Positions 1 through 64,000 of a DNA stretch of 64,000 bases are shown piece after piece (the first letter of the stretch is position 1; each line of letters begins with the position of its first letter). The notes beneath the pieces were generated by a model. The model saw nothing but the letters and a program-made list of their open reading frames with translations, searched no databases and had not been told where the DNA came from. The position numbers were made by a program, and so were the translations under genes. Source of the DNA: an uncultured Flavobacteriales bacterium (GTDB lineage: Bacteria > Bacteroidota > Bacteroidia > Flavobacteriales_D > Crocinitomicaceae); the NCBI GenBank assembly GCA_903939755.1, contig CAJAII010000017.1, forward strand, positions 1 through 64,000. Direction: 5' to 3'.

Positions 1-3000
1 TGGTTCCACCAGGAATAATAGTCGTTGGTAAATTGTTCTGTGGATTGGATGTAAAAGCAATTCCACTACAAGCGCTAACTGTTTGTGTGGGTAAAAGTGG
101 AGTAGGGTTAACGGTAACAATTACTGTAAATGGTGTTCCTGCACATGAACCTGCAGCTCCTGAAGTTGGCGTAACGCTATAAGTGGCAGTTTGTGGAACG
201 TTAGTTGGATTAGTTAAAGTTTGTGAAATAGTAGCTTGATTATTTTGCGCTGAACCACCTGTTATATTTCCAGTAACGATCGGTTGTGTCCACGAATACA
301 AGGTGCCACTCGGAACAATTTGCGAAGGTGGGTTATTTGACGGTGAGACATTAAAAGCTACGCCACTGCATATTGGAATACTCACATTACTAATTACTGG
401 AATTGGGTTAATGGTTACTGTTAAGTTAAAGGGAGCCCCTGTGCAACCAGTAGCGGTAACAGACGGAACGATGGAATATATACTTGTTTGTGGGGATGTT
501 GTTGGATTTGTTAAGATACCGCCTATGGATGCTTGGCTATTTCCTGAATTTCCGCCACTGATTCCGCCATTCATTGTCGGTGAAGGCCACGTATAACTTG
601 TTCCAGATGGAACGATTGTAGTGGGTGGGTTATTTGTCGGACTTAAATTGAAAGCAACATTTGAACAAGATGTTAATACTGTATTTCCAATTACTGGTGT
701 AGGGTTTAATGTTATGGTTAAAGTAAACGGTGTTCCTGGACATGCACCTGCTGCACCTGATTGTGGTACGATTGTGTAAGTGGCTGTTTGAACATTATTA
801 GTTGGGTTGACCAATGTTTGATTAAAGGTATTAACTCCTACGTTTTGAGCACTTGCTCCAGTAATTCCTCCGGTAATTATTGGCAAACTCCAAATGAAGT
901 TTGTTCCAGCTGGTACATTTGCCGGTGAATAGTTTATGGGTGAACTGCTACAGGCGTTTAGGGTGGCATTTGGAATGTTGGGCGCTGGATAAAGTGTAAC
1001 GACAAATGGGAAGGGTAAGCCTACACATCCATTTGTACTTGGAGTTATGGTGTATGTTGCCGTTGAAGTGTTTACAGCAGAACTTGTTAATGTTTGGACA
1101 ATGGCGTTTTGATTGACTAAAGCTGTGGCACCACTTATCGCATTGGCAGGATTACTTGTAGGCAGACCCCAAGAATATACCGTTCCATTAGGAACAATTG
1201 TTTGGGGTAATGAATTTATTGGGGTAAAATTTACATTGCCACCACTACATATTGTTAAGGATTGTGCAGGTATAACAGGCGTTGGGTTGATAGTAACGGT
1301 TAGTGTAAATGGCTGACCTATACAATTTCCCGCTGCTCCGGAAGTTGGGGTAATAGTATAGGTTGCTGTTTGTGAAATATTAGTAGGGTTGGTCAAGGTT
1401 CCACCGATGTTTATACTTCCGTTTCCTGCTGCTCCACCCGTTACACCTCCTGTTACTATTGGTGCTCCCCAAGTGTAAATAGTACCACCCGGAACAATGT
1501 TGTTAGCTGTTGGAATTCCATTACTTGGTGTGATGAGGAACGAAGCCCCGCTACAAATTGTTTGCGTAACATTTTGAATAACAGGACTTGGATTTACCGT
1601 AATCACGGAGCTGAATGTATTTGTGCAGGTGCCTGCTACTCCCGCTGTAGCCGTGATCGTGTAGGTAGCCGTTTGTGGGGTATTTGTTGGATTATTTAGT
1701 ACTTGACTTATACTCGCTTGGTTGTTTCCTGCTATTCCACCTGTAATATTTCCGGTCACAACTGCTGCTGGCCATGTGTAAGTGGTAGGAGTTGGAACAA
1801 GCGTATTTGGAGGTGTATTAATTGGATTTATTGTAAATGCCGAATTACTACAAATCGTTTGATTTACATTGGGGATTAATGGGGTTGGATTAATTGTTAA
1901 GACTAAGGTAAAAGGATTGCCAGGACAATTTCCTGCTGCTCCTGATGTTGGTGTTATTGTGTAAGTAGCTGTTTGAGCAATGTTTGACGTATTAGTTAAC
2001 ACTGCATTGATATTATTTTGACCATTTTGTCCTATTTGACCTGTTAGGTTACCACTTACTGTGGGACTAGGCCACGAATAAGTAGTATTAGTAGGAACAA
2101 CACCAAACCCAGCTCCATTTGTTGGATTTAATGCAAACGCTAATCCACTACATATGGAACCAAGTTGGTTGCTTATTTGTGGAGTTGCATTAACGGTAAC
2201 AACAATGTTAAAGTTGGCTCCTATACATGCGCCCCCTGCACCGGATGTTGGAGTTACAATGTAAGTTTGTGTGGCGGTACTGTTTAATGTGTTTGTTAAA
2301 GTACCGCTGATGTTATTGCTATTATTCCCACTTGCGCCGCCATTAATCGAATTCAACGGATTACTTATTGGTAATGCCCATGAATAAGTGGTGTTGTTTG
2401 GGACTATTGTTGAAGGTTGATTATTAGTAGGGTTAAGGGCAAAGGTTCCTCCGCTGCAAATTGTTTGGGTTTGTGCAGAAATTATCGGAACTGGATTGAT
2501 GGTTACGGTAACGATGAATGGGCTTCCAAAACAATTCAACCCGGCATTAGGTGTAACGGTATACTGTGCTGTTTGTAATACGTTGGTTGGATTGTTTAAT
2601 GTTTGTGATATTGTTCCTTGGTTGTTAGCAGCAGTTCCTCCTGTTAAATTCCCTGTTACGATAGGTGTTGGCCAAGAATAGGTTGTTCCAGCAGGAATGA
2701 CATTCGTAACATTGGATGGAACTACTGTAAAAGCAACACCACTGCAGCTTGTTGTGTTTTGTGCTGCGATAGTTGGAATTGGATTTAAGGTTACGGTTAA
2801 GGTAAAGGGAATTCCTGTACAATTTCCACTGACTGGTGTTATCGTGTAGGTGGCCGTTTGGCTAACATTGGTTGGATTGGTCAATGTTTGTGATATGCTA
2901 TTTTGTGGAACGTTTTGTGCGCTTCCGCCACTTAATCCTCCAGTAACTATAGGCGCAGTCCATGTATAGGTGGTCCCGATAGGTACAATTGTATTTGCAT

Positions 3001-6000
3001 TTGGAACGCCATTTTGTGGACTGAAATTAAAGGCTACACCACTGCAGGTATTTAAGGAAGCAGCTGGAATGCTTGGACTAGGATTAACCGTTATGGTGGA
3101 TGTAAATGAACTTCCTGAACAAAGATTTCCTCCTAGTGGGGTAATAATATAGGTGGCAGTTGATGGACTAGAAGTTGTATTAGTCAGTGTTTGTGATATA
3201 TTATTTTGATTGTTTTGCGTACTTGATCCCGTTAATGATCCATTTGGAGAGATGATAGGTGCTCCCCAAGAATAAGTGGTTCCCGCTGGTAAAATGATAT
3301 TGTTCTGTCCGTTAACTAAGTTTATTGTAAATGGATTTCCACTGCAAATTGTTTGTGTTTGATTGGGTATAGATGGAGTGGGTTGTACGGTGACATTAAC
3401 AGTAAATGCTTGGCCAACACAACTGTTGTTTGGTCCTGAACTTGGGGTAACGGTATACGTCGCAATTTGATTGGTATTACTAGTATTTGTTAATTGTCCG
3501 TTGATGTTTAATTGTCCATTTGCCGCAGAACCGCCAGTGATGGATATAGGCGTGCTAGGGCTGGTCCAAGAATAGTTTATTCCGTTTGGAATTATAGTGT
3601 TGGGTGGATTGTTTGTTGGAGAAACCGCAAACGCAAGCCCACTGCAAATGGTAGTGTTTTGAGTGCCTATTACTGGACTAGGATTTACCGTTACTGTTAA
3701 GTTAAATGCGTTTGATGGACAGGCTCCTAGTTGTGGGGAATTTCCAGTAATACTATAAACTAAGGTTGCCGCTGTATTGGTTGTATTTGTAATTGTTCCT
3801 TCGGAGATTGTGTTTTCGATTGTGCCTGTTGTTCCTCCAGTTACGCTGCCCAGTGGGTTCGATATCGGTAAACCCCAACTATAAAGTATTCCACTTGGAA
3901 TTAGGGTGTTTGGTGGATTATTTGTTGGCGTAAAGCTAAATGAATTCCCACTGCATAATGTTTGAGTCTGCGCAGGAATTAATGGAGTAGGGTTGACGGT
4001 TACAATTAATGTAAATGGATTCCCAACACAAGCGTTTGAATTCGGTGTAATTTGATACGTTACTGTTGAACTGTTTGCAGTAGTATTAATCAATGTTTGG
4101 GTGATTGCATTTGTATTATTTTGTGCACTCGATCCTGTTACTGTGGCGGCAGGGACGATGATTGGAGATGGCCAAGTGTAAGTGGTATTTCCCGGTAATA
4201 GCAGGGTAGGAGGATTATTTGCTAAGTTTAGTTGGAAATTATTTCCGCTGCAAATACTCAAGGTTTGATTCGTGATAATTGGTAAAGGATTTACCGTAAT
4301 TGTTGCTGTAAACGGATTACCAATACACGCTCCTTGAGCGCCTGATGTTGGGGTAACGGTATATAATATGGTTTGTGTAACATTGCTGGTATTGATTAAT
4401 GTTTGGCTGATGGAATTACTGGCTGTATTTACATTCGATGCTCCTGTGATATTAGCGTTTGGCGCAAATGACCATTGGTAGGTCGTTCCACTAGGCACGG
4501 TATTTCCAGCTCCATTTGTTGGTGAAATGGTAAAGGTATTCCCACTGCAAATTGTCGCAGTTTGATTGGTAATTGTTGGTGTCGGATTAATAGTTACGGT
4601 ATAGCTAAATGGATTCCCAACGCATACTTGTCCTACGTTTGAACTGGGTGTCAATGTATAGGTTAAAGTTCCAACAGCGTTGCTGGTATTGGTAAGTACT
4701 TGTGAAATATTATTCTGCGCATTCCCAGCTATTCCTCCTGTAATTGCTCCAATTGGATTACTAACGGGCGTTGCCCATGTAAAGGTCGTACCATTTGGTA
4801 ATATACTGGTAGGTATGGCGGCTGTAAGATTTGAATTGAAGTTGGCTCCACTGCAAATGGTAGCTGTTTGATTTGGTATAAATGGACTTGGACTAACATT
4901 GACTAATAATGTAAACGGTTGACCTGTACATTGACCATTCGCTGTGGAAGGTGTTATAGTGTAGGTCGCCGTTTGTTGAATAGCTGTAGGATTAACTAAA
5001 TTTCCGGTGATGGTATTTTGATTTGTTCCATTTGCACCTCCGCTTAAATTACCTGTAACGATTGGCGCATTCCATGTATAAGTCGTTCCATTTGGAATAA
5101 TGCTGTTCGGTGGATTATTAGTTGGAGAAGATATGAAATTGGCACCTGAACAACTGGTTAATGTTTGTGCAGGAATTACCGGTGTAGGATTAATTGTTAA
5201 TACAACTTGGAAGGGCAGTCCAGCGCAACCTCCGCCACCAGCAGATGGTGTTACGGTATAGGTTAAAGTACTTGTTTGTGAGGTTGTATTTTGAAGATTC
5301 GTTTGAAAGAAGTTATTCTGATTAACTCCTGGACTTATTCCTGTGACTGATCCAACTGGGTTTTGTATCGGATTTGACCATGAATAGGTTGTTCCATTTG
5401 GTATTACTATCGTTGGTGGATTATTAACCCATGCAGATGTATAGCTATTTCCTGAACAAAGACTCGCACTTTGATTTGGAAATAATGGCGCAATATTTAA
5501 TGTAACAACTATGTTAAATGGTGTCCCTTGACATGAACTAGGCGCAGGTCCAATTGGTGTTACGGAATAGGTCGCTGTTTGTATGGCGGTGCTTGTATTG
5601 GTAAGTGTTTGTGTGAAAATATTTTGGTTAGTTCCAATTGATGCACCTGTAATGCTGCCAGATATCGTTGGTAAGGCCCATGATAATGTGGTGCCCGCTG
5701 GTACAATCGCACCGTTTCCATTTTGTGGCGTAAATGTTAGTGCTTGACCACTACAAATTGAAAGGTTTGTTGCGGGTAAAGTTGGCAATGGATTAACGGT
5801 GAGTGTTAGGTTAAAGTTGTTGCCTACACAATTTCCTTGTGCTCCCGATGTTGGTGTTATTGAATAAACTACGCTTTGATTTGTATTGGTAGTATTCGTA
5901 AGGGTTTGATTGATGCTAGCAGCACCAATTATATTGCTTGTTTCTCCTGTAATTGATGGGTTATCTACATAAGTCCATGTGTATAAGGTGTTCGAAGGTA

Positions 6001-6690
6001 TAATATTCCCTATTACATTAGGGGTGAAGTTAAACGCGCTACCACTGCAAATGGATTGGTTAACTGCTGCAATAACTGGTGCAGGATTAACCGTAACAAC
6101 TACTTGAAAATTAGTACCTTGACAATTTCCTGATAATGGTGTTACAGTATAGGTTAATGTCGCTGGATTGGCTGTTGTATTTGTTAAGGTCTGTGAAATG
6201 CTGAGTTGATTGTTAGCAATTGATCCTCCTGTAACCGCTCCTGCAGGACTACTCGTCGGTAAAACCCATGAATAAACTGTTCCTGGAGGAATAATGGTTT
6301 GTGGAGGTGAATTTACAGGATTTATTGTAAATAAAGTTCCACTACATATGGTAGCACTTTGCGCCGCGATTACTGCATTTGGATTTACGGTGACTGTCAC
6401 AGTAAAAGGTGTCCCAAGACAAACTCCTCCTAAGGGTGTAACGGTATAAATTATCGTTTGAGCTTGACTTGATATATTAGTAAGTGTTTGAACAAAATTG
6501 TTTTGTGCGTTTGGTTGATTGATTTGACCTGTTAAATTTGGATTGCTGCTAACTGTCCATGTGTAGGTAGTTCCTGGAGGAACGATGTTCCCACCTCCAT
6601 TTACTGGATTTACGTTTACGGATGATCCGCTGCAGATAGTTGAAACAAAATTTTGAACAAAAGGTGCCGCTGTCACGGTAACCGTTAAAG
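1..6690 (-). repeat. A-type PKD-like tandem repeats, main array (about 22 units)
   Basis: Anchoring on the codons for the Y-x-W motif (forward text like ccatgaatag or ccaagtgtaa) gives positions near 291, 588, 889, 1167, 1468, 1772, 2072, 2378, 2670, 2960, 3266, 3566, 3873, 4170, 4471, 4773, 5072, 5378, 5678, 5973, 6269 and 6561. Spacing varies from roughly 280 to 307 bp, about 93-102 residues. Two more units lie at about 9467 and 9751, on the other side of the B array. Units diverge clearly at the DNA level, unlike the B units. They resemble Bacteroidota PKD-like beta-sandwich repeats; the family name is from recall, not a search. Confidence 0.8.
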
Positions 6691-9600
6691 GATTCGATGT
6701 GGCAGTACACGTTACATTGTTTAATACGCTAGTTGAAATTACTTGATAGTAACTTGTTACATTAAGTCCTGCCGGAACATCGTACGTACTATTTGTAGCT
6801 AGATTGATAGAGGTGTAACCACTATTAATTGCTGTAGTGGACACTTGCCATTGGTAGGTAGTAATTCCTGCACCAATCGATGCAACGGTAACTGTAAAAG
6901 GAACTGGATCACCATTTGAACATATGGTTTGGTTGGCGGCAATTGTTTGCGCATTTATGGTGTTAACAAATACGGTCAATGGATTCGAAATAGTAGTACA
7001 AGGAACTCCGTTCAATGTGCTGGTAATAATGACTTGGTAATAAGTAGTTACGGTTAATCCGGCTGGTGCATCATAGGTCGACAAGGTTGCTCCAACTATA
7101 TTGGTGAATCCTGCTACTTGGCTGGTAGTGGAGGATTGCCACTGATAGCTTAAGGTTCCTGTTCCTGTGGCTGCGGTGGTATTGGTAAATGCTGCAGGAT
7201 TTCCTCCAGAACAGATGGTTTGGCTATTTGTTATTACGCTTGGCGAAATGTTATTGACAAAAACGGTAAGTACGGCAGAGGTTGAGGTACAAACAATTCC
7301 GTTTAAAGTACTGGTAACGATTAATCTAAAATAGGTAGTAAGGGTTTGACCGGCTGGAGGATCATACGTTGCATTGGTTGCCCCAACTATATCGTTGAAT
7401 CCTGCTACTGCACTTATGGTGGAGGATTGCCATTGATAACTCAAGGTCCCTGTGCCTGTTGCGGCAGTTGCAACCGTAAATGGATTGGCATCTCCACCAG
7501 AACAGATGGTTTGTGTTTGTGAAAGTGTACCTGCCGATACGTTATTTACAGTTACTGTAATTGGATTGGAAGTAACAACGCAGGGTACTCCGTTCAATGT
7601 ACTAGTAATGTTAACTTGATAATAGGTCGTTGTTGTCAAGCCTGCTGGTGGATCATAGGTGGCTAGCGTTGCGCCTACAATATTAGTGTATCCAGTAACT
7701 GGACTTGTGGTAGAAGATTGCCATTGATAGGTAATATTTCCAGATCCTGTTGCGGCAATTGTATTCGTAAAGGCTACAGGATTTCCTCCTGAACAAATTG
7801 TTTCATTGGATCCAATTGTGCTTGGTGTAATGTTGTTAATGGTTACAGTTAATACGGCTGATGTTGCTGTGCAAGGAATGCCATTTAAGGTACTTGTTAC
7901 AGTTAGTTGGTAATACGTAGTAAGGGCTTGTCCTGCAGGGGGATCGTAGGTACTGTTTGTTGCGCCCATTATTGGGGTAAATCCTGCAACCGGACTAGTG
8001 GTGGATGATTGCCATTGATAGCTCAATGTGCCTGAACCACTTGCAGCAGTTGTAATTGTAAATATACTAGGATTGCCACCTGAGCAAATTGTTTGGTTAC
8101 TCGCTAAAACTCCAGCGCTGACATTATTAACTAGTATACTTAATGGATTTGAGACCGCTGTACAAGCAATACCGTTTAATGTGCTACTTGTAATTACTTG
8201 GTAATAAGTTGACACGGTAATTCCAGCAGGTGGATCATAGGTGCTGTTCGTTGCGCCGATAATGTTTGAGTAGCCTGCTATGGTACTTGTGGTGGATGAT
8301 TGCCATTGATAACTTAGTGTGCCAGTTCCAGTGGAGGCTGTTGTTACCGTAAATGCAACGGGATCTCCACCTGAACAAATGGTTTCAGAACTTGCAATGC
8401 TTGTTGCACTAACTAAATTAATGGTAACGGTTAATACATTCGAAGTGGCTGTACATGGAACACCGTTTAATGTGCTGGTAATAATTACTTGGTAATAAGT
8501 AGTAACGGTTAAGCCGGCTGGTGCATCGTAGGTGGACAAGGTAGCTCCAACTATATTAGTAAATCCTGTGACTGGACTCGTAGTGGATGATTGCCACTGA
8601 TAACTTAAGGTTCCAGTTCCAGTTGCTGAGGTGGTATTGGTGAATGCTGCAGGATTTCCTCCAGAACAGATGGTTTGGCTATTTGTAATTACGCTTGGCG
8701 TAATGTTATTTACGAATACGGTAAGTACTACAGAAGTGGAGGTGCAAACTATGCCATTTAATGTGCTGGTAACGATTAATCTAAAAAAGGTTGTGACGGT
8801 TTGACCGCCTGGTGGGTCGTAGGTTGCGTTGGTTGCCCCAAGAATATTGGTGAATCCTGCTACTGCACTCGTTGTGGAGGATTGCCATTGATAGGTCAAT
8901 GTCCCAGTTCCTGTTGCAGCGGTTACCACTGTAAATGGATTGGCATCTCCACCACTACAAATGGTTTGTGTTTGTGAAAGGGTTCCAGCAGAAACATTAT
9001 TTACAATTACGCTGATTGGATTACTGTTAGCAGTACAACTAACTCCGTTGAGTACGCTAGTAACAATAACTTGATAATAGGTTGTAAGTGTAAGTCCAGC
9101 TGGCGGATCGTAGGTTGGGGATGTAGCGCCAATTATATTCGTGTAACCGCTATTTATGGAGGTGGTAGATGATTGCCATTGATAGGTAACATTTCCAGAT
9201 CCTGTTGCTGCAGTAATTAAATTGAAAGCTGCAGGATCACCACCTGAACAAATAGTTGCGTCTCCTGAAATTACAGGAATAGTAATAACGTTAATGGTAA
9301 TGGTGGCTGTGAAATTTACCGGTGGACAAGTACCTCCAGGCGAAACGGCGGTTATCGTATACACGACATTTTGAGTAGGACTCGCTAAATTGCTAGTTAA
9401 TGTCTGTGAAAGTGGCATCCCACTGCCATTCGACTCACCGGTAACATTAGGATTGTCTACAACAGTCCATGTGTAGGTGGTGCCACTTGGAATAATCGTG
9501 GTTGGTGGTGCATTAACTGGGTTAATGGAAAAGCTCGTTCCGTTACAAATGGTTTGTGTAAAATTTGGAATAACAATAGCAGGGATGACGATAACACTTA

Positions 9601-11248
9601 CTGTAAAAGGAGCACCTTGACATCCATTTACGGTTGGAGTTACCGTGTATATTACTGTTTGGCTGACATTGGTAACGTTAATTAATGTTCCTGTGATACT
9701 ATTACCACTTCCATTAACTTCTCCTGTAACATTAGCATTGGCAGTTACTACCCATGAATAGGTTGTTCCAACAGGTATAATTGTGGTTGGTGGATTATCA
9801 ATTGGAAGGATGTTAAACGTGCCGCCGCTACAAATAGTAGCAGTTTGGTTGGGTACAACAGGTATTGGATTTACAATAATTGTTTGGGTTTCATTATCTC
9901 CGCCACAGGCAGCATTGGTAGCATCAAGTGACACGAAATAAGTTCCGGGTTGCGTGAATTGGGCTGTAATTACATTACTCCCATTTATGGGAGGAGAATT
10001 AAACGGGTCTCCCATTGAACCGCTTGTTACGGTATAGCCAGCGCCACTTGCCGCTGCTGAAAAATTAATATTCCAACCAAAGTTGTATATATTGCTGCAA
10101 GTATTATTGGCAATGGATAATCCTCCATTGGAAGTATTGGTGAACGTAATGGATTGATTTTGACAAATAGTATTGGATGGGGCGCTGGTAAAACTTGCAT
10201 TTGGTAAAGAGCTAACATTAAAAGGTCCTATGGTACTTGAAGTCGTACTATTCGAACAGGCATTAGTTGCTGTTACTGTTATAGTATAAGATTGAGGAAC
10301 ATTGTTTACGCAAGGACTTGGGGAGTAGGAGTGAGGAACTCCATTGGGCAATAGTGGAAGGTTGGGGTAAATAAAAGTTGTATTTGGTGTGCCATCTCCC
10401 CAATTTATGACATACGTGTTTCCGGGTGTCTGATTGGCAAATGTAAGATTGTACAAAAGCGGATTACATTGTGTTTGAGCAGTCAAGGTACCTAATGAAA
10501 TAGCACCTCCGCCATAACTCATAATGCAGTAATAAGAATACACACAACCACTTGGTAGGGTAACCATGTAAACCATGTTATACGCTCCCGGACTATTGTA
10601 ATGTGATGCCGGTGTAACCCCATTTTGTTGCCCCGGAAAACTTGTTAAAATGCTTAATGGATTGGCTGATCCAATAGGAAATGTAGTTGATAAAGTTCCC
10701 GTACCTATGGCACCCCAATTAATAGTTGCGGAACTTCCAGCTGGCAAAGTATTGGCATTAGTAAGACTAACAATGGGGCCAGGTCCAAATTGACTACATT
10801 GACAATTATTTCCTGTAGCTTGATAAACTGGAATACCATTGACAACGCTCATTTGAGTGCAATTATTTCCAGGTCCAATCGTTGGAACTACCGCTGGTGC
10901 TGCTGCAACATTCACTGTTACAGAGGTTTGGGTTAAGGGTGTTCCAGCACTTGAAATAGTATAGGTAACCGTATACGTGCCCGGAATTGCATAGGTAATT
11001 CCAATTGGACCAGGAAGTGCAGAAGTTTGACCGTTCCCAAAATTCCATGCGTAAACCACAGGAGGGTTTAATGATAATGGCGCTACTGTTGAATTAAAAA
11101 GTACAGTAGAACCAGCACAAATATTGATGGATCCATTAACAGCAGATGGGATAGTACTGAACGTTGCCGATTGAGAATAGTAGTTGGTACTATATGCAAA
11201 AGCTAAAAGGAGGGAAATGAAAAAATGTAAACGTTTGTATATACTCAC
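1..11248 (-). CDS. Giant secreted repeat protein (PKD-like, adhesin type), 3' end beyond window
   Basis: A single minus-strand frame stays in register at the three points I checked (window start, about 5050, and the 5' end), about 3750 codons. It runs off the window at base 1, so the C-terminus is unseen. I chose GTG at 11246-11248: it is the only standard start before an in-frame stop near 11278 and gives a signal peptide (hydrophobic FFISLLLAFAYS core). Order from the N-terminus: a PKD-like domain (about residues 45-130, AWNFGNG core); PKD-like segments to about residue 455, including NWGDGTP; two A-type repeats (455-650); nine B-type repeats (650-1520); then at least 22 A-type repeats to the window edge. 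A units carry an ICSG motif, a GTTYTW motif and an NCPGxPFTVTVTVN-like end, with two cysteines per unit. Secretion by T9SS with an unseen C-terminal sorting domain is inferred. A surface adhesin or filament role is plausible but not shown. Confidence 0.85.
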   Translation of the reverse strand, partial: MSIYKRLHFFISLLLAFAYSTNYYSQSATFSTIPSAVNGSINICAGSTVLFNSTVAPLSLNPPVVYAWNFGNGQTSALPGPIGITYAIPGTYTVTYTISSAGTPLTQTSVTVNVAAAPAVVPTIGPGNNCTQMSVVNGIPVYQATGNNCQCSQFGPGPIVSLTNANTLPAGSSATINWGAIGTGTLSTTFPIGSANPLSILTSFPGQQNGVTPASHYNSPGAYNMVYMVTLPSGCVYSYYCIMSYGGGAISLGTLTAQTQCNPLLYNLTFANQTPGNTYVINWGDGTPNTTFIYPNLPLLPNGVPHSYSPSPCVNNVPQSYTITVTATNACSNSTTSSTIGPFNVSSLPNASFTSAPSNTICQNQSITFTNTSNGGLSIANNTCSNIYNFGWNINFSAAASGAGYTVTSGSMGDPFNSPPINGSNVITAQFTQPGTYFVSLDATNAACGGDNETQTIIVNPIPVVPNQTATICSGGTFNILPIDNPPTTIIPVGTTYSWVVTANANVTGEVNGSGNSITGTLINVTNVSQTVIYTVTPTVNGCQGAPFTVSVIVIPAIVIPNFTQTICNGTSFSINPVNAPPTTIIPSGTTYTWTVVDNPNVTGESNGSGMPLSQTLTSNLASPTQNVVYTITAVSPGGTCPPVNFTATITINVITIPVISGDATICSGGDPAAFNLITAATGSGNVTYQWQSSTTSINSGYTNIIGATSPTYDPPAGLTLTTYYQVIVTSVLNGVSCTANSNPISVIVNNVSAGTLSQTQTICSGGDANPFTVVTAATGTGTLTYQWQSSTTSAVAGFTNILGATNATYDPPGGQTVTTFFRLIVTSTLNGIVCTSTSVVLTVFVNNITPSVITNSQTICSGGNPAAFTNTTSATGTGTLSYQWQSSTTSPVTGFTNIVGATLSTYDAPAGLTVTTYYQVIITSTLNGVPCTATSNVLTVTINLVSATSIASSETICSGGDPVAFTVTTASTGTGTLSYQWQSSTTSTIAGYSNIIGATNSTYDPPAGITVSTYYQVITSSTLNGIACTAVSNPLSILVNNVSAGVLASNQTICSGGNPSIFTITTAASGSGTLSYQWQSSTTSPVAGFTPIMGATNSTYDPPAGQALTTYYQLTVTSTLNGIPCTATSAVLTVTINNITPSTIGSNETICSGGNPVAFTNTIAATGSGNITYQWQSSTTSPVTGYTNIVGATLATYDPPAGLTTTTYYQVNITSTLNGVPCVVTSNPITVTVNNVSAGTLSQTQTICSGGDANPFTVATAATGTGTLSYQWQSSTISAVAGFNDIVGATNATYDPPAGQTLTTYFRLIVTSTLNGIVCTSTSAVLTVFVNNISPSVITNSQTICSGGNPAAFTNTTAATGTGTLSYQWQSSTTSQVAGFTNIVGATLSTYDAPAGLTVTTYYQVIITSTLNGVPCTTISNPLTVFVNTINAQTIAANQTICSNGDPVPFTVTVASIGAGITTYQWQVSTTAINSGYTSINLATNSTYDVPAGLNVTSYYQVISTSVLNNVTCTATSNPLTVTVTAAPFVQNFVSTICSGSSVNVNPVNGGGNIVPPGTTYTWTVSSNPNLTGQINQPNAQNNFVQTLTNISSQAQTIIYTVTPLGGVCLGTPFTVTVTVNPNAVIAAQSATICSGTLFTINPVNSPPQTIIPPGTVYSWVLPTSSPAGAVTGGSIANNQLSISQTLTNTTANPATLTYTVTPLSGNCQGTNFQVVVTVNPAPVIAAVNQSICSGSAFNFTPNVIGNIIPSNTLYTWTYVDNPSITGETSNIIGAASINQTLTNTTNTNQSVVYSITPTSGAQGNCVGNNFNLTLTVNPLPTLPATNLSICSGQALTFTPQNGNGAIVPAGTTLSWALPTISGSITGASIGTNQNIFTQTLTNTSTAIQTATYSVTPIGPAPSSCQGTPFNIVVTLNIAPLFPNQSASLCSGNSYTSAWVNNPPTIVIPNGTTYSWSNPIQNPVGSVTGISPGVNQNNFFQTNLQNTTSQTSTLTYTVTPSAGGGGCAGLPFQVVLTINPTPVIPAQTLTSCSGANFISSPTNNPPNSIIPNGTTYTWNAPIVTGNLSGGANGTNQNTITGNLVNPTAIQQTATYTITPSTANGQCTGQPFTLLVNVSPSPFIPNQTATICSGANFNSNLTAAIPTSILPNGTTFTWATPVSNPIGAITGGIAGNAQNNISQVLTNTSNAVGTLTYTLTPSSNVGQVCVGNPFSYTVTINPTPTITNQTATICSGNTFTISPTNGAGNTVPSGTTYQWSFAPNANITGASNVNTASNSISQTLINTSNVTQTILYTVTPTSGAQGACIGNPFTATITVNPLPIITNQTLSICSGNNFQLNLANNPPTLLLPGNTTYTWPSPIIVPAATVTGSSAQNNTNAITQTLINTTANSSTVTYQITPNSNACVGNPFTLIVTVNPTPLIPAQTQTLCSGNSFSFTPTNNPPNTLIPSGILYSWGLPISNPLGSVTGGTTGTIENTISEGTITNTTNTAATLVYSITGNSPQLGACPSNAFNLTVTVNPSPVIGTQNTTICSGLAFAVSPTNNPPNTIIPNGINYSWTSPSTPISITGGSAANGQLNINGQLTNTSNTNQIATYTVTPSSGPNNSCVGQAFTVNVTVQPTPSIPNQTQTICSGNPFTINLVNGQNNIILPAGTTYSWGAPIISPNGSLTGSSTQNNQNNISQTLTNTTSSPSTATYIITPLGGNLCSGSSFTSTITVNPSPSIPAASLNTCSGVAFNFSPQNGVPNANTIVPIGTTYTWTAPIVTGGLSGGSAQNVPQNSISQTLTNPTNVSQTATYTITPVSGNCTGIPFTLTVTLNPIPTIAAQNTTSCSGVAFTVVPSNVTNVIPAGTTYSWPTPIVTGNLTGGTAANNQGTISQTLNNPTNVLQTAQYTVTPNAGLNCFGSPFIVTVTINPVPIISAQTQTICSGGTFALNPTNNQPSTIVPNNTTYSWALPISNPLNSINGGASGNNSNNISGTLTNTLNSTATQTYIVTPTSGAGGACIGANFNIVVTVNATPQISNQLGSICSGLAFALNPTNGAGFGVVPTNTTYSWPSPTVSGNLTGQIGQNGQNNINAVLTNTSNIAQTATYTITPTSGAAGNCPGNPFTLVLTINPTPLIPNVNQTICSNSAFTINPINTPPNTLVPTPTTYTWPAAVVTGNITGGIAGNNQASISQVLNNPTNTPQTATYTITATAGVAGTCTNTFSSVITVNPSPVIQNVTQTICSGASFLITPSNGIPTANNIVPGGTIYTWGAPIVTGGVTGGAAGNGSINIGGTLTNPTNISQTATYTITPTSGAAGNCIGQPFTLTVTINPTPVIPAQSLTICSGGNVNFTPINSLPQTIVPNGTVYSWGLPTSNPANAISGATALVNQNAIVQTLTSSAVNTSTATYTITPSTNGCVGLPFPFVVTLYPAPNIPNATLNACSSSPINYSPANVPAGTNFIWSLPIITGGITGASAQNVGVNTFNQTLVNPTNNVQTATYTIVPQSGAAGACPGTPFTLTITLNPTPVIGNTVLTSCSNVAFNLSPTNNPPTTIVPSGTSYTWPSPTMNGGISGGNSGNSQASIGGILTNPTTSPQTSIYSIVPSVTATGCTGAPFNLTVTINPIPVISNVSIPICSGVAFNVSPSNNPPSQIVPSGTLYSWTQPIVTGNITGGSAQNNQATISQTLTNPTNVPQTATYSVTPTSGAAGSCAGTPFTVIVTVNPTPLLPTQTVSACSGIAFTSNPQNNLPTTIIPGGT
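6690..9290 (-). repeat. B-type tandem repeats, nine units of exactly 291 bp
   Basis: The forward anchor ttgcc (coding the start of the WQSS motif) falls at 6845, 7136, 7427, 7718, 8009, 8300, 8591, 8882 and 9173, a constant 291-bp step (97 residues). The encoded unit has a YQWQSS motif, a GFxxIVGA-like segment, a YxPPAGLT motif, a TTYYQVI strand and CxATSN before the linker. The array interrupts the A-type repeats. Units 1-4 and 6-9 are more alike at a distance of 1455 bp than neighbouring units are, which suggests a five-unit block duplication. Confidence 0.85.
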
Positions 11249-11321
11249 TTTTATTAAAAAAATTCTTTTACTAAATTAAGCATAAAACGTTAGAAGTATA
11301 GTGTAGTTGCCGAAAAATTTT

Positions 11322-12575
11322 TCAAATTTCGACTGGATTATTTAAGGCTAAAAATAATCGAAGTATTTCTATGGAAGGAATGGTGTTTTTCTTAAAAACG
11401 ATGTCTATCTCCGGTTGGCTAGATTTTTCATTACTTAAGATTTTTTCTATGGAGTTGAAAAAAAAGTCGGTAGATTTATAGGTGGGAATAAAGTTTAAAA
11501 CGGTTTCCCAAATTCCTAAATTTTTAATCTGAGTAATATATTTTGGTTGGCCATTCAATAAAATCGAACGATTGGAATACCCAATTTTATTTCTTTGGTA
11601 GCTATTTGAACTAAGGTATATATTGAAGCTATCCACTTGTTGAATGTAATAATTCTTGTAGTATAATTGAATTATTCCAGGAGATATACTCGCTTCTTTT
11701 GGAATGTGAAGCGCTATTATTTTAACCAGTGAATCGATCGACAAAGCTTCTTTGAAATTTAAAAGTAATTCGAATCGTGGCACGGGAGATAAAAAATCTG
11801 TTTTTACATTGGATTCTGCACCATAATAGTTTAACGAAAATCCGTAAAGTTTATCGGTGATAGAGGAGTATTCTTTCATGTATTTAGGTAACAATCTTTT
11901 TCCGTTTAATTCGCTTGTCATGTGAAAGCTATTTGGCTTGGAAAGCAAGACCTTTCTTTTCTTATCTCTAGAATCTTTAGTATTAATTTTTACAATATTG
12001 TTAATTGATGAAGCAAAGTAGCTAATATTTATTTCTTTATTTTCTATCGAATAGGCAGCTAATGGTGAATTGGAAATTCGAAATTGAAGCTTGTTTTTAA
12101 AAAGAGTTTTTTGAATTTCAATTCTATCCTTCATGGGATAGGATTTCCCTATAAATGAATACAATTCATTTGATTTTGTTGAATAAATAAATAATGGCGA
12201 GGTGGATAAAAATGGTACGTCTTTAGGAGTTCCTTTTAATAACCATGTTGGATTGTTTTCAATTTTGCATTGCACAAGGTATATGGGCTTACTTAAGTCA
12301 TATTCTAAAAATATTCTAGAATTAGGTTGCTGCTTACTGAAAATATATGAATGGAGTGCGTTGGTAATTTCTACATCTTTGTTTTTAAAATAAATATCAA
12401 ATAACAATCCTTTTATTATTTCTTTTGGTGTGATTTGTATGAAGGTTGTAGTGCTAGCGGGAAGAGAAATAAGGGTTGGTTCTGTTGGTTTTTTAATCCA
12501 AAACACGATATTCAACATGCCTGCCCAAACTATTGAGATTAGTAAATATTTAAAATTATTTTTTAAAATTTTCAT
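11322..12575 (-). CDS. Membrane-anchored protein of unknown function
   Basis: A 417-residue protein I do not recognise. Residues about 9-27 form one hydrophobic segment (YLLISIVWAGMLNIVFWI), either an uncleaved anchor or a signal. The rest is soluble and mixed alpha/beta, without cysteine pairs, nucleotide-binding motifs or repeats. It has scattered Asn, Ser and Ile, typical of exported Bacteroidota proteins. It follows the giant repeat gene on the same strand after 73 bp, so it could be co-transcribed, but nothing in the sequence ties the functions. Upstream it diverges from the acyltransferase gene. Length, codon use and lack of competing frames support a real gene. Confidence 0.75.
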   Translation of the reverse strand: MKILKNNFKYLLISIVWAGMLNIVFWIKKPTEPTLISLPASTTTFIQITPKEIIKGLLFDIYFKNKDVEITNALHSYIFSKQQPNSRIFLEYDLSKPIYLVQCKIENNPTWLLKGTPKDVPFLSTSPLFIYSTKSNELYSFIGKSYPMKDRIEIQKTLFKNKLQFRISNSPLAAYSIENKEINISYFASSINNIVKINTKDSRDKKRKVLLSKPNSFHMTSELNGKRLLPKYMKEYSSITDKLYGFSLNYYGAESNVKTDFLSPVPRFELLLNFKEALSIDSLVKIIALHIPKEASISPGIIQLYYKNYYIQQVDSFNIYLSSNSYQRNKIGYSNRSILLNGQPKYITQIKNLGIWETVLNFIPTYKSTDFFFNSIEKILSNEKSSQPEIDIVFKKNTIPSIEILRLFLALNNPVEI

Positions 12576-12607
12576 CGGAATGTAAAATTACACTAATCTG
12601 CAATTGT

Positions 12608-12615
12608 TACCTTTG
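12608..12615 (+). promoter_or_regulatory. Putative -7 box (TACCTTTG) of the acyltransferase gene
   Basis: TACCTTTG is an exact match to the Bacteroidota -7 consensus TAnnTTTG. It ends three bases before the preferred ATG at 12619, which would place the transcript start at or next to the start codon. I see no TTG at the expected -33 distance, so this is tentative. Confidence 0.35.
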
Positions 12616-12618
12616 TAT

Positions 12619-13161
12619 ATGAAAAAAATTATTCGATTTATTTTTTGGGTTTTTGGCTGGCGCATTGATCAACATGCCCCAACTGGTATAAAAAAATGTG
12701 TCATCGTTGTTGGTCCGCATACTTCAAATTGGGATTTTATTATTGGAAGATTGGCTTTTATGACTTACGGCGTGAAAGGGAAATTCCTTATTAAAAAACA
12801 ACTTTTCTTCTTTCCGCTAGGTTTGTTGTTAAAAGCGTTGGGTGGACTTCCCGTTGATAGATCAAAAAGTAATAATTTAACGAATACGGCGCTTCGTTAT
12901 TTTGAAGAGAATGAATCAATGTACTTAGTCTTTTCACCCGAGGGTACAAGAAGTTACAATCCTAATTGGAAAAAAGGGTTTTATCATATTGCAGTAAGAG
13001 CGAATGTTCCAATATATATATGTTACGTCGATTATGAAAAGAAAATTGGGGGTTTTCATAGTCTTTATTACCCAACAGGGGATGTTAATGCGGACATCTT
13101 GTATATTAAGAATATCCTAAAACACTATAAGGGACGATTCCCTGAAAATGGTATCGATTAA
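12619..13161 (+). CDS. PlsC-like 1-acylglycerol-3-phosphate acyltransferase family protein
   Basis: A lysophospholipid acyltransferase-family protein of 180 residues. It shows the catalytic H-x4-D motif (His34/Asp39 in GPHTSNWD) and the acceptor-binding EGTR motif (about residues 108-111, in FSPEGTRS). Between them is a GGLPVDRS segment, also typical of the family. The expected reaction is acyl transfer to a lysophospholipid at the inner membrane. The protein is shorter than full PlsC and lacks clear transmembrane helices apart from a hydrophobic N-terminus, so the exact acceptor is uncertain. An upstream in-frame TTG at 12604 would add five residues, but it lies on the candidate -7 box, so I prefer ATG 12619. 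Its stop overlaps the convergent small gene by four bases. Confidence 0.85.
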   Translation: MKKIIRFIFWVFGWRIDQHAPTGIKKCVIVVGPHTSNWDFIIGRLAFMTYGVKGKFLIKKQLFFFPLGLLLKALGGLPVDRSKSNNLTNTALRYFEENESMYLVFSPEGTRSYNPNWKKGFYHIAVRANVPIYICYVDYEKKIGGFHSLYYPTGDVNADILYIKNILKHYKGRFPENGID

Positions 13162-13352
13162 TCTTTCGATTTAATTTGATCTGTTTTTATATCAAAGCCA
13201 TAAGGACAATGTTTGCAATTACTCTTACAACAATAACCTCTTTTTAAATGATATTTTTCTGTGAATACTATATAGCCTTCTTCACTTGTATAATATTCAT
13301 CCGATTCCAAGGATTTTCCTTTGTTAGAAAAAGAAGAGAATTCATTTGTCAT
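13158..13352 (-). CDS. DUF5522-like small Cys-rich protein
   Basis: A 64-residue protein with a C-terminal cysteine cluster, GYCCKSNCKHCPYGF (Cys at about 41, 42, 46 and 49). It matches the recalled pattern of DUF5522, small Bacteroidota and proteobacterial proteins ending in a Cys-rich HCPY motif. The cysteines suggest metal (zinc or iron) binding, but the function is unknown. The gene converges on the acyltransferase gene with a four-base overlap and diverges from the ACC deaminase gene with only 12 bases between start codons. Any promoter therefore lies inside the neighbour. Confidence 0.8.
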   Translation of the reverse strand: MTNEFSSFSNKGKSLESDEYYTSEEGYIVFTEKYHLKRGYCCKSNCKHCPYGFDIKTDQIKSKD

Positions 13353-13364
13353 AATTTATAGTAA

Positions 13365-14258
13365 ATGGAAGCGATTAATATTCAAAATTCGGTTGTTCAA
13401 GAAATTCATTTAAAAATTTTAAACGATCGGAATAATAAATTGTTCATTAAGCGAGATGATTTAATTCATCCTTATATCTCGGGTAATAAATGGCGTAAAC
13501 TTAGGTATAATATAGCAATTTGTAAAGAATCCTCTTTTCAAGGGATTGTTACGTATGGTGGCGCTTATTCGAATCATGTTGTCGCTTGTGCTGCCGCATG
13601 TCAATTAAATAAGTTGAAAGCAATTGGGTATATCAGAGGGGATGAACTGAATAGTTCGTCTAATAAGGTGCTCAGGAAATGCGAGGAATTAGGAATGGAA
13701 TTAATTTTTGTAAAAAGAACTGAATTCGATGCAATGAAAAAGGAGCGCAATGCCTTGCAAATCCAAAATGAAACGTATCTTTCTATTCCCGAAGGTGGCG
13801 CAAATAGCGATGGTATCCGTGGCTGTATGGAAATTTTATCGGAAACGGATAATGATTATGACTTGATTGCCTTGGCACAAGGAACGACCACAACTAGTCT
13901 CGGTGTTTTGTTAAGTGCACCAAAGAAATCAACTGTTTTGGTGATCCCGGTTTTAAAAGGATACCAATCGATCTTGGAAATGGAAACACTTTGTGAAAAC
14001 ACGGACTATTTTGAAGCGTGGCAAGAAAAAAAGTGTCAGGTGAAACCACTAACTGATTGTCATTTCGGGGGATATGGAAAAACAACCACTGAATTAGAAC
14101 TATTTATAGAAGATTTTAAACAAACAACGGGAATACCTCTTGATAATGTATACACAGGAAAAGCAATGTATGGTTTATTAAAAAGTATACAAGAAGATAA
14201 TGTAAGGGATAAACGGATCTTGTTTATCCATACCGGAGGAATCCAAGAAAATTACTAA
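13365..14258 (+). CDS. 1-aminocyclopropane-1-carboxylate deaminase / D-cysteine desulfhydrase family enzyme
   Basis: A fold-type II PLP enzyme of 297 residues. The early block FIKRDDLIHP followed by SGNKWRKLRYN carries the Schiff-base lysine (about residue 43). The YGGAYSNHVVACAAA segment is the family's substrate and PLP-phosphate loop, and IPEGGANSDGIRG and the C-terminal FIHTGGIQ are also typical. The substrate is either ACC or D-cysteine. From sequence alone D-cysteine desulfhydrase or a related amino-acid lyase is as likely as true ACC deaminase. The gene ends directly against the convergent PorP/SprF-like gene, with stop codons adjacent. Confidence 0.88.
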   Translation: MEAINIQNSVVQEIHLKILNDRNNKLFIKRDDLIHPYISGNKWRKLRYNIAICKESSFQGIVTYGGAYSNHVVACAAACQLNKLKAIGYIRGDELNSSSNKVLRKCEELGMELIFVKRTEFDAMKKERNALQIQNETYLSIPEGGANSDGIRGCMEILSETDNDYDLIALAQGTTTTSLGVLLSAPKKSTVLVIPVLKGYQSILEMETLCENTDYFEAWQEKKCQVKPLTDCHFGGYGKTTTELELFIEDFKQTTGIPLDNVYTGKAMYGLLKSIQEDNVRDKRILFIHTGGIQENY

Positions 14259-15284
14259 TTAGATTAATTTCGTTTTCTTCTTGCGATAAATGTGTATTGA
14301 TTTAAAGTACACTTCAATAGCTCCGATACCACTTGTTGCGGCATTCAGTCTAGATATATTTGCGTCGAACGCTATACCAAATTTGAAATTTTTGACTTTG
14401 TAATTAACGGTGGCTACCACTGCATCATTCCAACGGTAGTAAGCAGCATAACTAAATGCCTTAGATTTATTGATATTGGTAACGACAGATCCTGATTCTA
14501 AAATATGCTCGCAGCCAATTCCAAAAATCATGTTGTTGCTCGGTCCATTTCTAAAATACATCATTTGAGGTTGTATTTTTAAGTCTTTCCTTCTAGTGGT
14601 AATATCTGCTCCTACATTCACGACTAGTTGAGCATATAGCTTATCAGCATTATTAGTGAAATTAATTTTTTGCTTTGATAAATGATTAAGTGCAATACCT
14701 GAATAGATCCGTGTTTTATTTCGTTGAACATGTTGGTAATGTAAACCAGCGTTTATATCCAAGGCACCATAAGAACTTCTTGATTCAGGGAAGTTGGTAA
14801 TGAAAATTGGATCACCGTTTGAACCATTAAAGCCATTTCCTGTCCAGTCTGATTGCCAGTTTTGTAAAGCAGGATCATACGATTGTAAATAAATGCCTGG
14901 TGCAATTCCAACTGAAAATTTATTCCGATCGTCCATTTGAATAGAATAATTGATAGGAATGGTAATAGCGGTAGTCATTAATTTATTATCTCCAGCTTGG
15001 TCGTTAACAAGATTTAATCCAATTCCAAAATTATTTTTGCTGTACGCACCATCTGATATCTTGAACCCAGTTGATAAGGTATTCGTGCGCATCATTGATC
15101 CATCAACTGTTAAATATTGTAAACGACAATTGGTAAAGAATGAATAGTCTTCACTACCTGATGCTACTGCACCTGGGTTGAATAATGCAGGTGATTGCAT
15201 CCATAGGCTTGAATTATATCCTTGTTGTGCCATTAGCGGTGAAGCAGTAATGAATAAAATAAGGACGATAATAATTTTTTTCAT
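14259..15284 (-). CDS. PorP/SprF family type IX secretion outer-membrane protein
   Basis: A beta-barrel type protein of 341 residues. The signal peptide is MKKIIIVLILFITASPLMAQ, followed by YNSSLWMQSPALFNPGAVAS, the usual opening of PorP/SprF proteins. The rest alternates short amphipathic strands, as expected for an outer-membrane barrel. PorP/SprF proteins assist T9SS export or surface anchoring of a partner carrying a gliding-motility C-terminal domain, and such a partner is encoded immediately upstream. I set the start at ATG 15284 because it gives a clean signal peptide. A longer version from 15314 would overlap the upstream gene and bury the signal. Confidence 0.9.
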   Translation of the reverse strand: MKKIIIVLILFITASPLMAQQGYNSSLWMQSPALFNPGAVASGSEDYSFFTNCRLQYLTVDGSMMRTNTLSTGFKISDGAYSKNNFGIGLNLVNDQAGDNKLMTTAITIPINYSIQMDDRNKFSVGIAPGIYLQSYDPALQNWQSDWTGNGFNGSNGDPIFITNFPESRSSYGALDINAGLHYQHVQRNKTRIYSGIALNHLSKQKINFTNNADKLYAQLVVNVGADITTRRKDLKIQPQMMYFRNGPSNNMIFGIGCEHILESGSVVTNINKSKAFSYAAYYRWNDAVVATVNYKVKNFKFGIAFDANISRLNAATSGIGAIEVYFKSIHIYRKKKTKLI

Positions 15285-15288
15285 AATA

Positions 15289-16224
15289 CTATCTGTAAAG
15301 TGTAACATTTCCATTTAACGTAGCTGAAAGACCGTTGATTAAACGATATTCTAATTTATAAACAAAAACAGCTGGATTCATAGGCTTTCCTTTGAAATTA
15401 CCGTCCCAACCTTCATGTGGATCGGTCGTTCTAAATACTAATTGACCAAAACGATTGTAAACTTCAAAGTTCATTTCAACAATTGCTCCTCCTTCAACAA
15501 AACCATTGATGGAATTATTGTTGTTGTTGTTATTGTTGTCGAAATTATTGTCAGAATCTACATTTGTCAAAATCTTTAGTAAATCATTTTCGCCATCTCC
15601 GTTCGGTGAAAACGCATTCGGCACAACAACTTTCACAGAATCTCTAAATAACACTTCAATGAAAACGGTATCTGTAGCAATACACCCTTCAGGTGATGTG
15701 TTGGTAATAATATAATAGGTATTGTAAAATGGAGATGCAACGATGGTGTCGCAAGTTGGATTGACACAAGAAAAATTAGTTGAAGGTGACCAAGTGATAG
15801 AATCTCCTGCAACAAAACCACTTGCTGCAATAACTGCTGATCCAAACATAGTGATTAATGTGTCAGGAATGGCCGTCCCTCCAAGACTATCAAGAACAGT
15901 GGCTGAAATACTTGGAACAGTTCCTACCGTTACTGATTGACTAGAAGAACTTGTTAAGCCTCCCGCGTCCGTAACAGTTAAAGTAATGGTAAAAGTTCCT
16001 GCGCCAGAATAACAAACTTGACCAGGATTAGCACCACTATAAAATGAAGGTATTGCGCCGCCAAATGACCAAGTAGAAGCTACTACCCCGTTGGACGATG
16101 TGTTATCTACATCAATGCAATCTCCAGCACAAATAATATTGTCAGAAACTGTAAAACTTGCTGTCGGTTGTGCAAAAGCGGAAGCGCTAATGAAAAGAAC
16201 AAATAATAGATTAAAAAGTTTCAT
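15289..16224 (-). CDS. Secreted PKD protein with gliding-motility-associated C-terminal (CHU_C) domain
   Basis: 311 residues: signal peptide (1-18), PKD-like domain (about 20-100, STWSFGG core and a GTFTITLTVTD strand), a middle beta region with two cysteine pairs (about 105-195), and a C-terminal domain from VPNAFSPNGDGENDLL (201) to the end with FEVYNRFGQLVF and WDG motifs. The last part is the gliding-motility-associated/CHU_C domain, a T9SS type B sorting signal. Export through T9SS and surface attachment with the downstream PorP/SprF protein are inferred; the two genes are four bases apart. The domain carries an Asn-rich insertion (residues 224-238) encoded by a trinucleotide run. The protein is short for this class. 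Confidence 0.9.
   Translation of the reverse strand: MKLFNLLFVLFISASAFAQPTASFTVSDNIICAGDCIDVDNTSSNGVVASTWSFGGAIPSFYSGANPGQVCYSGAGTFTITLTVTDAGGLTSSSSQSVTVGTVPSISATVLDSLGGTAIPDTLITMFGSAVIAASGFVAGDSITWSPSTNFSCVNPTCDTIVASPFYNTYYIITNTSPEGCIATDTVFIEVLFRDSVKVVVPNAFSPNGDGENDLLKILTNVDSDNNFDNNNNNNNNSINGFVEGGAIVEMNFEVYNRFGQLVFRTTDPHEGWDGNFKGKPMNPAVFVYKLEYRLINGLSATLNGNVTLYR
15514..15537 (-). repeat. Asn-coding trinucleotide run (eight codons)
   Basis: Eight consecutive Asn codons (AAC/AAT; gtt/att on the forward strand) lie within the CHU_C domain, residues 230-237, inside a wider Asp/Asn-rich stretch of about 15 residues. Seven of the forward triplets are ttg-register repeats with one tta interruption, so slippage is possible. 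Confidence 0.8.
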
Positions 16225-16286
16225 AATTGGTTAGAATGCAGTTTAAGTTGACGAAGTTAAAAAAAAGGATTCAATTATTTTAATTT

Positions 16287-17147
16287 TTACTTAACTTTCA
16301 GTAAATCAAAAATCTGTTTGGCTTCTATTACATCATGAACTCTTAAGATATTTGCGCCCTTATTTAGGGCATATGTATTCAGAATAGTGGTTCCGTTTAT
16401 GGATTCTTCTACCTTAATGTTAAGACTTTTGTAAATCATCGATTTTCTTGAAAAACCGCAAAGAATAGGGTATTCAAGTAGGGAGAAAATGGAAAGTTGT
16501 TGTAATAACTCGAAATTTTGTTCCGTAGTTTTCGCAAATCCAAATCCAAGATCGATGATAATATCAATCACACCTATTTTTTTTAGCTGAGTGATTTTCA
16601 CTGATAATTCTTGTAAAATATCCAATGAAATAGATTCGTAATCTGTAAGGCTTTGCATTGTTTCAGAATTCCCACGCGAATGGGTCAGAATATAGGGCGC
16701 TTTATATGTTGCAGCCACTTCCCATATTCTTTTATCAAAATTGCCTCCTTGCACATCGTTAATGATATTCGCGCCATTCATCAATGCTTTTTCTGCAACC
16801 TCTGCTCGAAAGGTGTCAATTGAAATTAATAAAGTGGGGAATGCTTTTCTTATTGCTATAATAATGGGTAGAACTCGATCGATTTCTTCTTGTTCACTCA
16901 CTTCTTTTGCGCCTGGACGTGTAGAGCACCCACCAATGTCCAATATGTCCATCCCTGCATCCACCATATTTTTAACCCTAAGGCAAATGTTTTCTTCTTT
17001 TTTGAGCCGACTTTCTTCATAAAAAGAATCAGGGGTTATATTTATAACCCCCATTATTCGTGGTATTGAAAGATCAAATAATTTATTCTGAACCAGAATA
17101 TAGCTGTTTGAACGAAAATGCTTAATTTCAGCCCCGAAAAATGCCAT
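16287..17147 (-). CDS. folP: Dihydropteroate synthase
   Basis: Condenses 6-hydroxymethyl-7,8-dihydropterin pyrophosphate with p-aminobenzoate in folate synthesis (cytosol). Family signatures are in order: IMGVINITPDSF (from about residue 30), DIGGCSTRPGA, an IDTF block, NDVQGG, the DLGFGFAKT loop and GFSRKSMI. Length (286) is normal. GGCSTRPG has Cys where many homologues have Glu/Gln-Ser; family variation here is common. The gene diverges from the DUF1599 gene: its ATG at 17147 lies only nine bases from that gene's likely start, so each promoter must lie within or against the other gene. No alternative ATG precedes the IMGV block. Confidence 0.95.
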   Translation of the reverse strand: MAFFGAEIKHFRSNSYILVQNKLFDLSIPRIMGVINITPDSFYEESRLKKEENICLRVKNMVDAGMDILDIGGCSTRPGAKEVSEQEEIDRVLPIIIAIRKAFPTLLISIDTFRAEVAEKALMNGANIINDVQGGNFDKRIWEVAATYKAPYILTHSRGNSETMQSLTDYESISLDILQELSVKITQLKKIGVIDIIIDLGFGFAKTTEQNFELLQQLSIFSLLEYPILCGFSRKSMIYKSLNIKVEESINGTTILNTYALNKGANILRVHDVIEAKQIFDLLKVK

Positions 17148-17156
17148 AACTTTCTA

Positions 17157-17696
17157 ATGAGTAAAACAACTATTGAATTCACAAATATAATCACTAATTG
17201 TCGATCAATTTATATCGCCAAAACAAAAGATTATGGAACGGCATGGCGCATTTTACGCACAACTTCCTTGACAGATCAATTGTTTATTAAAGCCAATCGA
17301 ATTAAAACGATTCAGGAAACTGGCGTTAATCAGGTAGGGGAGTCGATCGAAGGTGAGTTTAAAGCTATTGTTAATTATTGTGTGATAGCGCTTATTCAAT
17401 TAAAAGAAACTGAAATCGTTGAATTAGAATTGGAATTGAATCAAGCTACTATATTATTTGATAAGTACATGAATTTGGCGATTGAATTAATGACAAAAAA
17501 AAATCATGATTATGGGGAGGCTTGGCGAGATATGCGCATTAGCTCACTAACTGATTTGATCCTGATGAAAATATTGAGGATTAAGCAAATTGAAGACAAT
17601 GATGGAATGACCTCTATTAGCGAAGGTATTGACGCTAATTATTATGACATGTTGAATTATGCTGTGTTTGCACTTATTTTATCAAATGTTAAATAA
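17157..17696 (+). CDS. DUF1599 (nucleotide-modification-associated domain) protein
   Basis: 179 residues in two tandem halves. Each half contains a KDYGxAWRxxRxxSLTD motif followed by an IKxxRIKxIE helix (about residues 25-55 and 117-147). This is the DUF1599 family (Nmad1 domain), strongly conserved in Bacteroidota next to folP and tpiA. Its biochemical role is not established, although the family has been linked by genome context to nucleotide modification. I prefer ATG 17157 (MSKTTIEF) over the upstream ATG at 17118, because the longer form would overlap the divergent folP start. First gene of a long + strand run. Confidence 0.88.
   Translation: MSKTTIEFTNIITNCRSIYIAKTKDYGTAWRILRTTSLTDQLFIKANRIKTIQETGVNQVGESIEGEFKAIVNYCVIALIQLKETEIVELELELNQATILFDKYMNLAIELMTKKNHDYGEAWRDMRISSLTDLILMKILRIKQIEDNDGMTSISEGIDANYYDMLNYAVFALILSNVK
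17182..17189 (-). promoter_or_regulatory. Putative folP -7 box inside the DUF1599 gene
   Basis: The minus strand reads TATATTTG, an exact TAnnTTTG match, 34 bases upstream of the folP ATG. A TTG lies 16 bases further upstream (17206-17208), slightly closer than the usual 19-21. Chance matches are common in AT-rich DNA. Confidence 0.3.
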
Positions 17697-17754
17697 TTGT
17701 TAGATAAAAGCGAGTAGTATACTTCAGTCTTAATTTTATACAAAAAAATTAATT

Positions 17755-18804
17755 ATGAACTCTGTAAATCGCGCATTACCCTGGACAATAAGAATAACTG
17801 TTTCATTCTTATTTTTGTTATCAGCAGTAGCTAAATTATACCCATCTCCCTATTTTGCTTTAGCTACTTTTGAAGTGCAGCAGTTATATCCAATGGGTTT
17901 TTCAGAGGATTTAGCCGCTTATTTTTCTCGAACGTTGATAGGTGTTGAATTGGCACTAGGTATTTTGCTATTACTCCCTTTCTACCTGAAAAGAATCGTC
18001 ATCCCTGCAACAGCTCTGATGCTTTTAATTTTTATTATTCACCTAACTATTGAAATTTTAACGGTTGGAAATAAGGGGAATTGTGGCTGTTTTGGAAGTT
18101 TAATGCCAATGACTCCCTTGCAGGCGGTGATTAAAAATATTATTTCGATAGGTTTGCTGGCAGTTCTTTATAAGATGTATAAGGCAGAGGATAAAAAACA
18201 ATTCTTACCTATGTTAAATGTTGTCTTAGCTTCGGTATTAATTGTGTTTATGCTGGGAATGAAAAGAAGTAGTGGGAACACAACTCCTAACACAACTGAA
18301 TCTCCAACTCCTACAGCAGATACTATTGTAAATAAAGTTGATACAGTTAATAAGGTAACAGTTGTGGATACTTTAAAAGTTGTTGAAAATCCCGGTCCTA
18401 CAAAGAAAAAGTCGGGCTACGCAAGTATTTTTCCAAAAATTGATGAAGGAAAGAAAATACTTTGTTTTTTCGCACCCGATTGTGATCATTGTCGCGCAAC
18501 AGGGAAATTACTCACCAAGTTGAAAAAAGAAAACAAGGATTTTCCTAAAATTCAAATCATTTTTATGGACGAGGCGCCAGAAGTTATTCCTGACTTTTTT
18601 AAATTTGCAGGAGCAGAATATCCCTATATCGTGATGGATATCATTGAATTTTGGAAGCGCTTAGGTAAGGATGGAAAAGTTAGCAGATCAGTTCCTGGTG
18701 TTATGTATCTCTGGAATGGTAATGTCCAAAAATTATACCATGGAACTGAAGGCAAGCAGTTTAACGCAAAGAGTCTAAAAAAACTATTAGCTAACGAAAA
18801 GTAA
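17755..18804 (+). CDS. MauE/DoxX-type membrane protein fused to a thioredoxin-like domain
   Basis: 349 residues. The N-terminal half has four hydrophobic helices (about 10-30, 58-78, 82-103 and 122-140) and the CGCFG motif (110-114) of MauE/DoxX-type redox membrane proteins. A fifth helix (150-168) leads to a Thr/Pro-rich linker (170-220), then a thioredoxin-like domain with a CDHC motif (243-246, FFAPDCDHC). A membrane-coupled thiol-disulfide exchange role is inferred: the membrane part would pass electrons to the periplasmic CxxC domain. It matches a conserved Bacteroidota arrangement beside DUF1599 and tpiA. The 58-base gap upstream and 26-base gap downstream fit co-transcription. Confidence 0.85.
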   Translation: MNSVNRALPWTIRITVSFLFLLSAVAKLYPSPYFALATFEVQQLYPMGFSEDLAAYFSRTLIGVELALGILLLLPFYLKRIVIPATALMLLIFIIHLTIEILTVGNKGNCGCFGSLMPMTPLQAVIKNIISIGLLAVLYKMYKAEDKKQFLPMLNVVLASVLIVFMLGMKRSSGNTTPNTTESPTPTADTIVNKVDTVNKVTVVDTLKVVENPGPTKKKSGYASIFPKIDEGKKILCFFAPDCDHCRATGKLLTKLKKENKDFPKIQIIFMDEAPEVIPDFFKFAGAEYPYIVMDIIEFWKRLGKDGKVSRSVPGVMYLWNGNVQKLYHGTEGKQFNAKSLKKLLANEK

Positions 18805-18830
18805 TTCGAAAATAAGCACTAACTTTAACT

Positions 18831-19574
18831 ATGAGGAAAAAGTTTATCGGTGCTAATTGGAAAATGAACTTGCTTTATGAGGAAGCAATAAAGTTATTTG
18901 CGGATTTGTCAAATTCAACTCTTAATACTTCTGAGGCTGATATTGTTGTCTTCCCAAGTTCAATATATCTTTCTGAATTGTCAAAAATGCCTGGCTTACC
19001 TGTTGGTGCGCAAGATTTATATTTCGCTGATTCTGGTGCATTTACCGGAGGAATCGCGGCTCGTCAATTAAAATCAATTTCTTGCAAATATGTACTGGTT
19101 GGTCATAGCGAAAGAAGAATTACTTTTTTTGAAACGGATGAAGTGATAAATCTCAAATTAAAGAGTGCTGTTCGTAATGACTTGAAGGTTGTTTTCTGTT
19201 GTGGGGAATCGTTGGGAATAAGAGAATCAAAAAAACACTTGGAATTTGTTACTAATCAATTGATGCAAGGTTGGAAAGATTTGGATGAAACCGAAATGAA
19301 AAATTGCATTATTGCTTACGAACCGATTTGGGCCATAGGAACAGGTTTGAATGCGTCTAAAATGGAGATTGAGGAAATGCATGGAACTATTCGTAGAACT
19401 GTAGCTAGTTGTTTTAGTCATTCTTTGTCTCAATCAATTCGTATTGTCTACGGTGGTAGCTGTAACCAACATAATGCAAGTGATATTTTTTCATTTAATG
19501 ATGTTGATGGCGGTTTAATTGGAGGTGCTTCGTTGGAATTTGATAGTTTTGAAAAAATAATAAAATCGCTTTAA
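18831..19574 (+). CDS. tpiA: Triosephosphate isomerase
   Basis: Interconverts dihydroxyacetone phosphate and glyceraldehyde 3-phosphate in glycolysis. Catalytic residues are visible: Asn9/Lys11 in GANWKMN, His92 in VGHSERR, and Glu164 in AYEPIWAIGTG. The C-terminal phosphate-binding YGGS and GGLIGGASL loops are intact. Length (247) is standard. The stop codon overlaps the prmA start (TAATG), so translation is probably coupled. Confidence 0.97.
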   Translation: MRKKFIGANWKMNLLYEEAIKLFADLSNSTLNTSEADIVVFPSSIYLSELSKMPGLPVGAQDLYFADSGAFTGGIAARQLKSISCKYVLVGHSERRITFFETDEVINLKLKSAVRNDLKVVFCCGESLGIRESKKHLEFVTNQLMQGWKDLDETEMKNCIIAYEPIWAIGTGLNASKMEIEEMHGTIRRTVASCFSHSLSQSIRIVYGGSCNQHNASDIFSFNDVDGGLIGGASLEFDSFEKIIKSL

Positions 19575-20413
19575 TGGATTATTCTGAATATCGATTGTGT
19601 CCAATTCCCTTTGAACCTTGGAATGAGATATTGGTTGCCTCGCTTTCTGATGTTGGATTCGAAAGTTTTATGGAGGATGAAAATGAATTACTGGCGTATA
19701 TTTCTTCTAAAAATGAAGAAGTTTCGAGCATAAATGCTTTGCTGAATTCTTTCAATGAAAACAAAGAAATGACACTTACATGGGTTCGTAAAAATATTGA
19801 ACATCAAAATTGGAACGCATTATGGGAAGCAGATTTTGAACCTGTATTTGTTGACGATCGCTTATCGATTGTTGCTCCTTTTCATGGTGCATCAGCACGA
19901 AAAAATCATGTGATTGAAATTGATCCTAAAATGTCGTTCGGTACCGGTCATCACCAAACCACCTTTCTAATGTGTCAGCAGATATTGAGCTTAGAATTAG
20001 GTGACAAGCTAGTACTTGACATGGGAACTGGAACAGGTGTATTGGCCATATTAGCCGAACAATTGGGCGCTAAAGAAATTATCGCCATTGATATTGAATC
20101 TTGGTCTGTTGAAAATACGAAATGGAATGCAGAACGGAATGGGTGTACTAAAATAGACGCAATCGAGGGGGGAGCTTCGCTTATTCCATTGTTGAATTTT
20201 GATTTTGTCTTTGCAAATATTAATAAAAATATACTCAAAGACCAATTGCCAATTTATTCACAAGTATTATCTGAAGGAGGCACTTTGCTGTTAAGTGGTT
20301 TTTTTAACAGCGATGTTTCTGAACTGTTATTTGTGGCAGAAAAATTAAATCTGGTTTTGGAAAGTGTGCATGAAAAGGAGACTTGGGCACTTATAAAACT
20401 TCAAAAAAGATAA
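19574..20413 (+). CDS. prmA: Ribosomal protein L11 methyltransferase
   Basis: A SAM-dependent enzyme that trimethylates ribosomal protein L11. The N-terminal substrate-recognition domain (about residues 1-100) precedes DPKMSFGTGHHQTT, the PrmA hallmark, then the SAM motif VLDMGTGTGVLAILA (about 138-152), an acidic IDIE loop and a FANINKNIL catalytic-loop block. Length (279) is normal. The start overlaps the tpiA stop by one base, and the next gene begins three bases after its stop. Confidence 0.95.
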   Translation: MDYSEYRLCPIPFEPWNEILVASLSDVGFESFMEDENELLAYISSKNEEVSSINALLNSFNENKEMTLTWVRKNIEHQNWNALWEADFEPVFVDDRLSIVAPFHGASARKNHVIEIDPKMSFGTGHHQTTFLMCQQILSLELGDKLVLDMGTGTGVLAILAEQLGAKEIIAIDIESWSVENTKWNAERNGCTKIDAIEGGASLIPLLNFDFVFANINKNILKDQLPIYSQVLSEGGTLLLSGFFNSDVSELLFVAEKLNLVLESVHEKETWALIKLQKR

Positions 20414-20416
20414 ACA

Positions 20417-23400
20417 ATGAGGTATTTTTTTTTATTGCTATTAATTGCGCTTAGCAGCATTTCTTTTAGCCAAAATTTCACCAAGGAACGAGATAAGTTT
20501 GTAAAGGAATGTCAACGTGCTTTCATTCAGCCTGATCAAATTCAATTCGTTAGGGAAAAGCTTTCAAAATTAGTCCAAGCTCCTGGATTTACGGAAGCGC
20601 AGTTCGCTAAAATGGTGGATATGTCCAACTCTATTTTTGCTTCTTCTTCCGATTACTCCGTTGTTTATCCATACGTTAAAGCATGCTTGTTTCAATCTTT
20701 TAATAAGTTTTCAGGAAATTTTAATAGTGAATGGGCAAAGTATGTGGTAGATTATCAAAAAGATGATGCGGAAAAATTCTTGGCATTTTTGCAGTTTTCA
20801 GCAGATTTATTTGAATTCCATAGTATTAAATCAAATGATGGCTTTAGATGGGTATTTCTGAAAGGTGAATTTACTTGGCGAAAAGATAAAACACTAAAGT
20901 TAATTTGCGATAATGGAAATTTGGCCTGTTATATTGTTAACGACAATGGGAAATTAGATGATAGTATTGTGGTGACTGGAACTTCGGGGGTTTTGGATGT
21001 AGATGCAGCCAAGTTTATTGGTAATGCTGGGATATTAACATGGGAAAAAGTGGGCTTCAAAAAAGAGGATACCTTTGCTGAATTGCGCATGTTTAAAGTC
21101 GATTTATCTCGATCAATTCTGAAAGTAGATACGGTTGCACTAACGACGCCGTATTTTAAAACGCCCATTCTTGGTAAATTAATGGATAAAACCTACACCG
21201 AATTATCTAAAGATGAAGAAGCCCCTCAGTTCAATTCTTTTGAAAAACGCTTGAAAATAAAATCGCTTCGAGAAAATTTGGATTATGATGGTGGATTTTC
21301 GCTTGAAGGGGAAAAATTTATTGGTAGAGGGAATGAGGACAATCCCGCGAAAGTGATATTTAACTATAAGGAAAAACCGCTTTTTGAGATATCTTCTGTG
21401 AATTTTACGATGGACCCAACTCAAATTATTTCTCGTGAAGCGAAATTTAAAATGTTTTATGCAAACGGCGATTCTATGACGCATGCCAGCTGCTTGTTTT
21501 ATTTTGATGAAACTAAAAAGCTGATGAGCTTAACAGCAAAGAAATCAGGATCTTCCGTTATACCTTTTGAAGATTTTTACTTTAATGTCTATGTCTATTC
21601 TCCTGTTTTTTGTTGGAAAGTAAATTCTTTTCAGCCATACTTTAGCTACGAAATTGGAACAGCTCAAGAACAAAAGGCAATAGCCATCGAATCATTTGAT
21701 TATTTTGACGAGGGACTTTACGATAAAGTTAAAGGCTTAAGTAAAATAAATCCTATTTCATCCATCGCTTCTTTTGCACGTAAAAAAAATACGAATATCT
21801 TGTCGGAAGGAGAATTGGCAAATGCGATGAATACGACTATTGATGTTAATAAATCTAGTATGTTTAATCTGGTTAGCTTAGGTTTTTTGATCTACAATAG
21901 CGATGAAAAACAAGTTTTTTTAACCAATAAATTGTTTAATTTCTCTGATGCAAAAAATGGCGCAAGGGACTATGATAATTTAGCGATTTTTTCGGATTTG
22001 CGCCCTAGGGAATTAAAAGGGTATTCGGCTGAACAGATAAATCAAGATCCCTATTTAAAGAGCTTGGAACGAAGTAATAACGATTTGAATGATAGATTCC
22101 GAAATCAATCTTATTTTGCCTTTGTGGATATCAATAAACAACAAATGTTTATTTCTGGGGTAGATAACATTACGATTTCAACAGCTCAATCTACTTCCAT
22201 TGAACCCGACTCTAGCTTTGTTATCATGAAAAAGAATAGGGATTTGCAGTTTAAAGGATTATTGCTTGCGGGTAAGTTCGCATCCATTGTGAAAGATGCC
22301 TACTTTTCGTATCAAGATTTTAAATTTATTCTAAAGGAGTTGGAATATACGGTGTTAAGAGTAAATCCATTAAGACAAGAAGACGGCGCTAGCGTTATTG
22401 AAATGGGAAGTTCTTTTAGTGAATTAAAAGGGGAGTTGTTGATTGATAAAACTTCCTCTAGATCTGGTAAGGCTACTGATAACAGCAGTTATCCTAAGTT
22501 ATTGGTGCCCAACGCTTCCAAAATTTTATATAATGCTCCGGAAGTGGTAAGTGGTGCTTACGATGCAAAACGATTTTATTATTCCTTGGAGCCTTTTGAA
22601 TTGGATAGCTTGGATAATTTCAATGAAAAATCTCTTTTACTGAAAGGACAATTAATCTCAGGTGGAATTTTTCCACCGATTAAAGAGGATGTTAAAATAA
22701 TGAATGATTATTCCTTTGGGTTTTTTACAAAAGCCCCTGAAGGCGGACTTCCATTTTATGGCAATGAATCAAAGTATGAAAATAAGATTGTGCTATCTAA
22801 TAACGGCCTGCAAGGTACAGGAACTATAAATTTTTTAACGGCTACAGCTATTTCTAGTAAATTAACTTTTTTACCAGATTCTACCATAGGTGTTGCGAAA
22901 TTTACAAATGTTGGGGTCGAAAAAGGCCAGGAAGTGCCCCAAGTATTTTCTGAATCTGCCTTTATTACATTTATTCCCAAAAAACAACTTTTAAAAGCGG
23001 CTTCTTACAATGGGACAAATTTAGAAATGTTTGATAACCAATGCCAAATGAATGGGTCTGTTATTTTGTCTAGTAAAGGAATGTATGGATTTGGGCAAAT
23101 GCTATTTAATGATGCAGGTTTATATTCGGGCAGATTTAATTTCTCCTACACTGACATCGATTCAGACACCTCAAATTTTTCACTTCGAAATAAATTTGTA
23201 GTTGAAGGTGAATCACCTTTAGCTATTGAAGCGGATGGTGTTAAAGCACATATTTCATTTAAAGACAGGAAAGGGGAATTCAATTCCTTTGGTGCGAAAA
23301 GAATTAAGTTTCCGGCAAATATTTATTATTGTACCATGGATAAATTCTTCTGGTACATGGATGGTGCATCGGTAGATTTTGAGAAAAAACAATCAAAAGA

Positions 23401-25066
23401 AACAGCTTTCGAAGCAGGAGCAGATTTAACTGATCCTAATTTCTTCTCCATGGATGATAAGCAAGATTCACTCAGATTTCGATCTTTAAGCGCCAAATAT
23501 GATTTAAAAACACAAATTATTTATTGCAATAAAGTAGAATATGTTAGAGTCGGAGATGCTAAAATTTTCCCTGATAGTATGAAAATAGTAATTAGGAAAA
23601 ATGCCGTTATTGATCCCTTGAAAAATGCCGTCGTTGTAGCCAATTATATTACGCAATTTCATAAGTTTTATGAGGTTGATTTAACCATTACCAGCCGCAA
23701 TAAATTTGAAGGTGTCGGAATATATCCCTATTATGATCGCGATAGTACACTCACCAATTTAAAAATGAAAAGCATTGCTTATAACAAAAGTGGCGCTCTA
23801 ACGATTGCGGAAGGTTCAGTAGAACAAAAGGATAATTTCAAGCTCTCAAAGGAATTTGATTATTATGGAAAAATAAAAATCATTGCTAATAACTCAGGGA
23901 TTATTTGCGATGGTTCTACAAGGATAAATCATTTATGTACCAATTTTGATCGTTCATGGCTAGCCTTTAATGATACCGTGGTGGCAAAAAATATTCAAAT
24001 TCCTATTTCTGAAAAACCATTGAATGACAAAGGAAATCGTTTGGCAGTTGGGTTTTTATGGAAAGATTCAGAGAAAATGGATAGCGTAGGGGTTTATCCA
24101 GCATTTTTATCCAAAATTCAAGGTAAAAATGATGCGATTATTTTTCAATCTGATGGTTATGTCCAGTATAATCCTAAAGCAGCAGCCTATCAAATTGGTA
24201 CGAAACAAATGCTGGAAAATGCGAATAATAAAGGCAATTTATTGACTTTTTATACAGAAACATGCGCCCTTACTGGACTTGGTAAAATAGATTTAGGTTT
24301 AGACTTGGGTGAAGTGCGTATCGAATCGTATGGTGATATATCTTTTGAACCATCTAATCAGAAAATCGCGCTGAATCTGACAAGTAAATTTATTTTTCCG
24401 CTACAGAAAAATATCATGGAAGGATTTGCAAGTGCACTTAAAGAGTTGGAAGGACAAAAAGATATCGATATTAAAGCGAAACAATATAATTTCAAACAGG
24501 TTAGTAAATTCTGGTTAAATCCTGAAAAGGAAAATGACTTCTATAAAGATTATGAAGAAGACAAATTGAGGAAAATGCCTGCTGAATTGGAAGGGACAAT
24601 GTTAATAACAGGGATACATCTAGAATATTTTAAATTGAAAACGAAAGCGAATGAAACAGGTTTTGCGCGTGGATTTAATACGAGAAATACGACTACTCAA
24701 CTAGATGAAGAAGGCGATGAAGTGAAAGCAAAAAATAAAGTGGCAATTATTGGATTGGAGGATAAAGTGGTATTGAAAGAGCTTGATTTTAATATGGTTT
24801 TTCATCAAACTAATATCGGTGAATCCAATCAAGGTTTCGCTTTTAGATGGATGACATCCAATAATAAAGAGTATGTATTAAATTATTCCATGGATAAAAA
24901 AGATGGAACTATGCTGCTTTATTCTAAGGATGAATTATTCACCAACTCCATTTCAACTATTAAAGCGGATAAGCGAAAATCAAAAAATTTCATGTTTGAT
25001 ATTGCCGATGAGTCGCAACTTAAGTTAATTTTACTTAAATTCAATGATTATTTGCGCTCAAAATGA
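20417..25066 (+). CDS. Large secreted protein of unknown function (1549 residues)
   Basis: I do not recognise a family. The signal peptide is clear (MRYFFLLLLIALSSISFSQN). The remainder is long, without transmembrane helices, and rich in short alternating beta-like segments with recurring FxxG, DSxxF and K-G-E-L-type strands. This suggests a beta-helix, LPS-transport or AsmA-like repetitive fold, but it is only an impression from composition. The gene is tightly embedded: three bases after prmA, with its stop overlapping plsY (ATGA). That position in an envelope-lipid operon hints at a cell-envelope role. No T9SS C-terminal domain is visible, so export is probably to the periplasm or outer membrane. 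Confidence 0.85.
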   Translation: MRYFFLLLLIALSSISFSQNFTKERDKFVKECQRAFIQPDQIQFVREKLSKLVQAPGFTEAQFAKMVDMSNSIFASSSDYSVVYPYVKACLFQSFNKFSGNFNSEWAKYVVDYQKDDAEKFLAFLQFSADLFEFHSIKSNDGFRWVFLKGEFTWRKDKTLKLICDNGNLACYIVNDNGKLDDSIVVTGTSGVLDVDAAKFIGNAGILTWEKVGFKKEDTFAELRMFKVDLSRSILKVDTVALTTPYFKTPILGKLMDKTYTELSKDEEAPQFNSFEKRLKIKSLRENLDYDGGFSLEGEKFIGRGNEDNPAKVIFNYKEKPLFEISSVNFTMDPTQIISREAKFKMFYANGDSMTHASCLFYFDETKKLMSLTAKKSGSSVIPFEDFYFNVYVYSPVFCWKVNSFQPYFSYEIGTAQEQKAIAIESFDYFDEGLYDKVKGLSKINPISSIASFARKKNTNILSEGELANAMNTTIDVNKSSMFNLVSLGFLIYNSDEKQVFLTNKLFNFSDAKNGARDYDNLAIFSDLRPRELKGYSAEQINQDPYLKSLERSNNDLNDRFRNQSYFAFVDINKQQMFISGVDNITISTAQSTSIEPDSSFVIMKKNRDLQFKGLLLAGKFASIVKDAYFSYQDFKFILKELEYTVLRVNPLRQEDGASVIEMGSSFSELKGELLIDKTSSRSGKATDNSSYPKLLVPNASKILYNAPEVVSGAYDAKRFYYSLEPFELDSLDNFNEKSLLLKGQLISGGIFPPIKEDVKIMNDYSFGFFTKAPEGGLPFYGNESKYENKIVLSNNGLQGTGTINFLTATAISSKLTFLPDSTIGVAKFTNVGVEKGQEVPQVFSESAFITFIPKKQLLKAASYNGTNLEMFDNQCQMNGSVILSSKGMYGFGQMLFNDAGLYSGRFNFSYTDIDSDTSNFSLRNKFVVEGESPLAIEADGVKAHISFKDRKGEFNSFGAKRIKFPANIYYCTMDKFFWYMDGASVDFEKKQSKETAFEAGADLTDPNFFSMDDKQDSLRFRSLSAKYDLKTQIIYCNKVEYVRVGDAKIFPDSMKIVIRKNAVIDPLKNAVVVANYITQFHKFYEVDLTITSRNKFEGVGIYPYYDRDSTLTNLKMKSIAYNKSGALTIAEGSVEQKDNFKLSKEFDYYGKIKIIANNSGIICDGSTRINHLCTNFDRSWLAFNDTVVAKNIQIPISEKPLNDKGNRLAVGFLWKDSEKMDSVGVYPAFLSKIQGKNDAIIFQSDGYVQYNPKAAAYQIGTKQMLENANNKGNLLTFYTETCALTGLGKIDLGLDLGEVRIESYGDISFEPSNQKIALNLTSKFIFPLQKNIMEGFASALKELEGQKDIDIKAKQYNFKQVSKFWLNPEKENDFYKDYEEDKLRKMPAELEGTMLITGIHLEYFKLKTKANETGFARGFNTRNTTTQLDEEGDEVKAKNKVAIIGLEDKVVLKELDFNMVFHQTNIGESNQGFAFRWMTSNNKEYVLNYSMDKKDGTMLLYSKDELFTNSISTIKADKRKSKNFMFDIADESQLKLILLKFNDYLRSK

Positions 25067-25689
25067 TGATTTGTATTGTTTTTATTTGCTTAGCTTACCT
25101 TATTGGGTCAATACCAACGGCTGTTTGGACAGGGAAAAAGTGGCATGGACTTGATCCGAGAGAACACGGTAGTAAAAATGCAGGCGCAACGAATACTTTT
25201 CGCGTTTTAGGTAAAAAGTCAGGTTGGTTTGTATTAATAGTTGACATCACTAAAGGTATTTTAGCTTCCATACTACCGTTGATCCTGGCAGATAATTATT
25301 CGGATAATCAGTTGCTTATTTTTCAACTCACCACTTCTTTTGTATGTATTATTGGACATGTCTTTCCCATTTTTGCTCAATTTAAAGGGGGGAAAGGTGT
25401 CGCCACTTCATTAGGAATTATCATTGGACTTAATCCAATTTCCGCTGGCATTTCTTTGGGGATTTTCTTAGTCGTATTTTTGCTGTCTAAGTATGTTTCG
25501 TTAGGAGCAATAATTACCTCCATTTCGTATCCGTTTGTTAGCTATTTTATCGTTAAAGAAGATGCACGTATAATGATAATTTTTACGGTATTACTGGGGT
25601 TTTTAATTATAGTATCGCATAGAAAAAATATAAGAAGACTTATGAACGGTGAAGAAAGTAGAATGAACCTTTCAAAGAGAAAGGAGTAA
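25063..25689 (+). CDS. plsY: Glycerol-3-phosphate acyltransferase PlsY
   Basis: An integral membrane enzyme that transfers acyl groups from acyl-phosphate to glycerol 3-phosphate, the first step of phospholipid synthesis. The three family motifs are present: AYLIGSIPTAVWTGK, the HGSKNAGATNTFRVLG block (about residues 35-50) and KGGKGVATSLG (about 108-118). There are five hydrophobic segments. Length (208) is normal. The start overlaps the preceding gene by four bases. Confidence 0.95.
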   Translation: MMICIVFICLAYLIGSIPTAVWTGKKWHGLDPREHGSKNAGATNTFRVLGKKSGWFVLIVDITKGILASILPLILADNYSDNQLLIFQLTTSFVCIIGHVFPIFAQFKGGKGVATSLGIIIGLNPISAGISLGIFLVVFLLSKYVSLGAIITSISYPFVSYFIVKEDARIMIIFTVLLGFLIIVSHRKNIRRLMNGEESRMNLSKRKE

Positions 25690-25696
25690 TATATTT

Positions 25697-28600
25697 TTGT
25701 TTTTAAGTTTAGTGAAAAAGAGCCACTTTAATTGTAAGTATTTATTTCTGCTGTTAATTCTATTAACAGTCAATGCCTCTTTCTCTCAATCCATTTCGCA
25801 ACTTCAAAAAAAAGCAGATGAATCCTTTAAAAAAAAGGACTACAACGCTGCATTAATTGACTTTCGGCAATTATTAGCACAGAATCCTACTTCTATGGAT
25901 TTTAACTATAAATATGGGGTTTGTGTCTTCTATTCTGATAATCGAAAGAATGCTAAACGTTATTTTGATTTTGTGCTTAGACAACCTGATTTCCCAAGTG
26001 AAACCTATTATTTCGTCGCCAAACTATCTCATTTTGAATATAAATTCACCAATGCAATGCTCTATTATCAAAAATACCTTGATAATACGCCAGAAAAATT
26101 AAGGGGCTACGATGTTAAAACGGAATTAGACCAATGTGCAAATGGGAAAACACTCCTGAAATCGCCGAAAGCCTTGCGCTTAATTAATGCTGTTGAAGTC
26201 GCGATTCCAAAATTTTACATGAATTATCAATTGGAAAGTCGTACAGGAGGATTTTTTACCGATGAAGCATTGCAAACAAAAATGGATAAAAAATTCAACC
26301 ATTTGCCGATGTATTATTTTTTACGCGGTGATAGTTTGAAGTTTTTTGCAAGTTATGGAGCTACTACTAATAAAGATATTTACTTTGTTCGAAAATTAGG
26401 CGCAGATATGTGGTCGCCAGCTATAAAGTTAGACGATCAAGTGAATTCTTTGCTCGATGAGGATTTTCCTTTCTATGATCAGAAAAATGGCATGCTGTTC
26501 TTTTCTTCTAGGGGACATAATTCAATCGGTGGGTATGATTTGTTTAAATCAAAATTTGATCCAAGTAATAATAAGGCTGACAACACAAGCAATTTAGACT
26601 TTCCGTATTCTTCTGCTGCTGATGATTTTCTTTTCGTTCCTGAAATTGATCAGAAAAAGGCTTGTTTTTCTTCCAATAGAAACTGTGAAAGAAATAAAAT
26701 TGAGGTGTATTCAGTGGAATATAACACGATTAATTCTACCATTCAGTTAATAAAAGGTGACTTTCATGATTTGTTGGACGAAAAAAATAAAATGGCCCAA
26801 ATTAAAGTCATTAATGTGAATACCTTGGAAGAATTTGGCCCCTTTACGACGGATGAAAATGGAAAGTATTCACTTCTAATTCCAGGTAGTGGGGACTATA
26901 AATTTAGCGTAACGGTTGATGGTTCTCGAGAGACTTTTATTGGTACGGCCACAGTTCCGGTGGCTAAGAGTAACACTATTTTTAAACAATCATTGACGTA
27001 CTCGGTTGTTGAATCCGATGAGCACATGGATTTTGCGAATTATTTTAATTTATCAGAGTTGGCATCGGAAGATGATAAGATTATTGTTTTAAATGCAATT
27101 GCATCATTAAAAATGAATCCTACGTTAATTCAAAACAATTCTGCGAGCTTAACTAAAACGGTTGATGCTGAGGCAGTTTTAACAGAACTAGGGTATGATA
27201 ATATGGATCAAAAGGATGCCTTGTCGAAACTCAATGATGATTTGATTTCTGTGGAATTGTTGGAAGAAGAACTTTCAATCGATGTCAATAAAGCTGTCCT
27301 TTTGCAAAAAGAAAATGTGGCTTATTTAGGAACACTAGACAACTTAATTAAAGAGGTGAAAACAGATGCCAATGATCCCAATATTTCTTCGAATGATAAA
27401 AAAGAATTGTTGGAGAAATTAAAAGAAATACAAGAAGATAAAATTGAAATACAGCAACAAATGATTGCATTGAATCAACTTATTGAACAAAAAGAGACAG
27501 CGTTGAAATTGAATCAGCAACTAGAATTAACAAAAAAGGCGGCTGAATTAAATGAAAAATTGATCGACTTGTCTTTATTAAACAGTGAAGATAGCACGAA
27601 GCTGTTTTTGGTAGATAATAAAGAAACTATCCAATCATTGTTTGCGAATTCAGTGACAAATGAAACGGAAAAAGACCTTACGCTATTAGAACAAGAATTA
27701 GTGGCCAAAAGCAATTTGTTACAAATCAAAAGAACGGAAATAAAGAAAGAGATCGATTCATTAAATAATAGTATCAATGAATTAGAAAAAAGTAAAAGTT
27801 TAGCGAGTAAGAAAGAGAAAATAGGAATCGATCAGGAAATTATAGCGTTACAAAAGAAAGTCAACGAATCCTCCACTGCCCAAAATATAATCATTAATGA
27901 TTTATTAACTGAGGAACAGGCATTGTATGTTGAAATTGCAAAAATTGAGTTGAAAGAGGAATTGAAAAATAATAATGTGACAACTAGTGATTCTCCCATA
28001 AACGAAGGTAAAATTGAATTGCCAGCTATTTCCTTGGATGATATTACAACACTTACCGAAGAAAAAAATGAGGTCGATATCATGATAAATCAGCTGAATA
28101 AAGAAAATGAAGCGCTTATCGAGTCGCCACAGCTTGATGGGGTTGTCGCTAGTGAAGCAGTACTTAATGACTTAACTGGTAAAATAGATGGGTTGAAGAA
28201 ACAAGCAGATTCTCAGCAAAAATATCAGGCGATTTTGAATTTACTTGTGAAAAAAGAATTGGAATTACAATCAACGATTAAAAAATCAGAGGCTTCGAAT
28301 GATTTTTTAACGGTCAATAAGTACATGGAGGAACTTCAATCGGTAAAAAGCGAGCAAGAGAAATATACAGCTAATTTAGCGGATCTTGTTGCTTCTGAAA
28401 AAGAGGAACAATTGACAGCAGAAGAAAAACTCGCCGCCAATCAGGAGAAATTGGCTTCCGAAGATCAAATTGCTGCAAACGCAGAAAAGAAACGAATCGA
28501 GGAGGAGCTCGCTGCTAAGCAGGAAAAGCTTTCTTCCGAAGAACAAATTGCAGCAAACGCGGAAAAGAAAAGAGTTGAAGAGGAACTCGCAAACATAGAA

Positions 28601-30946
28601 AAGAAACGAATCGAGGAGGAGCTTGCTGCTAAGCAGGAAAAGCTTTCTTCCGAAGAACAAATTGCAGCAAACGCGGAAAAGAAACGTGTTGAAGAGGAAC
28701 TCGCGAATATAGAAAAGAAACGAATCGAGGAGGAACTCGCTGCTAGTCAGGAGAAGCTAACTTCCGAAGAACAAATTGCAGCAAACGCGGAAAAGAAACG
28801 TGTTGAAGAGGAAATCGCGAACATAGAAAAGAAACGTGTTGAAGAGGAACTCGCGAAGATAGAAAAGAAACGAATCGAGGAGGAGCTCGCCACTAAGCAG
28901 GAGAAGCTAACTTCCGAAGAACAACTTGCCACTAATCTAAATCCGAAAACGGCTGAAGAACAACTTGAACAAATTAATTCTCCAAATTCAACTGAATTAA
29001 TCAAGGTAATGGAGGCGACAAAAGAAGTTGAAAAGTCTTCCTTATCTACTGAAAATAAAACGCTTGATCAAGAAAATAATCAGGTATTAACTATCATTAA
29101 TTCAACAAATACTTTGTTATTGAATCAATTGGTTTTATCCAATAAAATTAAGTCGCTCGAAGAGGAATTTCCTGCTTTAGAACTCATTCATGTTACCTCA
29201 AATGATGAAGCAAGAAATGCGCTGCTGATTCAAGAAAAGTTATTGGAGGAAATACGGAAAAAGGAAACTGGAGAAAAGTTGGCACTTATGGATAAACAAT
29301 TGGGGATGATAAAAAATGAAATCAATCAATTGGAAAATAACCAGCAAGTGATTCCCATAATTAAATCGGATAATTTCTTAAAAGATAATGCATTGACTGA
29401 AACCGATATCGTTGAACTTAAAAGTAAGCCTGAATACATGGATTACCTTCAGAAACGAATCGCTTATAACCGGACAAATTTAATGTTGGATAGTATTAAC
29501 AAGGTGATTACGTCGGAAAAACAAAAATTAGATTACTTGATGCAACAATCAAATGGAAATGCTACTATCTCCAATACGGAAAGAGAAAAAGCGAAATCTA
29601 TAACTGAAAGTCTTCTTCTGGCTGACAAATTAACGCAACAATTGACGGAGGAAGAAAAGCGTATTGTGTCATTGCCCAATCAATCGAAAATGGAAGCAAT
29701 GCTAGCTGAAAAAATTGAGCCTATTCAATTGATTGCTAAAACGACTGCTCCTTCTTATGATTTCGTTGTGGGGAATCCTGTCACAATCAATACATCAATC
29801 CCTTTACCGGTTCTTTCTAAATCGCCTTCTGGTCTTTTGTATAGAATTCAAGTTGGTGCGTTCCGTAAACCTATAGCGGTCGATAAGTTTAGGGAATTCA
29901 CGCCTGTTTCTGGCGAGGTATTGCAGAATGGCTTAACCTGTTACCTTGCTGGTTATTTCAACAATAAAATCAATGCGCTTACCGCTAGAAAATCAATAAG
30001 GAACCTTGGATATGCGGATGCATTTATTGTAGCTTATTGCGATGGTAAACGGATTTCACTATTTGAAGCGGCTGAGTTGGAACGATCGGGAAGATGTATC
30101 GCAAAAACACAAAATGAAATTTCCATAGAGGTAGCGGAATTATTTAAGAATTCGGAAGTTGTACCTGAAATCTCATCGGAGCTTACAAAAGAAGCTGTTT
30201 TTTATTGTGTCCAAGTGGGCGTTTATAATAAACCTATTGTTGGAAAGCAATTAACAGGAATTGAAGAATTAGAAAGTCATATTTCTCCTAATGGACAATA
30301 CCACTACACAAGTGGTCAATTTATAAAGTTGGAGGATGCTAAATTGCGTAAAAAAGACATTGTTCAAAAAGGTATCACTGATGCTTATATTGTGGCTTAT
30401 CGAAATGGGAAGCCTATCGACATGAACTTGGCAAAGACTTTAATAAGACAACAAGAACAAGTGGCTTCTGAGCAAATCGTTCCTGTCGAACAAGCTATCA
30501 AAATAGATTTTAATCAATTGGCTGCGCCAGCAATTCTGAATGTTGAATACGTTCAATTTATCAAAAAGATGGATACCGAAATATCGAACGAACTATTAGG
30601 TGGATTGAATAGGGGCGGGACCTTCGTTTTTGACCCTAATCAAAAATGCGTTGTTTCTGGTTTTATCAGTCTAAGCGATATTTCTGCTTTTGAACGTATT
30701 TATTTTGCCGATATGGCCATGGTGGAGAAACCTAGCAATGCAACTATATGTGTTGTGTCAGCTGATGAGCGTGCTATCAATTCAGCCATGCATGATTGGT
30801 TACTTCATTGTACCATTCCATATAGTATTTTGCCAAAAATGGATACTTTTGAGATTCAATTTATTCTTTCTAATGACAATCAACTAACAACCATAAAAGA
30901 AATGGCGGATAAATTAGATTATACCTATAAATTAAGTCAGTTATGA
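25697..30946 (+). CDS. Large exported TPR/PD40-like/coiled-coil protein with two SPOR-like domains
   Basis: 1749 residues from the TTG start. Order: signal peptide (about 14-32), TPR-like repeats (28-150), a PD40/WD40-like segment with FFSSRGHNSIGGYDLFKS (about 215-295), a carboxypeptidase-regulatory-like beta domain (375-420), a very long predicted coiled coil (480-1370) containing KKRxEEELA repeats, then two SPOR-like units starting at RIQVGAF (about 1380) and CVQVGVY (about 1500), and a unique C-terminal tail. The TPR+PD40 opening resembles T9SS/OmpA-associated proteins; SPOR domains bind denuded peptidoglycan. A structural role spanning the periplasm is inferred. Start: TTG 25697 has AAGGAG at 25681-25686, ten bases upstream; GTG 25712 gives a tighter signal peptide (MKKSHFN). 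Either is possible. Its stop overlaps clpS. Confidence 0.82.
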   Translation: MFLSLVKKSHFNCKYLFLLLILLTVNASFSQSISQLQKKADESFKKKDYNAALIDFRQLLAQNPTSMDFNYKYGVCVFYSDNRKNAKRYFDFVLRQPDFPSETYYFVAKLSHFEYKFTNAMLYYQKYLDNTPEKLRGYDVKTELDQCANGKTLLKSPKALRLINAVEVAIPKFYMNYQLESRTGGFFTDEALQTKMDKKFNHLPMYYFLRGDSLKFFASYGATTNKDIYFVRKLGADMWSPAIKLDDQVNSLLDEDFPFYDQKNGMLFFSSRGHNSIGGYDLFKSKFDPSNNKADNTSNLDFPYSSAADDFLFVPEIDQKKACFSSNRNCERNKIEVYSVEYNTINSTIQLIKGDFHDLLDEKNKMAQIKVINVNTLEEFGPFTTDENGKYSLLIPGSGDYKFSVTVDGSRETFIGTATVPVAKSNTIFKQSLTYSVVESDEHMDFANYFNLSELASEDDKIIVLNAIASLKMNPTLIQNNSASLTKTVDAEAVLTELGYDNMDQKDALSKLNDDLISVELLEEELSIDVNKAVLLQKENVAYLGTLDNLIKEVKTDANDPNISSNDKKELLEKLKEIQEDKIEIQQQMIALNQLIEQKETALKLNQQLELTKKAAELNEKLIDLSLLNSEDSTKLFLVDNKETIQSLFANSVTNETEKDLTLLEQELVAKSNLLQIKRTEIKKEIDSLNNSINELEKSKSLASKKEKIGIDQEIIALQKKVNESSTAQNIIINDLLTEEQALYVEIAKIELKEELKNNNVTTSDSPINEGKIELPAISLDDITTLTEEKNEVDIMINQLNKENEALIESPQLDGVVASEAVLNDLTGKIDGLKKQADSQQKYQAILNLLVKKELELQSTIKKSEASNDFLTVNKYMEELQSVKSEQEKYTANLADLVASEKEEQLTAEEKLAANQEKLASEDQIAANAEKKRIEEELAAKQEKLSSEEQIAANAEKKRVEEELANIEKKRIEEELAAKQEKLSSEEQIAANAEKKRVEEELANIEKKRIEEELAASQEKLTSEEQIAANAEKKRVEEEIANIEKKRVEEELAKIEKKRIEEELATKQEKLTSEEQLATNLNPKTAEEQLEQINSPNSTELIKVMEATKEVEKSSLSTENKTLDQENNQVLTIINSTNTLLLNQLVLSNKIKSLEEEFPALELIHVTSNDEARNALLIQEKLLEEIRKKETGEKLALMDKQLGMIKNEINQLENNQQVIPIIKSDNFLKDNALTETDIVELKSKPEYMDYLQKRIAYNRTNLMLDSINKVITSEKQKLDYLMQQSNGNATISNTEREKAKSITESLLLADKLTQQLTEEEKRIVSLPNQSKMEAMLAEKIEPIQLIAKTTAPSYDFVVGNPVTINTSIPLPVLSKSPSGLLYRIQVGAFRKPIAVDKFREFTPVSGEVLQNGLTCYLAGYFNNKINALTARKSIRNLGYADAFIVAYCDGKRISLFEAAELERSGRCIAKTQNEISIEVAELFKNSEVVPEISSELTKEAVFYCVQVGVYNKPIVGKQLTGIEELESHISPNGQYHYTSGQFIKLEDAKLRKKDIVQKGITDAYIVAYRNGKPIDMNLAKTLIRQQEQVASEQIVPVEQAIKIDFNQLAAPAILNVEYVQFIKKMDTEISNELLGGLNRGGTFVFDPNQKCVVSGFISLSDISAFERIYFADMAMVEKPSNATICVVSADERAINSAMHDWLLHCTIPYSILPKMDTFEIQFILSNDNQLTTIKEMADKLDYTYKLSQL
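28424..28960 (+). repeat. In-gene 114-bp tandem repeat coding charged coiled-coil
   Basis: Near-identical blocks beginning with gaggagctcg or close variants start at 28502, 28616, 28730 and 28880. The step is 114 bp (38 residues) twice, then 150 bp, because one extra 36-bp (12-residue) IEKKRVEEELA unit is inserted. An earlier, more diverged copy starts near 28424. The array keeps the reading frame. Such DNA can expand or contract. Confidence 0.8.
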
Positions 30947-31212
30947 TAGCGGAACCAAAAGAAAAACCAAGTGTTAAAATTAAAGTAACGGAGGAATATT
31001 CTTTAGTGCTCTATAACGATGACGTTAATAGTTTTGATCATGTAATTAATTCCTTAATGGCAATCTGTAGTTTGGAATTAATGGAATCGGAGCAATGTGC
31101 TTGGATTGTTCATACTAATGGGCGATGTGCAGTAAGTCACGGCGTGTATAGTGAATTAGAACCAAAATGCACCGCGCTTTTGGATAAAGGATTAAGTGCT
31201 AAAATAGAATAG
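30943..31212 (+). CDS. clpS: ClpS adaptor of the Clp protease
   Basis: An 89-residue adaptor that delivers N-degron substrates to the ClpA/ClpC-ClpP protease. It shows the ClpS core YSLVLYNDDVNSFDHVI (about residues 19-35, with the NDD loop that binds N-degrons) and a C-terminal half ending in AKIE. The ATP-binding partner clpC lies elsewhere in this window (57540-60065). It overlaps the preceding gene by four bases, and the rhomboid gene begins one base after its stop. Confidence 0.9.
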   Translation: MIAEPKEKPSVKIKVTEEYSLVLYNDDVNSFDHVINSLMAICSLELMESEQCAWIVHTNGRCAVSHGVYSELEPKCTALLDKGLSAKIE

Positions 31213-31213
31213 T

Positions 31214-31756
31214 ATGAAAATTACTTTTGAAGCGAAAATCACCCTGATAATTACAGCAATTTGCTTGATTGTTTTTGTGTTATTTCATTACTATCCTGCG
31301 CAATTAGGCAGCGTTTGTGTATTAAACGGAAAATTTAATACCGGAAATGTTACGGATTATTTGAGTACCATTGGCTATATTTTTGGACATGCAGGCCCTG
31401 AGCATTTACTCGGAAATTTATCATTTTTTTTGGTGCTTTCTCCAATTATTGAAAAGACATATGGACGGAATAAATATGTGCTAATGATTCTCACTGCTGC
31501 AATTTTCACGGCGATTATTCATGTCCTTTTTTGGGAAAATGGCCTCATGGGCTTGAGTGGAATTGTATTTATGTTGATTATTTTATCGACCTTGATTCAT
31601 GCTAAGTCGAATGAGTTACCCTTTACTTTTCTTCTCGTGCTACTGATCTATTTTAGTCAAGAAGTGTATTTGTCATTTAGTAAAGACAATGTGTCGCACA
31701 TGGCACATTTAGCTGGAGGAATTTCTGGAATTTTTTGGGGCTATTTTAAGCGCTAA
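31214..31756 (+). CDS. Rhomboid-family intramembrane serine protease
   Basis: A membrane protein of 180 residues with about six hydrophobic segments. Rhomboid landmarks are in order: HLLGN (HxxxN in TM2), GLSG with the catalytic serine (TM4), and HMAHLAGG with the catalytic histidine (TM6). All three are intact, so an active protease is expected; the substrate is unknown. It is the last gene of the + strand run and ends two bases from the convergent stop of the thioredoxin-like gene, with no obvious terminator between them. Confidence 0.9.
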   Translation: MKITFEAKITLIITAICLIVFVLFHYYPAQLGSVCVLNGKFNTGNVTDYLSTIGYIFGHAGPEHLLGNLSFFLVLSPIIEKTYGRNKYVLMILTAAIFTAIIHVLFWENGLMGLSGIVFMLIILSTLIHAKSNELPFTFLLVLLIYFSQEVYLSFSKDNVSHMAHLAGGISGIFWGYFKR

Positions 31757-31758
31757 TT

Positions 31759-33171
31759 TTATTCTTTATCGTTTTGATGAATGATATCGTATAGAATTTT
31801 TTCGATGGTTTGATAATTCCCATTAGGAATTGGACTTAAGGCGGGTGATGAAAGTAAATAATAGGAATCGTCGATTAACAAATAATAAGGAAAGGATATG
31901 ATTTGTAGTTTTTTCCAAATTGGATCGGTTAATTTATAACTGCTTTTCTTCCAATTTAACGCATCTAAATTTCGCTGTTCTATCTTGGAATAGGCCTTTT
32001 CAACTGCTGGATAAATGGTTACAAATTCAATTTGTTTGCCGTATTTATCGTACAATTTCTTCAAGGCTCCAATCTCCTTAATACAAGTTGGATTACGTGG
32101 ATCAAAGGCATGTACGTAGATGTATTTTCCTTTAATAGAACTTAGCAAGATGCTGTCTTTGTTTTCTTTGAGTACGATTTCAGGAAATCGAAAGCCCACA
32201 GAGGCGGTGTTGAAATTAATAAGCAGATTTTTTGCAATTTGAGCATGTTCGGCTATTATGGAATTATTGGAAATTTGTTCTAACAAACTAAGTATGCCTG
32301 ATTTCGGAAGGTAATTGCTGTAATACTCTTCTTTTAAGATGTTTAACAATACCAATTGTCTTAGTTTGTCTTCTTTTAGATATTGGTCTATACGAAGTAG
32401 TGAGTCGGTTAAATATAAGTCTCCTCGGGCAATAGACACATAGAGGTCATTGGCTTTTGTTCCTGTTAATTGAAAAAGGTATTTTTTATAAAAACCATCA
32501 AAATAGGTCATGTAGGCGTCGTTTTTATATAAAATCGCTTGGTTTTTAAAGTAGAAATCAAATTTGTCTTGTGCAGATGGCGCACCAATGAATTGTAAGT
32601 TTTCAATGTTCTGTCCTATCGAATAACTTAAAAAGTCCCTAAAAAATGTACAGGTGTCTTTGGAATAGTATTTTTCTACTTCCTCTTTAAATGTGCGTAT
32701 TTTGCGGATAAAGTCTCCATGATCTGATTCTTTAGTATAATAAATTTCTGAAATGTAACTGTCCATCCACGCTTCAAATCCTAAGATCTTGTAGTTAATA
32801 TCCGTGCTGTCTAAATCTATTAATGTTAATTCTAATTCCTTATTGGTGGAAAGGTTGGAAAAGGAAGTTTCCTCTTCAGGAATTTCTATCGTATACCGGG
32901 CTTTATTTTGCAAGTACAATCCAGCATAGGCGTCTTTTACCCGGAGGATGTATTTTTGAATTTGTGGAATTTCTAAAGAGAAGATAAAATAGCCATTCGA
33001 ATCAATTTGTGTTTCTTTGACTAAGGTTTCATGGTTAGAAATGTAATCATCAATTTTATAAATCGAAATTTTTTGGTTGGAATAACTATAGGCCATTCCT
33101 CTAATAAGTACTTGTGTGGAGGCTACAAATTGAAATGAAACAAGAAAAACAAGTATAAGTTTTTTTATCAT
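31759..33171 (-). CDS. Secreted protein with C-terminal thioredoxin-like domain lacking CxxC
   Basis: 470 residues with a signal peptide (KKLILVFLVSFQFVAS). The N-terminal part resembles the beta-rich domain plus helical linker found before TlpA/ResA-type domains in Bacteroidota. The C-terminal 140 residues form a thioredoxin-like region (GFRFPEIVL, GKYIYVHAFDPRNPTC, FPYYLLID), but the canonical CxxC is replaced by NPTC, leaving one cysteine. Redox activity is therefore doubtful; a binding or chaperone role is possible. It follows coaD by five bases and is probably the last gene of the DUF3822-rsmD-coaD operon. Confidence 0.8.
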   Translation of the reverse strand: MIKKLILVFLVSFQFVASTQVLIRGMAYSYSNQKISIYKIDDYISNHETLVKETQIDSNGYFIFSLEIPQIQKYILRVKDAYAGLYLQNKARYTIEIPEEETSFSNLSTNKELELTLIDLDSTDINYKILGFEAWMDSYISEIYYTKESDHGDFIRKIRTFKEEVEKYYSKDTCTFFRDFLSYSIGQNIENLQFIGAPSAQDKFDFYFKNQAILYKNDAYMTYFDGFYKKYLFQLTGTKANDLYVSIARGDLYLTDSLLRIDQYLKEDKLRQLVLLNILKEEYYSNYLPKSGILSLLEQISNNSIIAEHAQIAKNLLINFNTASVGFRFPEIVLKENKDSILLSSIKGKYIYVHAFDPRNPTCIKEIGALKKLYDKYGKQIEFVTIYPAVEKAYSKIEQRNLDALNWKKSSYKLTDPIWKKLQIISFPYYLLIDDSYYLLSSPALSPIPNGNYQTIEKILYDIIHQNDKE

Positions 33172-33176
33172 TTTGG

Positions 33177-33638
33177 TTAAACGAGTAAAGCTGGACGTGT
33201 TACAAATTGTTTAATGTCACCATGGTTTTTATATATTTCGCGAACGATGGACGAATTGATAGCGCTTAAATGAAGGTCGGTTAAAAAGAATACGGTTTCG
33301 ATGCTGCCGCTCAGTTCAAAATTAATATGGGCAATTGATCGCTCGTATTGAAAGTCTTTGGAATCACGCAAGCCTCTAATGATGTACTTGATGTTATGTT
33401 GTTTGCAAAAATCAACGGTTAACCCGCTGTATTTCTGTACGCTGACAGCTTGATTGTCTTTGAAAATTCCTGAAACATGGTTCATTCTTTTTTCTAGGCT
33501 AAACAATGTTTGCTTGGAGGTATTTTCAGCTAGAAGGATGATTATTTCGTCAAAAATACCAAGCGCTTTTTGGACAATTGCTTCGTGACCCTTTGTAAAT
33601 GGATCGAAAGAACCTGGGAAAAGAGCTATTTTTTTCAT
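33177..33638 (-). CDS. coaD: Phosphopantetheine adenylyltransferase
   Basis: The penultimate enzyme of coenzyme A synthesis: phosphopantetheine + ATP to dephospho-CoA. Motifs are FPGSFDPFTKGH (nucleotidyltransferase TxGH at residues about 14-17), RGLRDSKDFQYE, and the C-terminal SSIVRE loop. Length is 153 residues from ATG 33638, which gives the usual KKIALFPGSFDP opening. The longer frame to 33674 would run into rsmD. One base separates this start from the rsmD stop. Confidence 0.96.
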   Translation of the reverse strand: MKKIALFPGSFDPFTKGHEAIVQKALGIFDEIIILLAENTSKQTLFSLEKRMNHVSGIFKDNQAVSVQKYSGLTVDFCKQHNIKYIIRGLRDSKDFQYERSIAHINFELSGSIETVFFLTDLHLSAINSSIVREIYKNHGDIKQFVTRPALLV

Positions 33639-33639
33639 A

Positions 33640-34176
33640 TTATGCGTTAAAAAAACTGAAATGCACGTTACCAAATATACGGCAAAAATCGAAGTTTTTT
33701 AGCGTGCTGAAGTCGGATTGTTTTCCATGCTCAATAATAAGCAATCCATTGGGAGATAATATATTTTTTTCTTGCACCAATTCTATGATGTTTTCATGAA
33801 ATTTTGCCTCGTAGGGTGGATCGGCTATGATCAGATCAAATTTTGATTCGCAATGCGTGAGAAACTTTATACAATCAGAACGCCTTACATCAAATTGTGC
33901 CTCGATGCCTAAATTCTCCGCATTGGATTTTAAAAATTTGGTGCATATAAAATTTTCATCTACTGCCACAACGGATTGTGCTCCTCGTGAAATGAATTCG
34001 AAGGATAGATTCCCTGTACCAGCACATAAATCCAAGATCTTTAAGTCGCTAAACTCAATGCTGTGCTGCAGCACATTAAAAAGTCCTTCTTTGGCATAAT
34101 TCGTTGTTGGTCTCGATGGAAATCCAGGTGGAACGGAGAAACGCCTGCTTTTTAAGGAACCACTAATTATTCGCAC
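33640..34176 (-). CDS. rsmD: 16S rRNA (guanine966-N2) methyltransferase
   Basis: 178 residues, SAM-dependent. The opening MRIISGSLKSRRF is characteristic of RsmD. It is followed by RPTTNYAKEGLFN, the SAM motif LDLCAGTGNLSFE and the catalytic DPPY tetrad (IIADPPYEA), then a C-terminal strand. It should methylate G966 of 16S rRNA. Its start overlaps the end of the DUF3822 gene by ten bases, in the order DUF3822-rsmD-coaD that recurs in Bacteroidota. Confidence 0.95.
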   Translation of the reverse strand: MRIISGSLKSRRFSVPPGFPSRPTTNYAKEGLFNVLQHSIEFSDLKILDLCAGTGNLSFEFISRGAQSVVAVDENFICTKFLKSNAENLGIEAQFDVRRSDCIKFLTHCESKFDLIIADPPYEAKFHENIIELVQEKNILSPNGLLIIEHGKQSDFSTLKNFDFCRIFGNVHFSFFNA

Positions 34177-34919
34177 AATAACTCATTTTGGTAAGCTTCG
34201 AAATTAGAAAGTACAAATTGAATGTCTTTAAACTCTGAAATTCGGGAAAAATTTACGAGTATACTTGTGCCTATTTCTGATGCTTGTCTCGGATATAGGG
34301 TTATTTTTCCTCGAAAGATATCAATCGGTAATTTCTTCAATGCTGCACTTGTGAAGTAAATTAAATCATCGGAATTCATTATCGCTGTTTCTTGGCTATA
34401 CAATAACTTGCCTTTTTGAAATAGTTGTAAGTAGAAAGAAGCTTCATCAAAACAGATACATCCTTGCAATTCGTCTTCTGTGATGCCTTGAAATTGATTC
34501 AAATAGGCTTGTTGCGATGCATGGATAGTTTTGTCAGGGAAATTGGAAAGGCAAAATGTATTCACCCATGATGCTGTTTGGTAGACACTTGTAATTCCAA
34601 GGGGAATATTGGTATGGCTATGAATCGATGCGGGATTAGCGCAAGGACCAAAACTTAATTCAAAATAATTAACCATTAAGTGTTCGTCGTATATTGAGTT
34701 AGGAACGAGTATGAACTGCAAACAACGAAAAAAACAGGTGTAATCTGCTGAATGTAAAAAGGAACTCTTGGTGAATTCTTTAATGAATTCTTTAGCTTCA
34801 GCTGCTTTTAAATCATCATTGATGGAGGTAAGTTGATGTTGGGTTGTTTCTATTAGTTTTTCTCCATCTAATGAGGAGATTTGAAGTGCTAAATCAGAAA
34901 ATTCTAGTTGGAAACGCAT
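34167..34919 (-). CDS. DUF3822 family protein
   Basis: 250 residues, matching the recalled DUF3822 family found beside rsmD and coaD in Bacteroidota. The overall pattern suggests an actin/ASKHA-like fold, but no catalytic motif stands out and the function is unknown. It is the first gene of the operon with rsmD and coaD. A -7-like box (TAAATTTG on the minus strand, 34986-34993) lies 66 bases upstream of its start. Confidence 0.85.
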   Translation of the reverse strand: MRFQLEFSDLALQISSLDGEKLIETTQHQLTSINDDLKAAEAKEFIKEFTKSSFLHSADYTCFFRCLQFILVPNSIYDEHLMVNYFELSFGPCANPASIHSHTNIPLGITSVYQTASWVNTFCLSNFPDKTIHASQQAYLNQFQGITEDELQGCICFDEASFYLQLFQKGKLLYSQETAIMNSDDLIYFTSAALKKLPIDIFRGKITLYPRQASEIGTSILVNFSRISEFKDIQFVLSNFEAYQNELLCE

Positions 34920-34985
34920 TTTCTTTTCTTGTTATAAATAAAATAGCGTGAAAGATGAATTTCTTTACGTATATTTAATAAGTGA

Positions 34986-34993
34986 CAAATTTA
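34986..34993 (-). promoter_or_regulatory. Putative -7 box for the DUF3822-rsmD-coaD operon
   Basis: The minus strand reads TAAATTTG, an exact TAnnTTTG match. Together with the + strand box at 35006-35013 it would form a compact divergent promoter pair between the two gene starts. No clear -33 TTG was found. Confidence 0.3.
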
Positions 34994-35005
34994 CGATAAT
35001 ACCTT

Positions 35006-35013
35006 TAAATTTG
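35006..35013 (+). promoter_or_regulatory. Putative -7 box for the RecD-like helicase gene
   Basis: TAAATTTG, an exact consensus match, ends 18 bases before ATG 35032. It lies downstream of the alternative GTG start at 34948, so if real it argues for 35032 as the start. Confidence 0.35.
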
Positions 35014-35031
35014 AAGGCTTTAAATAACATA

Positions 35032-36429
35032 ATGGATAATTCTTTTAGTGCTAAGTTAACGAACAATAAGGAAAAACTAATCTTTACAGACGATCAAAAT
35101 ACGGCTCTAAATCAGTTTAATTTATTTTATAATTCCGAGGAAAGGTGCCCGCTTTATATTTTGAAAGGTTACGCAGGAACGGGGAAATCTACGCTCATCG
35201 CGTATTTGGTGAACGAATTATTGGCTCAAAAGAAAAAAGTGCGCTTGTTGGCGCCAACTGGAAAAGCAGCTAAAGTGATTGCCAATTATTCCAAACAAGC
35301 AGCCTATACGATTCATAAACAAGTGTATTTTGTGGGGAATCAAGTCAACGGTTCGGTCAATTTAGTTAAGGCAAAAAATTTATTTACGGATACGCTTTTT
35401 ATTGTAGATGAAGCTTCGATGGTGGGAATTGATGATGCTACACAAGCGAATAGTCTGTTAGAGGATTTACTGAATTTTGCCTACAGCGGCAAAGGGTGCA
35501 AATTAATGGTGGTGGGCGATCCCGGTCAGTTGCCGCCAGTTGGTCAATCAAATTCTCCTGCACTAGATAAAGATTATTTGAGTCAAGTGTATCCGCAATT
35601 AACGATTTCTGAAGCAATTTTAAAAGAAATAGTTAGGCAAGCAGAGAATTCTGAAATTACGGATGTGGCTACTTTTATTCGCAATAAAACGGAATTTTCT
35701 TTGCCCATGTTTAATTCTCATGGGCGTGATGTGCAACGAATTGACGGCGCAGCATTGAGTGACGCTATTGAAGCTTCGTACGATCGTTATGGAATGGAAG
35801 AAACGGTCTTACTGACGATGTCGAACAAACGAGCGAATCAATGGAACAATGAAATCCGTGCAAGGATTTTATTGCATGAGGATAACGTGCAGAAAAACGA
35901 TGTTTTAATGGTGGTGAAGAATAATTATTTTTGGCTGAGTCCTGAGTCGGTGATTGGTTTTATTGCGAATGGTGAATCTATTAGGATTACCAAAATAGTG
36001 AATCGTCAATCGCTTTATGGGTTTGAGTTTGTAAAAGCAACGATTGAATTTATTGATTATCCGAATGAACAAGAAATGGAAGTGCTATTGAATTTAGAGG
36101 CACTAACTGTCGAAGCACCCAGTTTATCTCGTGACCGAATGAAAGAACTTTTCTTTGAAGTGGAAAAGGATTATAGTTACGAGCGAAATAAAAGAAAGCG
36201 CTATCAATTGATTCTTAAAAATCCTTATTTTAATGCGCTGCAAGTAAAATACTCTAATGCAATCACCGCACATAAAGCGCAAGGTGGACAGTGGAAGAAT
36301 GTCATCATTGATTTTGGTTTCTTACCCGAACAAATGCGAACAGAAAATTATAACCGTTGGTTATATACCTGTATTACAAGGTCACAGGAAAAAGTCTATT
36401 TGTTGAATTTCCCGGATGTATTTTTTTAA
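35032..36429 (+). CDS. RecD-like superfamily 1B DNA helicase
   Basis: 465 residues from ATG 35032; an in-frame GTG at 34948 would add 28 residues. Helicase motifs are in order: Walker A in GYAGTGKST, motif Ia with APTGKAAKV, Walker B IVDEAS, motif III GDPGQLPPVG, and late motifs TAHKAQGGQW and YTCITRSQEKVYLL. This is the RecD2/ExoDNase V alpha-like family, 5'-3' helicases of DNA repair; no RecB/RecC partner is in the window. The last 56 bp are repeated, degraded, at 41369-41422 beyond the FISUMP gene. I prefer 35032 because candidate divergent -7 boxes lie just upstream of it. Confidence 0.9.
   Translation: MDNSFSAKLTNNKEKLIFTDDQNTALNQFNLFYNSEERCPLYILKGYAGTGKSTLIAYLVNELLAQKKKVRLLAPTGKAAKVIANYSKQAAYTIHKQVYFVGNQVNGSVNLVKAKNLFTDTLFIVDEASMVGIDDATQANSLLEDLLNFAYSGKGCKLMVVGDPGQLPPVGQSNSPALDKDYLSQVYPQLTISEAILKEIVRQAENSEITDVATFIRNKTEFSLPMFNSHGRDVQRIDGAALSDAIEASYDRYGMEETVLLTMSNKRANQWNNEIRARILLHEDNVQKNDVLMVVKNNYFWLSPESVIGFIANGESIRITKIVNRQSLYGFEFVKATIEFIDYPNEQEMEVLLNLEALTVEAPSLSRDRMKELFFEVEKDYSYERNKRKRYQLILKNPYFNALQVKYSNAITAHKAQGGQWKNVIIDFGFLPEQMRTENYNRWLYTCITRSQEKVYLLNFPDVFF
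36374..36429 (+). repeat. Helicase 3' end, intact copy of a flanking direct repeat
   Basis: These last codons and stop of the helicase gene match 41369-41422 at 48 of 54 aligned bases with one 2-bp gap in the T run. Between the copies lies a segment of about 4.9 kb. Confidence 0.85.
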
Positions 36430-36432
36430 TTA

Positions 36433-36715
36433 ATGTGCGCTAGCCTCGTCCGCCTAGGCGGACATTCCTCCTTCGTCGGAACACTCGGCTAGCTTTTTAT
36501 TCAGAACACTCGGCTAGCTTCGATAAAGCTTATCGAGCGGCTTACTTCGGCAGGCTCAGCACAAGCCGCTCGACCAGCTTTTTCGATGCCCCTTGAGTGA
36601 ATCGAGTGGAGTCGAGAGACACATTCGACTAGCTTTTTTCGATGTCCTTTGAGTGAATCGAGTCCGCCTAGGTGGATCGAGAGACACGATAAATCGAAAG
36701 ATATACTAGAAATAA
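36433..36715. repeat. Mosaic of palindromic intergenic repeats
   Basis: There is no gene here. It contains a perfect 16-bp palindrome GTCCGCCTAGGCGGAC (36448-36463), a decayed second copy near 36662, two copies of aacactcggctagctt (36480 and 36505 area), two copies of tttgagtgaatcgagt-like text, and an 11-bp inverted repeat TCGAGCGGCTT/AAGCCGCTCGA (36533-36543 and 36563-36573) with a 19-base loop reading ttcggcaggctcagc. This loop text is a frequent intergenic repeat in Bacteroidota genomes, as I recall. The G+C content is visibly higher than around it. Confidence 0.75.
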
Positions 36716-36720
36716 TTTGC

Positions 36721-37275
36721 AACCCCGAAGGGGGTTAAACATTTTTAACGCTGGATGAAATCCAGTGAGAAAAATATCCTACGCCCCCTTTTTTTTGTTA
36801 TTGCCAAAAAGGTATCGTGCTAACCCCGAATGGGGTTAAATGTTTTTAACGCTTGATGAAATCCAAAGAGAAAAATATCGTGCCCCCTTTTTTTGTGTCA
36901 TTGCGAAAAAGGTATCGTGCTAACCCCGAATGGGGTTAAACATTTTTAACGCTGGATGAAATCCAGTGAGAAAAATATCGTGTCCCCCTTTTTTTTGTTA
37001 TTGCCAAAAAGGTATCGTGCTAACCCCGAATGGGGTTAAATGTTTTTAACGCTTGATGAAATCCAGTGAGAAAAATACCATGCCTCCCCTTTTTTTGTTA
37101 TTGCGAAAAAGGTATCGTGCTAACCCCGAATGAGGTTAAATGTTTTTAACGCTTGATGAAATCCAGTGGAAAAATATCACACGGCCCCTTTTTTTTGTTA
37201 TTGCCAAAAAGTTATCGTGCTAACCCCGAATGGGGTTAAATGTTTTTAACGCTGGATGAAATCCAGTGGAAAAAC
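36721..37275. repeat. Six copies of a 100-bp tandem repeat with two hairpins per unit
   Basis: Copies start with aaccccgaa at 36721, 36822, 36922, 37022, 37122 and 37222, a 100-bp step (101 for the first). The sixth copy is only about half a unit. Each unit holds a hairpin AACCCC-GAAT-GGGGTT, an A/T-rich spacer with tttttaacgct, a second inverted repeat CTGGAT-GAA-ATCCAG (imperfect in copies 2, 4 and 5), a C-run followed by a T-run, and gttattgccaaaaaggtatcgtgct. I see no ORF or ribosome binding site. The remaining part of the intergenic region, 37276-37395, holds only the promoter listed next. Confidence 0.9.
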
Positions 37276-37346
37276 ACCTCACTCACTCCCCTTATTGCGA
37301 GTATCAGCCAAGAGCTTATACACGCAAAAAAGATTCCATGCTAAAA

Positions 37347-37378
37347 TTGGATAAACTTAATTTTTCACATTAAATTTA
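37347..37378 (+). promoter_or_regulatory. Putative promoter of the collagen-like/FISUMP gene
   Basis: TTG (37347-37349) is followed, after a 21-base spacer, by TAAATTTA (37371-37378), one base off the TAnnTTTG -7 consensus. The ATG is 17 bases further on. Spacing fits the Bacteroidota -33/-7 model. Confidence 0.45.
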
Positions 37379-37395
37379 CTACATATTTCTAACTT

Positions 37396-40300
37396 ATGAA
37401 AAATACATCTACATCAAAGTATCTCCTAAGCGCCTTATTAATCACCTTTTGCTGTTTATTTTTAGGCACTAAGGCACATGCTCAAGCACCCGATGGCGTC
37501 AATTATCAAGCGGTTATTCGAAACCTTTCGGGTACTTTGGTGGCCAATACCACGATAGCAATTCGTATTCAAATCAAGCAATCATCGGCCTCGGGAACCA
37601 TCGTTTTTCAAGAAAGACACAGTGTTACCACCTCTGCGCAGGGCGTAGTAAATTTAGTCATTGGACAAGGAACCTTACTGGGTGGCAACTTTTCTACCAT
37701 AAATTGGGCGACAGGTCCTTATTTTGTGAGCTTGGGGGTAAGTTTTACCAATGGAAGTACTTACTTAGATTACGGCTCACAACAATTAATGAGCGTGCCA
37801 TATGCTTTGTATGCAAAAAATGCGGGAAATCAATTAAATCAATGGCGCTACGGTACTACCGTACCGGCTGTGGCATTAGGAACATTGGGTGATTTCTACC
37901 TCAATATGACCGATGGAAATGTATATTATAAATCCAACCCAACTACTTGGTTATTAACCGGTAACATAACCGGTCCTGCAGGTGCTGCTGGCGCAACGGG
38001 TGCAACGGGTGCAACGGGTGCTCAAGGGATTCAAGGAGTACAAGGTCCTTCGGGAGCCGCAGGAACTAACGGTGCCCAAGGAATTCAAGGATTACCAGGT
38101 GCTCAAGGAATTCAAGGATTAACCGGCCCAATAGGCGCTGCAGGTTCCAATGGATTAAATGGTCAGAATGCTTTAGTGAAAACAACTTTAGAAGCTGCAG
38201 GTGCGAATTGTATTAATGGGGGTGTAAAAGTTGAATCAGGTTTAGATGCCAATAACAATGGAATCTTGGATCCTTCTGAAGTAAATGCCTTACTAACTAC
38301 GTTTGTATGTAATGGTTCCGCAGGTGCTCAAGGAATTCAAGGTTTAACCGGTCCCGCAGGTGCTCAAGGTTTACCCGGAACGAATGGAACAAACGGCGCT
38401 GTTGGAGCTACAGGTCCAGCAGGTGCAACGGGTCCAGCAGGTGCAAACGGAAATGGATTTTCAAATGGTACGGCGGTCAATCAACTAATGTATTGGAACG
38501 GAAGTGCATGGGTAACTTTGAACCCGGGTATTAATGGACAAGTACTTTCTATATGTAATGGAAGTTTAACTTGGGTAAGCATGGCGGGTGTTTGTTCGGT
38601 GTCTGCAGCCCTCACCACTTTAAACTGTGTTGGTGCTACCACTACCGGAACTTTAACAAACGGAACAGCCGCCAGTGGCGTGAGTACCGCAATTTCTTAT
38701 ACTGGCGGTAACGCTGGTACTTATGCTGCACAAAGTGTCTCTTCTACCGGCGTTGTCGGCTTAACAGCAACGCTTTCTGCAGGCACGTTGGCAAATGGCG
38801 CAGGTTCATTGACCTATACGATAACAGGTACGCCAACTACAAGTGGAACCGCTAGTTTTGCCATCACGGTAGGTGGACAATCTTGTTCTTTTACGGTGAG
38901 TGTGGCAGCCGCCCAACCTCAATACCCAGCAGGAACGGTGAATTGTGCAGGTGCCACAACTGTAGTAGACGTAACGAACCCCACCACCGGTAAAATCTGG
39001 ATGGATCGTAACTTAGGCGCTACGCAAGTAGCCACCAGCAGCACCGATGCCAATTCTTACGGCGACTTGTACCAATGGGGCAGACGAGCAGATGGGCACC
39101 AGTGTAGAACTTCGCCCACAACCGGCATCTTAAGCAGTATAGACCAACCCGCGCATGGTAATTTTATATTAGCACCCAATGCTCCAAATGATTGGCGTAG
39201 TCCACAGAATGTAAATTTATGGCAAGGCGTGAATGGGGTAAACAACCCATGCCCAAGTGGGTATAGAATTCCTACGGAAACAGAAATCAATGATGAACGC
39301 TTAAGTTGGAGTGTGAGTACATCGGTTGGTGCTTTTGCCTCACCGCTCAAATTACCAATGGCTGGTACCCGCGACTACACTACTGCGGCGCTCGGCGGTG
39401 TCGGTGTAGGCGGATACTATTGGAGTAGCACGGTAAGTGGTGCGGACTCTCGTTACTTGTACTTCGGCAGCAATGCCACTATGTCCAGCTACATCCGATC
39501 GAACGGCTTTACTGTCCGTTGTGTGAAGGATGCTTCCGCAATACCAGCAGCTGTTGGTACTTTAAACTGTGGTTCAGCTACCCTAACAGGAAATCTTTAC
39601 AATGGATCTGTTGCCAGTGGGGTTTCAGCCTCAGTACCATACACTGCTGGGAATGGCGGTTCTTATGCTGCGCAAACCATTAGCTCAACCGGCGTTTTAG
39701 GTTTAACTGCAACCCTTTCGGTAGGAACGCTGGCTAATGGCGCAGGTTCATTGACCTATACGATAACAGGAACCCCAACTACGAGTGGTACGGCGAGTTT
39801 TGCCATCACGGTAGGTGGACAATCTTGTTCCTTTACGGTAAGTGTGGGAGCCGCCCAACCTCAATACCCAGCAGGAACGGTGAATTGTGCAGGCGCCACA
39901 ACTGTAGTAGATGTAACGAATCCCACCACCGGTAAAATCTGGATGGATCGTAACTTAGGCGCTACGCAAGTAGCCACCAGCAGCACCGATGCCAATTCTT
40001 ACGGCGACTTGTACCAATGGGGACGACGAGCAGACGGGCACCAGTGTAGAACTTCGCCGGCAACTGCTACCTTAAGCAGCATTGACCAACCAGCGCATGG
40101 TGATTTTATATTGGCGCCTAATGCTCCATACGATTGGCGTTCTCCTCAAAACGCGAATTTATGGCAAGGGGTAAATGGGGTAAACAACCCCTGCCCAAGT
40201 GGCTACCGAATTCCTACAGAAACAGAAATTGATGCAGAGCGCTCAAGTTGGACGCAACAAAATAGCTTGGGTGCATTTGCCTCCCCGCTTAAATTGCCCG

Positions 40301-41349
40301 TTGCGGGCCGCCGCGAAAACAGCAATGGTTTGCTTTCCCAGGTCGGCAGTAGTGGCCTCTATTGGTGTAGTACTATTAATGGTGCCTTTTCCCGTTTCTT
40401 ATTCTTTCCAAACAATCAAGCCAACATGAATGATCACTATCGAGCTTACGGTTTTGCTGTTCGTTGTATAAAAGATGCTTCGGCAATACCAGCAGCTGTT
40501 GGCGCTTTAAACTGTGTTGGTGCTACCACTACCGGAACTTTAACAAACGGAACAGCAGCTAGTGGCGTGAGTACCGCAATAGGTTATACCGGCGGAAATG
40601 GCGGTTCTTATGCTGCGCAAACCATTAGTTCAACCGGCGTTTTAGGTTTAACTGCAACCCTTTCGGCAGGAACGCTGGCAAATGGCGCAGGCTCATTGAC
40701 CTATACGATAACAGGCACACCAACTTCGAGCGGTACGGCAAGTTTTGCTATTTCATTAGGTGGTCAAAGCTGTACGTTTACAATAAATGTTGGGGTGCAA
40801 GGATTTACCATTGGGTCGGGAACTTCTACTACCAATTGGCCAACCGAAAACTTTGGTGGGGCCAACCGATGCAACAGAAGTGCCACTATTTATCCTAAAG
40901 CGGTATTGAACCTAGCAGGTGGTTTTCCCGCGATTGGAAATCAACTTATTACCTCCGTTAAGTGGCAGGCATCTGTTGCGGGGTTATCCGATGGTAATAT
41001 CAAAATTTACGTGGAGAATACCGCAGCAACCACCACCACGACCAACCAAGATTGGTCCACCACGATTATTAATAATTCGATACTTGTTTATGATGGTCCA
41101 ATTTCTTTCAATAAGGTGGTGGGTTCTTGGTATGGAGTAACGTTAACTACCCCTTTTACTTGGAATAATGTAGACAATTTGAAAATTAGCGTAGAATATT
41201 CCAGCGGTTCGAACTTCAATAATCGATCATGGTATAGAACGCAAGGAGTAGGAAATACGGCAGAATCAGCGAATTTGTCGGGTACCTGTCCTAGTCCTCT
41301 TTCCAATGGTTCGAATTCATGGTATCCGAATATACTGTTCAATAATTAA
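37396..41349 (+). CDS. Secreted collagen-like protein with two FISUMP domains and three Ig-like repeats
   Basis: 1317 residues. Order: signal peptide (about 1-29); a conserved beta domain of Bacteroidota surface proteins (30-145, with LMSVPYALYAKNAG); collagen-like Gly-x-y repeats (193-257); a segment with DANNNGILDPSEV, DUF7151/Ca-loop-like (258-307); a second Gly-x-y run (308-353); three copies of an Ig-like repeat (about 409-505, 719-822 and 1035-1135); two FISUMP (Fibrobacter major paralogous, lectin-like) domains (515-713 and 829-1027); and a unique C-terminal domain. No T9SS sorting domain is visible at the C-terminus. The gene looks richer in G+C than its neighbours and is preceded by repeats. 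Surface binding is inferred; the ligand is unknown. It lies inside the segment bounded by helicase-end repeats. Confidence 0.88.
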   Translation: MKNTSTSKYLLSALLITFCCLFLGTKAHAQAPDGVNYQAVIRNLSGTLVANTTIAIRIQIKQSSASGTIVFQERHSVTTSAQGVVNLVIGQGTLLGGNFSTINWATGPYFVSLGVSFTNGSTYLDYGSQQLMSVPYALYAKNAGNQLNQWRYGTTVPAVALGTLGDFYLNMTDGNVYYKSNPTTWLLTGNITGPAGAAGATGATGATGAQGIQGVQGPSGAAGTNGAQGIQGLPGAQGIQGLTGPIGAAGSNGLNGQNALVKTTLEAAGANCINGGVKVESGLDANNNGILDPSEVNALLTTFVCNGSAGAQGIQGLTGPAGAQGLPGTNGTNGAVGATGPAGATGPAGANGNGFSNGTAVNQLMYWNGSAWVTLNPGINGQVLSICNGSLTWVSMAGVCSVSAALTTLNCVGATTTGTLTNGTAASGVSTAISYTGGNAGTYAAQSVSSTGVVGLTATLSAGTLANGAGSLTYTITGTPTTSGTASFAITVGGQSCSFTVSVAAAQPQYPAGTVNCAGATTVVDVTNPTTGKIWMDRNLGATQVATSSTDANSYGDLYQWGRRADGHQCRTSPTTGILSSIDQPAHGNFILAPNAPNDWRSPQNVNLWQGVNGVNNPCPSGYRIPTETEINDERLSWSVSTSVGAFASPLKLPMAGTRDYTTAALGGVGVGGYYWSSTVSGADSRYLYFGSNATMSSYIRSNGFTVRCVKDASAIPAAVGTLNCGSATLTGNLYNGSVASGVSASVPYTAGNGGSYAAQTISSTGVLGLTATLSVGTLANGAGSLTYTITGTPTTSGTASFAITVGGQSCSFTVSVGAAQPQYPAGTVNCAGATTVVDVTNPTTGKIWMDRNLGATQVATSSTDANSYGDLYQWGRRADGHQCRTSPATATLSSIDQPAHGDFILAPNAPYDWRSPQNANLWQGVNGVNNPCPSGYRIPTETEIDAERSSWTQQNSLGAFASPLKLPVAGRRENSNGLLSQVGSSGLYWCSTINGAFSRFLFFPNNQANMNDHYRAYGFAVRCIKDASAIPAAVGALNCVGATTTGTLTNGTAASGVSTAIGYTGGNGGSYAAQTISSTGVLGLTATLSAGTLANGAGSLTYTITGTPTSSGTASFAISLGGQSCTFTINVGVQGFTIGSGTSTTNWPTENFGGANRCNRSATIYPKAVLNLAGGFPAIGNQLITSVKWQASVAGLSDGNIKIYVENTAATTTTTNQDWSTTIINNSILVYDGPISFNKVVGSWYGVTLTTPFTWNNVDNLKISVEYSSGSNFNNRSWYRTQGVGNTAESANLSGTCPSPLSNGSNSWYPNILFNN

Positions 41350-41368
41350 AAGATTTCTTTCGATCGTT

Positions 41369-41422
41369 TTACAAGGTCTTAGGAAAAAGTTTATCTGTTG
41401 AATTTCCCGGATGCGTTTTTAA
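41369..41422 (+). repeat. Degraded copy of the helicase 3' end (possible insertion scar)
   Basis: Aligned with 36374-36429: six substitutions and one 2-bp gap. In the helicase frame this copy reads T-R-S-stop-E-K-V-Y-L-L-N-F-P-D-A-F-L, so one codon became TAG while most other changes are silent. It overlaps the stop codon of the next minus-strand gene. A displaced gene end at the far side of an inserted segment is the simplest reading. Confidence 0.8.
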
Positions 41423-43698
41423 TGCTTTAAATCTTTTATTCGAATGGCGGCTGAACCTACCTGAATTTTTGATTTTTGAATAAGATCATCCAGTTTGTCG
41501 ATGAATTTCTTTGAATCATTCTGTGTTAAATATTTGGTAGCGTGAAAAGCTAATTCATCTTTTAATTTCTGAAGTAGGCTGATACAGCGCATCGCTGAAA
41601 GGAGTTCGTTTTTTGTGAGTTGGTATGTTTTAGCCAGCACCTCTAGTTCCAGGTCTATTAAATTTAAATTAGAAACAACGGGATCCGTAAATGAATTAAT
41701 CTTAATCCGAATGGTGCGATCAATTTTTATGAATAAATTGGAACTTCGCAGTTGCTTGAATGGCAAGCTTTGCCGCGATATTAATTTCTCTTCGGCAGTA
41801 TTCCCTGGATATCCATCAATTTCTTTTTGGGCTTCATCACGAATAACGGTTTCGCCATTCCAACTGCCAATGCCATTAGCTTGTAGTTGAATTTGAAGGG
41901 GAAGGGCATTTTTTTTAAATTCTTCAAAGATTACTTTTAGAATACTGCTATCTGCTATCGTGAAGATGGTTTGTGTAAAATCGAACTTGTCGGGTTCAAA
42001 ACGGTCATCTAATTTTAATTGGAAATCCGAATCGTAAAATGGTAAGGCATCAGTTTTACTAATGTGAAGCATGACTTCATCCGATGATTCGCCTTCAAAA
42101 TCTTCTGGAATGGAAATTAAGCGAATTTCAAAAGGTTCTGTTTCTTTGGAGGCTGGAATGGTAAATTCTTGCGTGTAAAGATCAAATGTTGCACCATCTG
42201 CATAGGTATATAAACCATCCTTTTCTGTGTAACTTATCCAATTTTCACCCATTCTACTTTTATAATAATCCAGGAGTTTTTTCTTTGCAGCATATTCTTC
42301 GAGTAGTGGCGCGCGATCTTCTAATAGTTCTTTTTCTAAGCCCTGTAATTCGTCATACCGTTCATATAATCCAATCAATTCAGTTTGTTTATTAGACTTG
42401 GCAGTTCTTCGTGATTTGGTGGTGGGTTTTAGATCTAAGGGGCCGCCGTTTTTATTTTTTTTCTTCAATTTTCGCATTTCCCTTGATGGCTTTTTCTTCG
42501 TCACATAGTCTGTTTTATGAAGGTCGGAATAGTTGGATTCTTCCTCTTGTATCAAACGTAAGGTTTCTGAAATGTCTTTTTGAACATCTTTGATTTGTTG
42601 GTTATAACCTCCTTTTCCTTCAATACTGTTTTTTAAGGCTTTGTAAGTGAAATCATCTAAATCATTAATAATCCGTTGGAAAGTTATTCCTTTTGAAAAG
42701 GTGGAGTCGGGGGATAGAAATCTCGTTTTCTCTGAGCCAAACAAATGGTATTGGTAGTTTTTTCGTTCTATAACAACTGTTGTTTGTTTGGAACTATTGT
42801 AACCCCAAACATCAAAGTGTAGTTGTGTTTGTTTGTCTTTACCTACGGTTTCTAACCAACGTGAGCAAATTCTTTTGGCAACTATTTCTTGCTTTTTTGT
42901 ACCCTTAACTTCTATGTCATAGGGAAACAATCCTATCGCTTTCGGTAAACCTTTGTTATACTCTCCGTACTCATCTTTATCGCGTTCTTCTAAGAGTCCG
43001 GAGGTGTAGGAGCCGTCTCCACATGCAAATAGTATGTTTTCGAAATCGGTGACTTTCCCTCCTAAGGCATTGAAAATGGCGAGTGTTCGCTCTTTTATCG
43101 TACGATTTATCGCATAATTTTGAGCGTCCATTACTTGTTTTTGGGAGGTCTTATCTTTGATGCCTATCAGATCTAAAAGCGTTAGACGATCTAACAAAGA
43201 AAGGCTCGTTTGGAAGATTGGACTCGTTCGAGGATTCAATAATTCATCGTATACTTTTCCTCGGGTGATGTTTTTAGGTACTGAATCGAAAAAATAATCT
43301 AAATAGGAATTGATTAAGGGGCTGTCTCCTTTGTCTTTTCCATCCAGCACTTTCTGAATTTGTTTGCAAAGCTCCCAAATAGCCGTTTTATTGGCTGCTT
43401 CTGCGATCAATCCTTTGGGGGAGGTGGCGATAATTTCATTGCGAACAATAAGCAAAGCGGGTTCATTAATAATTAGGACTTCAATGGAGTCGTAATTTAA
43501 TTTGCCATCTTTTAATTTTATGATCGGACCTGTATATTCAAAGGCCTTTCCGATGTTGTTTTCAAGTATTGGACTCTTTTTTACAATGTGAAAAAGGTAC
43601 GCACGTGTTTCAATGGGTAAGCCAGCTTGATCCTGCCCGAAACCAATTGATAAGCGTGTGATGATGAAAAAAGCAATGATGAGCCTGAAATTCAGCAT
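41419..43698 (-). CDS. Exported protein of unknown function (759 residues)
   Basis: I do not recognise a family. There is a signal peptide (LIIAFFIITRLSIGFGQ), a mostly helical body, a Lys/Arg-rich charged stretch (about residues 400-450) flanked by likely coiled-coil segments, and a C-terminal domain with alternating strands. No catalytic motif is evident. The gene follows the T9SS-cargo gene by 14 bases, so co-transcription is likely. The downstream end abuts the degraded helicase-end copy. Confidence 0.78.
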   Translation of the reverse strand: MLNFRLIIAFFIITRLSIGFGQDQAGLPIETRAYLFHIVKKSPILENNIGKAFEYTGPIIKLKDGKLNYDSIEVLIINEPALLIVRNEIIATSPKGLIAEAANKTAIWELCKQIQKVLDGKDKGDSPLINSYLDYFFDSVPKNITRGKVYDELLNPRTSPIFQTSLSLLDRLTLLDLIGIKDKTSQKQVMDAQNYAINRTIKERTLAIFNALGGKVTDFENILFACGDGSYTSGLLEERDKDEYGEYNKGLPKAIGLFPYDIEVKGTKKQEIVAKRICSRWLETVGKDKQTQLHFDVWGYNSSKQTTVVIERKNYQYHLFGSEKTRFLSPDSTFSKGITFQRIINDLDDFTYKALKNSIEGKGGYNQQIKDVQKDISETLRLIQEEESNYSDLHKTDYVTKKKPSREMRKLKKKNKNGGPLDLKPTTKSRRTAKSNKQTELIGLYERYDELQGLEKELLEDRAPLLEEYAAKKKLLDYYKSRMGENWISYTEKDGLYTYADGATFDLYTQEFTIPASKETEPFEIRLISIPEDFEGESSDEVMLHISKTDALPFYDSDFQLKLDDRFEPDKFDFTQTIFTIADSSILKVIFEEFKKNALPLQIQLQANGIGSWNGETVIRDEAQKEIDGYPGNTAEEKLISRQSLPFKQLRSSNLFIKIDRTIRIKINSFTDPVVSNLNLIDLELEVLAKTYQLTKNELLSAMRCISLLQKLKDELAFHATKYLTQNDSKKFIDKLDDLIQKSKIQVGSAAIRIKDLKH

Positions 43699-43712
43699 CT
43701 AATGGACTTATA

Positions 43713-44702
43713 TTATTTGATGAACTTTTTAACCGTGTTGCCAATTCTTAGGAAATAGGTTCCTGATGGCAAAGTGGATAAGTCAATTTTTCCGGTAGTT
43801 TTTCCTGTTGAATATTCTCGGCCTGTTAAATCAATAACACTGTAATTTTCTTCCGCTCCAGCTAATCCTTCAATGTTTAGTAGATCTATTACTGGGTTGG
43901 GACTGATTGAAAATGCTTGATTATCCAACTCATTCACGCCCACAAATGTAGTGGGTTGGTCTTTGCTAAGCACCAAGGTGCTAACGTTGTTAATCAAGGC
44001 TGAAACTACTTTTATCCGAGTATAGATAAAGATGGGAAGGTTGCTTGTGGCTAAATCATAATACTCGTATTCATTTCTAACAAAGCTAACCGGTGTTCCA
44101 AAAATCACGGCAGAGGCACTGTCACGTAAATGGTAACGAAGCACATTTGTATAGGTACCGCCGTTTGGTAATAGTAATGTTCCAGATCCGTCTGCAGAAC
44201 TTGTACTAATTCCTTGTGCAGAAAGAACACCTGTTGCAGCGCTAGTTATGGTACCGCTAAAAACATCATTGATGCTATTTCCCAATGCAAAAGGATAAGT
44301 CATTAAGTTTTCCGGGTTCACCGACCAACTGGCAACCACGCTTCCTAAACTTACTTCATTAAAAACAAAACCTTGAGAAGTTCTATCGTTGGGAGTGGAG
44401 GAGAAAAAAGTAGATAGGGTAGTGCCGATGGACATAACTTTTTGCGAACCGTTGAATGCAGCAAAATTCGCATCTAACGTTGCATCTTGAATTTGCACAT
44501 CTTTTACAACGCCAAAAATTCCAGCCAGTTGCGAATAATCCCAAGTTACGCCATTACCAACCGTTGATTCATATGAATTTGTGTTGGAATCACACAGAAA
44601 TAAAGATTGTAAACTACCAATAGCAGGTTCATTAGCACTTGTGAATGACTGCGCAGCTGCTAAAAATGGAAAAAGAAAAGCGAAGGTGTAGATTAATTTC
44701 AT
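43713..44702 (-). CDS. T9SS type A sorting-domain protein
   Basis: A secreted protein of 329 residues with an N-terminal signal peptide (MKLIYTFAFLFPFLAAAQ). The middle region (about 20-240) is a beta-rich domain I cannot assign. The last 75 residues (FSISPNPVIDLLNIEG, then VIDLTGREY and LPSGTYFLRIG) are a type A T9SS C-terminal sorting domain. This directs export and anchoring to the outer surface. It ends two codons after the canonical strand with a KKFIK tail, as is usual. Confidence 0.9.
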   Translation of the reverse strand: MKLIYTFAFLFPFLAAAQSFTSANEPAIGSLQSLFLCDSNTNSYESTVGNGVTWDYSQLAGIFGVVKDVQIQDATLDANFAAFNGSQKVMSIGTTLSTFFSSTPNDRTSQGFVFNEVSLGSVVASWSVNPENLMTYPFALGNSINDVFSGTITSAATGVLSAQGISTSSADGSGTLLLPNGGTYTNVLRYHLRDSASAVIFGTPVSFVRNEYEYYDLATSNLPIFIYTRIKVVSALINNVSTLVLSKDQPTTFVGVNELDNQAFSISPNPVIDLLNIEGLAGAEENYSVIDLTGREYSTGKTTGKIDLSTLPSGTYFLRIGNTVKKFIK

Positions 44703-44715
44703 AATTTTTTTTTAC

Positions 44716-44749
44716 CAAATTTAGTAAAAGAAATCTTTCATACTGGCAA
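44716..44749 (-). promoter_or_regulatory. Putative promoter of the T9SS-cargo gene
   Basis: On the minus strand TTG (44747-44749) is followed by a 23-base spacer and TAAATTTG (44716-44723), an exact -7 match, 13 bases upstream of the ATG at 44702. The spacer is two bases longer than usual. Confidence 0.4.
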
Positions 44750-44794
44750 TTTATCTAAAAGAAAAATTTGTCAACGGATTGTTTCGAGTGTCAA

Positions 44795-46525
44795 TTAACT
44801 GTTCACGCCTTCTTTTCCCCAATATGCCAAGGCTTTCTGTTGGTTGGGATTTAGTTTGTTTTGAAGTGATACGCTATGTTTTTGGTAGAAATAGCGGTTC
44901 ACCTCTGGAAGGGTTATATAGGTGATTTTTTTGTTCCGAAGGAGGATTAATTTCTTCTCATCAAATTCCATGTATTCTAAGAGCGCATCAAAATCGTTAT
45001 TAATCTGAATTTCGTTCAGGGCAATGACTTGATCATTAAGACAAATTCCGGCAATATCGGCAGGACTTCCAGGGTAAATTTCACTTACTAAAATTCCGTT
45101 ATTGGATTTAGTAAATCTCAATCCTAGCCTCGATTGACTGTACGATGCAAGTTTGTTTTGTTGTAGCGATAAACCTACGTATTCTAGGCAGTCGATTAAG
45201 ATGCTTTCGTAATTGTGCGTCCCATTTACATAATCGTCGAAGAAAGATTGAAAGGAAATACCAGAAATATTTTCTAGTAGGTTTTGATAATCTTTCGCTG
45301 TAATACCTATTCCTTTAAGCGCAAAATCAAAGTATAAACGTTTCATCACTTCGTCTAATCCAATCTTGTTTTTTGTCGCCTGTCGAATAAGTATGTCGGC
45401 ACAAAATGCCAATAAACATCCCTCGGTATAAATCGATACTTTTCTACCAGGTACTCCTGAGACATAGCCATCTAACCAGGTATCAAAGGAAGATTCAGCT
45501 ACTGAATAATTAAATCTACCCGGATTATCTAGATGCTTTTGAACTTGTTGACTAAATTGTTCTAAGTATGTTTCAAGGTTGAAAACGCCACTTTTTAGTA
45601 GGAAAAGATCGCCCATATAGGTGGTGATTCCTTCATAAATATAGCCCAAAGTAGAATAATTCTCCGCTTTTAAATTGTAGGGCAGCATTTCCGTAGGACG
45701 AATACTTTTGATGTTCCATGCATGGTATAATTCATGGGAAGAAACACCTAATAATTCGTTGTAAAGTGTGTTGAAGAGCGCATGCGATGGACCTAAAGTA
45801 ATAACGGTCGATTTCAAATGTTCTACACCATGATAGGCTTGATTCGGTAGACTGAAAATTAAAAATTCATACTTGTCAGCTGGAAATTCTCCGAAGGCTT
45901 CCAATTGATGTTGGGTGAATTTTTTGAAATCATTGATGATCGTTTGCCAGTCTATTTGTTTATGTCCATTGATCCAAATAGTAAAGACAATCGAGTTTAG
46001 CGCATAACTTTCTGATTGAAGGTTTGGCGAAACAATGAAAGGGGAGTCCACCAATTCATAATAATTAGTCGCATGTAGGACGCCATCTATGTTTTTCAAC
46101 GAAGTAGCAATTTGCCAATTAGACTTATTCGCCACTGAAATGGAAATGGGATGATCAATTAATGCATCGATGTACACCAAACAATTAACTGGATTCACAT
46201 AGATTAACTCTTCATCGATAAAGGTGGATCCGGCATTTAATTCATTCGCATAATAGTTATACTGAACGGTAATGGATTTTGTGTGCTCCGTTTTTACCAA
46301 CCAAGTGTCTTTGTTAGTTTTGAAAAACACGCATTTTTTCTTGGCATCATCAAAAACGGAGAAATTTTTAACATTTTTAGCGAAGTTTCCCAACTCATAT
46401 CTCCCAGGTCGCCATGCTGGTAGGTGGATCAATGTTTCTGATTCATTTGTAGGAAAGCTTACGGTTACCTGAAGTAACTTACTACTAGCGTGATCACTAA
46501 TAATTTTATAATTTATTGTTTTCAA
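44795..46525 (-). CDS. M61-family metallopeptidase with PDZ domain
   Basis: 576 residues. The zinc site HELYH (264-268, in SSHELYHAWNIK) and a downstream YEGITTY glutamate (about 299) fit M61 glycyl-aminopeptidase-type gluzincins. The preceding GVEHLKS block is also typical. A PDZ domain occupies about 445-530 (YPGSPADIAGI). There is no signal peptide, so it is likely cytosolic, as other family members are. It begins ten bases after the ABC-F gene on the same strand, so the two are probably co-transcribed. Confidence 0.88.
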   Translation of the reverse strand: MKTINYKIISDHASSKLLQVTVSFPTNESETLIHLPAWRPGRYELGNFAKNVKNFSVFDDAKKKCVFFKTNKDTWLVKTEHTKSITVQYNYYANELNAGSTFIDEELIYVNPVNCLVYIDALIDHPISISVANKSNWQIATSLKNIDGVLHATNYYELVDSPFIVSPNLQSESYALNSIVFTIWINGHKQIDWQTIINDFKKFTQHQLEAFGEFPADKYEFLIFSLPNQAYHGVEHLKSTVITLGPSHALFNTLYNELLGVSSHELYHAWNIKSIRPTEMLPYNLKAENYSTLGYIYEGITTYMGDLFLLKSGVFNLETYLEQFSQQVQKHLDNPGRFNYSVAESSFDTWLDGYVSGVPGRKVSIYTEGCLLAFCADILIRQATKNKIGLDEVMKRLYFDFALKGIGITAKDYQNLLENISGISFQSFFDDYVNGTHNYESILIDCLEYVGLSLQQNKLASYSQSRLGLRFTKSNNGILVSEIYPGSPADIAGICLNDQVIALNEIQINNDFDALLEYMEFDEKKLILLRNKKITYITLPEVNRYFYQKHSVSLQNKLNPNQQKALAYWGKEGVNS

Positions 46526-46535
46526 TCGCTGAAAA

Positions 46536-48161
<1,626 letters not shown>

Positions 48162-48173
48162 TTATTTTTGGCG

Positions 48174-48181
48174 CAAAGGTA
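48174..48181 (-). promoter_or_regulatory. Putative -7 box of the ABC-F gene
   Basis: The minus strand reads TACCTTTG, an exact consensus match, 18 bases upstream of the ATG at 48155. The same octamer precedes the acyltransferase gene at 12608. No -33 TTG was found at the usual distance. Confidence 0.4.
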
Positions 48182-48197
48182 ATGAATATGCTGAAGA

Positions 48198-48758
48198 TTA
48201 GGCCGTTTTCTGGCAAGAATAAACGAAAGCCGGTGGTAAATTTAGCGGCGTAAAGTTAATCTTGGTGCTCGGGAATCGTTTCTTGATGTATTTTTTGGCT
48301 TGAAGGGAATATTGAAATTGGACAAAATAGCCATCATCCTTTAGATAAGTTTGAATAATATCCAATAAGGAATCTCTGAGGTCGATTGGAAAATTAGCTA
48401 ATGGAAGTGATGAAATAATAATATCTGCTTTATCTCCGCCCATTTTTTGTAATAATACTCCTAGTTGATCCGCGGAATCATGAAATAAATTGAAGTTTGG
48501 ATGTGTAATTTTAGTAGAAAGTGCCTTGTGAAATTCTTCATTTAGTTCAATCACTAATAATTGACTATCATCGCCCATTTTAGCTAGAATTTTTTCGGTA
48601 AAAACGCCGTTTCCTGGGCCTAATTCAACGATGAACTTGGCTTGTTTTAGGGGTAGGTGGTTTAACATTTTTGCTGACAAGAAACGAGAACTTGGCGCAA
48701 TCGAGCCAACCATCTTTTTTTGTTTGAAGAATTGCTTTAGAAAGGAACTTTTTGACAT
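48198..48758 (-). CDS. Phospholipid N-methyltransferase-like SAM enzyme (PmtA family)
   Basis: 186 residues. The opening KQFFKQKKMVGSIAPSS is typical of the PmtA/COG3963 group. It is followed by the SAM motif VELGPGNGVFTEKIL (about 44-58), an acidic VIEL strand end and an SSLPLANFP segment in the catalytic-loop position. It may methylate phosphatidylethanolamine, but similarity to KsgA-type rRNA dimethylases leaves the substrate open. It is the last gene in a cluster with the PyrC-like, BatA-like and FAD genes (gaps of 6-9 bases). Confidence 0.8.
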   Translation of the reverse strand: MSKSSFLKQFFKQKKMVGSIAPSSRFLSAKMLNHLPLKQAKFIVELGPGNGVFTEKILAKMGDDSQLLVIELNEEFHKALSTKITHPNFNLFHDSADQLGVLLQKMGGDKADIIISSLPLANFPIDLRDSLLDIIQTYLKDDGYFVQFQYSLQAKKYIKKRFPSTKINFTPLNLPPAFVYSCQKTA

Positions 48759-48764
48759 AAAATC

Positions 48765-50021
48765 TTAGTTTAAATGTAGCTTATTATTATTTATTATGCC
48801 AATTACTTTTCCTTGAAATTCTTTCCCTAAAAATGGGCTAAAAATATAAGGAGATGAAACAGTTGTCTTGTCGAAGGTCCAAGTTTTACTTGGGTCAAAT
48901 AAGGTAATGTCTGCCGTTTGTCCAACTGCGATTCTTCTTTGTTCTATTCCGAAAACGTTTCGTGCTGAGTTAGCAAGTAGTTCAATTATTTTTTCTGTTC
49001 CTAAGTCGGTATGTTTCTCTAATGCAGCATACATACTCTGTAATTGTAGGGTGCCAAAAGAGGCAAAGTCAAATTCAATCTCTTTGTCTTCAGGATCGCT
49101 AGGCCGATGATCGGAAACGATGACGTCGATAGTGCCGTCTTTAATTGCTTCGATTAATGCTTTGCGATCTTCTACTGTCCTTAAAACAGGCAATACCTTA
49201 AAGTTTGAATCGAAATCCAAAACTTCTTCTTCGGTAAAACAAAGATTCATTAGATGCACATCGGCTGTAATCTTTACCCCTTTCTTTTTCGCTTGTCTTA
49301 TTAAATCAACACCGCCTTTTGTTGAAATTCCAGTAAGGTGTAATTGACCATTGGTATATTCAACAAGCGAAATATTTTCTTGTATGGCTATTATTTCTGA
49401 TACAGCGGGATCTGCTTTTAATCCAGTTTTTGTGGAAGCAATTCCTTCGTTTACGATTCCTGCTGCAGCCAAGGATGCATTGCTGTTAAAACGGATAATT
49501 TTTCCGTTAAAATTTTGGACGTATAATAAGGCACGATGTAAAATGCCAGGATTATGTGTGCTGTTATCATCTGAAAACCAACGGACTCCCGATTGATACA
49601 TATCGTACATTTCTGCTAATTGTTCGCCTTTCATGCCTTGGGTAATACATCCAATTGGATGGATTGAAACGATGTTGTTTTCAGCACGATTCAATAAATA
49701 AGTCACTTGGGCTTTACTATCAATAGGAGGATTGGTTGAAGGTAAAACGCCAATTTGCGTAAAGCCTCCTTGAGCGGCTGCGATTAAACCAGATTCTATG
49801 GTTTCTTTGTGTTCGTTGCCTGGATCGCAAAAATTCGACTTGAAGTCTAGCCAACCTTGGGAAATACATAATTGATCCGAGCTTATGACTTTCGCGCCCT
49901 CACAACTAATGTTTTGCCCGATTTTTTCAATGCTACCGTCAACAATTAATAGGTCAACGATTTGCAAGTGGAATTCCGAAGTGACATCAACTACTTTAGC
50001 ATTTTTTACTACTATTTTCAT
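48765..50021 (-). CDS. Dihydroorotase-like protein without the HxH metal motif
   Basis: 418 residues with the amidohydrolase fold of PyrC: N-terminal beta domain, TIM barrel, and a C-terminal VGQTADITLFDP strand. The usual DxHxHxR start of the metal site is replaced by D59-F-K61-S-N63-F-C65 (LDFKSNFCDPG). The late IVSDHRPSD block keeps Asp/His. It may be the non-catalytic partner or a diverged isoform found beside true PyrC in Bacteroidota. No active dihydroorotase is in the window, so I leave the symbol blank. Confidence 0.85.
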   Translation of the reverse strand: MKIVVKNAKVVDVTSEFHLQIVDLLIVDGSIEKIGQNISCEGAKVISSDQLCISQGWLDFKSNFCDPGNEHKETIESGLIAAAQGGFTQIGVLPSTNPPIDSKAQVTYLLNRAENNIVSIHPIGCITQGMKGEQLAEMYDMYQSGVRWFSDDNSTHNPGILHRALLYVQNFNGKIIRFNSNASLAAAGIVNEGIASTKTGLKADPAVSEIIAIQENISLVEYTNGQLHLTGISTKGGVDLIRQAKKKGVKITADVHLMNLCFTEEEVLDFDSNFKVLPVLRTVEDRKALIEAIKDGTIDVIVSDHRPSDPEDKEIEFDFASFGTLQLQSMYAALEKHTDLGTEKIIELLANSARNVFGIEQRRIAVGQTADITLFDPSKTWTFDKTTVSSPYIFSPFLGKEFQGKVIGIINNNKLHLN

Positions 50022-50028
50022 AAAGCGA

Positions 50029-52077
50029 TTATTTCCAAAATTTAAGTAAAACCATTTCTGTCAAAATAAATAGGAGTGTGAGAATGACAAAAAATCGCCA
50101 ATACTCGAAGGGTTTGTCCAATTTTAGTTGGGTGGTACTTTGTCCATTATCAACGGATTTGAAGGTGCAGTTTTTTACGCCTGCATTTTCAAAAGCTTGA
50201 ATAATTTGATTACCATTCATGATATCAGTGGATGATTCTTTCCGGTTATAATTGATGGCTAAGCGACCGATTTCCTCCTCATCAATTAGTTGGTATGATC
50301 CCGCTACTAATTTCTCTATGGCTTCTGATCCTGAAATTGAAATGGATGCTATGGATTTAAAGCGTTGGTATTGTGGAATAAAATCAACTGTTTTATTAAC
50401 TAATCTTAAGGGTTTTTCAGCGTTTGAGGTGTTGTAGATGAGTATTTTAGCATCTTGACCTATAGTAACAAATGGAGGTAGTTTTCGAGCACTTAATTCT
50501 CCCATGCGCAATAATATCGCTGGAAAAATGGCATTTTGTGTAAAATTCCCAAAAGAAAGGGCTAACGATGATGTGTAAAGGTAATTCGAATAATTACCAG
50601 GACTTTTTAGTAATAAAGGATTTCCATTTCGTTGTTTTAATAGGGGATAGGCAGCGCTTTGGTTGGCATTAACAACGTTATACGATTTTGAAATGGAAGG
50701 TAAATTTAAATCTGCCTTTTCTTTGTCAAACATTCCTGCGAAAAAAGGGTTTTTATAATCGATGGCATTTATTCTATTCCCAGTTGAAATGGTATTCCCC
50801 AATAATGGAAGATTCAACTTCGCCAAAAAGGTGTTCCATGATGCTGTATTTATATTGTCACCTGGAAACAAAGCAATAGAATGACCTTGTTCGGATAATT
50901 CGATGAGATCATTCGCTAATCCACTACTTACATCATTGATTCCGTTTAAGATAATTAAGTCTGCTTGAGTGGCTAAATCGCTTGTATAGGAAAGCTCAGC
51001 GATGGATGTTAATTTGTAAAATGGTTCGATGGAAAACACCTTTTTTATTTCCTCTGAGGCCAATGCGCCATTTATTAACAATACATTGCATGCTTTGGCA
51101 ACCGTGATGTTAAAGAAATAACTATCGTCCCAAAATAACTGCTTGTCTTTTATTTCAGCACTTCCTTCAAAGGTGCCCGCTGTTACATTGGTGTAATTGA
51201 AGCTGGTGGTGAGGGTGCTATTGGCTTTTATTTCTGCGAACATGGTTCTTTTTTGTGAACCCAATTCGATTTTTATCTCCACATTAATCGCATCCTCATC
51301 TGAATCATTGTTTACCCGGACAAATACTTCGTTTGGTTCCCCTATTTTTTGAAGCGGAGAAGCAAAATAAATAGAATCAATATACAAGTTTGCACGAGAT
51401 TGGGCTTTGAGTTGGATTGGATAATAAAATCCTGTTTCGTCGGCTGTTAGTTGGCTTGTTTTGAACGTTTCTTTTTGAAAGTCAGAAATAATAAGATGCT
51501 GCACGGAATTGATTCGCTCTTGTTCCCTGTTTATTCGGGTAATAAATTCTCTTTCCCAATTAATAATTTCATCGATATCTCTAGTAATCGGACCTTCTTT
51601 TATCTTGTCTAATTGTGCTAGGGCTTCAATTTTTGTTAGGATTCTTTTTTCTATTCCTGTTAGGTTATTCGTATGTAAAAGAATACGGCAATCGATCGGG
51701 GCATCTTCAATAATTTTTCGAGCAATTTCACGCCCTTCGGAAATTAATTCTCCTTCAACTCCTTTCGCGGTCATGGAGAATGAATTGTCAATGTAGATTG
51801 AGATTAGATTTTTTCCTGCCTTTGCTTCTCCGTTTGTTACGGGTTTGTAGGGTTGTGCAAAAGCAATGATTATTGCGGATAGCGCTAGGATCCGAGTAAT
51901 TAATACGATTAGATGCTTGAGTTTTTTAGTAGATTTATTTTCTTGATCTATTTTTTGAATGAATTGTAAAGATGAAAAATAGAGCGTCTTAAATCGCCTG
52001 AAATGAAATAAATGAATGATAATGGGAATGGAGATTAGGCTTAGTAGCCAAAGTATGCCAGGATAAACAAATGCCAT
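50029..52077 (-). CDS. BatA-like membrane protein with vWA domain
   Basis: 682 residues. The opening FVYPGILWLLSLISIPIIIHLFHFRRFK is a PF07584-type N-terminal double-transmembrane domain (aerotolerance regulator BatA). A second helix spans about 58-78, and one more near the C-terminus (about 660-678). The vWA-like part begins at SIYIDNSFSM with the MIDAS DxSxS (about residue 92). A membrane-assembly or chaperone role is typical for the family. An exact TAACTTTG -7 box (52082-52089) lies four bases upstream of its ATG. Confidence 0.88.
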   Translation of the reverse strand: MAFVYPGILWLLSLISIPIIIHLFHFRRFKTLYFSSLQFIQKIDQENKSTKKLKHLIVLITRILALSAIIIAFAQPYKPVTNGEAKAGKNLISIYIDNSFSMTAKGVEGELISEGREIARKIIEDAPIDCRILLHTNNLTGIEKRILTKIEALAQLDKIKEGPITRDIDEIINWEREFITRINREQERINSVQHLIISDFQKETFKTSQLTADETGFYYPIQLKAQSRANLYIDSIYFASPLQKIGEPNEVFVRVNNDSDEDAINVEIKIELGSQKRTMFAEIKANSTLTTSFNYTNVTAGTFEGSAEIKDKQLFWDDSYFFNITVAKACNVLLINGALASEEIKKVFSIEPFYKLTSIAELSYTSDLATQADLIILNGINDVSSGLANDLIELSEQGHSIALFPGDNINTASWNTFLAKLNLPLLGNTISTGNRINAIDYKNPFFAGMFDKEKADLNLPSISKSYNVVNANQSAAYPLLKQRNGNPLLLKSPGNYSNYLYTSSLALSFGNFTQNAIFPAILLRMGELSARKLPPFVTIGQDAKILIYNTSNAEKPLRLVNKTVDFIPQYQRFKSIASISISGSEAIEKLVAGSYQLIDEEEIGRLAINYNRKESSTDIMNGNQIIQAFENAGVKNCTFKSVDNGQSTTQLKLDKPFEYWRFFVILTLLFILTEMVLLKFWK

Positions 52078-52081
52078 ACCC

Positions 52082-52089
52082 CAAAGTTA
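52082..52089 (-). promoter_or_regulatory. Putative -7 box immediately upstream of the BatA-like gene
   Basis: The minus strand reads TAACTTTG, ending four bases before the ATG at 52077. The box overlaps the stop codon of the upstream FAD gene. If used, transcription would start at or next to the start codon. No -33 TTG was found. Confidence 0.3.
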
Positions 52090-53472
52090 GCAATTTTTCT
52101 TTGTTTTTTCAGCATGTTCTATTTGTAAGGATAATTGAACTGCTTGTTCTCGTAATTCGTTTATCGCTGTACTTTCCCATAATTCGCCACGAAGTAAATT
52201 TCCAATGGCATAGAAATTTTGAGTGTTATGGATGTTTTTTATGTTAAAATCGTTTACGGAAACTTGAATTCCAAGTTTAAGTTCATCAGGCTGGATAAGT
52301 TGGCTGTTATGTAATTTAGCAAGGAGTCCTCGTTCCATTTTTGAAACATCTGTTTCTGGACCGGTACAATTGATCACACTAGCGACATGGATTGTGGCTT
52401 CTTTATTAGTTGAAGGAATGGTGTAAACGACATCTATTCCATACGGTTTTTCATGGAATTGCTTAATAATTCCAGCTAGGATAATCAGTTTATTTTCTAA
52501 AAGTTCGTTGTTAATTTGTTCATACGAAATAGGAGGAATGCGGTGCCTGGCAACTCCCCATTTATGACGTAAATGCCTCAAGAAAAAAGATTTTTCTTCA
52601 AAGTTGAATCCTTGCCATAATGAACTTGTATAGGGTCTGAAGTAATTGATGAGTGGTTCCAAGGATCCCCTATTTTTGGAAATTTCTTTTTTGGCAACAT
52701 TAAATTGAGTTAACAACGCATCTAAACGATTTTCAATTTTCATTTTAGTTAGAATGCCATCAAAGGTGTTTTCTGGATCGCCTTGCGGAAGTATTTTAAA
52801 TCCATGCGGTGAGATGCAATAGATGGTTCCACATTTCTTTTTCTCACGCAAAAGTTGAACGGTGTCAACCATCGTTAATCCTGTTCCAATGATCAAAATT
52901 GGTTTTTTTTCATCGATTAATTCACAATTAACAGACCATGGATTTTGAAAATAATTGGATGATTGGTAAAATGAATCATTGGTAATGGAAGGATTTCTTG
53001 GAATTTCGTTTCCGGTTGCTAAAACGCAATATTGAGTAGGGAAAATAGTATCCTTTGTGTAAATAAGAAAGTCCTTTTCGGGCTTCGTAACGTCGATAAC
53101 TTCTTCCATTACGATGCGAATTCTATCGGCATATTTTTTTTGTGTGCTTTCCCAACTAGTTTCGAGATATCGACCGTATAATTCCCTGCTAGCAAAAGTG
53201 TTGGAAATTTCCGCTTTCGTTTTTAATGGATATGCATCCACTTGAATTAACCAATCAACAAAATCAGAGGGTAGGGAAGGGAAAGCACTCATTTTTCCAG
53301 CTTTCACATTTAGGAGCATGGAACTAGATGCAGGATCATACGCTAAGCCAGGACCAATTCGACTAGATTTATTAAAAATAACAACTTGCAGATCCTTCGT
53401 TTTTTCCAATAAGTGATAAGCAAGCATACAACCTGAAAAGCCCCCGCCAATAATGCCAATGCTACTTTTCAT
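52087..53472 (-). CDS. FAD/NAD(P)-binding protein
   Basis: 461 residues. The N-terminal dinucleotide-binding motif is IGIIGGGFSGCMLAYHLL. A second glycine-rich motif IIGTGLTMVDTVQLL (about 195) marks an NAD(P)-binding insertion. This fits the PF13454/COG4529 family of FAD-dependent proteins, whose substrates are mostly unknown. No signal peptide or membrane helix. First gene of a tight minus-strand cluster leading into the BatA-like gene (nine bases). Confidence 0.85.
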   Translation of the reverse strand: MKSSIGIIGGGFSGCMLAYHLLEKTKDLQVVIFNKSSRIGPGLAYDPASSSMLLNVKAGKMSAFPSLPSDFVDWLIQVDAYPLKTKAEISNTFASRELYGRYLETSWESTQKKYADRIRIVMEEVIDVTKPEKDFLIYTKDTIFPTQYCVLATGNEIPRNPSITNDSFYQSSNYFQNPWSVNCELIDEKKPILIIGTGLTMVDTVQLLREKKKCGTIYCISPHGFKILPQGDPENTFDGILTKMKIENRLDALLTQFNVAKKEISKNRGSLEPLINYFRPYTSSLWQGFNFEEKSFFLRHLRHKWGVARHRIPPISYEQINNELLENKLIILAGIIKQFHEKPYGIDVVYTIPSTNKEATIHVASVINCTGPETDVSKMERGLLAKLHNSQLIQPDELKLGIQVSVNDFNIKNIHNTQNFYAIGNLLRGELWESTAINELREQAVQLSLQIEHAEKTKKNC

Positions 53473-53515
53473 TTTTACCAGATTGATTAATAACAGTTGT
53501 TATTAATAGGAAAGA

Positions 53516-54646
53516 TTAATCTTTCAGTGCTCCAATGCGATTCTTGTATTCACTCGCTTTCTCGTTATTTCCTAATTTTGAATAGGTGGAACGAAGGATT
53601 TCTAAAACTGAGCGATCAAGCGGATTTACGGAAATGTATTTCTCAAGTAATTCCAAGGATCGGTACTGCATGGCGGTAGCTTTTTCCATTAATGGCTCAT
53701 AACTGGCATCGTTTTCAGGAAGTTGACCCGCTTCTTTTTTCAATTCAGCAGCCCAATTATATAAGTGAGCACCCAATTGGTATTGCGCATCATTATAAGA
53801 AGGGTCGATTTCCAAGGCCTTAGTTAATGCTTTATCCGCTTTTTCATTTTCATCTAAGTCCATGTAAGCGGTTCCTAACACATAATACAATTGTTTGTTA
53901 TTTGGATCTAAGGCAAGTGCCTCATTTAGGTATTTTTGAGAACCAATAACATCGCCTTTTTGAAGATAGATATTAACCAGAAGGATTAAAACATCAATAT
54001 TGGATGGCACCGCCTCATTAACAACATTTGCTAATTCAAGGGCTTTATCAAAGCTTTTCACCTTTAACAAGCTATCCACTGTTCTTGATAAACATAATTG
54101 AGCGTTAACTTGAGCGTCTTGGTATTTTTCGTTTAAGAAACTTTTTACTTCAATCGCTCCAACGAATAATTGGGTAGCCATTTCAAAGTTTTTAGTCTCA
54201 TAGGATTTAATCCCCATGTTAAAATACATATTGGAACGAAAATTCAAAAAAGATTGAATGTCTGGGACGAATTCTTGCTTGGGATCTTCCATCACCTTCG
54301 CAAATGATGCCTTTGAGATTGCTTCGTATTCTTTTAAAATAGCTTCATCAGGTTTTGTGCCAGTGGACGCACTTTCCATCGCAGCTACTTCAATTAATCC
54401 AAAATAAATTTCACCGCGGTACATATGCATTTTTGCTGATCCAGCTGTTTCTGTATTAACGGCTGCGATGTCTATAAAATCTTTTGCTTTTTTTAATAGA
54501 TTCTTAGAAGCTTCCAAACCAGCCATGGGATTGTACTTCTTCATTAGTAAAGCGGCATCGGTAACATTTGCTTTTTGAGCGAAAGCGCCAAATCCAATTT
54601 GAGTAGCAAAAATACTGGCAATAATAAGTTGAAAATTGATTCTCAT
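53516..54646 (-). CDS. Exported TPR-repeat protein
   Basis: 376 residues with a signal peptide (about 1-23, ending GFGAFAQ). The body contains several tetratricopeptide helices. The clearest units are the block with LALDPNNKQLYYVLGTAY (about 245-262) and LEIDPSYNDAQYQLGAHLY (about 280-298). A protein-interaction scaffold in the periplasm or on the outer membrane is likely. It is separated by 76 bases from gyrA, without a strong terminator, so some readthrough from gyrA is possible. Confidence 0.82.
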   Translation of the reverse strand: MRINFQLIIASIFATQIGFGAFAQKANVTDAALLMKKYNPMAGLEASKNLLKKAKDFIDIAAVNTETAGSAKMHMYRGEIYFGLIEVAAMESASTGTKPDEAILKEYEAISKASFAKVMEDPKQEFVPDIQSFLNFRSNMYFNMGIKSYETKNFEMATQLFVGAIEVKSFLNEKYQDAQVNAQLCLSRTVDSLLKVKSFDKALELANVVNEAVPSNIDVLILLVNIYLQKGDVIGSQKYLNEALALDPNNKQLYYVLGTAYMDLDENEKADKALTKALEIDPSYNDAQYQLGAHLYNWAAELKKEAGQLPENDASYEPLMEKATAMQYRSLELLEKYISVNPLDRSVLEILRSTYSKLGNNEKASEYKNRIGALKD

Positions 54647-54722
54647 TTTATTCGTTTTTAATTTATAATTAGCATAATTCGCAGGTCGTTTTCAAGGACC
54701 ATGCCATAGTTTCCTACTTCAA

Positions 54723-57347
54723 TTATTCATCATCATCTTCGTCATCAAGCTCCTCTTCACTATCATTAGTGTTCATGTCATCATTTTCCGTCTCGTCGAT
54801 GTCCTCATCCAAATCTTCAATAGGATCTAATTCCTCACTATTTTCCGATATTGGTAAGGCATCCAGTATTTCAGCTTCATCATCATCTTCCGTTCTTGGA
54901 ACATTAGCAATGGCAGCGATTTCAGCGTTATTTTTGAGATTGATTAATTTCACTCCTTGTGCCGCTCTACCCATTGTACGGATGGTATCAATGTGCATTC
55001 GAATGGTCACCCCTGATTTCGTGATAATCATTAAATCATCTTCGTCCCTTACGTTCTGAATAGATAACAATTTACCGGTTTTATCAGTGATATTCATCGT
55101 TTTCACCCCTTTTCCACCACGATTAGTGATTCGGTAAACAGGTTCTTTGTCTTCTGGGTCATTTAAATACGTTCGTTTTCCAAATCCTTTCTCAGAAACA
55201 ACTAATATGGTAGAGAAAATATCTTCTACACAGATCATTCCTATTACTTCATCGCCTGCTTGAGTAAGCGTAACCCCTCTCACACCGGCAGCATTTCGTC
55301 CCATTGGACGAACTTTTGCCTCATTGAAACGAATCGCTCGACCACTACTTGTTGCCATAACGATTTCATTTGCACCGTTGGTTAATCTTGCCTCTAACAA
55401 TTCATCGTTATCTCGAATGGTAATGGCATTAATACCATTAGATCGTGGACGAGAATACGCATCTAAGGATGTTTTTTTAATTACACCAAACTTAGAGCAC
55501 ATGATAATAAAATTGTTGCTTGTATATTCTTTATCTGTTAAATCTAAGACTTTAACATACGCTTTAACTTTATCATCTTGTGGAATATTGATCAGGTTTT
55601 GAATCGCACGTCCTTTAGATAATTTATTCCCTTCAGGAATTTCATAAACCCGCATCCAGAAACAACGTCCTTTTTCTGTAAAGATTAATAAGTAGTTGTG
55701 GTTGGTAGCAACGAATAGATGTTCTAAGAAATCCTTGTCACGTGTTGTAGATCCTTTAGATCCCATTCCACCACGATTTTGAACTTTGTATTCTGCTAAA
55801 TTCGTTCTTTTAATATAACCAGCATGTGAAATTGTAACAACCACTTCTTCATCCGCAATTAAATCCTCCATTCGCATTTCGCTCGCAGAATATTCAATAG
55901 ATGAACGCCGTGCATCGCCATACTTTGAACGCATATCGGTTAACTCATCCTTGATTATTTGTTTACGTCTTTCTTCATTTGCTAAAATGTCTTTTAAGTC
56001 CGCAATTAAGGCCATTAACTCGTTGAATTCAGTTCGAAGCTTATCTTGCTCTAGTCCAGTTAAATGACGAAGACGCATGTCAACAATTGCACGTGTCTGG
56101 ATTTCTGACAAACCAAAGCGCGTAGAAAGTCTTTCCCTTGCGTGGTCTGGACTGTCTGACGTTTTGATGATCTCAATTACTTCATCAATATTATCTGAAG
56201 CAATGATTAATCCTTCTAAAATATGGGCTCTTTCTTCTGCTTTACGTAATTCAAATGTAGTTCTACGAACCACAACTTGGTGCCTAAATAGAATGAATTG
56301 CTCAATGATTTGTTGTAAGTTTAACAGGCGAGGTCGCCCATCAACTAAACAAATGTTATTAACTGAAAATGAAGTCTGTAGAGCTGTAAACTTATATAAT
56401 TTATTTAAGACAACATTGGCAATCGCATCGCGTTTAATTTCAAAAACGATACGCATTCCATTTCTATCGGATTCATCTCTTAAATCTGAAATTCCTTCTA
56501 TTTTTTTATCGTTTACTAAGTCGGCGATTTTTTTAATCATTTCCGCCTTATTTACCTGATATGGAATTTCAGTTACAATGATTTGTTCCCTTCCATTAAC
56601 CTCTTCAATTTCTGCTTTCCCACGAATTACAACACGTCCCCTTCCTGTTAGAAAAGCATCGCGGACACCTTCGTATCCATATATTATTCCACCTGTTGGA
56701 AAATCGGGTGCTTTTACATAATTCAACAACTCTTCTATTGGCAAATCTTTGTTGTCAATCATGGCAATGATACCATCAATTACTTCGGTAAGATTGTGTG
56801 GTGCCATGTTAGTAGCCATACCAACAGCAATTCCAGACGCACCATTAATTAATAAATTCGGTATTTTCGTTGGAAGTACGGTCGGCTCTTCTAAACTATC
56901 GTCAAAATTAGGACGGAAATCTACGGTCTCTTTTTCTAGATCATCTAACATCTCTTCCGTGATTTTTCGTAATCTTGCTTCGGTATATCGCATCGCTGCA
57001 GGACTGTCACCATCAACTGATCCGAAGTTTCCTTGTCCATCAACTAGCGGATAACGCAAGGACCAAGGCTGCGCCATACGCACCATGGTATCATAAACCG
57101 AACTGTCTCCATGTGGGTGATACTTTCCTAATACTTCACCGACAATTCTTGCCGATTTCTTATGTGCTTTATTGGAATATACGCCCAAATCTTGCATGCC
57201 GTATAAAACCCTTCTGTGAACAGGTTTAAATCCATCTCGAACGTCAGGTAATGCACGTGAAACGATAACAGACATCGAATAATCGATGTAAGCTGATTTC
57301 ATTTCATCTTCAATGTTTATCTGAATTATTCTTTCTCCTTCTGCCAT
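54723..57347 (-). CDS. gyrA: DNA gyrase subunit A
   Basis: The breakage-rejoining subunit of DNA gyrase. The catalytic tyrosine is Tyr121 in [10 protein letters not shown]. The quinolone-determining region reads HGDSSVYD with Ser82 and Asp86 at the positions of E. coli Ser83 and Asp87, so no classical resistance changes are seen. A GyrA-box-type motif [10 protein letters not shown] (about residue 515) begins the DNA-wrapping C-terminal domain, which suggests gyrase rather than topo IV. The last 60 residues are strongly acidic (Asp/Glu-rich), a common regulatory tail. Length (874) is normal. It diverges from clpC. Confidence 0.95.
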
Positions 57348-57397
57348 AACTTAAATATTGTATTTTTTTGTTGCTAAGAATTATATTTCTAGGCTTC

Positions 57398-57405
57398 CAA
57401 AATTA
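57398..57405 (-). promoter_or_regulatory. Putative -7 box of gyrA
   Basis: The minus strand reads TAATTTTG, an exact TAnnTTTG match, about 50 bases upstream of the gyrA ATG. No TTG at -33. Confidence 0.3.
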
Positions 57406-57507
57406 GTGATAAATAGCCATTTTTTTATGTTAATATAAAGTTAATTACTAACAAATTTTAATGATAAATTGTGAATAATTATGGTGTATGCATTTTGATT
57501 TAATAGT

Positions 57508-57515
57508 TATATTTG
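57508..57515 (+). promoter_or_regulatory. Putative -7 box of clpC
   Basis: TATATTTG, an exact consensus match, ends 24 bases before ATG 57540. It overlaps the alternative upstream TTG start at 57513, which argues against that longer reading. No clear -33 element. Confidence 0.4.
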
Positions 57516-57539
57516 TTCCAATACATCCTTAATTCAACT

Positions 57540-60065
57540 ATGGAGGCAAAATTTTCACCACGCGTAAAAGATTTAATACGATTAAGCAGAGAGGAGGCTA
57601 TACAATTACACAATGATTTTGTAAGTCCTGAACATTTGCTATTAGGATTATTGAAATTAAATGAAGGAAAAGCAATTCAAATTATTAAAGAGTTTGAATT
57701 AGATCATCTGGTATTGAAAAAGGAACTTGTGGCCGTATTAAAAAAATCGGCTACTCCTTCTTCCCCGCAATTATCAACTATTCCTTTGTTGAAGCAAACA
57801 GAAAATATTATTAAACAGTCTTATTTGGAGGCCAAGCTTTTTAAATCAACTGTTATTGGAACGGAGCATTTACTCTTGACAATTTTGCGCTATGAGGATT
57901 GTGCTGCCTGTCAAATATTAAATAAATATGGACTTATTTATGATAACGCTAAAGATGAATATGAAACTATGATAGAAGAACAAAAATTTCCAAAGGCGGA
58001 GTTTCCGAGTAACAATGACGATGAAGAAAATTTCTCTTCACCGACACCGCGAAAACCAGTTGATTCAAAATCAAAAACCCCTGTACTAGATAATTTCGGT
58101 AGGGATTTAACTAAAATGGCGGAGGCTGGTAAATTAGATCCAATTGTAGGACGTGAAAAAGAGATTGAACGCGTAAGTCAAATTCTTTCAAGAAGAAAGA
58201 AAAACAATCCTATATTAATTGGTGAGCCAGGCGTTGGAAAAAGTGCCATTGCAGAAGGATTAGCTTTAAGGATTATGCAACGTAAAGTTTCACGCATCTT
58301 ATTTGGTAAACGAATTGTGTCACTTGATTTAGCTTCCTTAGTTGCCGGTACAAAATACCGAGGACAATTTGAAGAAAGAATGAAGGCAGTAATGCAGGAG
58401 TTGGAGAAAAATCCAGATATTATCCTATTTATTGATGAAATTCATACCATAATCGGTGCAGGTGGGGCAAGTGGTTCCTTAGATGCTTCGAATATGTTTA
58501 AACCAGCACTTGCTCGTGGAGAATTGCAGGCTATCGGTGCAACAACGCTAGATGAGTACCGCCAGCACATCGAAAAAGATGGGGCACTGGAGCGTAGGTT
58601 TCAAAAAGTAATCATTGAACCAACTTCCATCGATGAAACGATACAAATTCTTCAAAATATTAAGCAACATTATGAGGATCATCATTCTGTGGAATATACG
58701 GATGAGGCGATCAACGCTTGTGTTAAGTTAACGGAACGTTATATTACGGATCGTCACCTTCCAGATAAGGCGATTGATGCCTTAGATGAAGTGGGTTCGC
58801 GTGTGCACATTACGAATATAAATGTCCCTCAAGAAATTCTTGATATTGAAGGAAAATTAGATGAGATGCATGTGGAAAAAATGGATGCTATACGTTCACA
58901 GTCTTATGATAAAGCTGCCGTACTTAGGGACGCAGAGAAAGCACTTAATGATTCCTTAGAACTTGCTAAAAATCTTTGGGAAACAGAATCTAAGTCAAAT
59001 AAAATAATCGTTACTGAAGAAGATGTTGCGGAAGTAGTTTCTATGATGTGTGGTATTCCTGTGAATAAGGTCTCTCAAACAGAAACTGGAAAATTATTGA
59101 ATATGGGTGAAATCATCCGTGGAAAAGTAATTGGACAGGAAGAAGCTGTTGATAAAGTAGTGAAAGCTATTCAACGAAATAGAGCTGGTTTAAAAGATCC
59201 AAATAAACCGATCGGTTCTTTTTTCTTCTTAGGACCAACAGGAGTTGGCAAAACACAATTAGCAAAAGTATTAGCAAAGTATATTTTTGATACGGAAGAT
59301 GCGCTCATCAGAATTGATATGTCTGAGTACATGGAGAAATTTTCCATTTCTAGACTAGTAGGAGCACCTCCGGGGTATGTTGGGTATGAAGAAGGTGGTC
59401 AACTTACAGAAAAAGTGAGAAGAAAACCATATTCAATCATCTTACTTGACGAAATCGAGAAAGCTCATCCAGATGTATTTAACTTATTATTGCAAGTGTT
59501 AGATGACGGTCACATGACGGACGGATTGGGTCGTAAAATTGATTTTAAAAACACAATCCTTATCATGACATCGAATATTGGCGCTCGTCAATTACAAGAT
59601 TTTGGAACAGGTGTAGGGTTCGGAACACGTTCTCAAATTGATTCAAAGGAAGATAACTCGAAGGCAGTCATTCAAAATGCGTTGCGCAAAGCGTTTTCTC
59701 CTGAATTCTTAAATCGTGTTGATGATATGATTATGTTTAAGCCACTTGGCAGACCTGAAATTCATAAAATTATTGATTTGGAATTGGATCATTTATACAA
59801 CAGGATCAAAAATTTAGGTTACTTCATTGAATTGACCGACAAAGCGAAAGATTTTATTGTTGATAAAGGCTACGATGAGAAATTTGGGGCGCGACCTTTA
59901 AAACGGGCTATTCAAAAATTCATTGAAGATCCATTAGCGGAGGAAATAATTAATACAAACCTTGCGGAAGGCGACACCATTCTTTTAGATATTGAAGCCG
60001 GTAAGGAGGAATTAACATTGATAATTAAAAAACCAAAAGCTGTCAAAAAGGTTGCTAAGAAGTAA
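57540..60065 (+). CDS. clpC: ClpC ATP-dependent protease ATPase subunit
   Basis: 841 residues from ATG 57540. Clp-N repeat domains (about 1-150) lead to AAA+ domain 1 (Walker [10 protein letters not shown] at about 228) and, after a UVR-like coiled segment ([10 protein letters not shown]), AAA+ domain 2 (Walker [10 protein letters not shown] at about 565, Walker B ILLDEIEK) and a C-terminal D2-small domain. It unfolds substrates for ClpP; the adaptor clpS lies at 30943. I prefer ATG 57540 ([11 protein letters not shown], the standard ClpC opening) over the nine-residue longer TTG start at 57513. A strong terminator follows. Confidence 0.94.
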
Positions 60066-60083
60066 GTTGTCAAATAGGGTAAT

Positions 60084-60119
60084 AAAAAAAAACCAACATG
60101 AAAATGTTGGTTTTTTTTT
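60084..60119. terminator. Bidirectional rho-independent terminator after clpC
   Basis: Stem CCAACAT (60093-60099) pairs with ATGTTGG (60104-60110) around a GAAA loop. It is flanked by a run of nine A on the left and nine T on the right, extending the stem. It can terminate clpC on the + strand and the opposite strand coming from the oxoamine synthase gene at 60184. Confidence 0.9.
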
Positions 60120-60183
60120 ATGGTTAAAAATTTAGCTTGATAAATGTAGCAGACTATAAATTCCTTAAGCTGCTTGCGCTCTC

Positions 60184-61428
60184 TTAAGTGGCAGCAATTT
60201 CTTCTGACATGTATCCACCAGCCTTCAATTTTCCGACAATTTTAGTGAAAGATTCGATGGTATATTTTACATCTTCTAAGGTATGTACTGCAGTTGGAAT
60301 TAATCGTAAGATGATCATTCCTTTTGGTACTACAGGATATACAACCATGGAACAAAAGATATTATAATTCTCGCGTAAATCGTAGATTAAATTCGTGGAC
60401 TCCGGAATAGATCCATTCAAATACACCGGGGTTACGCAACTGTTTGTTTCACCAATTTCAAATCCTGCCGCAACTAAGCCTGATTGAAGTGCATGGGTGA
60501 TTTCCCAAAGTTTATTCTTAAGTTCGGGCATGTTACGCATTAATTCTAAGCGTTTTAGTGCGCCAACAACTAAGGGGATTGGTAAGGCTTTCGCGAATAT
60601 TTGTGAGCGCATGTTGTAGCGTAAATATTCTACTACTTGTGCATCACTTGAAATAAATCCGCCAATTAATGCAAATGATTTTGCGAAGGTTCCAAAATAA
60701 ATATCTATTCCGTCTTGGCAATTTTGTTCTTCTCCAGTCCCAGCTCCAGTTGCACCTAATGTTCCAATGCCATGGGCATCATCCACTAATAATCTAAAAT
60801 TGAATTTCTTTTTTAATTCAACAATCTCTTTCAGTTTACCTTGGTCTCCACGCATTCCGAAAACGCCTTCTGTAATCACAAGGATGGCTCCACCAGTTTC
60901 ATTCGCTAGTTTGGTCGCTCTATGTAATTGCTTTTCACAATCTTCAATATCGTTGTGTTTAAAAACATATCGCTTACCCATATGTAAACGCACACCATCT
61001 AGAATACATGCATGTGATTCAGAATCGTATACGATAACATCATGACGATCTACCAAACAATCAATAGCTGAAAGAATCGCCTGGTATCCAAAGTTACAAA
61101 GGATGGTGTCTTCTTTATCTACATAGTCAGAAAGTTCTTGCTCTAATTGTTCATGAGCATTTGTGTTACCACTCATCATTCTGGCTCCCATTGGCATGGC
61201 GAAACCAAAATTAGCAGCCGCTTCAGCGTCCGCTTTTCGAACTGCTGGATGATTCGCTAGACCCAAATAATTGTTTAATGACCAATTCAATTTTTCTTTA
61301 CCTCTAAAAATCATGTGTGGACCAATTTCCCCTTCTAGTTTCGGAAAAGTGAAATAGCCATGAGAAGCTTTAGCGTGTTGGCCGATTGGACCTCTGTTAG
61401 CTTGGATTTTTTCGAAAATATCAGCCAT
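60184..61428 (-). CDS. Alpha-oxoamine synthase (serine palmitoyltransferase / cysteate acyltransferase type)
   Basis: A PLP-dependent fold-type I enzyme of 414 residues. Landmarks: YLGLANHP, a GARMMSGN block, DSESHACILDG, VDDAHGIGTLGATGAGT with the PLP-binding Asp and His, and the Schiff-base lysine in GTFAKSFALIGGF (about 250). The family condenses an amino acid with an acyl-CoA. In Bacteroidota close relatives make sphingolipid (serine + palmitoyl-CoA) or sulfonolipid (cysteate + acyl-CoA) precursors. I cannot distinguish these, or 2-amino-3-ketobutyrate CoA ligase, from the sequence. A -7 box is present upstream. Confidence 0.85.
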   Translation of the reverse strand: MADIFEKIQANRGPIGQHAKASHGYFTFPKLEGEIGPHMIFRGKEKLNWSLNNYLGLANHPAVRKADAEAAANFGFAMPMGARMMSGNTNAHEQLEQELSDYVDKEDTILCNFGYQAILSAIDCLVDRHDVIVYDSESHACILDGVRLHMGKRYVFKHNDIEDCEKQLHRATKLANETGGAILVITEGVFGMRGDQGKLKEIVELKKKFNFRLLVDDAHGIGTLGATGAGTGEEQNCQDGIDIYFGTFAKSFALIGGFISSDAQVVEYLRYNMRSQIFAKALPIPLVVGALKRLELMRNMPELKNKLWEITHALQSGLVAAGFEIGETNSCVTPVYLNGSIPESTNLIYDLRENYNIFCSMVVYPVVPKGMIILRLIPTAVHTLEDVKYTIESFTKIVGKLKAGGYMSEEIAAT

Positions 61429-61463
61429 AGTTAGTTTTTTATTGAATGAAAATAAATATTCAA

Positions 61464-61471
61464 CAAAATTA
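61464..61471 (-). promoter_or_regulatory. Putative -7 box of the oxoamine synthase gene
   Basis: The minus strand reads TAATTTTG, an exact consensus match, 35 bases upstream of the ATG at 61428. No -33 TTG seen. Confidence 0.3.
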
Positions 61472-61563
61472 CTTAAAATAAGGTATTCAGCACATTGACA
61501 GGCTTAGATTTATCAACAGCGAAAGGAGTAAAACTAAAATTTCAAATTAATACAAGAGAAAAA

Positions 61564-63015
61564 TTAATAATAAATCGCCCTCCTTACTTTAGAAATATAT
61601 TTTGCTAAACGTATCACTTGTTTCGTGTAGCCAAATTCATTATCGTACCAGGTATATAGGACAATATTTTTACCATTTTTTGAAACTATTGTTGCACTAG
61701 AATCATACACTGAACAACAGGTATTTCCAATAATGTCTGAGGAAACTAATTCTGGATCAATGGAATAGTAGATTTGATTGACCAGGTCGCCATTTAACGC
61801 CGCATTTTTTATCGTGTTATTAATTTCATCTACTGTAGTATCTTTAGATAATTCCAAACTTAAGATGGCTAATGAACCGTTAGGTGTAGGAACCCTTACA
61901 GCATTGGCAGTTAATTTATCTTGTAATTCGGGAATCACTTTGGTTACGGCATTTCCAGCACCTGTTGAGGTGATGACCATATTCACAGCTGCTGCGCGAC
62001 CTCGTCGTGGTTTTTTATGCATGTTATCCAATAAATTCTGGTCATTGGTATAAGCATGAACCGTTTCGATATGGCCACGAACGACTCCAAAAACATCGTT
62101 AACTACTTTTAATATGGGAGAAATAGCATTTGTAGTGCAAGATGCTGCAGAGAATAATTTTTCATCCTCTAAGTTCAAAGTGTTTTGATTGATACCAAAA
62201 ACAATGTTAGGCATCTCTTTACCAGGTGCTGTAAGTAGAACCTTAGAGACTCCTTTTGATTGTAAGTGCCTTGATAAAGTTTCACGGGTGGTAAAAACAC
62301 CTGTGTTATCTATTACCAATGCGTTATTTATACCATAAACGGTATAGTCGATATCTTCAGGATTGGCCGCATCGATCATGCGTACGATTTGCCCATTGAT
62401 AATTAATGATCTATTTTCTAAATCCTCTAATACCGTTCCTTTGAATGAACCATGAACCGAATCATTTCGTAGCAATGAGGCTCTCTTAATGATATCGGCA
62501 TCCGAAGCTCCACGCGTAACAATTGCTCTAAGTCGTAATTGTTGTCCTTTTCCTGCTTGACGTATAAGTTCTCGCGCCGCTAATCGTCCGATTCGTCCAA
62601 AACCATACAGAACAACATCTCGGGGTTGAATTTCATTAGTTGCTGTTGGTTCAAAGCCGGCTAATTTTTTTTCAATAAAATCAGTTTTTGATTCAAATTG
62701 CGCAGCATCAGAAAGCCATTCGCTGGCTAATTTCCCGATGTCTAACTTTGAAGGTTTAATATTAAGCGATAATATGATTTCTGCTAACTCCGAAGTGGTA
62801 TAAACGTCGATAGGTTTATTTACCACTTTTCCAGCATAGCTATGAAGATTTAATATTTCAGAAATGGTAACATCGGTAAGGTGATGTCTAAAGATTACTA
62901 ATTCGATTCCTTTATCGTAAAGTAATTCACCTACAAAGCGTTGTAGTTTTACAGCAGCTCTTTCATCCTCGATGTGCTTCTTTAATTCTTTTTCGTAACT
63001 TAAATCTTGATTCAT
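61564..63015 (-). CDS. gap: Glyceraldehyde-3-phosphate dehydrogenase with N-terminal extension
   Basis: 483 residues, longer than a standard 335-residue GAPDH. An N-terminal domain of about 130 residues, helical and without obvious motif, precedes the Rossmann core GFGRIGRLAA (138-147). The catalytic Cys is in AASCTTNAISP (about 295), with HAYTNDQN following, and the C-terminal WYDNEFGY is intact. The extended form recurs in Bacteroidota and some related groups. Whether it favours NAD or NADP cannot be said. It lies just beyond the rpoD terminator on the same strand. Confidence 0.92.
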   Translation of the reverse strand: MNQDLSYEKELKKHIEDERAAVKLQRFVGELLYDKGIELVIFRHHLTDVTISEILNLHSYAGKVVNKPIDVYTTSELAEIILSLNIKPSKLDIGKLASEWLSDAAQFESKTDFIEKKLAGFEPTATNEIQPRDVVLYGFGRIGRLAARELIRQAGKGQQLRLRAIVTRGASDADIIKRASLLRNDSVHGSFKGTVLEDLENRSLIINGQIVRMIDAANPEDIDYTVYGINNALVIDNTGVFTTRETLSRHLQSKGVSKVLLTAPGKEMPNIVFGINQNTLNLEDEKLFSAASCTTNAISPILKVVNDVFGVVRGHIETVHAYTNDQNLLDNMHKKPRRGRAAAVNMVITSTGAGNAVTKVIPELQDKLTANAVRVPTPNGSLAILSLELSKDTTVDEINNTIKNAALNGDLVNQIYYSIDPELVSSDIIGNTCCSVYDSSATIVSKNGKNIVLYTWYDNEFGYTKQVIRLAKYISKVRRAIYY

Positions 63016-63042
63016 GTTTTACGGTATTTTTCAAATAAAATA

Positions 63043-63080
63043 GACAAAAAAAAGGCTAGCAACATGGTTGCTAGCCTTTT
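63043..63080 (-). terminator. Rho-independent terminator of rpoD
   Basis: Perfect 14-bp stem AAAAGGCTAGCAAC (63050-63063) / GTTGCTAGCCTTTT (63067-63080) with a three-base loop. On the minus strand it ends in a run of eight T (63046-63053 as A on the + strand). It lies between the rpoD stop (63091) and the gap start (63015), on the rpoD-downstream side. Confidence 0.9.
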
Positions 63081-63090
63081 AAAATTATAT

Positions 63091-63957
63091 TTAACCTAAG
63101 TAGGATTTCAATAACTTGTTTCGAGAAGCATGACGCAATCTTCGAATCGCTTTTTCTTTAATTTGACGCACTCGCTCACGTGTTAAATTGAATTTAGATC
63201 CAATTTCTTCCAACGTTAGTCCGTGATTCATTCCAATTCCAAAGAATAATCTGATTATTTCTCTTTCTTTATCTGTCAAAGTACTTAAAGATCTTTCTAT
63301 TTCTTTTTGAAGTGACTCCGCCATTAATACGTGATCTGTTTTTGGTGCATCGGCATTTGCCATTACGTCCATTAAGGTACCACCATCCTCATTGGTAGAA
63401 AGTGGTGCATCCATTGATACGTGTCTACCAGAAACATTAAGACTTTCTTTTATTTTGTCTTCATGAACATCTAATGCTTCTGCCAACTCTTCTGCTGAAG
63501 GTGGACGTTCAAACTCTTGCTCTAATCTTGAAAATGCTTTGTTGATTTTGTTTAAAGAACCAACTTGATTCAAAGGAAGTCGAACGATTCTAGCTTGTTC
63601 TGCTAAAGCTTGTAATATTGATTGGCGAATCCACCAAACTGCATAGGATATAAATTTGAACCCTCGGGTCTCATCAAATTTCTGTGCCGCTTTTATTAAA
63701 CCTAAATTACCTTCATTGATTAAATCTGGTAAGGTTAATCCTTGATTTTGATATTGTTTGGCAACGGAAACAACAAACCTAAGATTTGCTCTCGTTAATT
63801 TTTCTAATGCTTTTTGGTCGCCAGCTCTAATTTTTCTGGCTAATTCTACTTCTTGTTCTGCTGTTATTAATTCTTCACGGCCAATATCTTGCAGATACTT
63901 ATCTAAAGATTGACTTTCGCGATTTGTTATTGATTTGGTTATTTTTAGTTGTCTCAT
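63091..63957 (-). CDS. rpoD: Primary RNA polymerase sigma factor (short group 1 type)
   Basis: 288 residues. Region 1.2 ([20 protein letters not shown]), the core-binding region 2.1-2.2 ([16 protein letters not shown]), region 2.3-2.4 ([20 protein letters not shown]), region 3 and the region 4.2 helix-turn-helix ([23 protein letters not shown]) are all present. Region 1.1 is absent, as in the short Bacteroidota primary sigma. This factor is expected to recognise -33 TTG and -7 TAnnTTTG elements such as those listed here. Its own upstream region continues beyond the window. Confidence 0.93.
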
Positions 63958-64000
63958 GAATTAAAGAGCTCTTTAAAGGATTTATAATTAATCGTTTTGG

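Follow-up and report, generated by a model that had tools for sequence, protein, structure and literature searches.

A displaced helicase 3' end beside a surface-protein gene insertion in an uncultured Flavobacteriales genome

In homology-facilitated illegitimate recombination (HFIR), one homologous end anchors foreign DNA while the other end is joined without homology (PMC3240628). In that paper, 56 of 60 lacZ-negative clones gave the PCR product expected when part of lacZ is duplicated; the duplications spanned 109-950 bp in the 14 clones sequenced and were ascribed to the single crossover of a shortened circle. A comparable arrangement, with a conserved upstream anchor and old 3' genes or ends orphaned downstream, is proposed in PMC5361080 for the T6SS effector-immunity modules of Vibrio and for Rhs C-terminal displacement, together with later transfer of arrays by homologous recombination. 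Furthermore, PMC5635113 describes integrase-free hotspots, where accessory gene content is replaced between core genes, in many cases with no mobile-element gene present, and where homologous recombination is frequent in the flanking core genes (PMC2884548 served as a further background source).

In this study, a duplicated helicase end was analyzed in the window, that is, the whole stretch of 64,000 nucleotides under investigation, and compared with relatives represented by one genome per species (G000 denotes the window genome). The locus resembles HFIR in having a homology-anchored border and a non-homologous border, both deduced here from sequence only; however, the duplicated helicase end spans 53 bp, and the deletion that is usual for HFIR according to PMC3240628 was not seen. 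In contrast to T6SS and Rhs displacement, the anchor is a conserved helicase that stays intact, and an unrelated surface protein forms the cargo. Unlike at the integrase-free hotspots, a core-gene relic marks the entry, and the locus belongs to one group of close relatives rather than to a scored hotspot.

A first-pass annotation had proposed that the helicase 3' end recurs about 5 kb downstream in a degraded form containing a stop codon. The duplication is real: positions 36371-36425 and 41366-41420 form a 55-bp repeat pair with 48/55 identical bases (87%; BLAST E 4.6e-15), the core of which was taken as 53 bp (Table 1). Six codons differ between the copies, three of them silently, one by the in-frame TAG of the relic (41380-41382) and two by an amino-acid change; the claim that the substitutions are mostly silent is thus only half right. 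Of the two replacements, GTA/GCG seems to have arisen in the upstream copy, because GCG is also the codon of G006. The frame of the relic continues as far as the TAA at 41428-41430, which is the ancestral stop, and overlaps the gene for a 759-residue protein as in relatives (G021 and G096), and the downstream copy is, as judged from this reading frame, the native helicase end, displaced. The upstream copy departs from the relic after GATGCGTTTTT, and the present stop of the helicase therefore derives from inserted DNA. The upstream stop likewise belongs to the insert in G058, because the helicase frame there runs into insert DNA and stops at 5228-5230. DNA entered at the 3' end of a gene that the upstream copy keeps whole, and that has matches in 80 of 86 genomes of the genus, the window's own included. 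As a control, a further copy of the last 63 bases (E 1e-6 or better) was sought in 770 frames from 70 loci (frames of at least 150 codons, stop to stop, some of which are not genes) and was found in two, namely this helicase and a frame in L042 that contains an internal tandem repeat; this comparison was made at the DNA level and would not register a relic with the divergence found in G058, although the G058 locus was among the 70. The helicase-end duplication is exceptional among the gene ends checked.

Table 1. Features of the locus (positions in the window)
Feature	Position	Strand	Basis
Superfamily 1 helicase gene	34948..36429	+	Pfam AAA_30, UvrD_C_2, PIF1
Upstream copy (U), last helicase codons	36373..36425	+	Sequence comparison
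Dispersed intergenic repeats	36430..36700		Matches elsewhere in own genome
100-bp tandem array, 5.5 copies	36721..37274		Repeat analysis
Leader of surface-protein gene	37269..37395	+	Common to paralogue on contig C2, 89% over 132 bp
Surface-protein gene: collagen repeats, DUF7151, Fib_succ_major (FISUMP)	37396..41349	+	Pfam
Relic, displaced native helicase end with internal TAG	41368..41420	+	Sequence comparison
Gene for 759-residue protein, ancestral convergent neighbour of helicase	41419..43698	-	No Pfam match; adjoins helicase in relatives

The segment between the copies had been described as repeats plus a surface-protein gene of different base composition, which agrees with the present analysis: it holds repeats and one long gene, and the GC content is higher in 37500-40999 (0.44-0.50) than in the flanks (0.34-0.41). 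A query of 36340-36700 gave 36 matches in its own genome, counting the window itself and the relic. The tandem array is missing at the corresponding place in G006, G088 and G058, and for this reason was probably not part of the original insertion. The surface-protein gene is the cargo of the insertion; it has further matches on contigs C2, C14, C36 and C69 of its own genome, and lineages filled at this site differ in its C-terminal part (G000 versus G058). No direct repeats were seen flanking the FISUMP paralogues of the window genome, two of which (on C2 and C69) lie at contig ends; the repeats near the paralogues fall within genes, belong to gene families or form a few intergenic pairs. An Rfam search of 36300-41500 returned nothing at E 0.1.

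The distribution of the insertion was surveyed downstream of the helicase in 78 of the 80 genomes with a match (G049 and G082 were set aside, since in both the match runs into a contig end without reaching the helicase tail). The 759-residue gene lay outside the stretch considered in 51 of the 78, leaving 27 informative genomes, and in 22 of these the helicase adjoins it without an insert. The empty site that the first-pass annotation had suggested looking for therefore exists, and two instances (G021 and G096) were examined as sequence. Inserts occur in four genomes, the window genome included (G000, G006, G058 and G088). Relics were seen in at least three (G000, G058 and G088), all among the nearest relatives; this is a lower bound, as degraded relics can be missed and that of G088, which is frameshifted and lies on another contig than its upstream end, emerged only on reading that contig, while the contigs of G006 end too early to show one. 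The idea of a recombination hotspot is accordingly unsupported at the level of the genus. A search with the 26-residue tail in the 86 genomes gave, among the matches listed, no isolated copy better than E 0.2 besides the relics of G000 and G058; seven of the 86 genomes gave no match at all. A short helicase-tail match in G033, considered as a second relic, was read as a putative contig overlap: it lies at most 99 bases from a contig end, and the full helicase of this genome has its end on another contig, 28 bases from where that contig starts. Separately, a 1171-bp stretch in G081 contains a 364-residue frame, with no relic listed.

The filled sites differ in their alleles. The relics of G058 and G088 start at the same codon as that of G000, but represent a different helicase allele: the upstream end and the relic are 62% identical in G058 and 63% in G088, against 87% in G000, the relic of which is 91% identical to the upstream copy of G006. 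The G058 relic is 98% identical over 53 bp to the native helicase end of G064, and beyond the relics of G058 and G088 lies a DUF6992 gene, as behind the helicase end in G064 and G097. An M28 peptidase gene and a repeat precede the relic in G058 and G088, whereas G000 has neither; the peptidase of the G058 insert recurs in part in G088, and its other matches in the 12 genomes searched are 28-34% identical. Taken over their full 53 bp, the upstream tails show 96, 89 and 75% identity to the window and vary between genomes to about the same degree as the helicases. Their last 20 bases are common to G006, G058 and G088, and the first insert bases are common to G006 and G088 except for one T, although the whole G088 tail is only 75-79% alike.

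Recombination tracts are present in the flanking core genes. From about 35792 to 36358 (ends read by eye), the G088 helicase is 96-98% like that of G006, with 75% identity before (35500-35700) and 79% after (36370-36426). In its relic and the 3' end of DUF6992, G088 matches G058 at 89-98% identity, and in the end of the M28 gene at 95%; beyond the DUF6992 3' end the identity is 40-79% (Fisher P ~2e-13 for the break, with counts entered by hand and a break point chosen after viewing the table). This stretch of G088 is a homologous exchange tract. Within the 759-residue gene, G064 goes from 67% to 90% identity with the window from one 500-bp bin to the next.

The locus unites a duplication, empty sites, a displaced native end and mosaic tracts, with no PF00589 integrase on the contigs examined. 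The explanation proposed here, which we consider to have an even chance of being correct, is that a surface-gene cassette was captured at the helicase 3' end with no integrase involved, and that homologous recombination subsequently shuffled it. Arriving or copied DNA would have brought along, or duplicated, the final 53 bp of the helicase gene. In this way the gene would have stayed whole with a new stop from the insert, and the resident end would have been pushed downstream to decay as the relic. The helicase end probably anchored the recombination, which we infer to have been RecA-dependent, and the founding event, whose place in the order of events is likewise inferred, would have included a non-homologous joint at an isoleucine codon 18 residues before the end; HFIR and single-crossover entry of a circularised fragment are candidate routes. 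The cassette would afterwards have passed between related lineages and been reshuffled by ordinary homologous recombination in the flanks. Consistent with capture, one border lies in homologous core DNA, with the helicase whole, and the other is abrupt, the relic starting within the last codons. However, the same left relic border despite differing alleles and preceding DNA counts against an unguided joint, which is not expected to recur. A single border inherited through homologous exchange at the relic could explain this, although the lack of the M28 peptidase and the repeat in G000 counts against such descent. The shared last 20 bases and first insert bases also weigh against capture, since a shared element end would look alike. 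The 87% identity of the two G000 copies also fits simple duplication at the time of insertion. The arrangement in the donor before capture is shown by no genome.

Replication template switching is an unlikely alternative, in which a replication fork, switching at a short T-rich match, would have departed from the helicase end, copied a surface gene located elsewhere in the genome and rejoined 53 bp upstream, so that the resulting insertion lies between two 53-bp copies. Both G000 copies are of one allele class, as their identity with each other and that of the relic with the G006 upstream copy indicate. T-rich similarity is found at the left joint, and a surface-gene paralogue with a similar leader lies on C2. 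However, the upstream ends and relics of G058 and G088, being different alleles, would need later replacement, and no recent template was seen, as the longer paralogous matches in the window's own assembly are only 60-86% alike at the protein level.

A decayed integrative island, formed by site-specific recombination at the helicase 3' end, seems rather improbable. The integration-like anatomy that had been noted, with the gene restored and the old end displaced, is confirmed by the relic frame and the empty sites, and the direct repeat with target-gene restoration, the relic border common to three genomes and the last 20 bases shared by the upstream ends would all suit an island. No site-specific recombinase was identified in or near the element: in agreement with the first-pass annotation, PF00589 has no match on the contigs carrying the helicase or the 759-residue gene (G000:C17, G058:C20, G088:C20/C4 and G006:C178/C110; serine recombinases lay outside this search); the inserts are complete in G000 and G058, whereas those of G006 and G088 are interrupted by assembly gaps that could conceal a recombinase. 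One exact degenerate 26-base tail pattern, which would miss alleles such as that of G064, had no match in viral contigs. The window contains no tRNA gene and therefore no tRNA att site. The lack, among the matches listed, of isolated tail copies better than E 0.2 elsewhere in the 86 genomes, the variation of the whole upstream tails in step with the helicases and the restriction of the relics seen to the nearest relatives also argue against an island. The three genomes with the common border are closely related and have exchange tracts in common.

It is very improbable that the helicase end was duplicated by chance, or by gene conversion, independently of the insertion: paralogous surface genes and repeats are common in the window genome, but neither a repeat pair without an insert nor a natural duplication of the helicase end by gene conversion, the two observations named beforehand as contrary to integration, was seen in any genome examined, and the relic lies where the helicase end ancestrally met the 759-residue gene. 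An assembly artefact is hardly credible, because although the contigs of G006 and G088 end inside the repetitive surface gene, a single contig of the separately assembled G058 carries all three parts (upstream end, insert and relic), and the G088 relic is present on another contig of that genome.

The relic may tentatively be regarded as a portable homology arm, a view that we consider unlikely. A cassette flanked by a helicase end at its left side and by a relic at its right would enter any empty site between the helicase and the 759-residue gene by plain double crossover; each entry would remake the duplication, and the recipient's own end would become the new relic. If true, the arm would amount to an attachment site that the cassette makes for itself and that needs no recombinase; a fixed border with a changing relic allele would then be explained.

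Many gene-gain sites keep no trace of how DNA entered, whereas a displaced gene end marks the entry here. Together with empty and filled relatives and readable tracts, it therefore allows the successive steps of one route of integrase-free gene gain to be traced, and this in a group for which most genomes considered here are metagenome-assembled. The cargo, a surface protein with a lineage-variable C-terminal part, is the kind of gene that is expected to be exchanged.

The 55 bases directly before the stop of the superfamily 1 helicase gene (36371-36425) are repeated at 41366-41420 with 48 identities (E 4.6e-15), and a TAG lies inside the downstream copy at 41380-41382, which confirms the duplicated 3' end with a stop codon reported in the first-pass annotation. 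For 770 frames (at least 150 codons, 70 loci) serving as a control, the terminal 63 bases were each compared with their own locus; a further copy was found twice, for the window helicase and for an internal tandem repeat in L042 (the G088 locus), in a DNA-based comparison that is blind to relics as diverged as that of the related genome G058. The in-frame codons of the downstream copy, GAT GCG TTT TTA ATG CTT TAA (41410-41430), run into the overlap with the convergent 759-residue gene, and the same layout is found in G021 (GAT GAA TTC TTT ACT ATT TAA) and G096 (GCT GAT TTT TTT AGC GTT TAA). Judged from these frames, the downstream copy is the native helicase end, displaced as a relic. Beyond GATGCGTTTTT the upstream copy differs, and its stop codon is supplied by the inserted DNA; the helicase frame of G058 is open past the position of the window's stop and ends at a stop (5228-5230) within insert DNA.

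Relatives in which the helicase directly abuts the 759-residue gene had been named as the main test of an insertion, and such relatives exist. The helicase was matched in 80 of the 86 genus genomes searched, the window's own counted, and the downstream region was examined in 78 genomes, the window included. Both genes lie on the same stretch in 27 of these; in 22 the two are convergent and the match to the 759-residue gene starts between -43 and +51 bp relative to the helicase stop, and the five without this arrangement are the window, G058, G064, G097 and G081. The abutting state is thus most likely ancestral and the window bears an insertion. In G081 (L118, about 3410-4580) another insertion occupies the helicase-759 gap and contains a minus-strand frame of 364 residues.

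Components of the segment between the two copies of the helicase end
Feature	Position	Remarks
Dispersed intergenic repeats	36430-36700	many genome sites; in G058 and G088 behind the M28 gene
100-bp tandem array, 5.5 copies	36721-37274	absent at that place from G006, G088 and G058
Surface-protein gene, 1317 residues	37396-41349	collagen, DUF7151 and FISUMP domains

As had been described, the segment between the copies consists of repeats and one surface-protein gene of deviating base composition, with a GC content of 0.44-0.50 across 37500-40999 versus 0.34-0.41 in the flanks. Pieces of ~40-75 bp resembling parts of the array occur at other sites of the same genome. The left border, leader and surface gene are the same in G006 (99% in the helicase), in which no BLAST match to 36496-37268, array included, was found. 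The surface proteins form a family that is alike in the N-terminal part and has collagen repeats. In G058 (94%) the surface gene (L040:5252-7834) belongs to it and has an unlike C-terminal part at the same locus, and is followed by an M28 peptidase, repeats, relic, DUF6992 gene and 759-residue gene. In G088 (85%) the locus is split over two contigs: one carries the helicase together with the surface gene, and the other bears the peptidase end, repeats, a frameshifted relic, DUF6992 and the 759-residue gene. Relics are therefore seen in three of the four insert-bearing genomes; any relic in the fourth, G006, is not visible because its second contig starts within DUF6992. In G064, G097, G058 and G088 the DUF6992 gene separates the helicase end, or relic, from the 759-residue gene, and in G006 it adjoins the 759-residue gene; among 12 genomes searched, a further match (52%) came from another contig of G091, and there was no match in G000 (the window's genome), G096, G021, G098, G090 or G005. 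Two records (L039 and L042) are titled Chryseobacterium gleum, and the records that match their loci bear the titles Crocinitomicaceae, Flavobacteriia or Flavobacteriales.

Over 53 bp, the G058 relic shares 98% identity with the functional G064 end, against 62% with the upstream end in G058 itself. For the G088 relic the values are 87% (G058 relic) and 63% (upstream end of G088), and for the window relic 91% (upstream end of G006) and 87% (upstream end of the window). Judged by eye, the start of all three relics falls on the same codon, to within about 2 bp. The bases just before the relic are common to G058 and G088 and different in the window, which indicates that the borders of the former two represent one joint. 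Furthermore, the last 20 bases of the upstream end are common to G006, G058 and G088, and the first insert bases of G006 and G088 are alike save one T; in a helicase tail that is otherwise 75-79% alike in G088, this sharing counts against a simple history.

The G088 helicase is 75% identical to the window and G006 at 35500-35700, 96-98% to G006 from about 35792 to 36358, and 79% at 36370-36426. Compared with G058, its relic and DUF6992 3' end are at 89-98% and its M28 end at 95%, the repeats between M28 end and relic at 61-67%, and the rest of DUF6992 with the first part of the 759-residue gene at 40-79%. In G064, identity to the window rises from 67% to 90% between successive 500-bp bins within the 759-residue gene. 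These tracts demonstrate that homologous recombination carries pieces of the locus from lineage to lineage.

The reported absence of an integrase also held for PF00589, the recombinase family searched: in seven genomes, its matches lay only on contigs other than those of the helicase and 759-residue gene, with the inserts of G006 and G088 incompletely assembled. The 26-residue helicase tail was matched in 79 of the 86 genomes; once complete helicase genes and further long frames of helicases are set aside, only the window and G058 relics scored better than E 0.2. One exact degenerate tail pattern had no match in viral contigs.

The anatomy proposed earlier, with entry at the helicase 3' end, the gene kept and the old end displaced, is borne out by the native end downstream and the empty sites: DNA was inserted at the gene end, and homologous exchange came later. 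Homology to the helicase would have anchored the incoming DNA on one side, and the other side would have been joined without homology, 18 residues before the end, as in homology-facilitated illegitimate recombination or when a shortened circle enters by a single crossover; for the latter, work on E. coli reports partial duplications of 109-950 bp (PMC3240628). For the founding event, template switching is still a competing explanation. What speaks most against an unguided joint is the recurrence of the relic border; the border may have been inherited and the relic allele replaced through exchange. This leads to a novel, less probable reading of the relic as a portable homology arm, by which the cassette would enter empty helicase-759 sites by double crossover, remaking the duplication. 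The pattern has parallels in T6SS clusters, where 3' gene parts are proposed to be displaced (PMC5361080), and in integrase-free hotspots (PMC5635113). Most probably, the window locus records a gene gain that took place without an integrase and is of a generally known kind, with an unusually legible scar.
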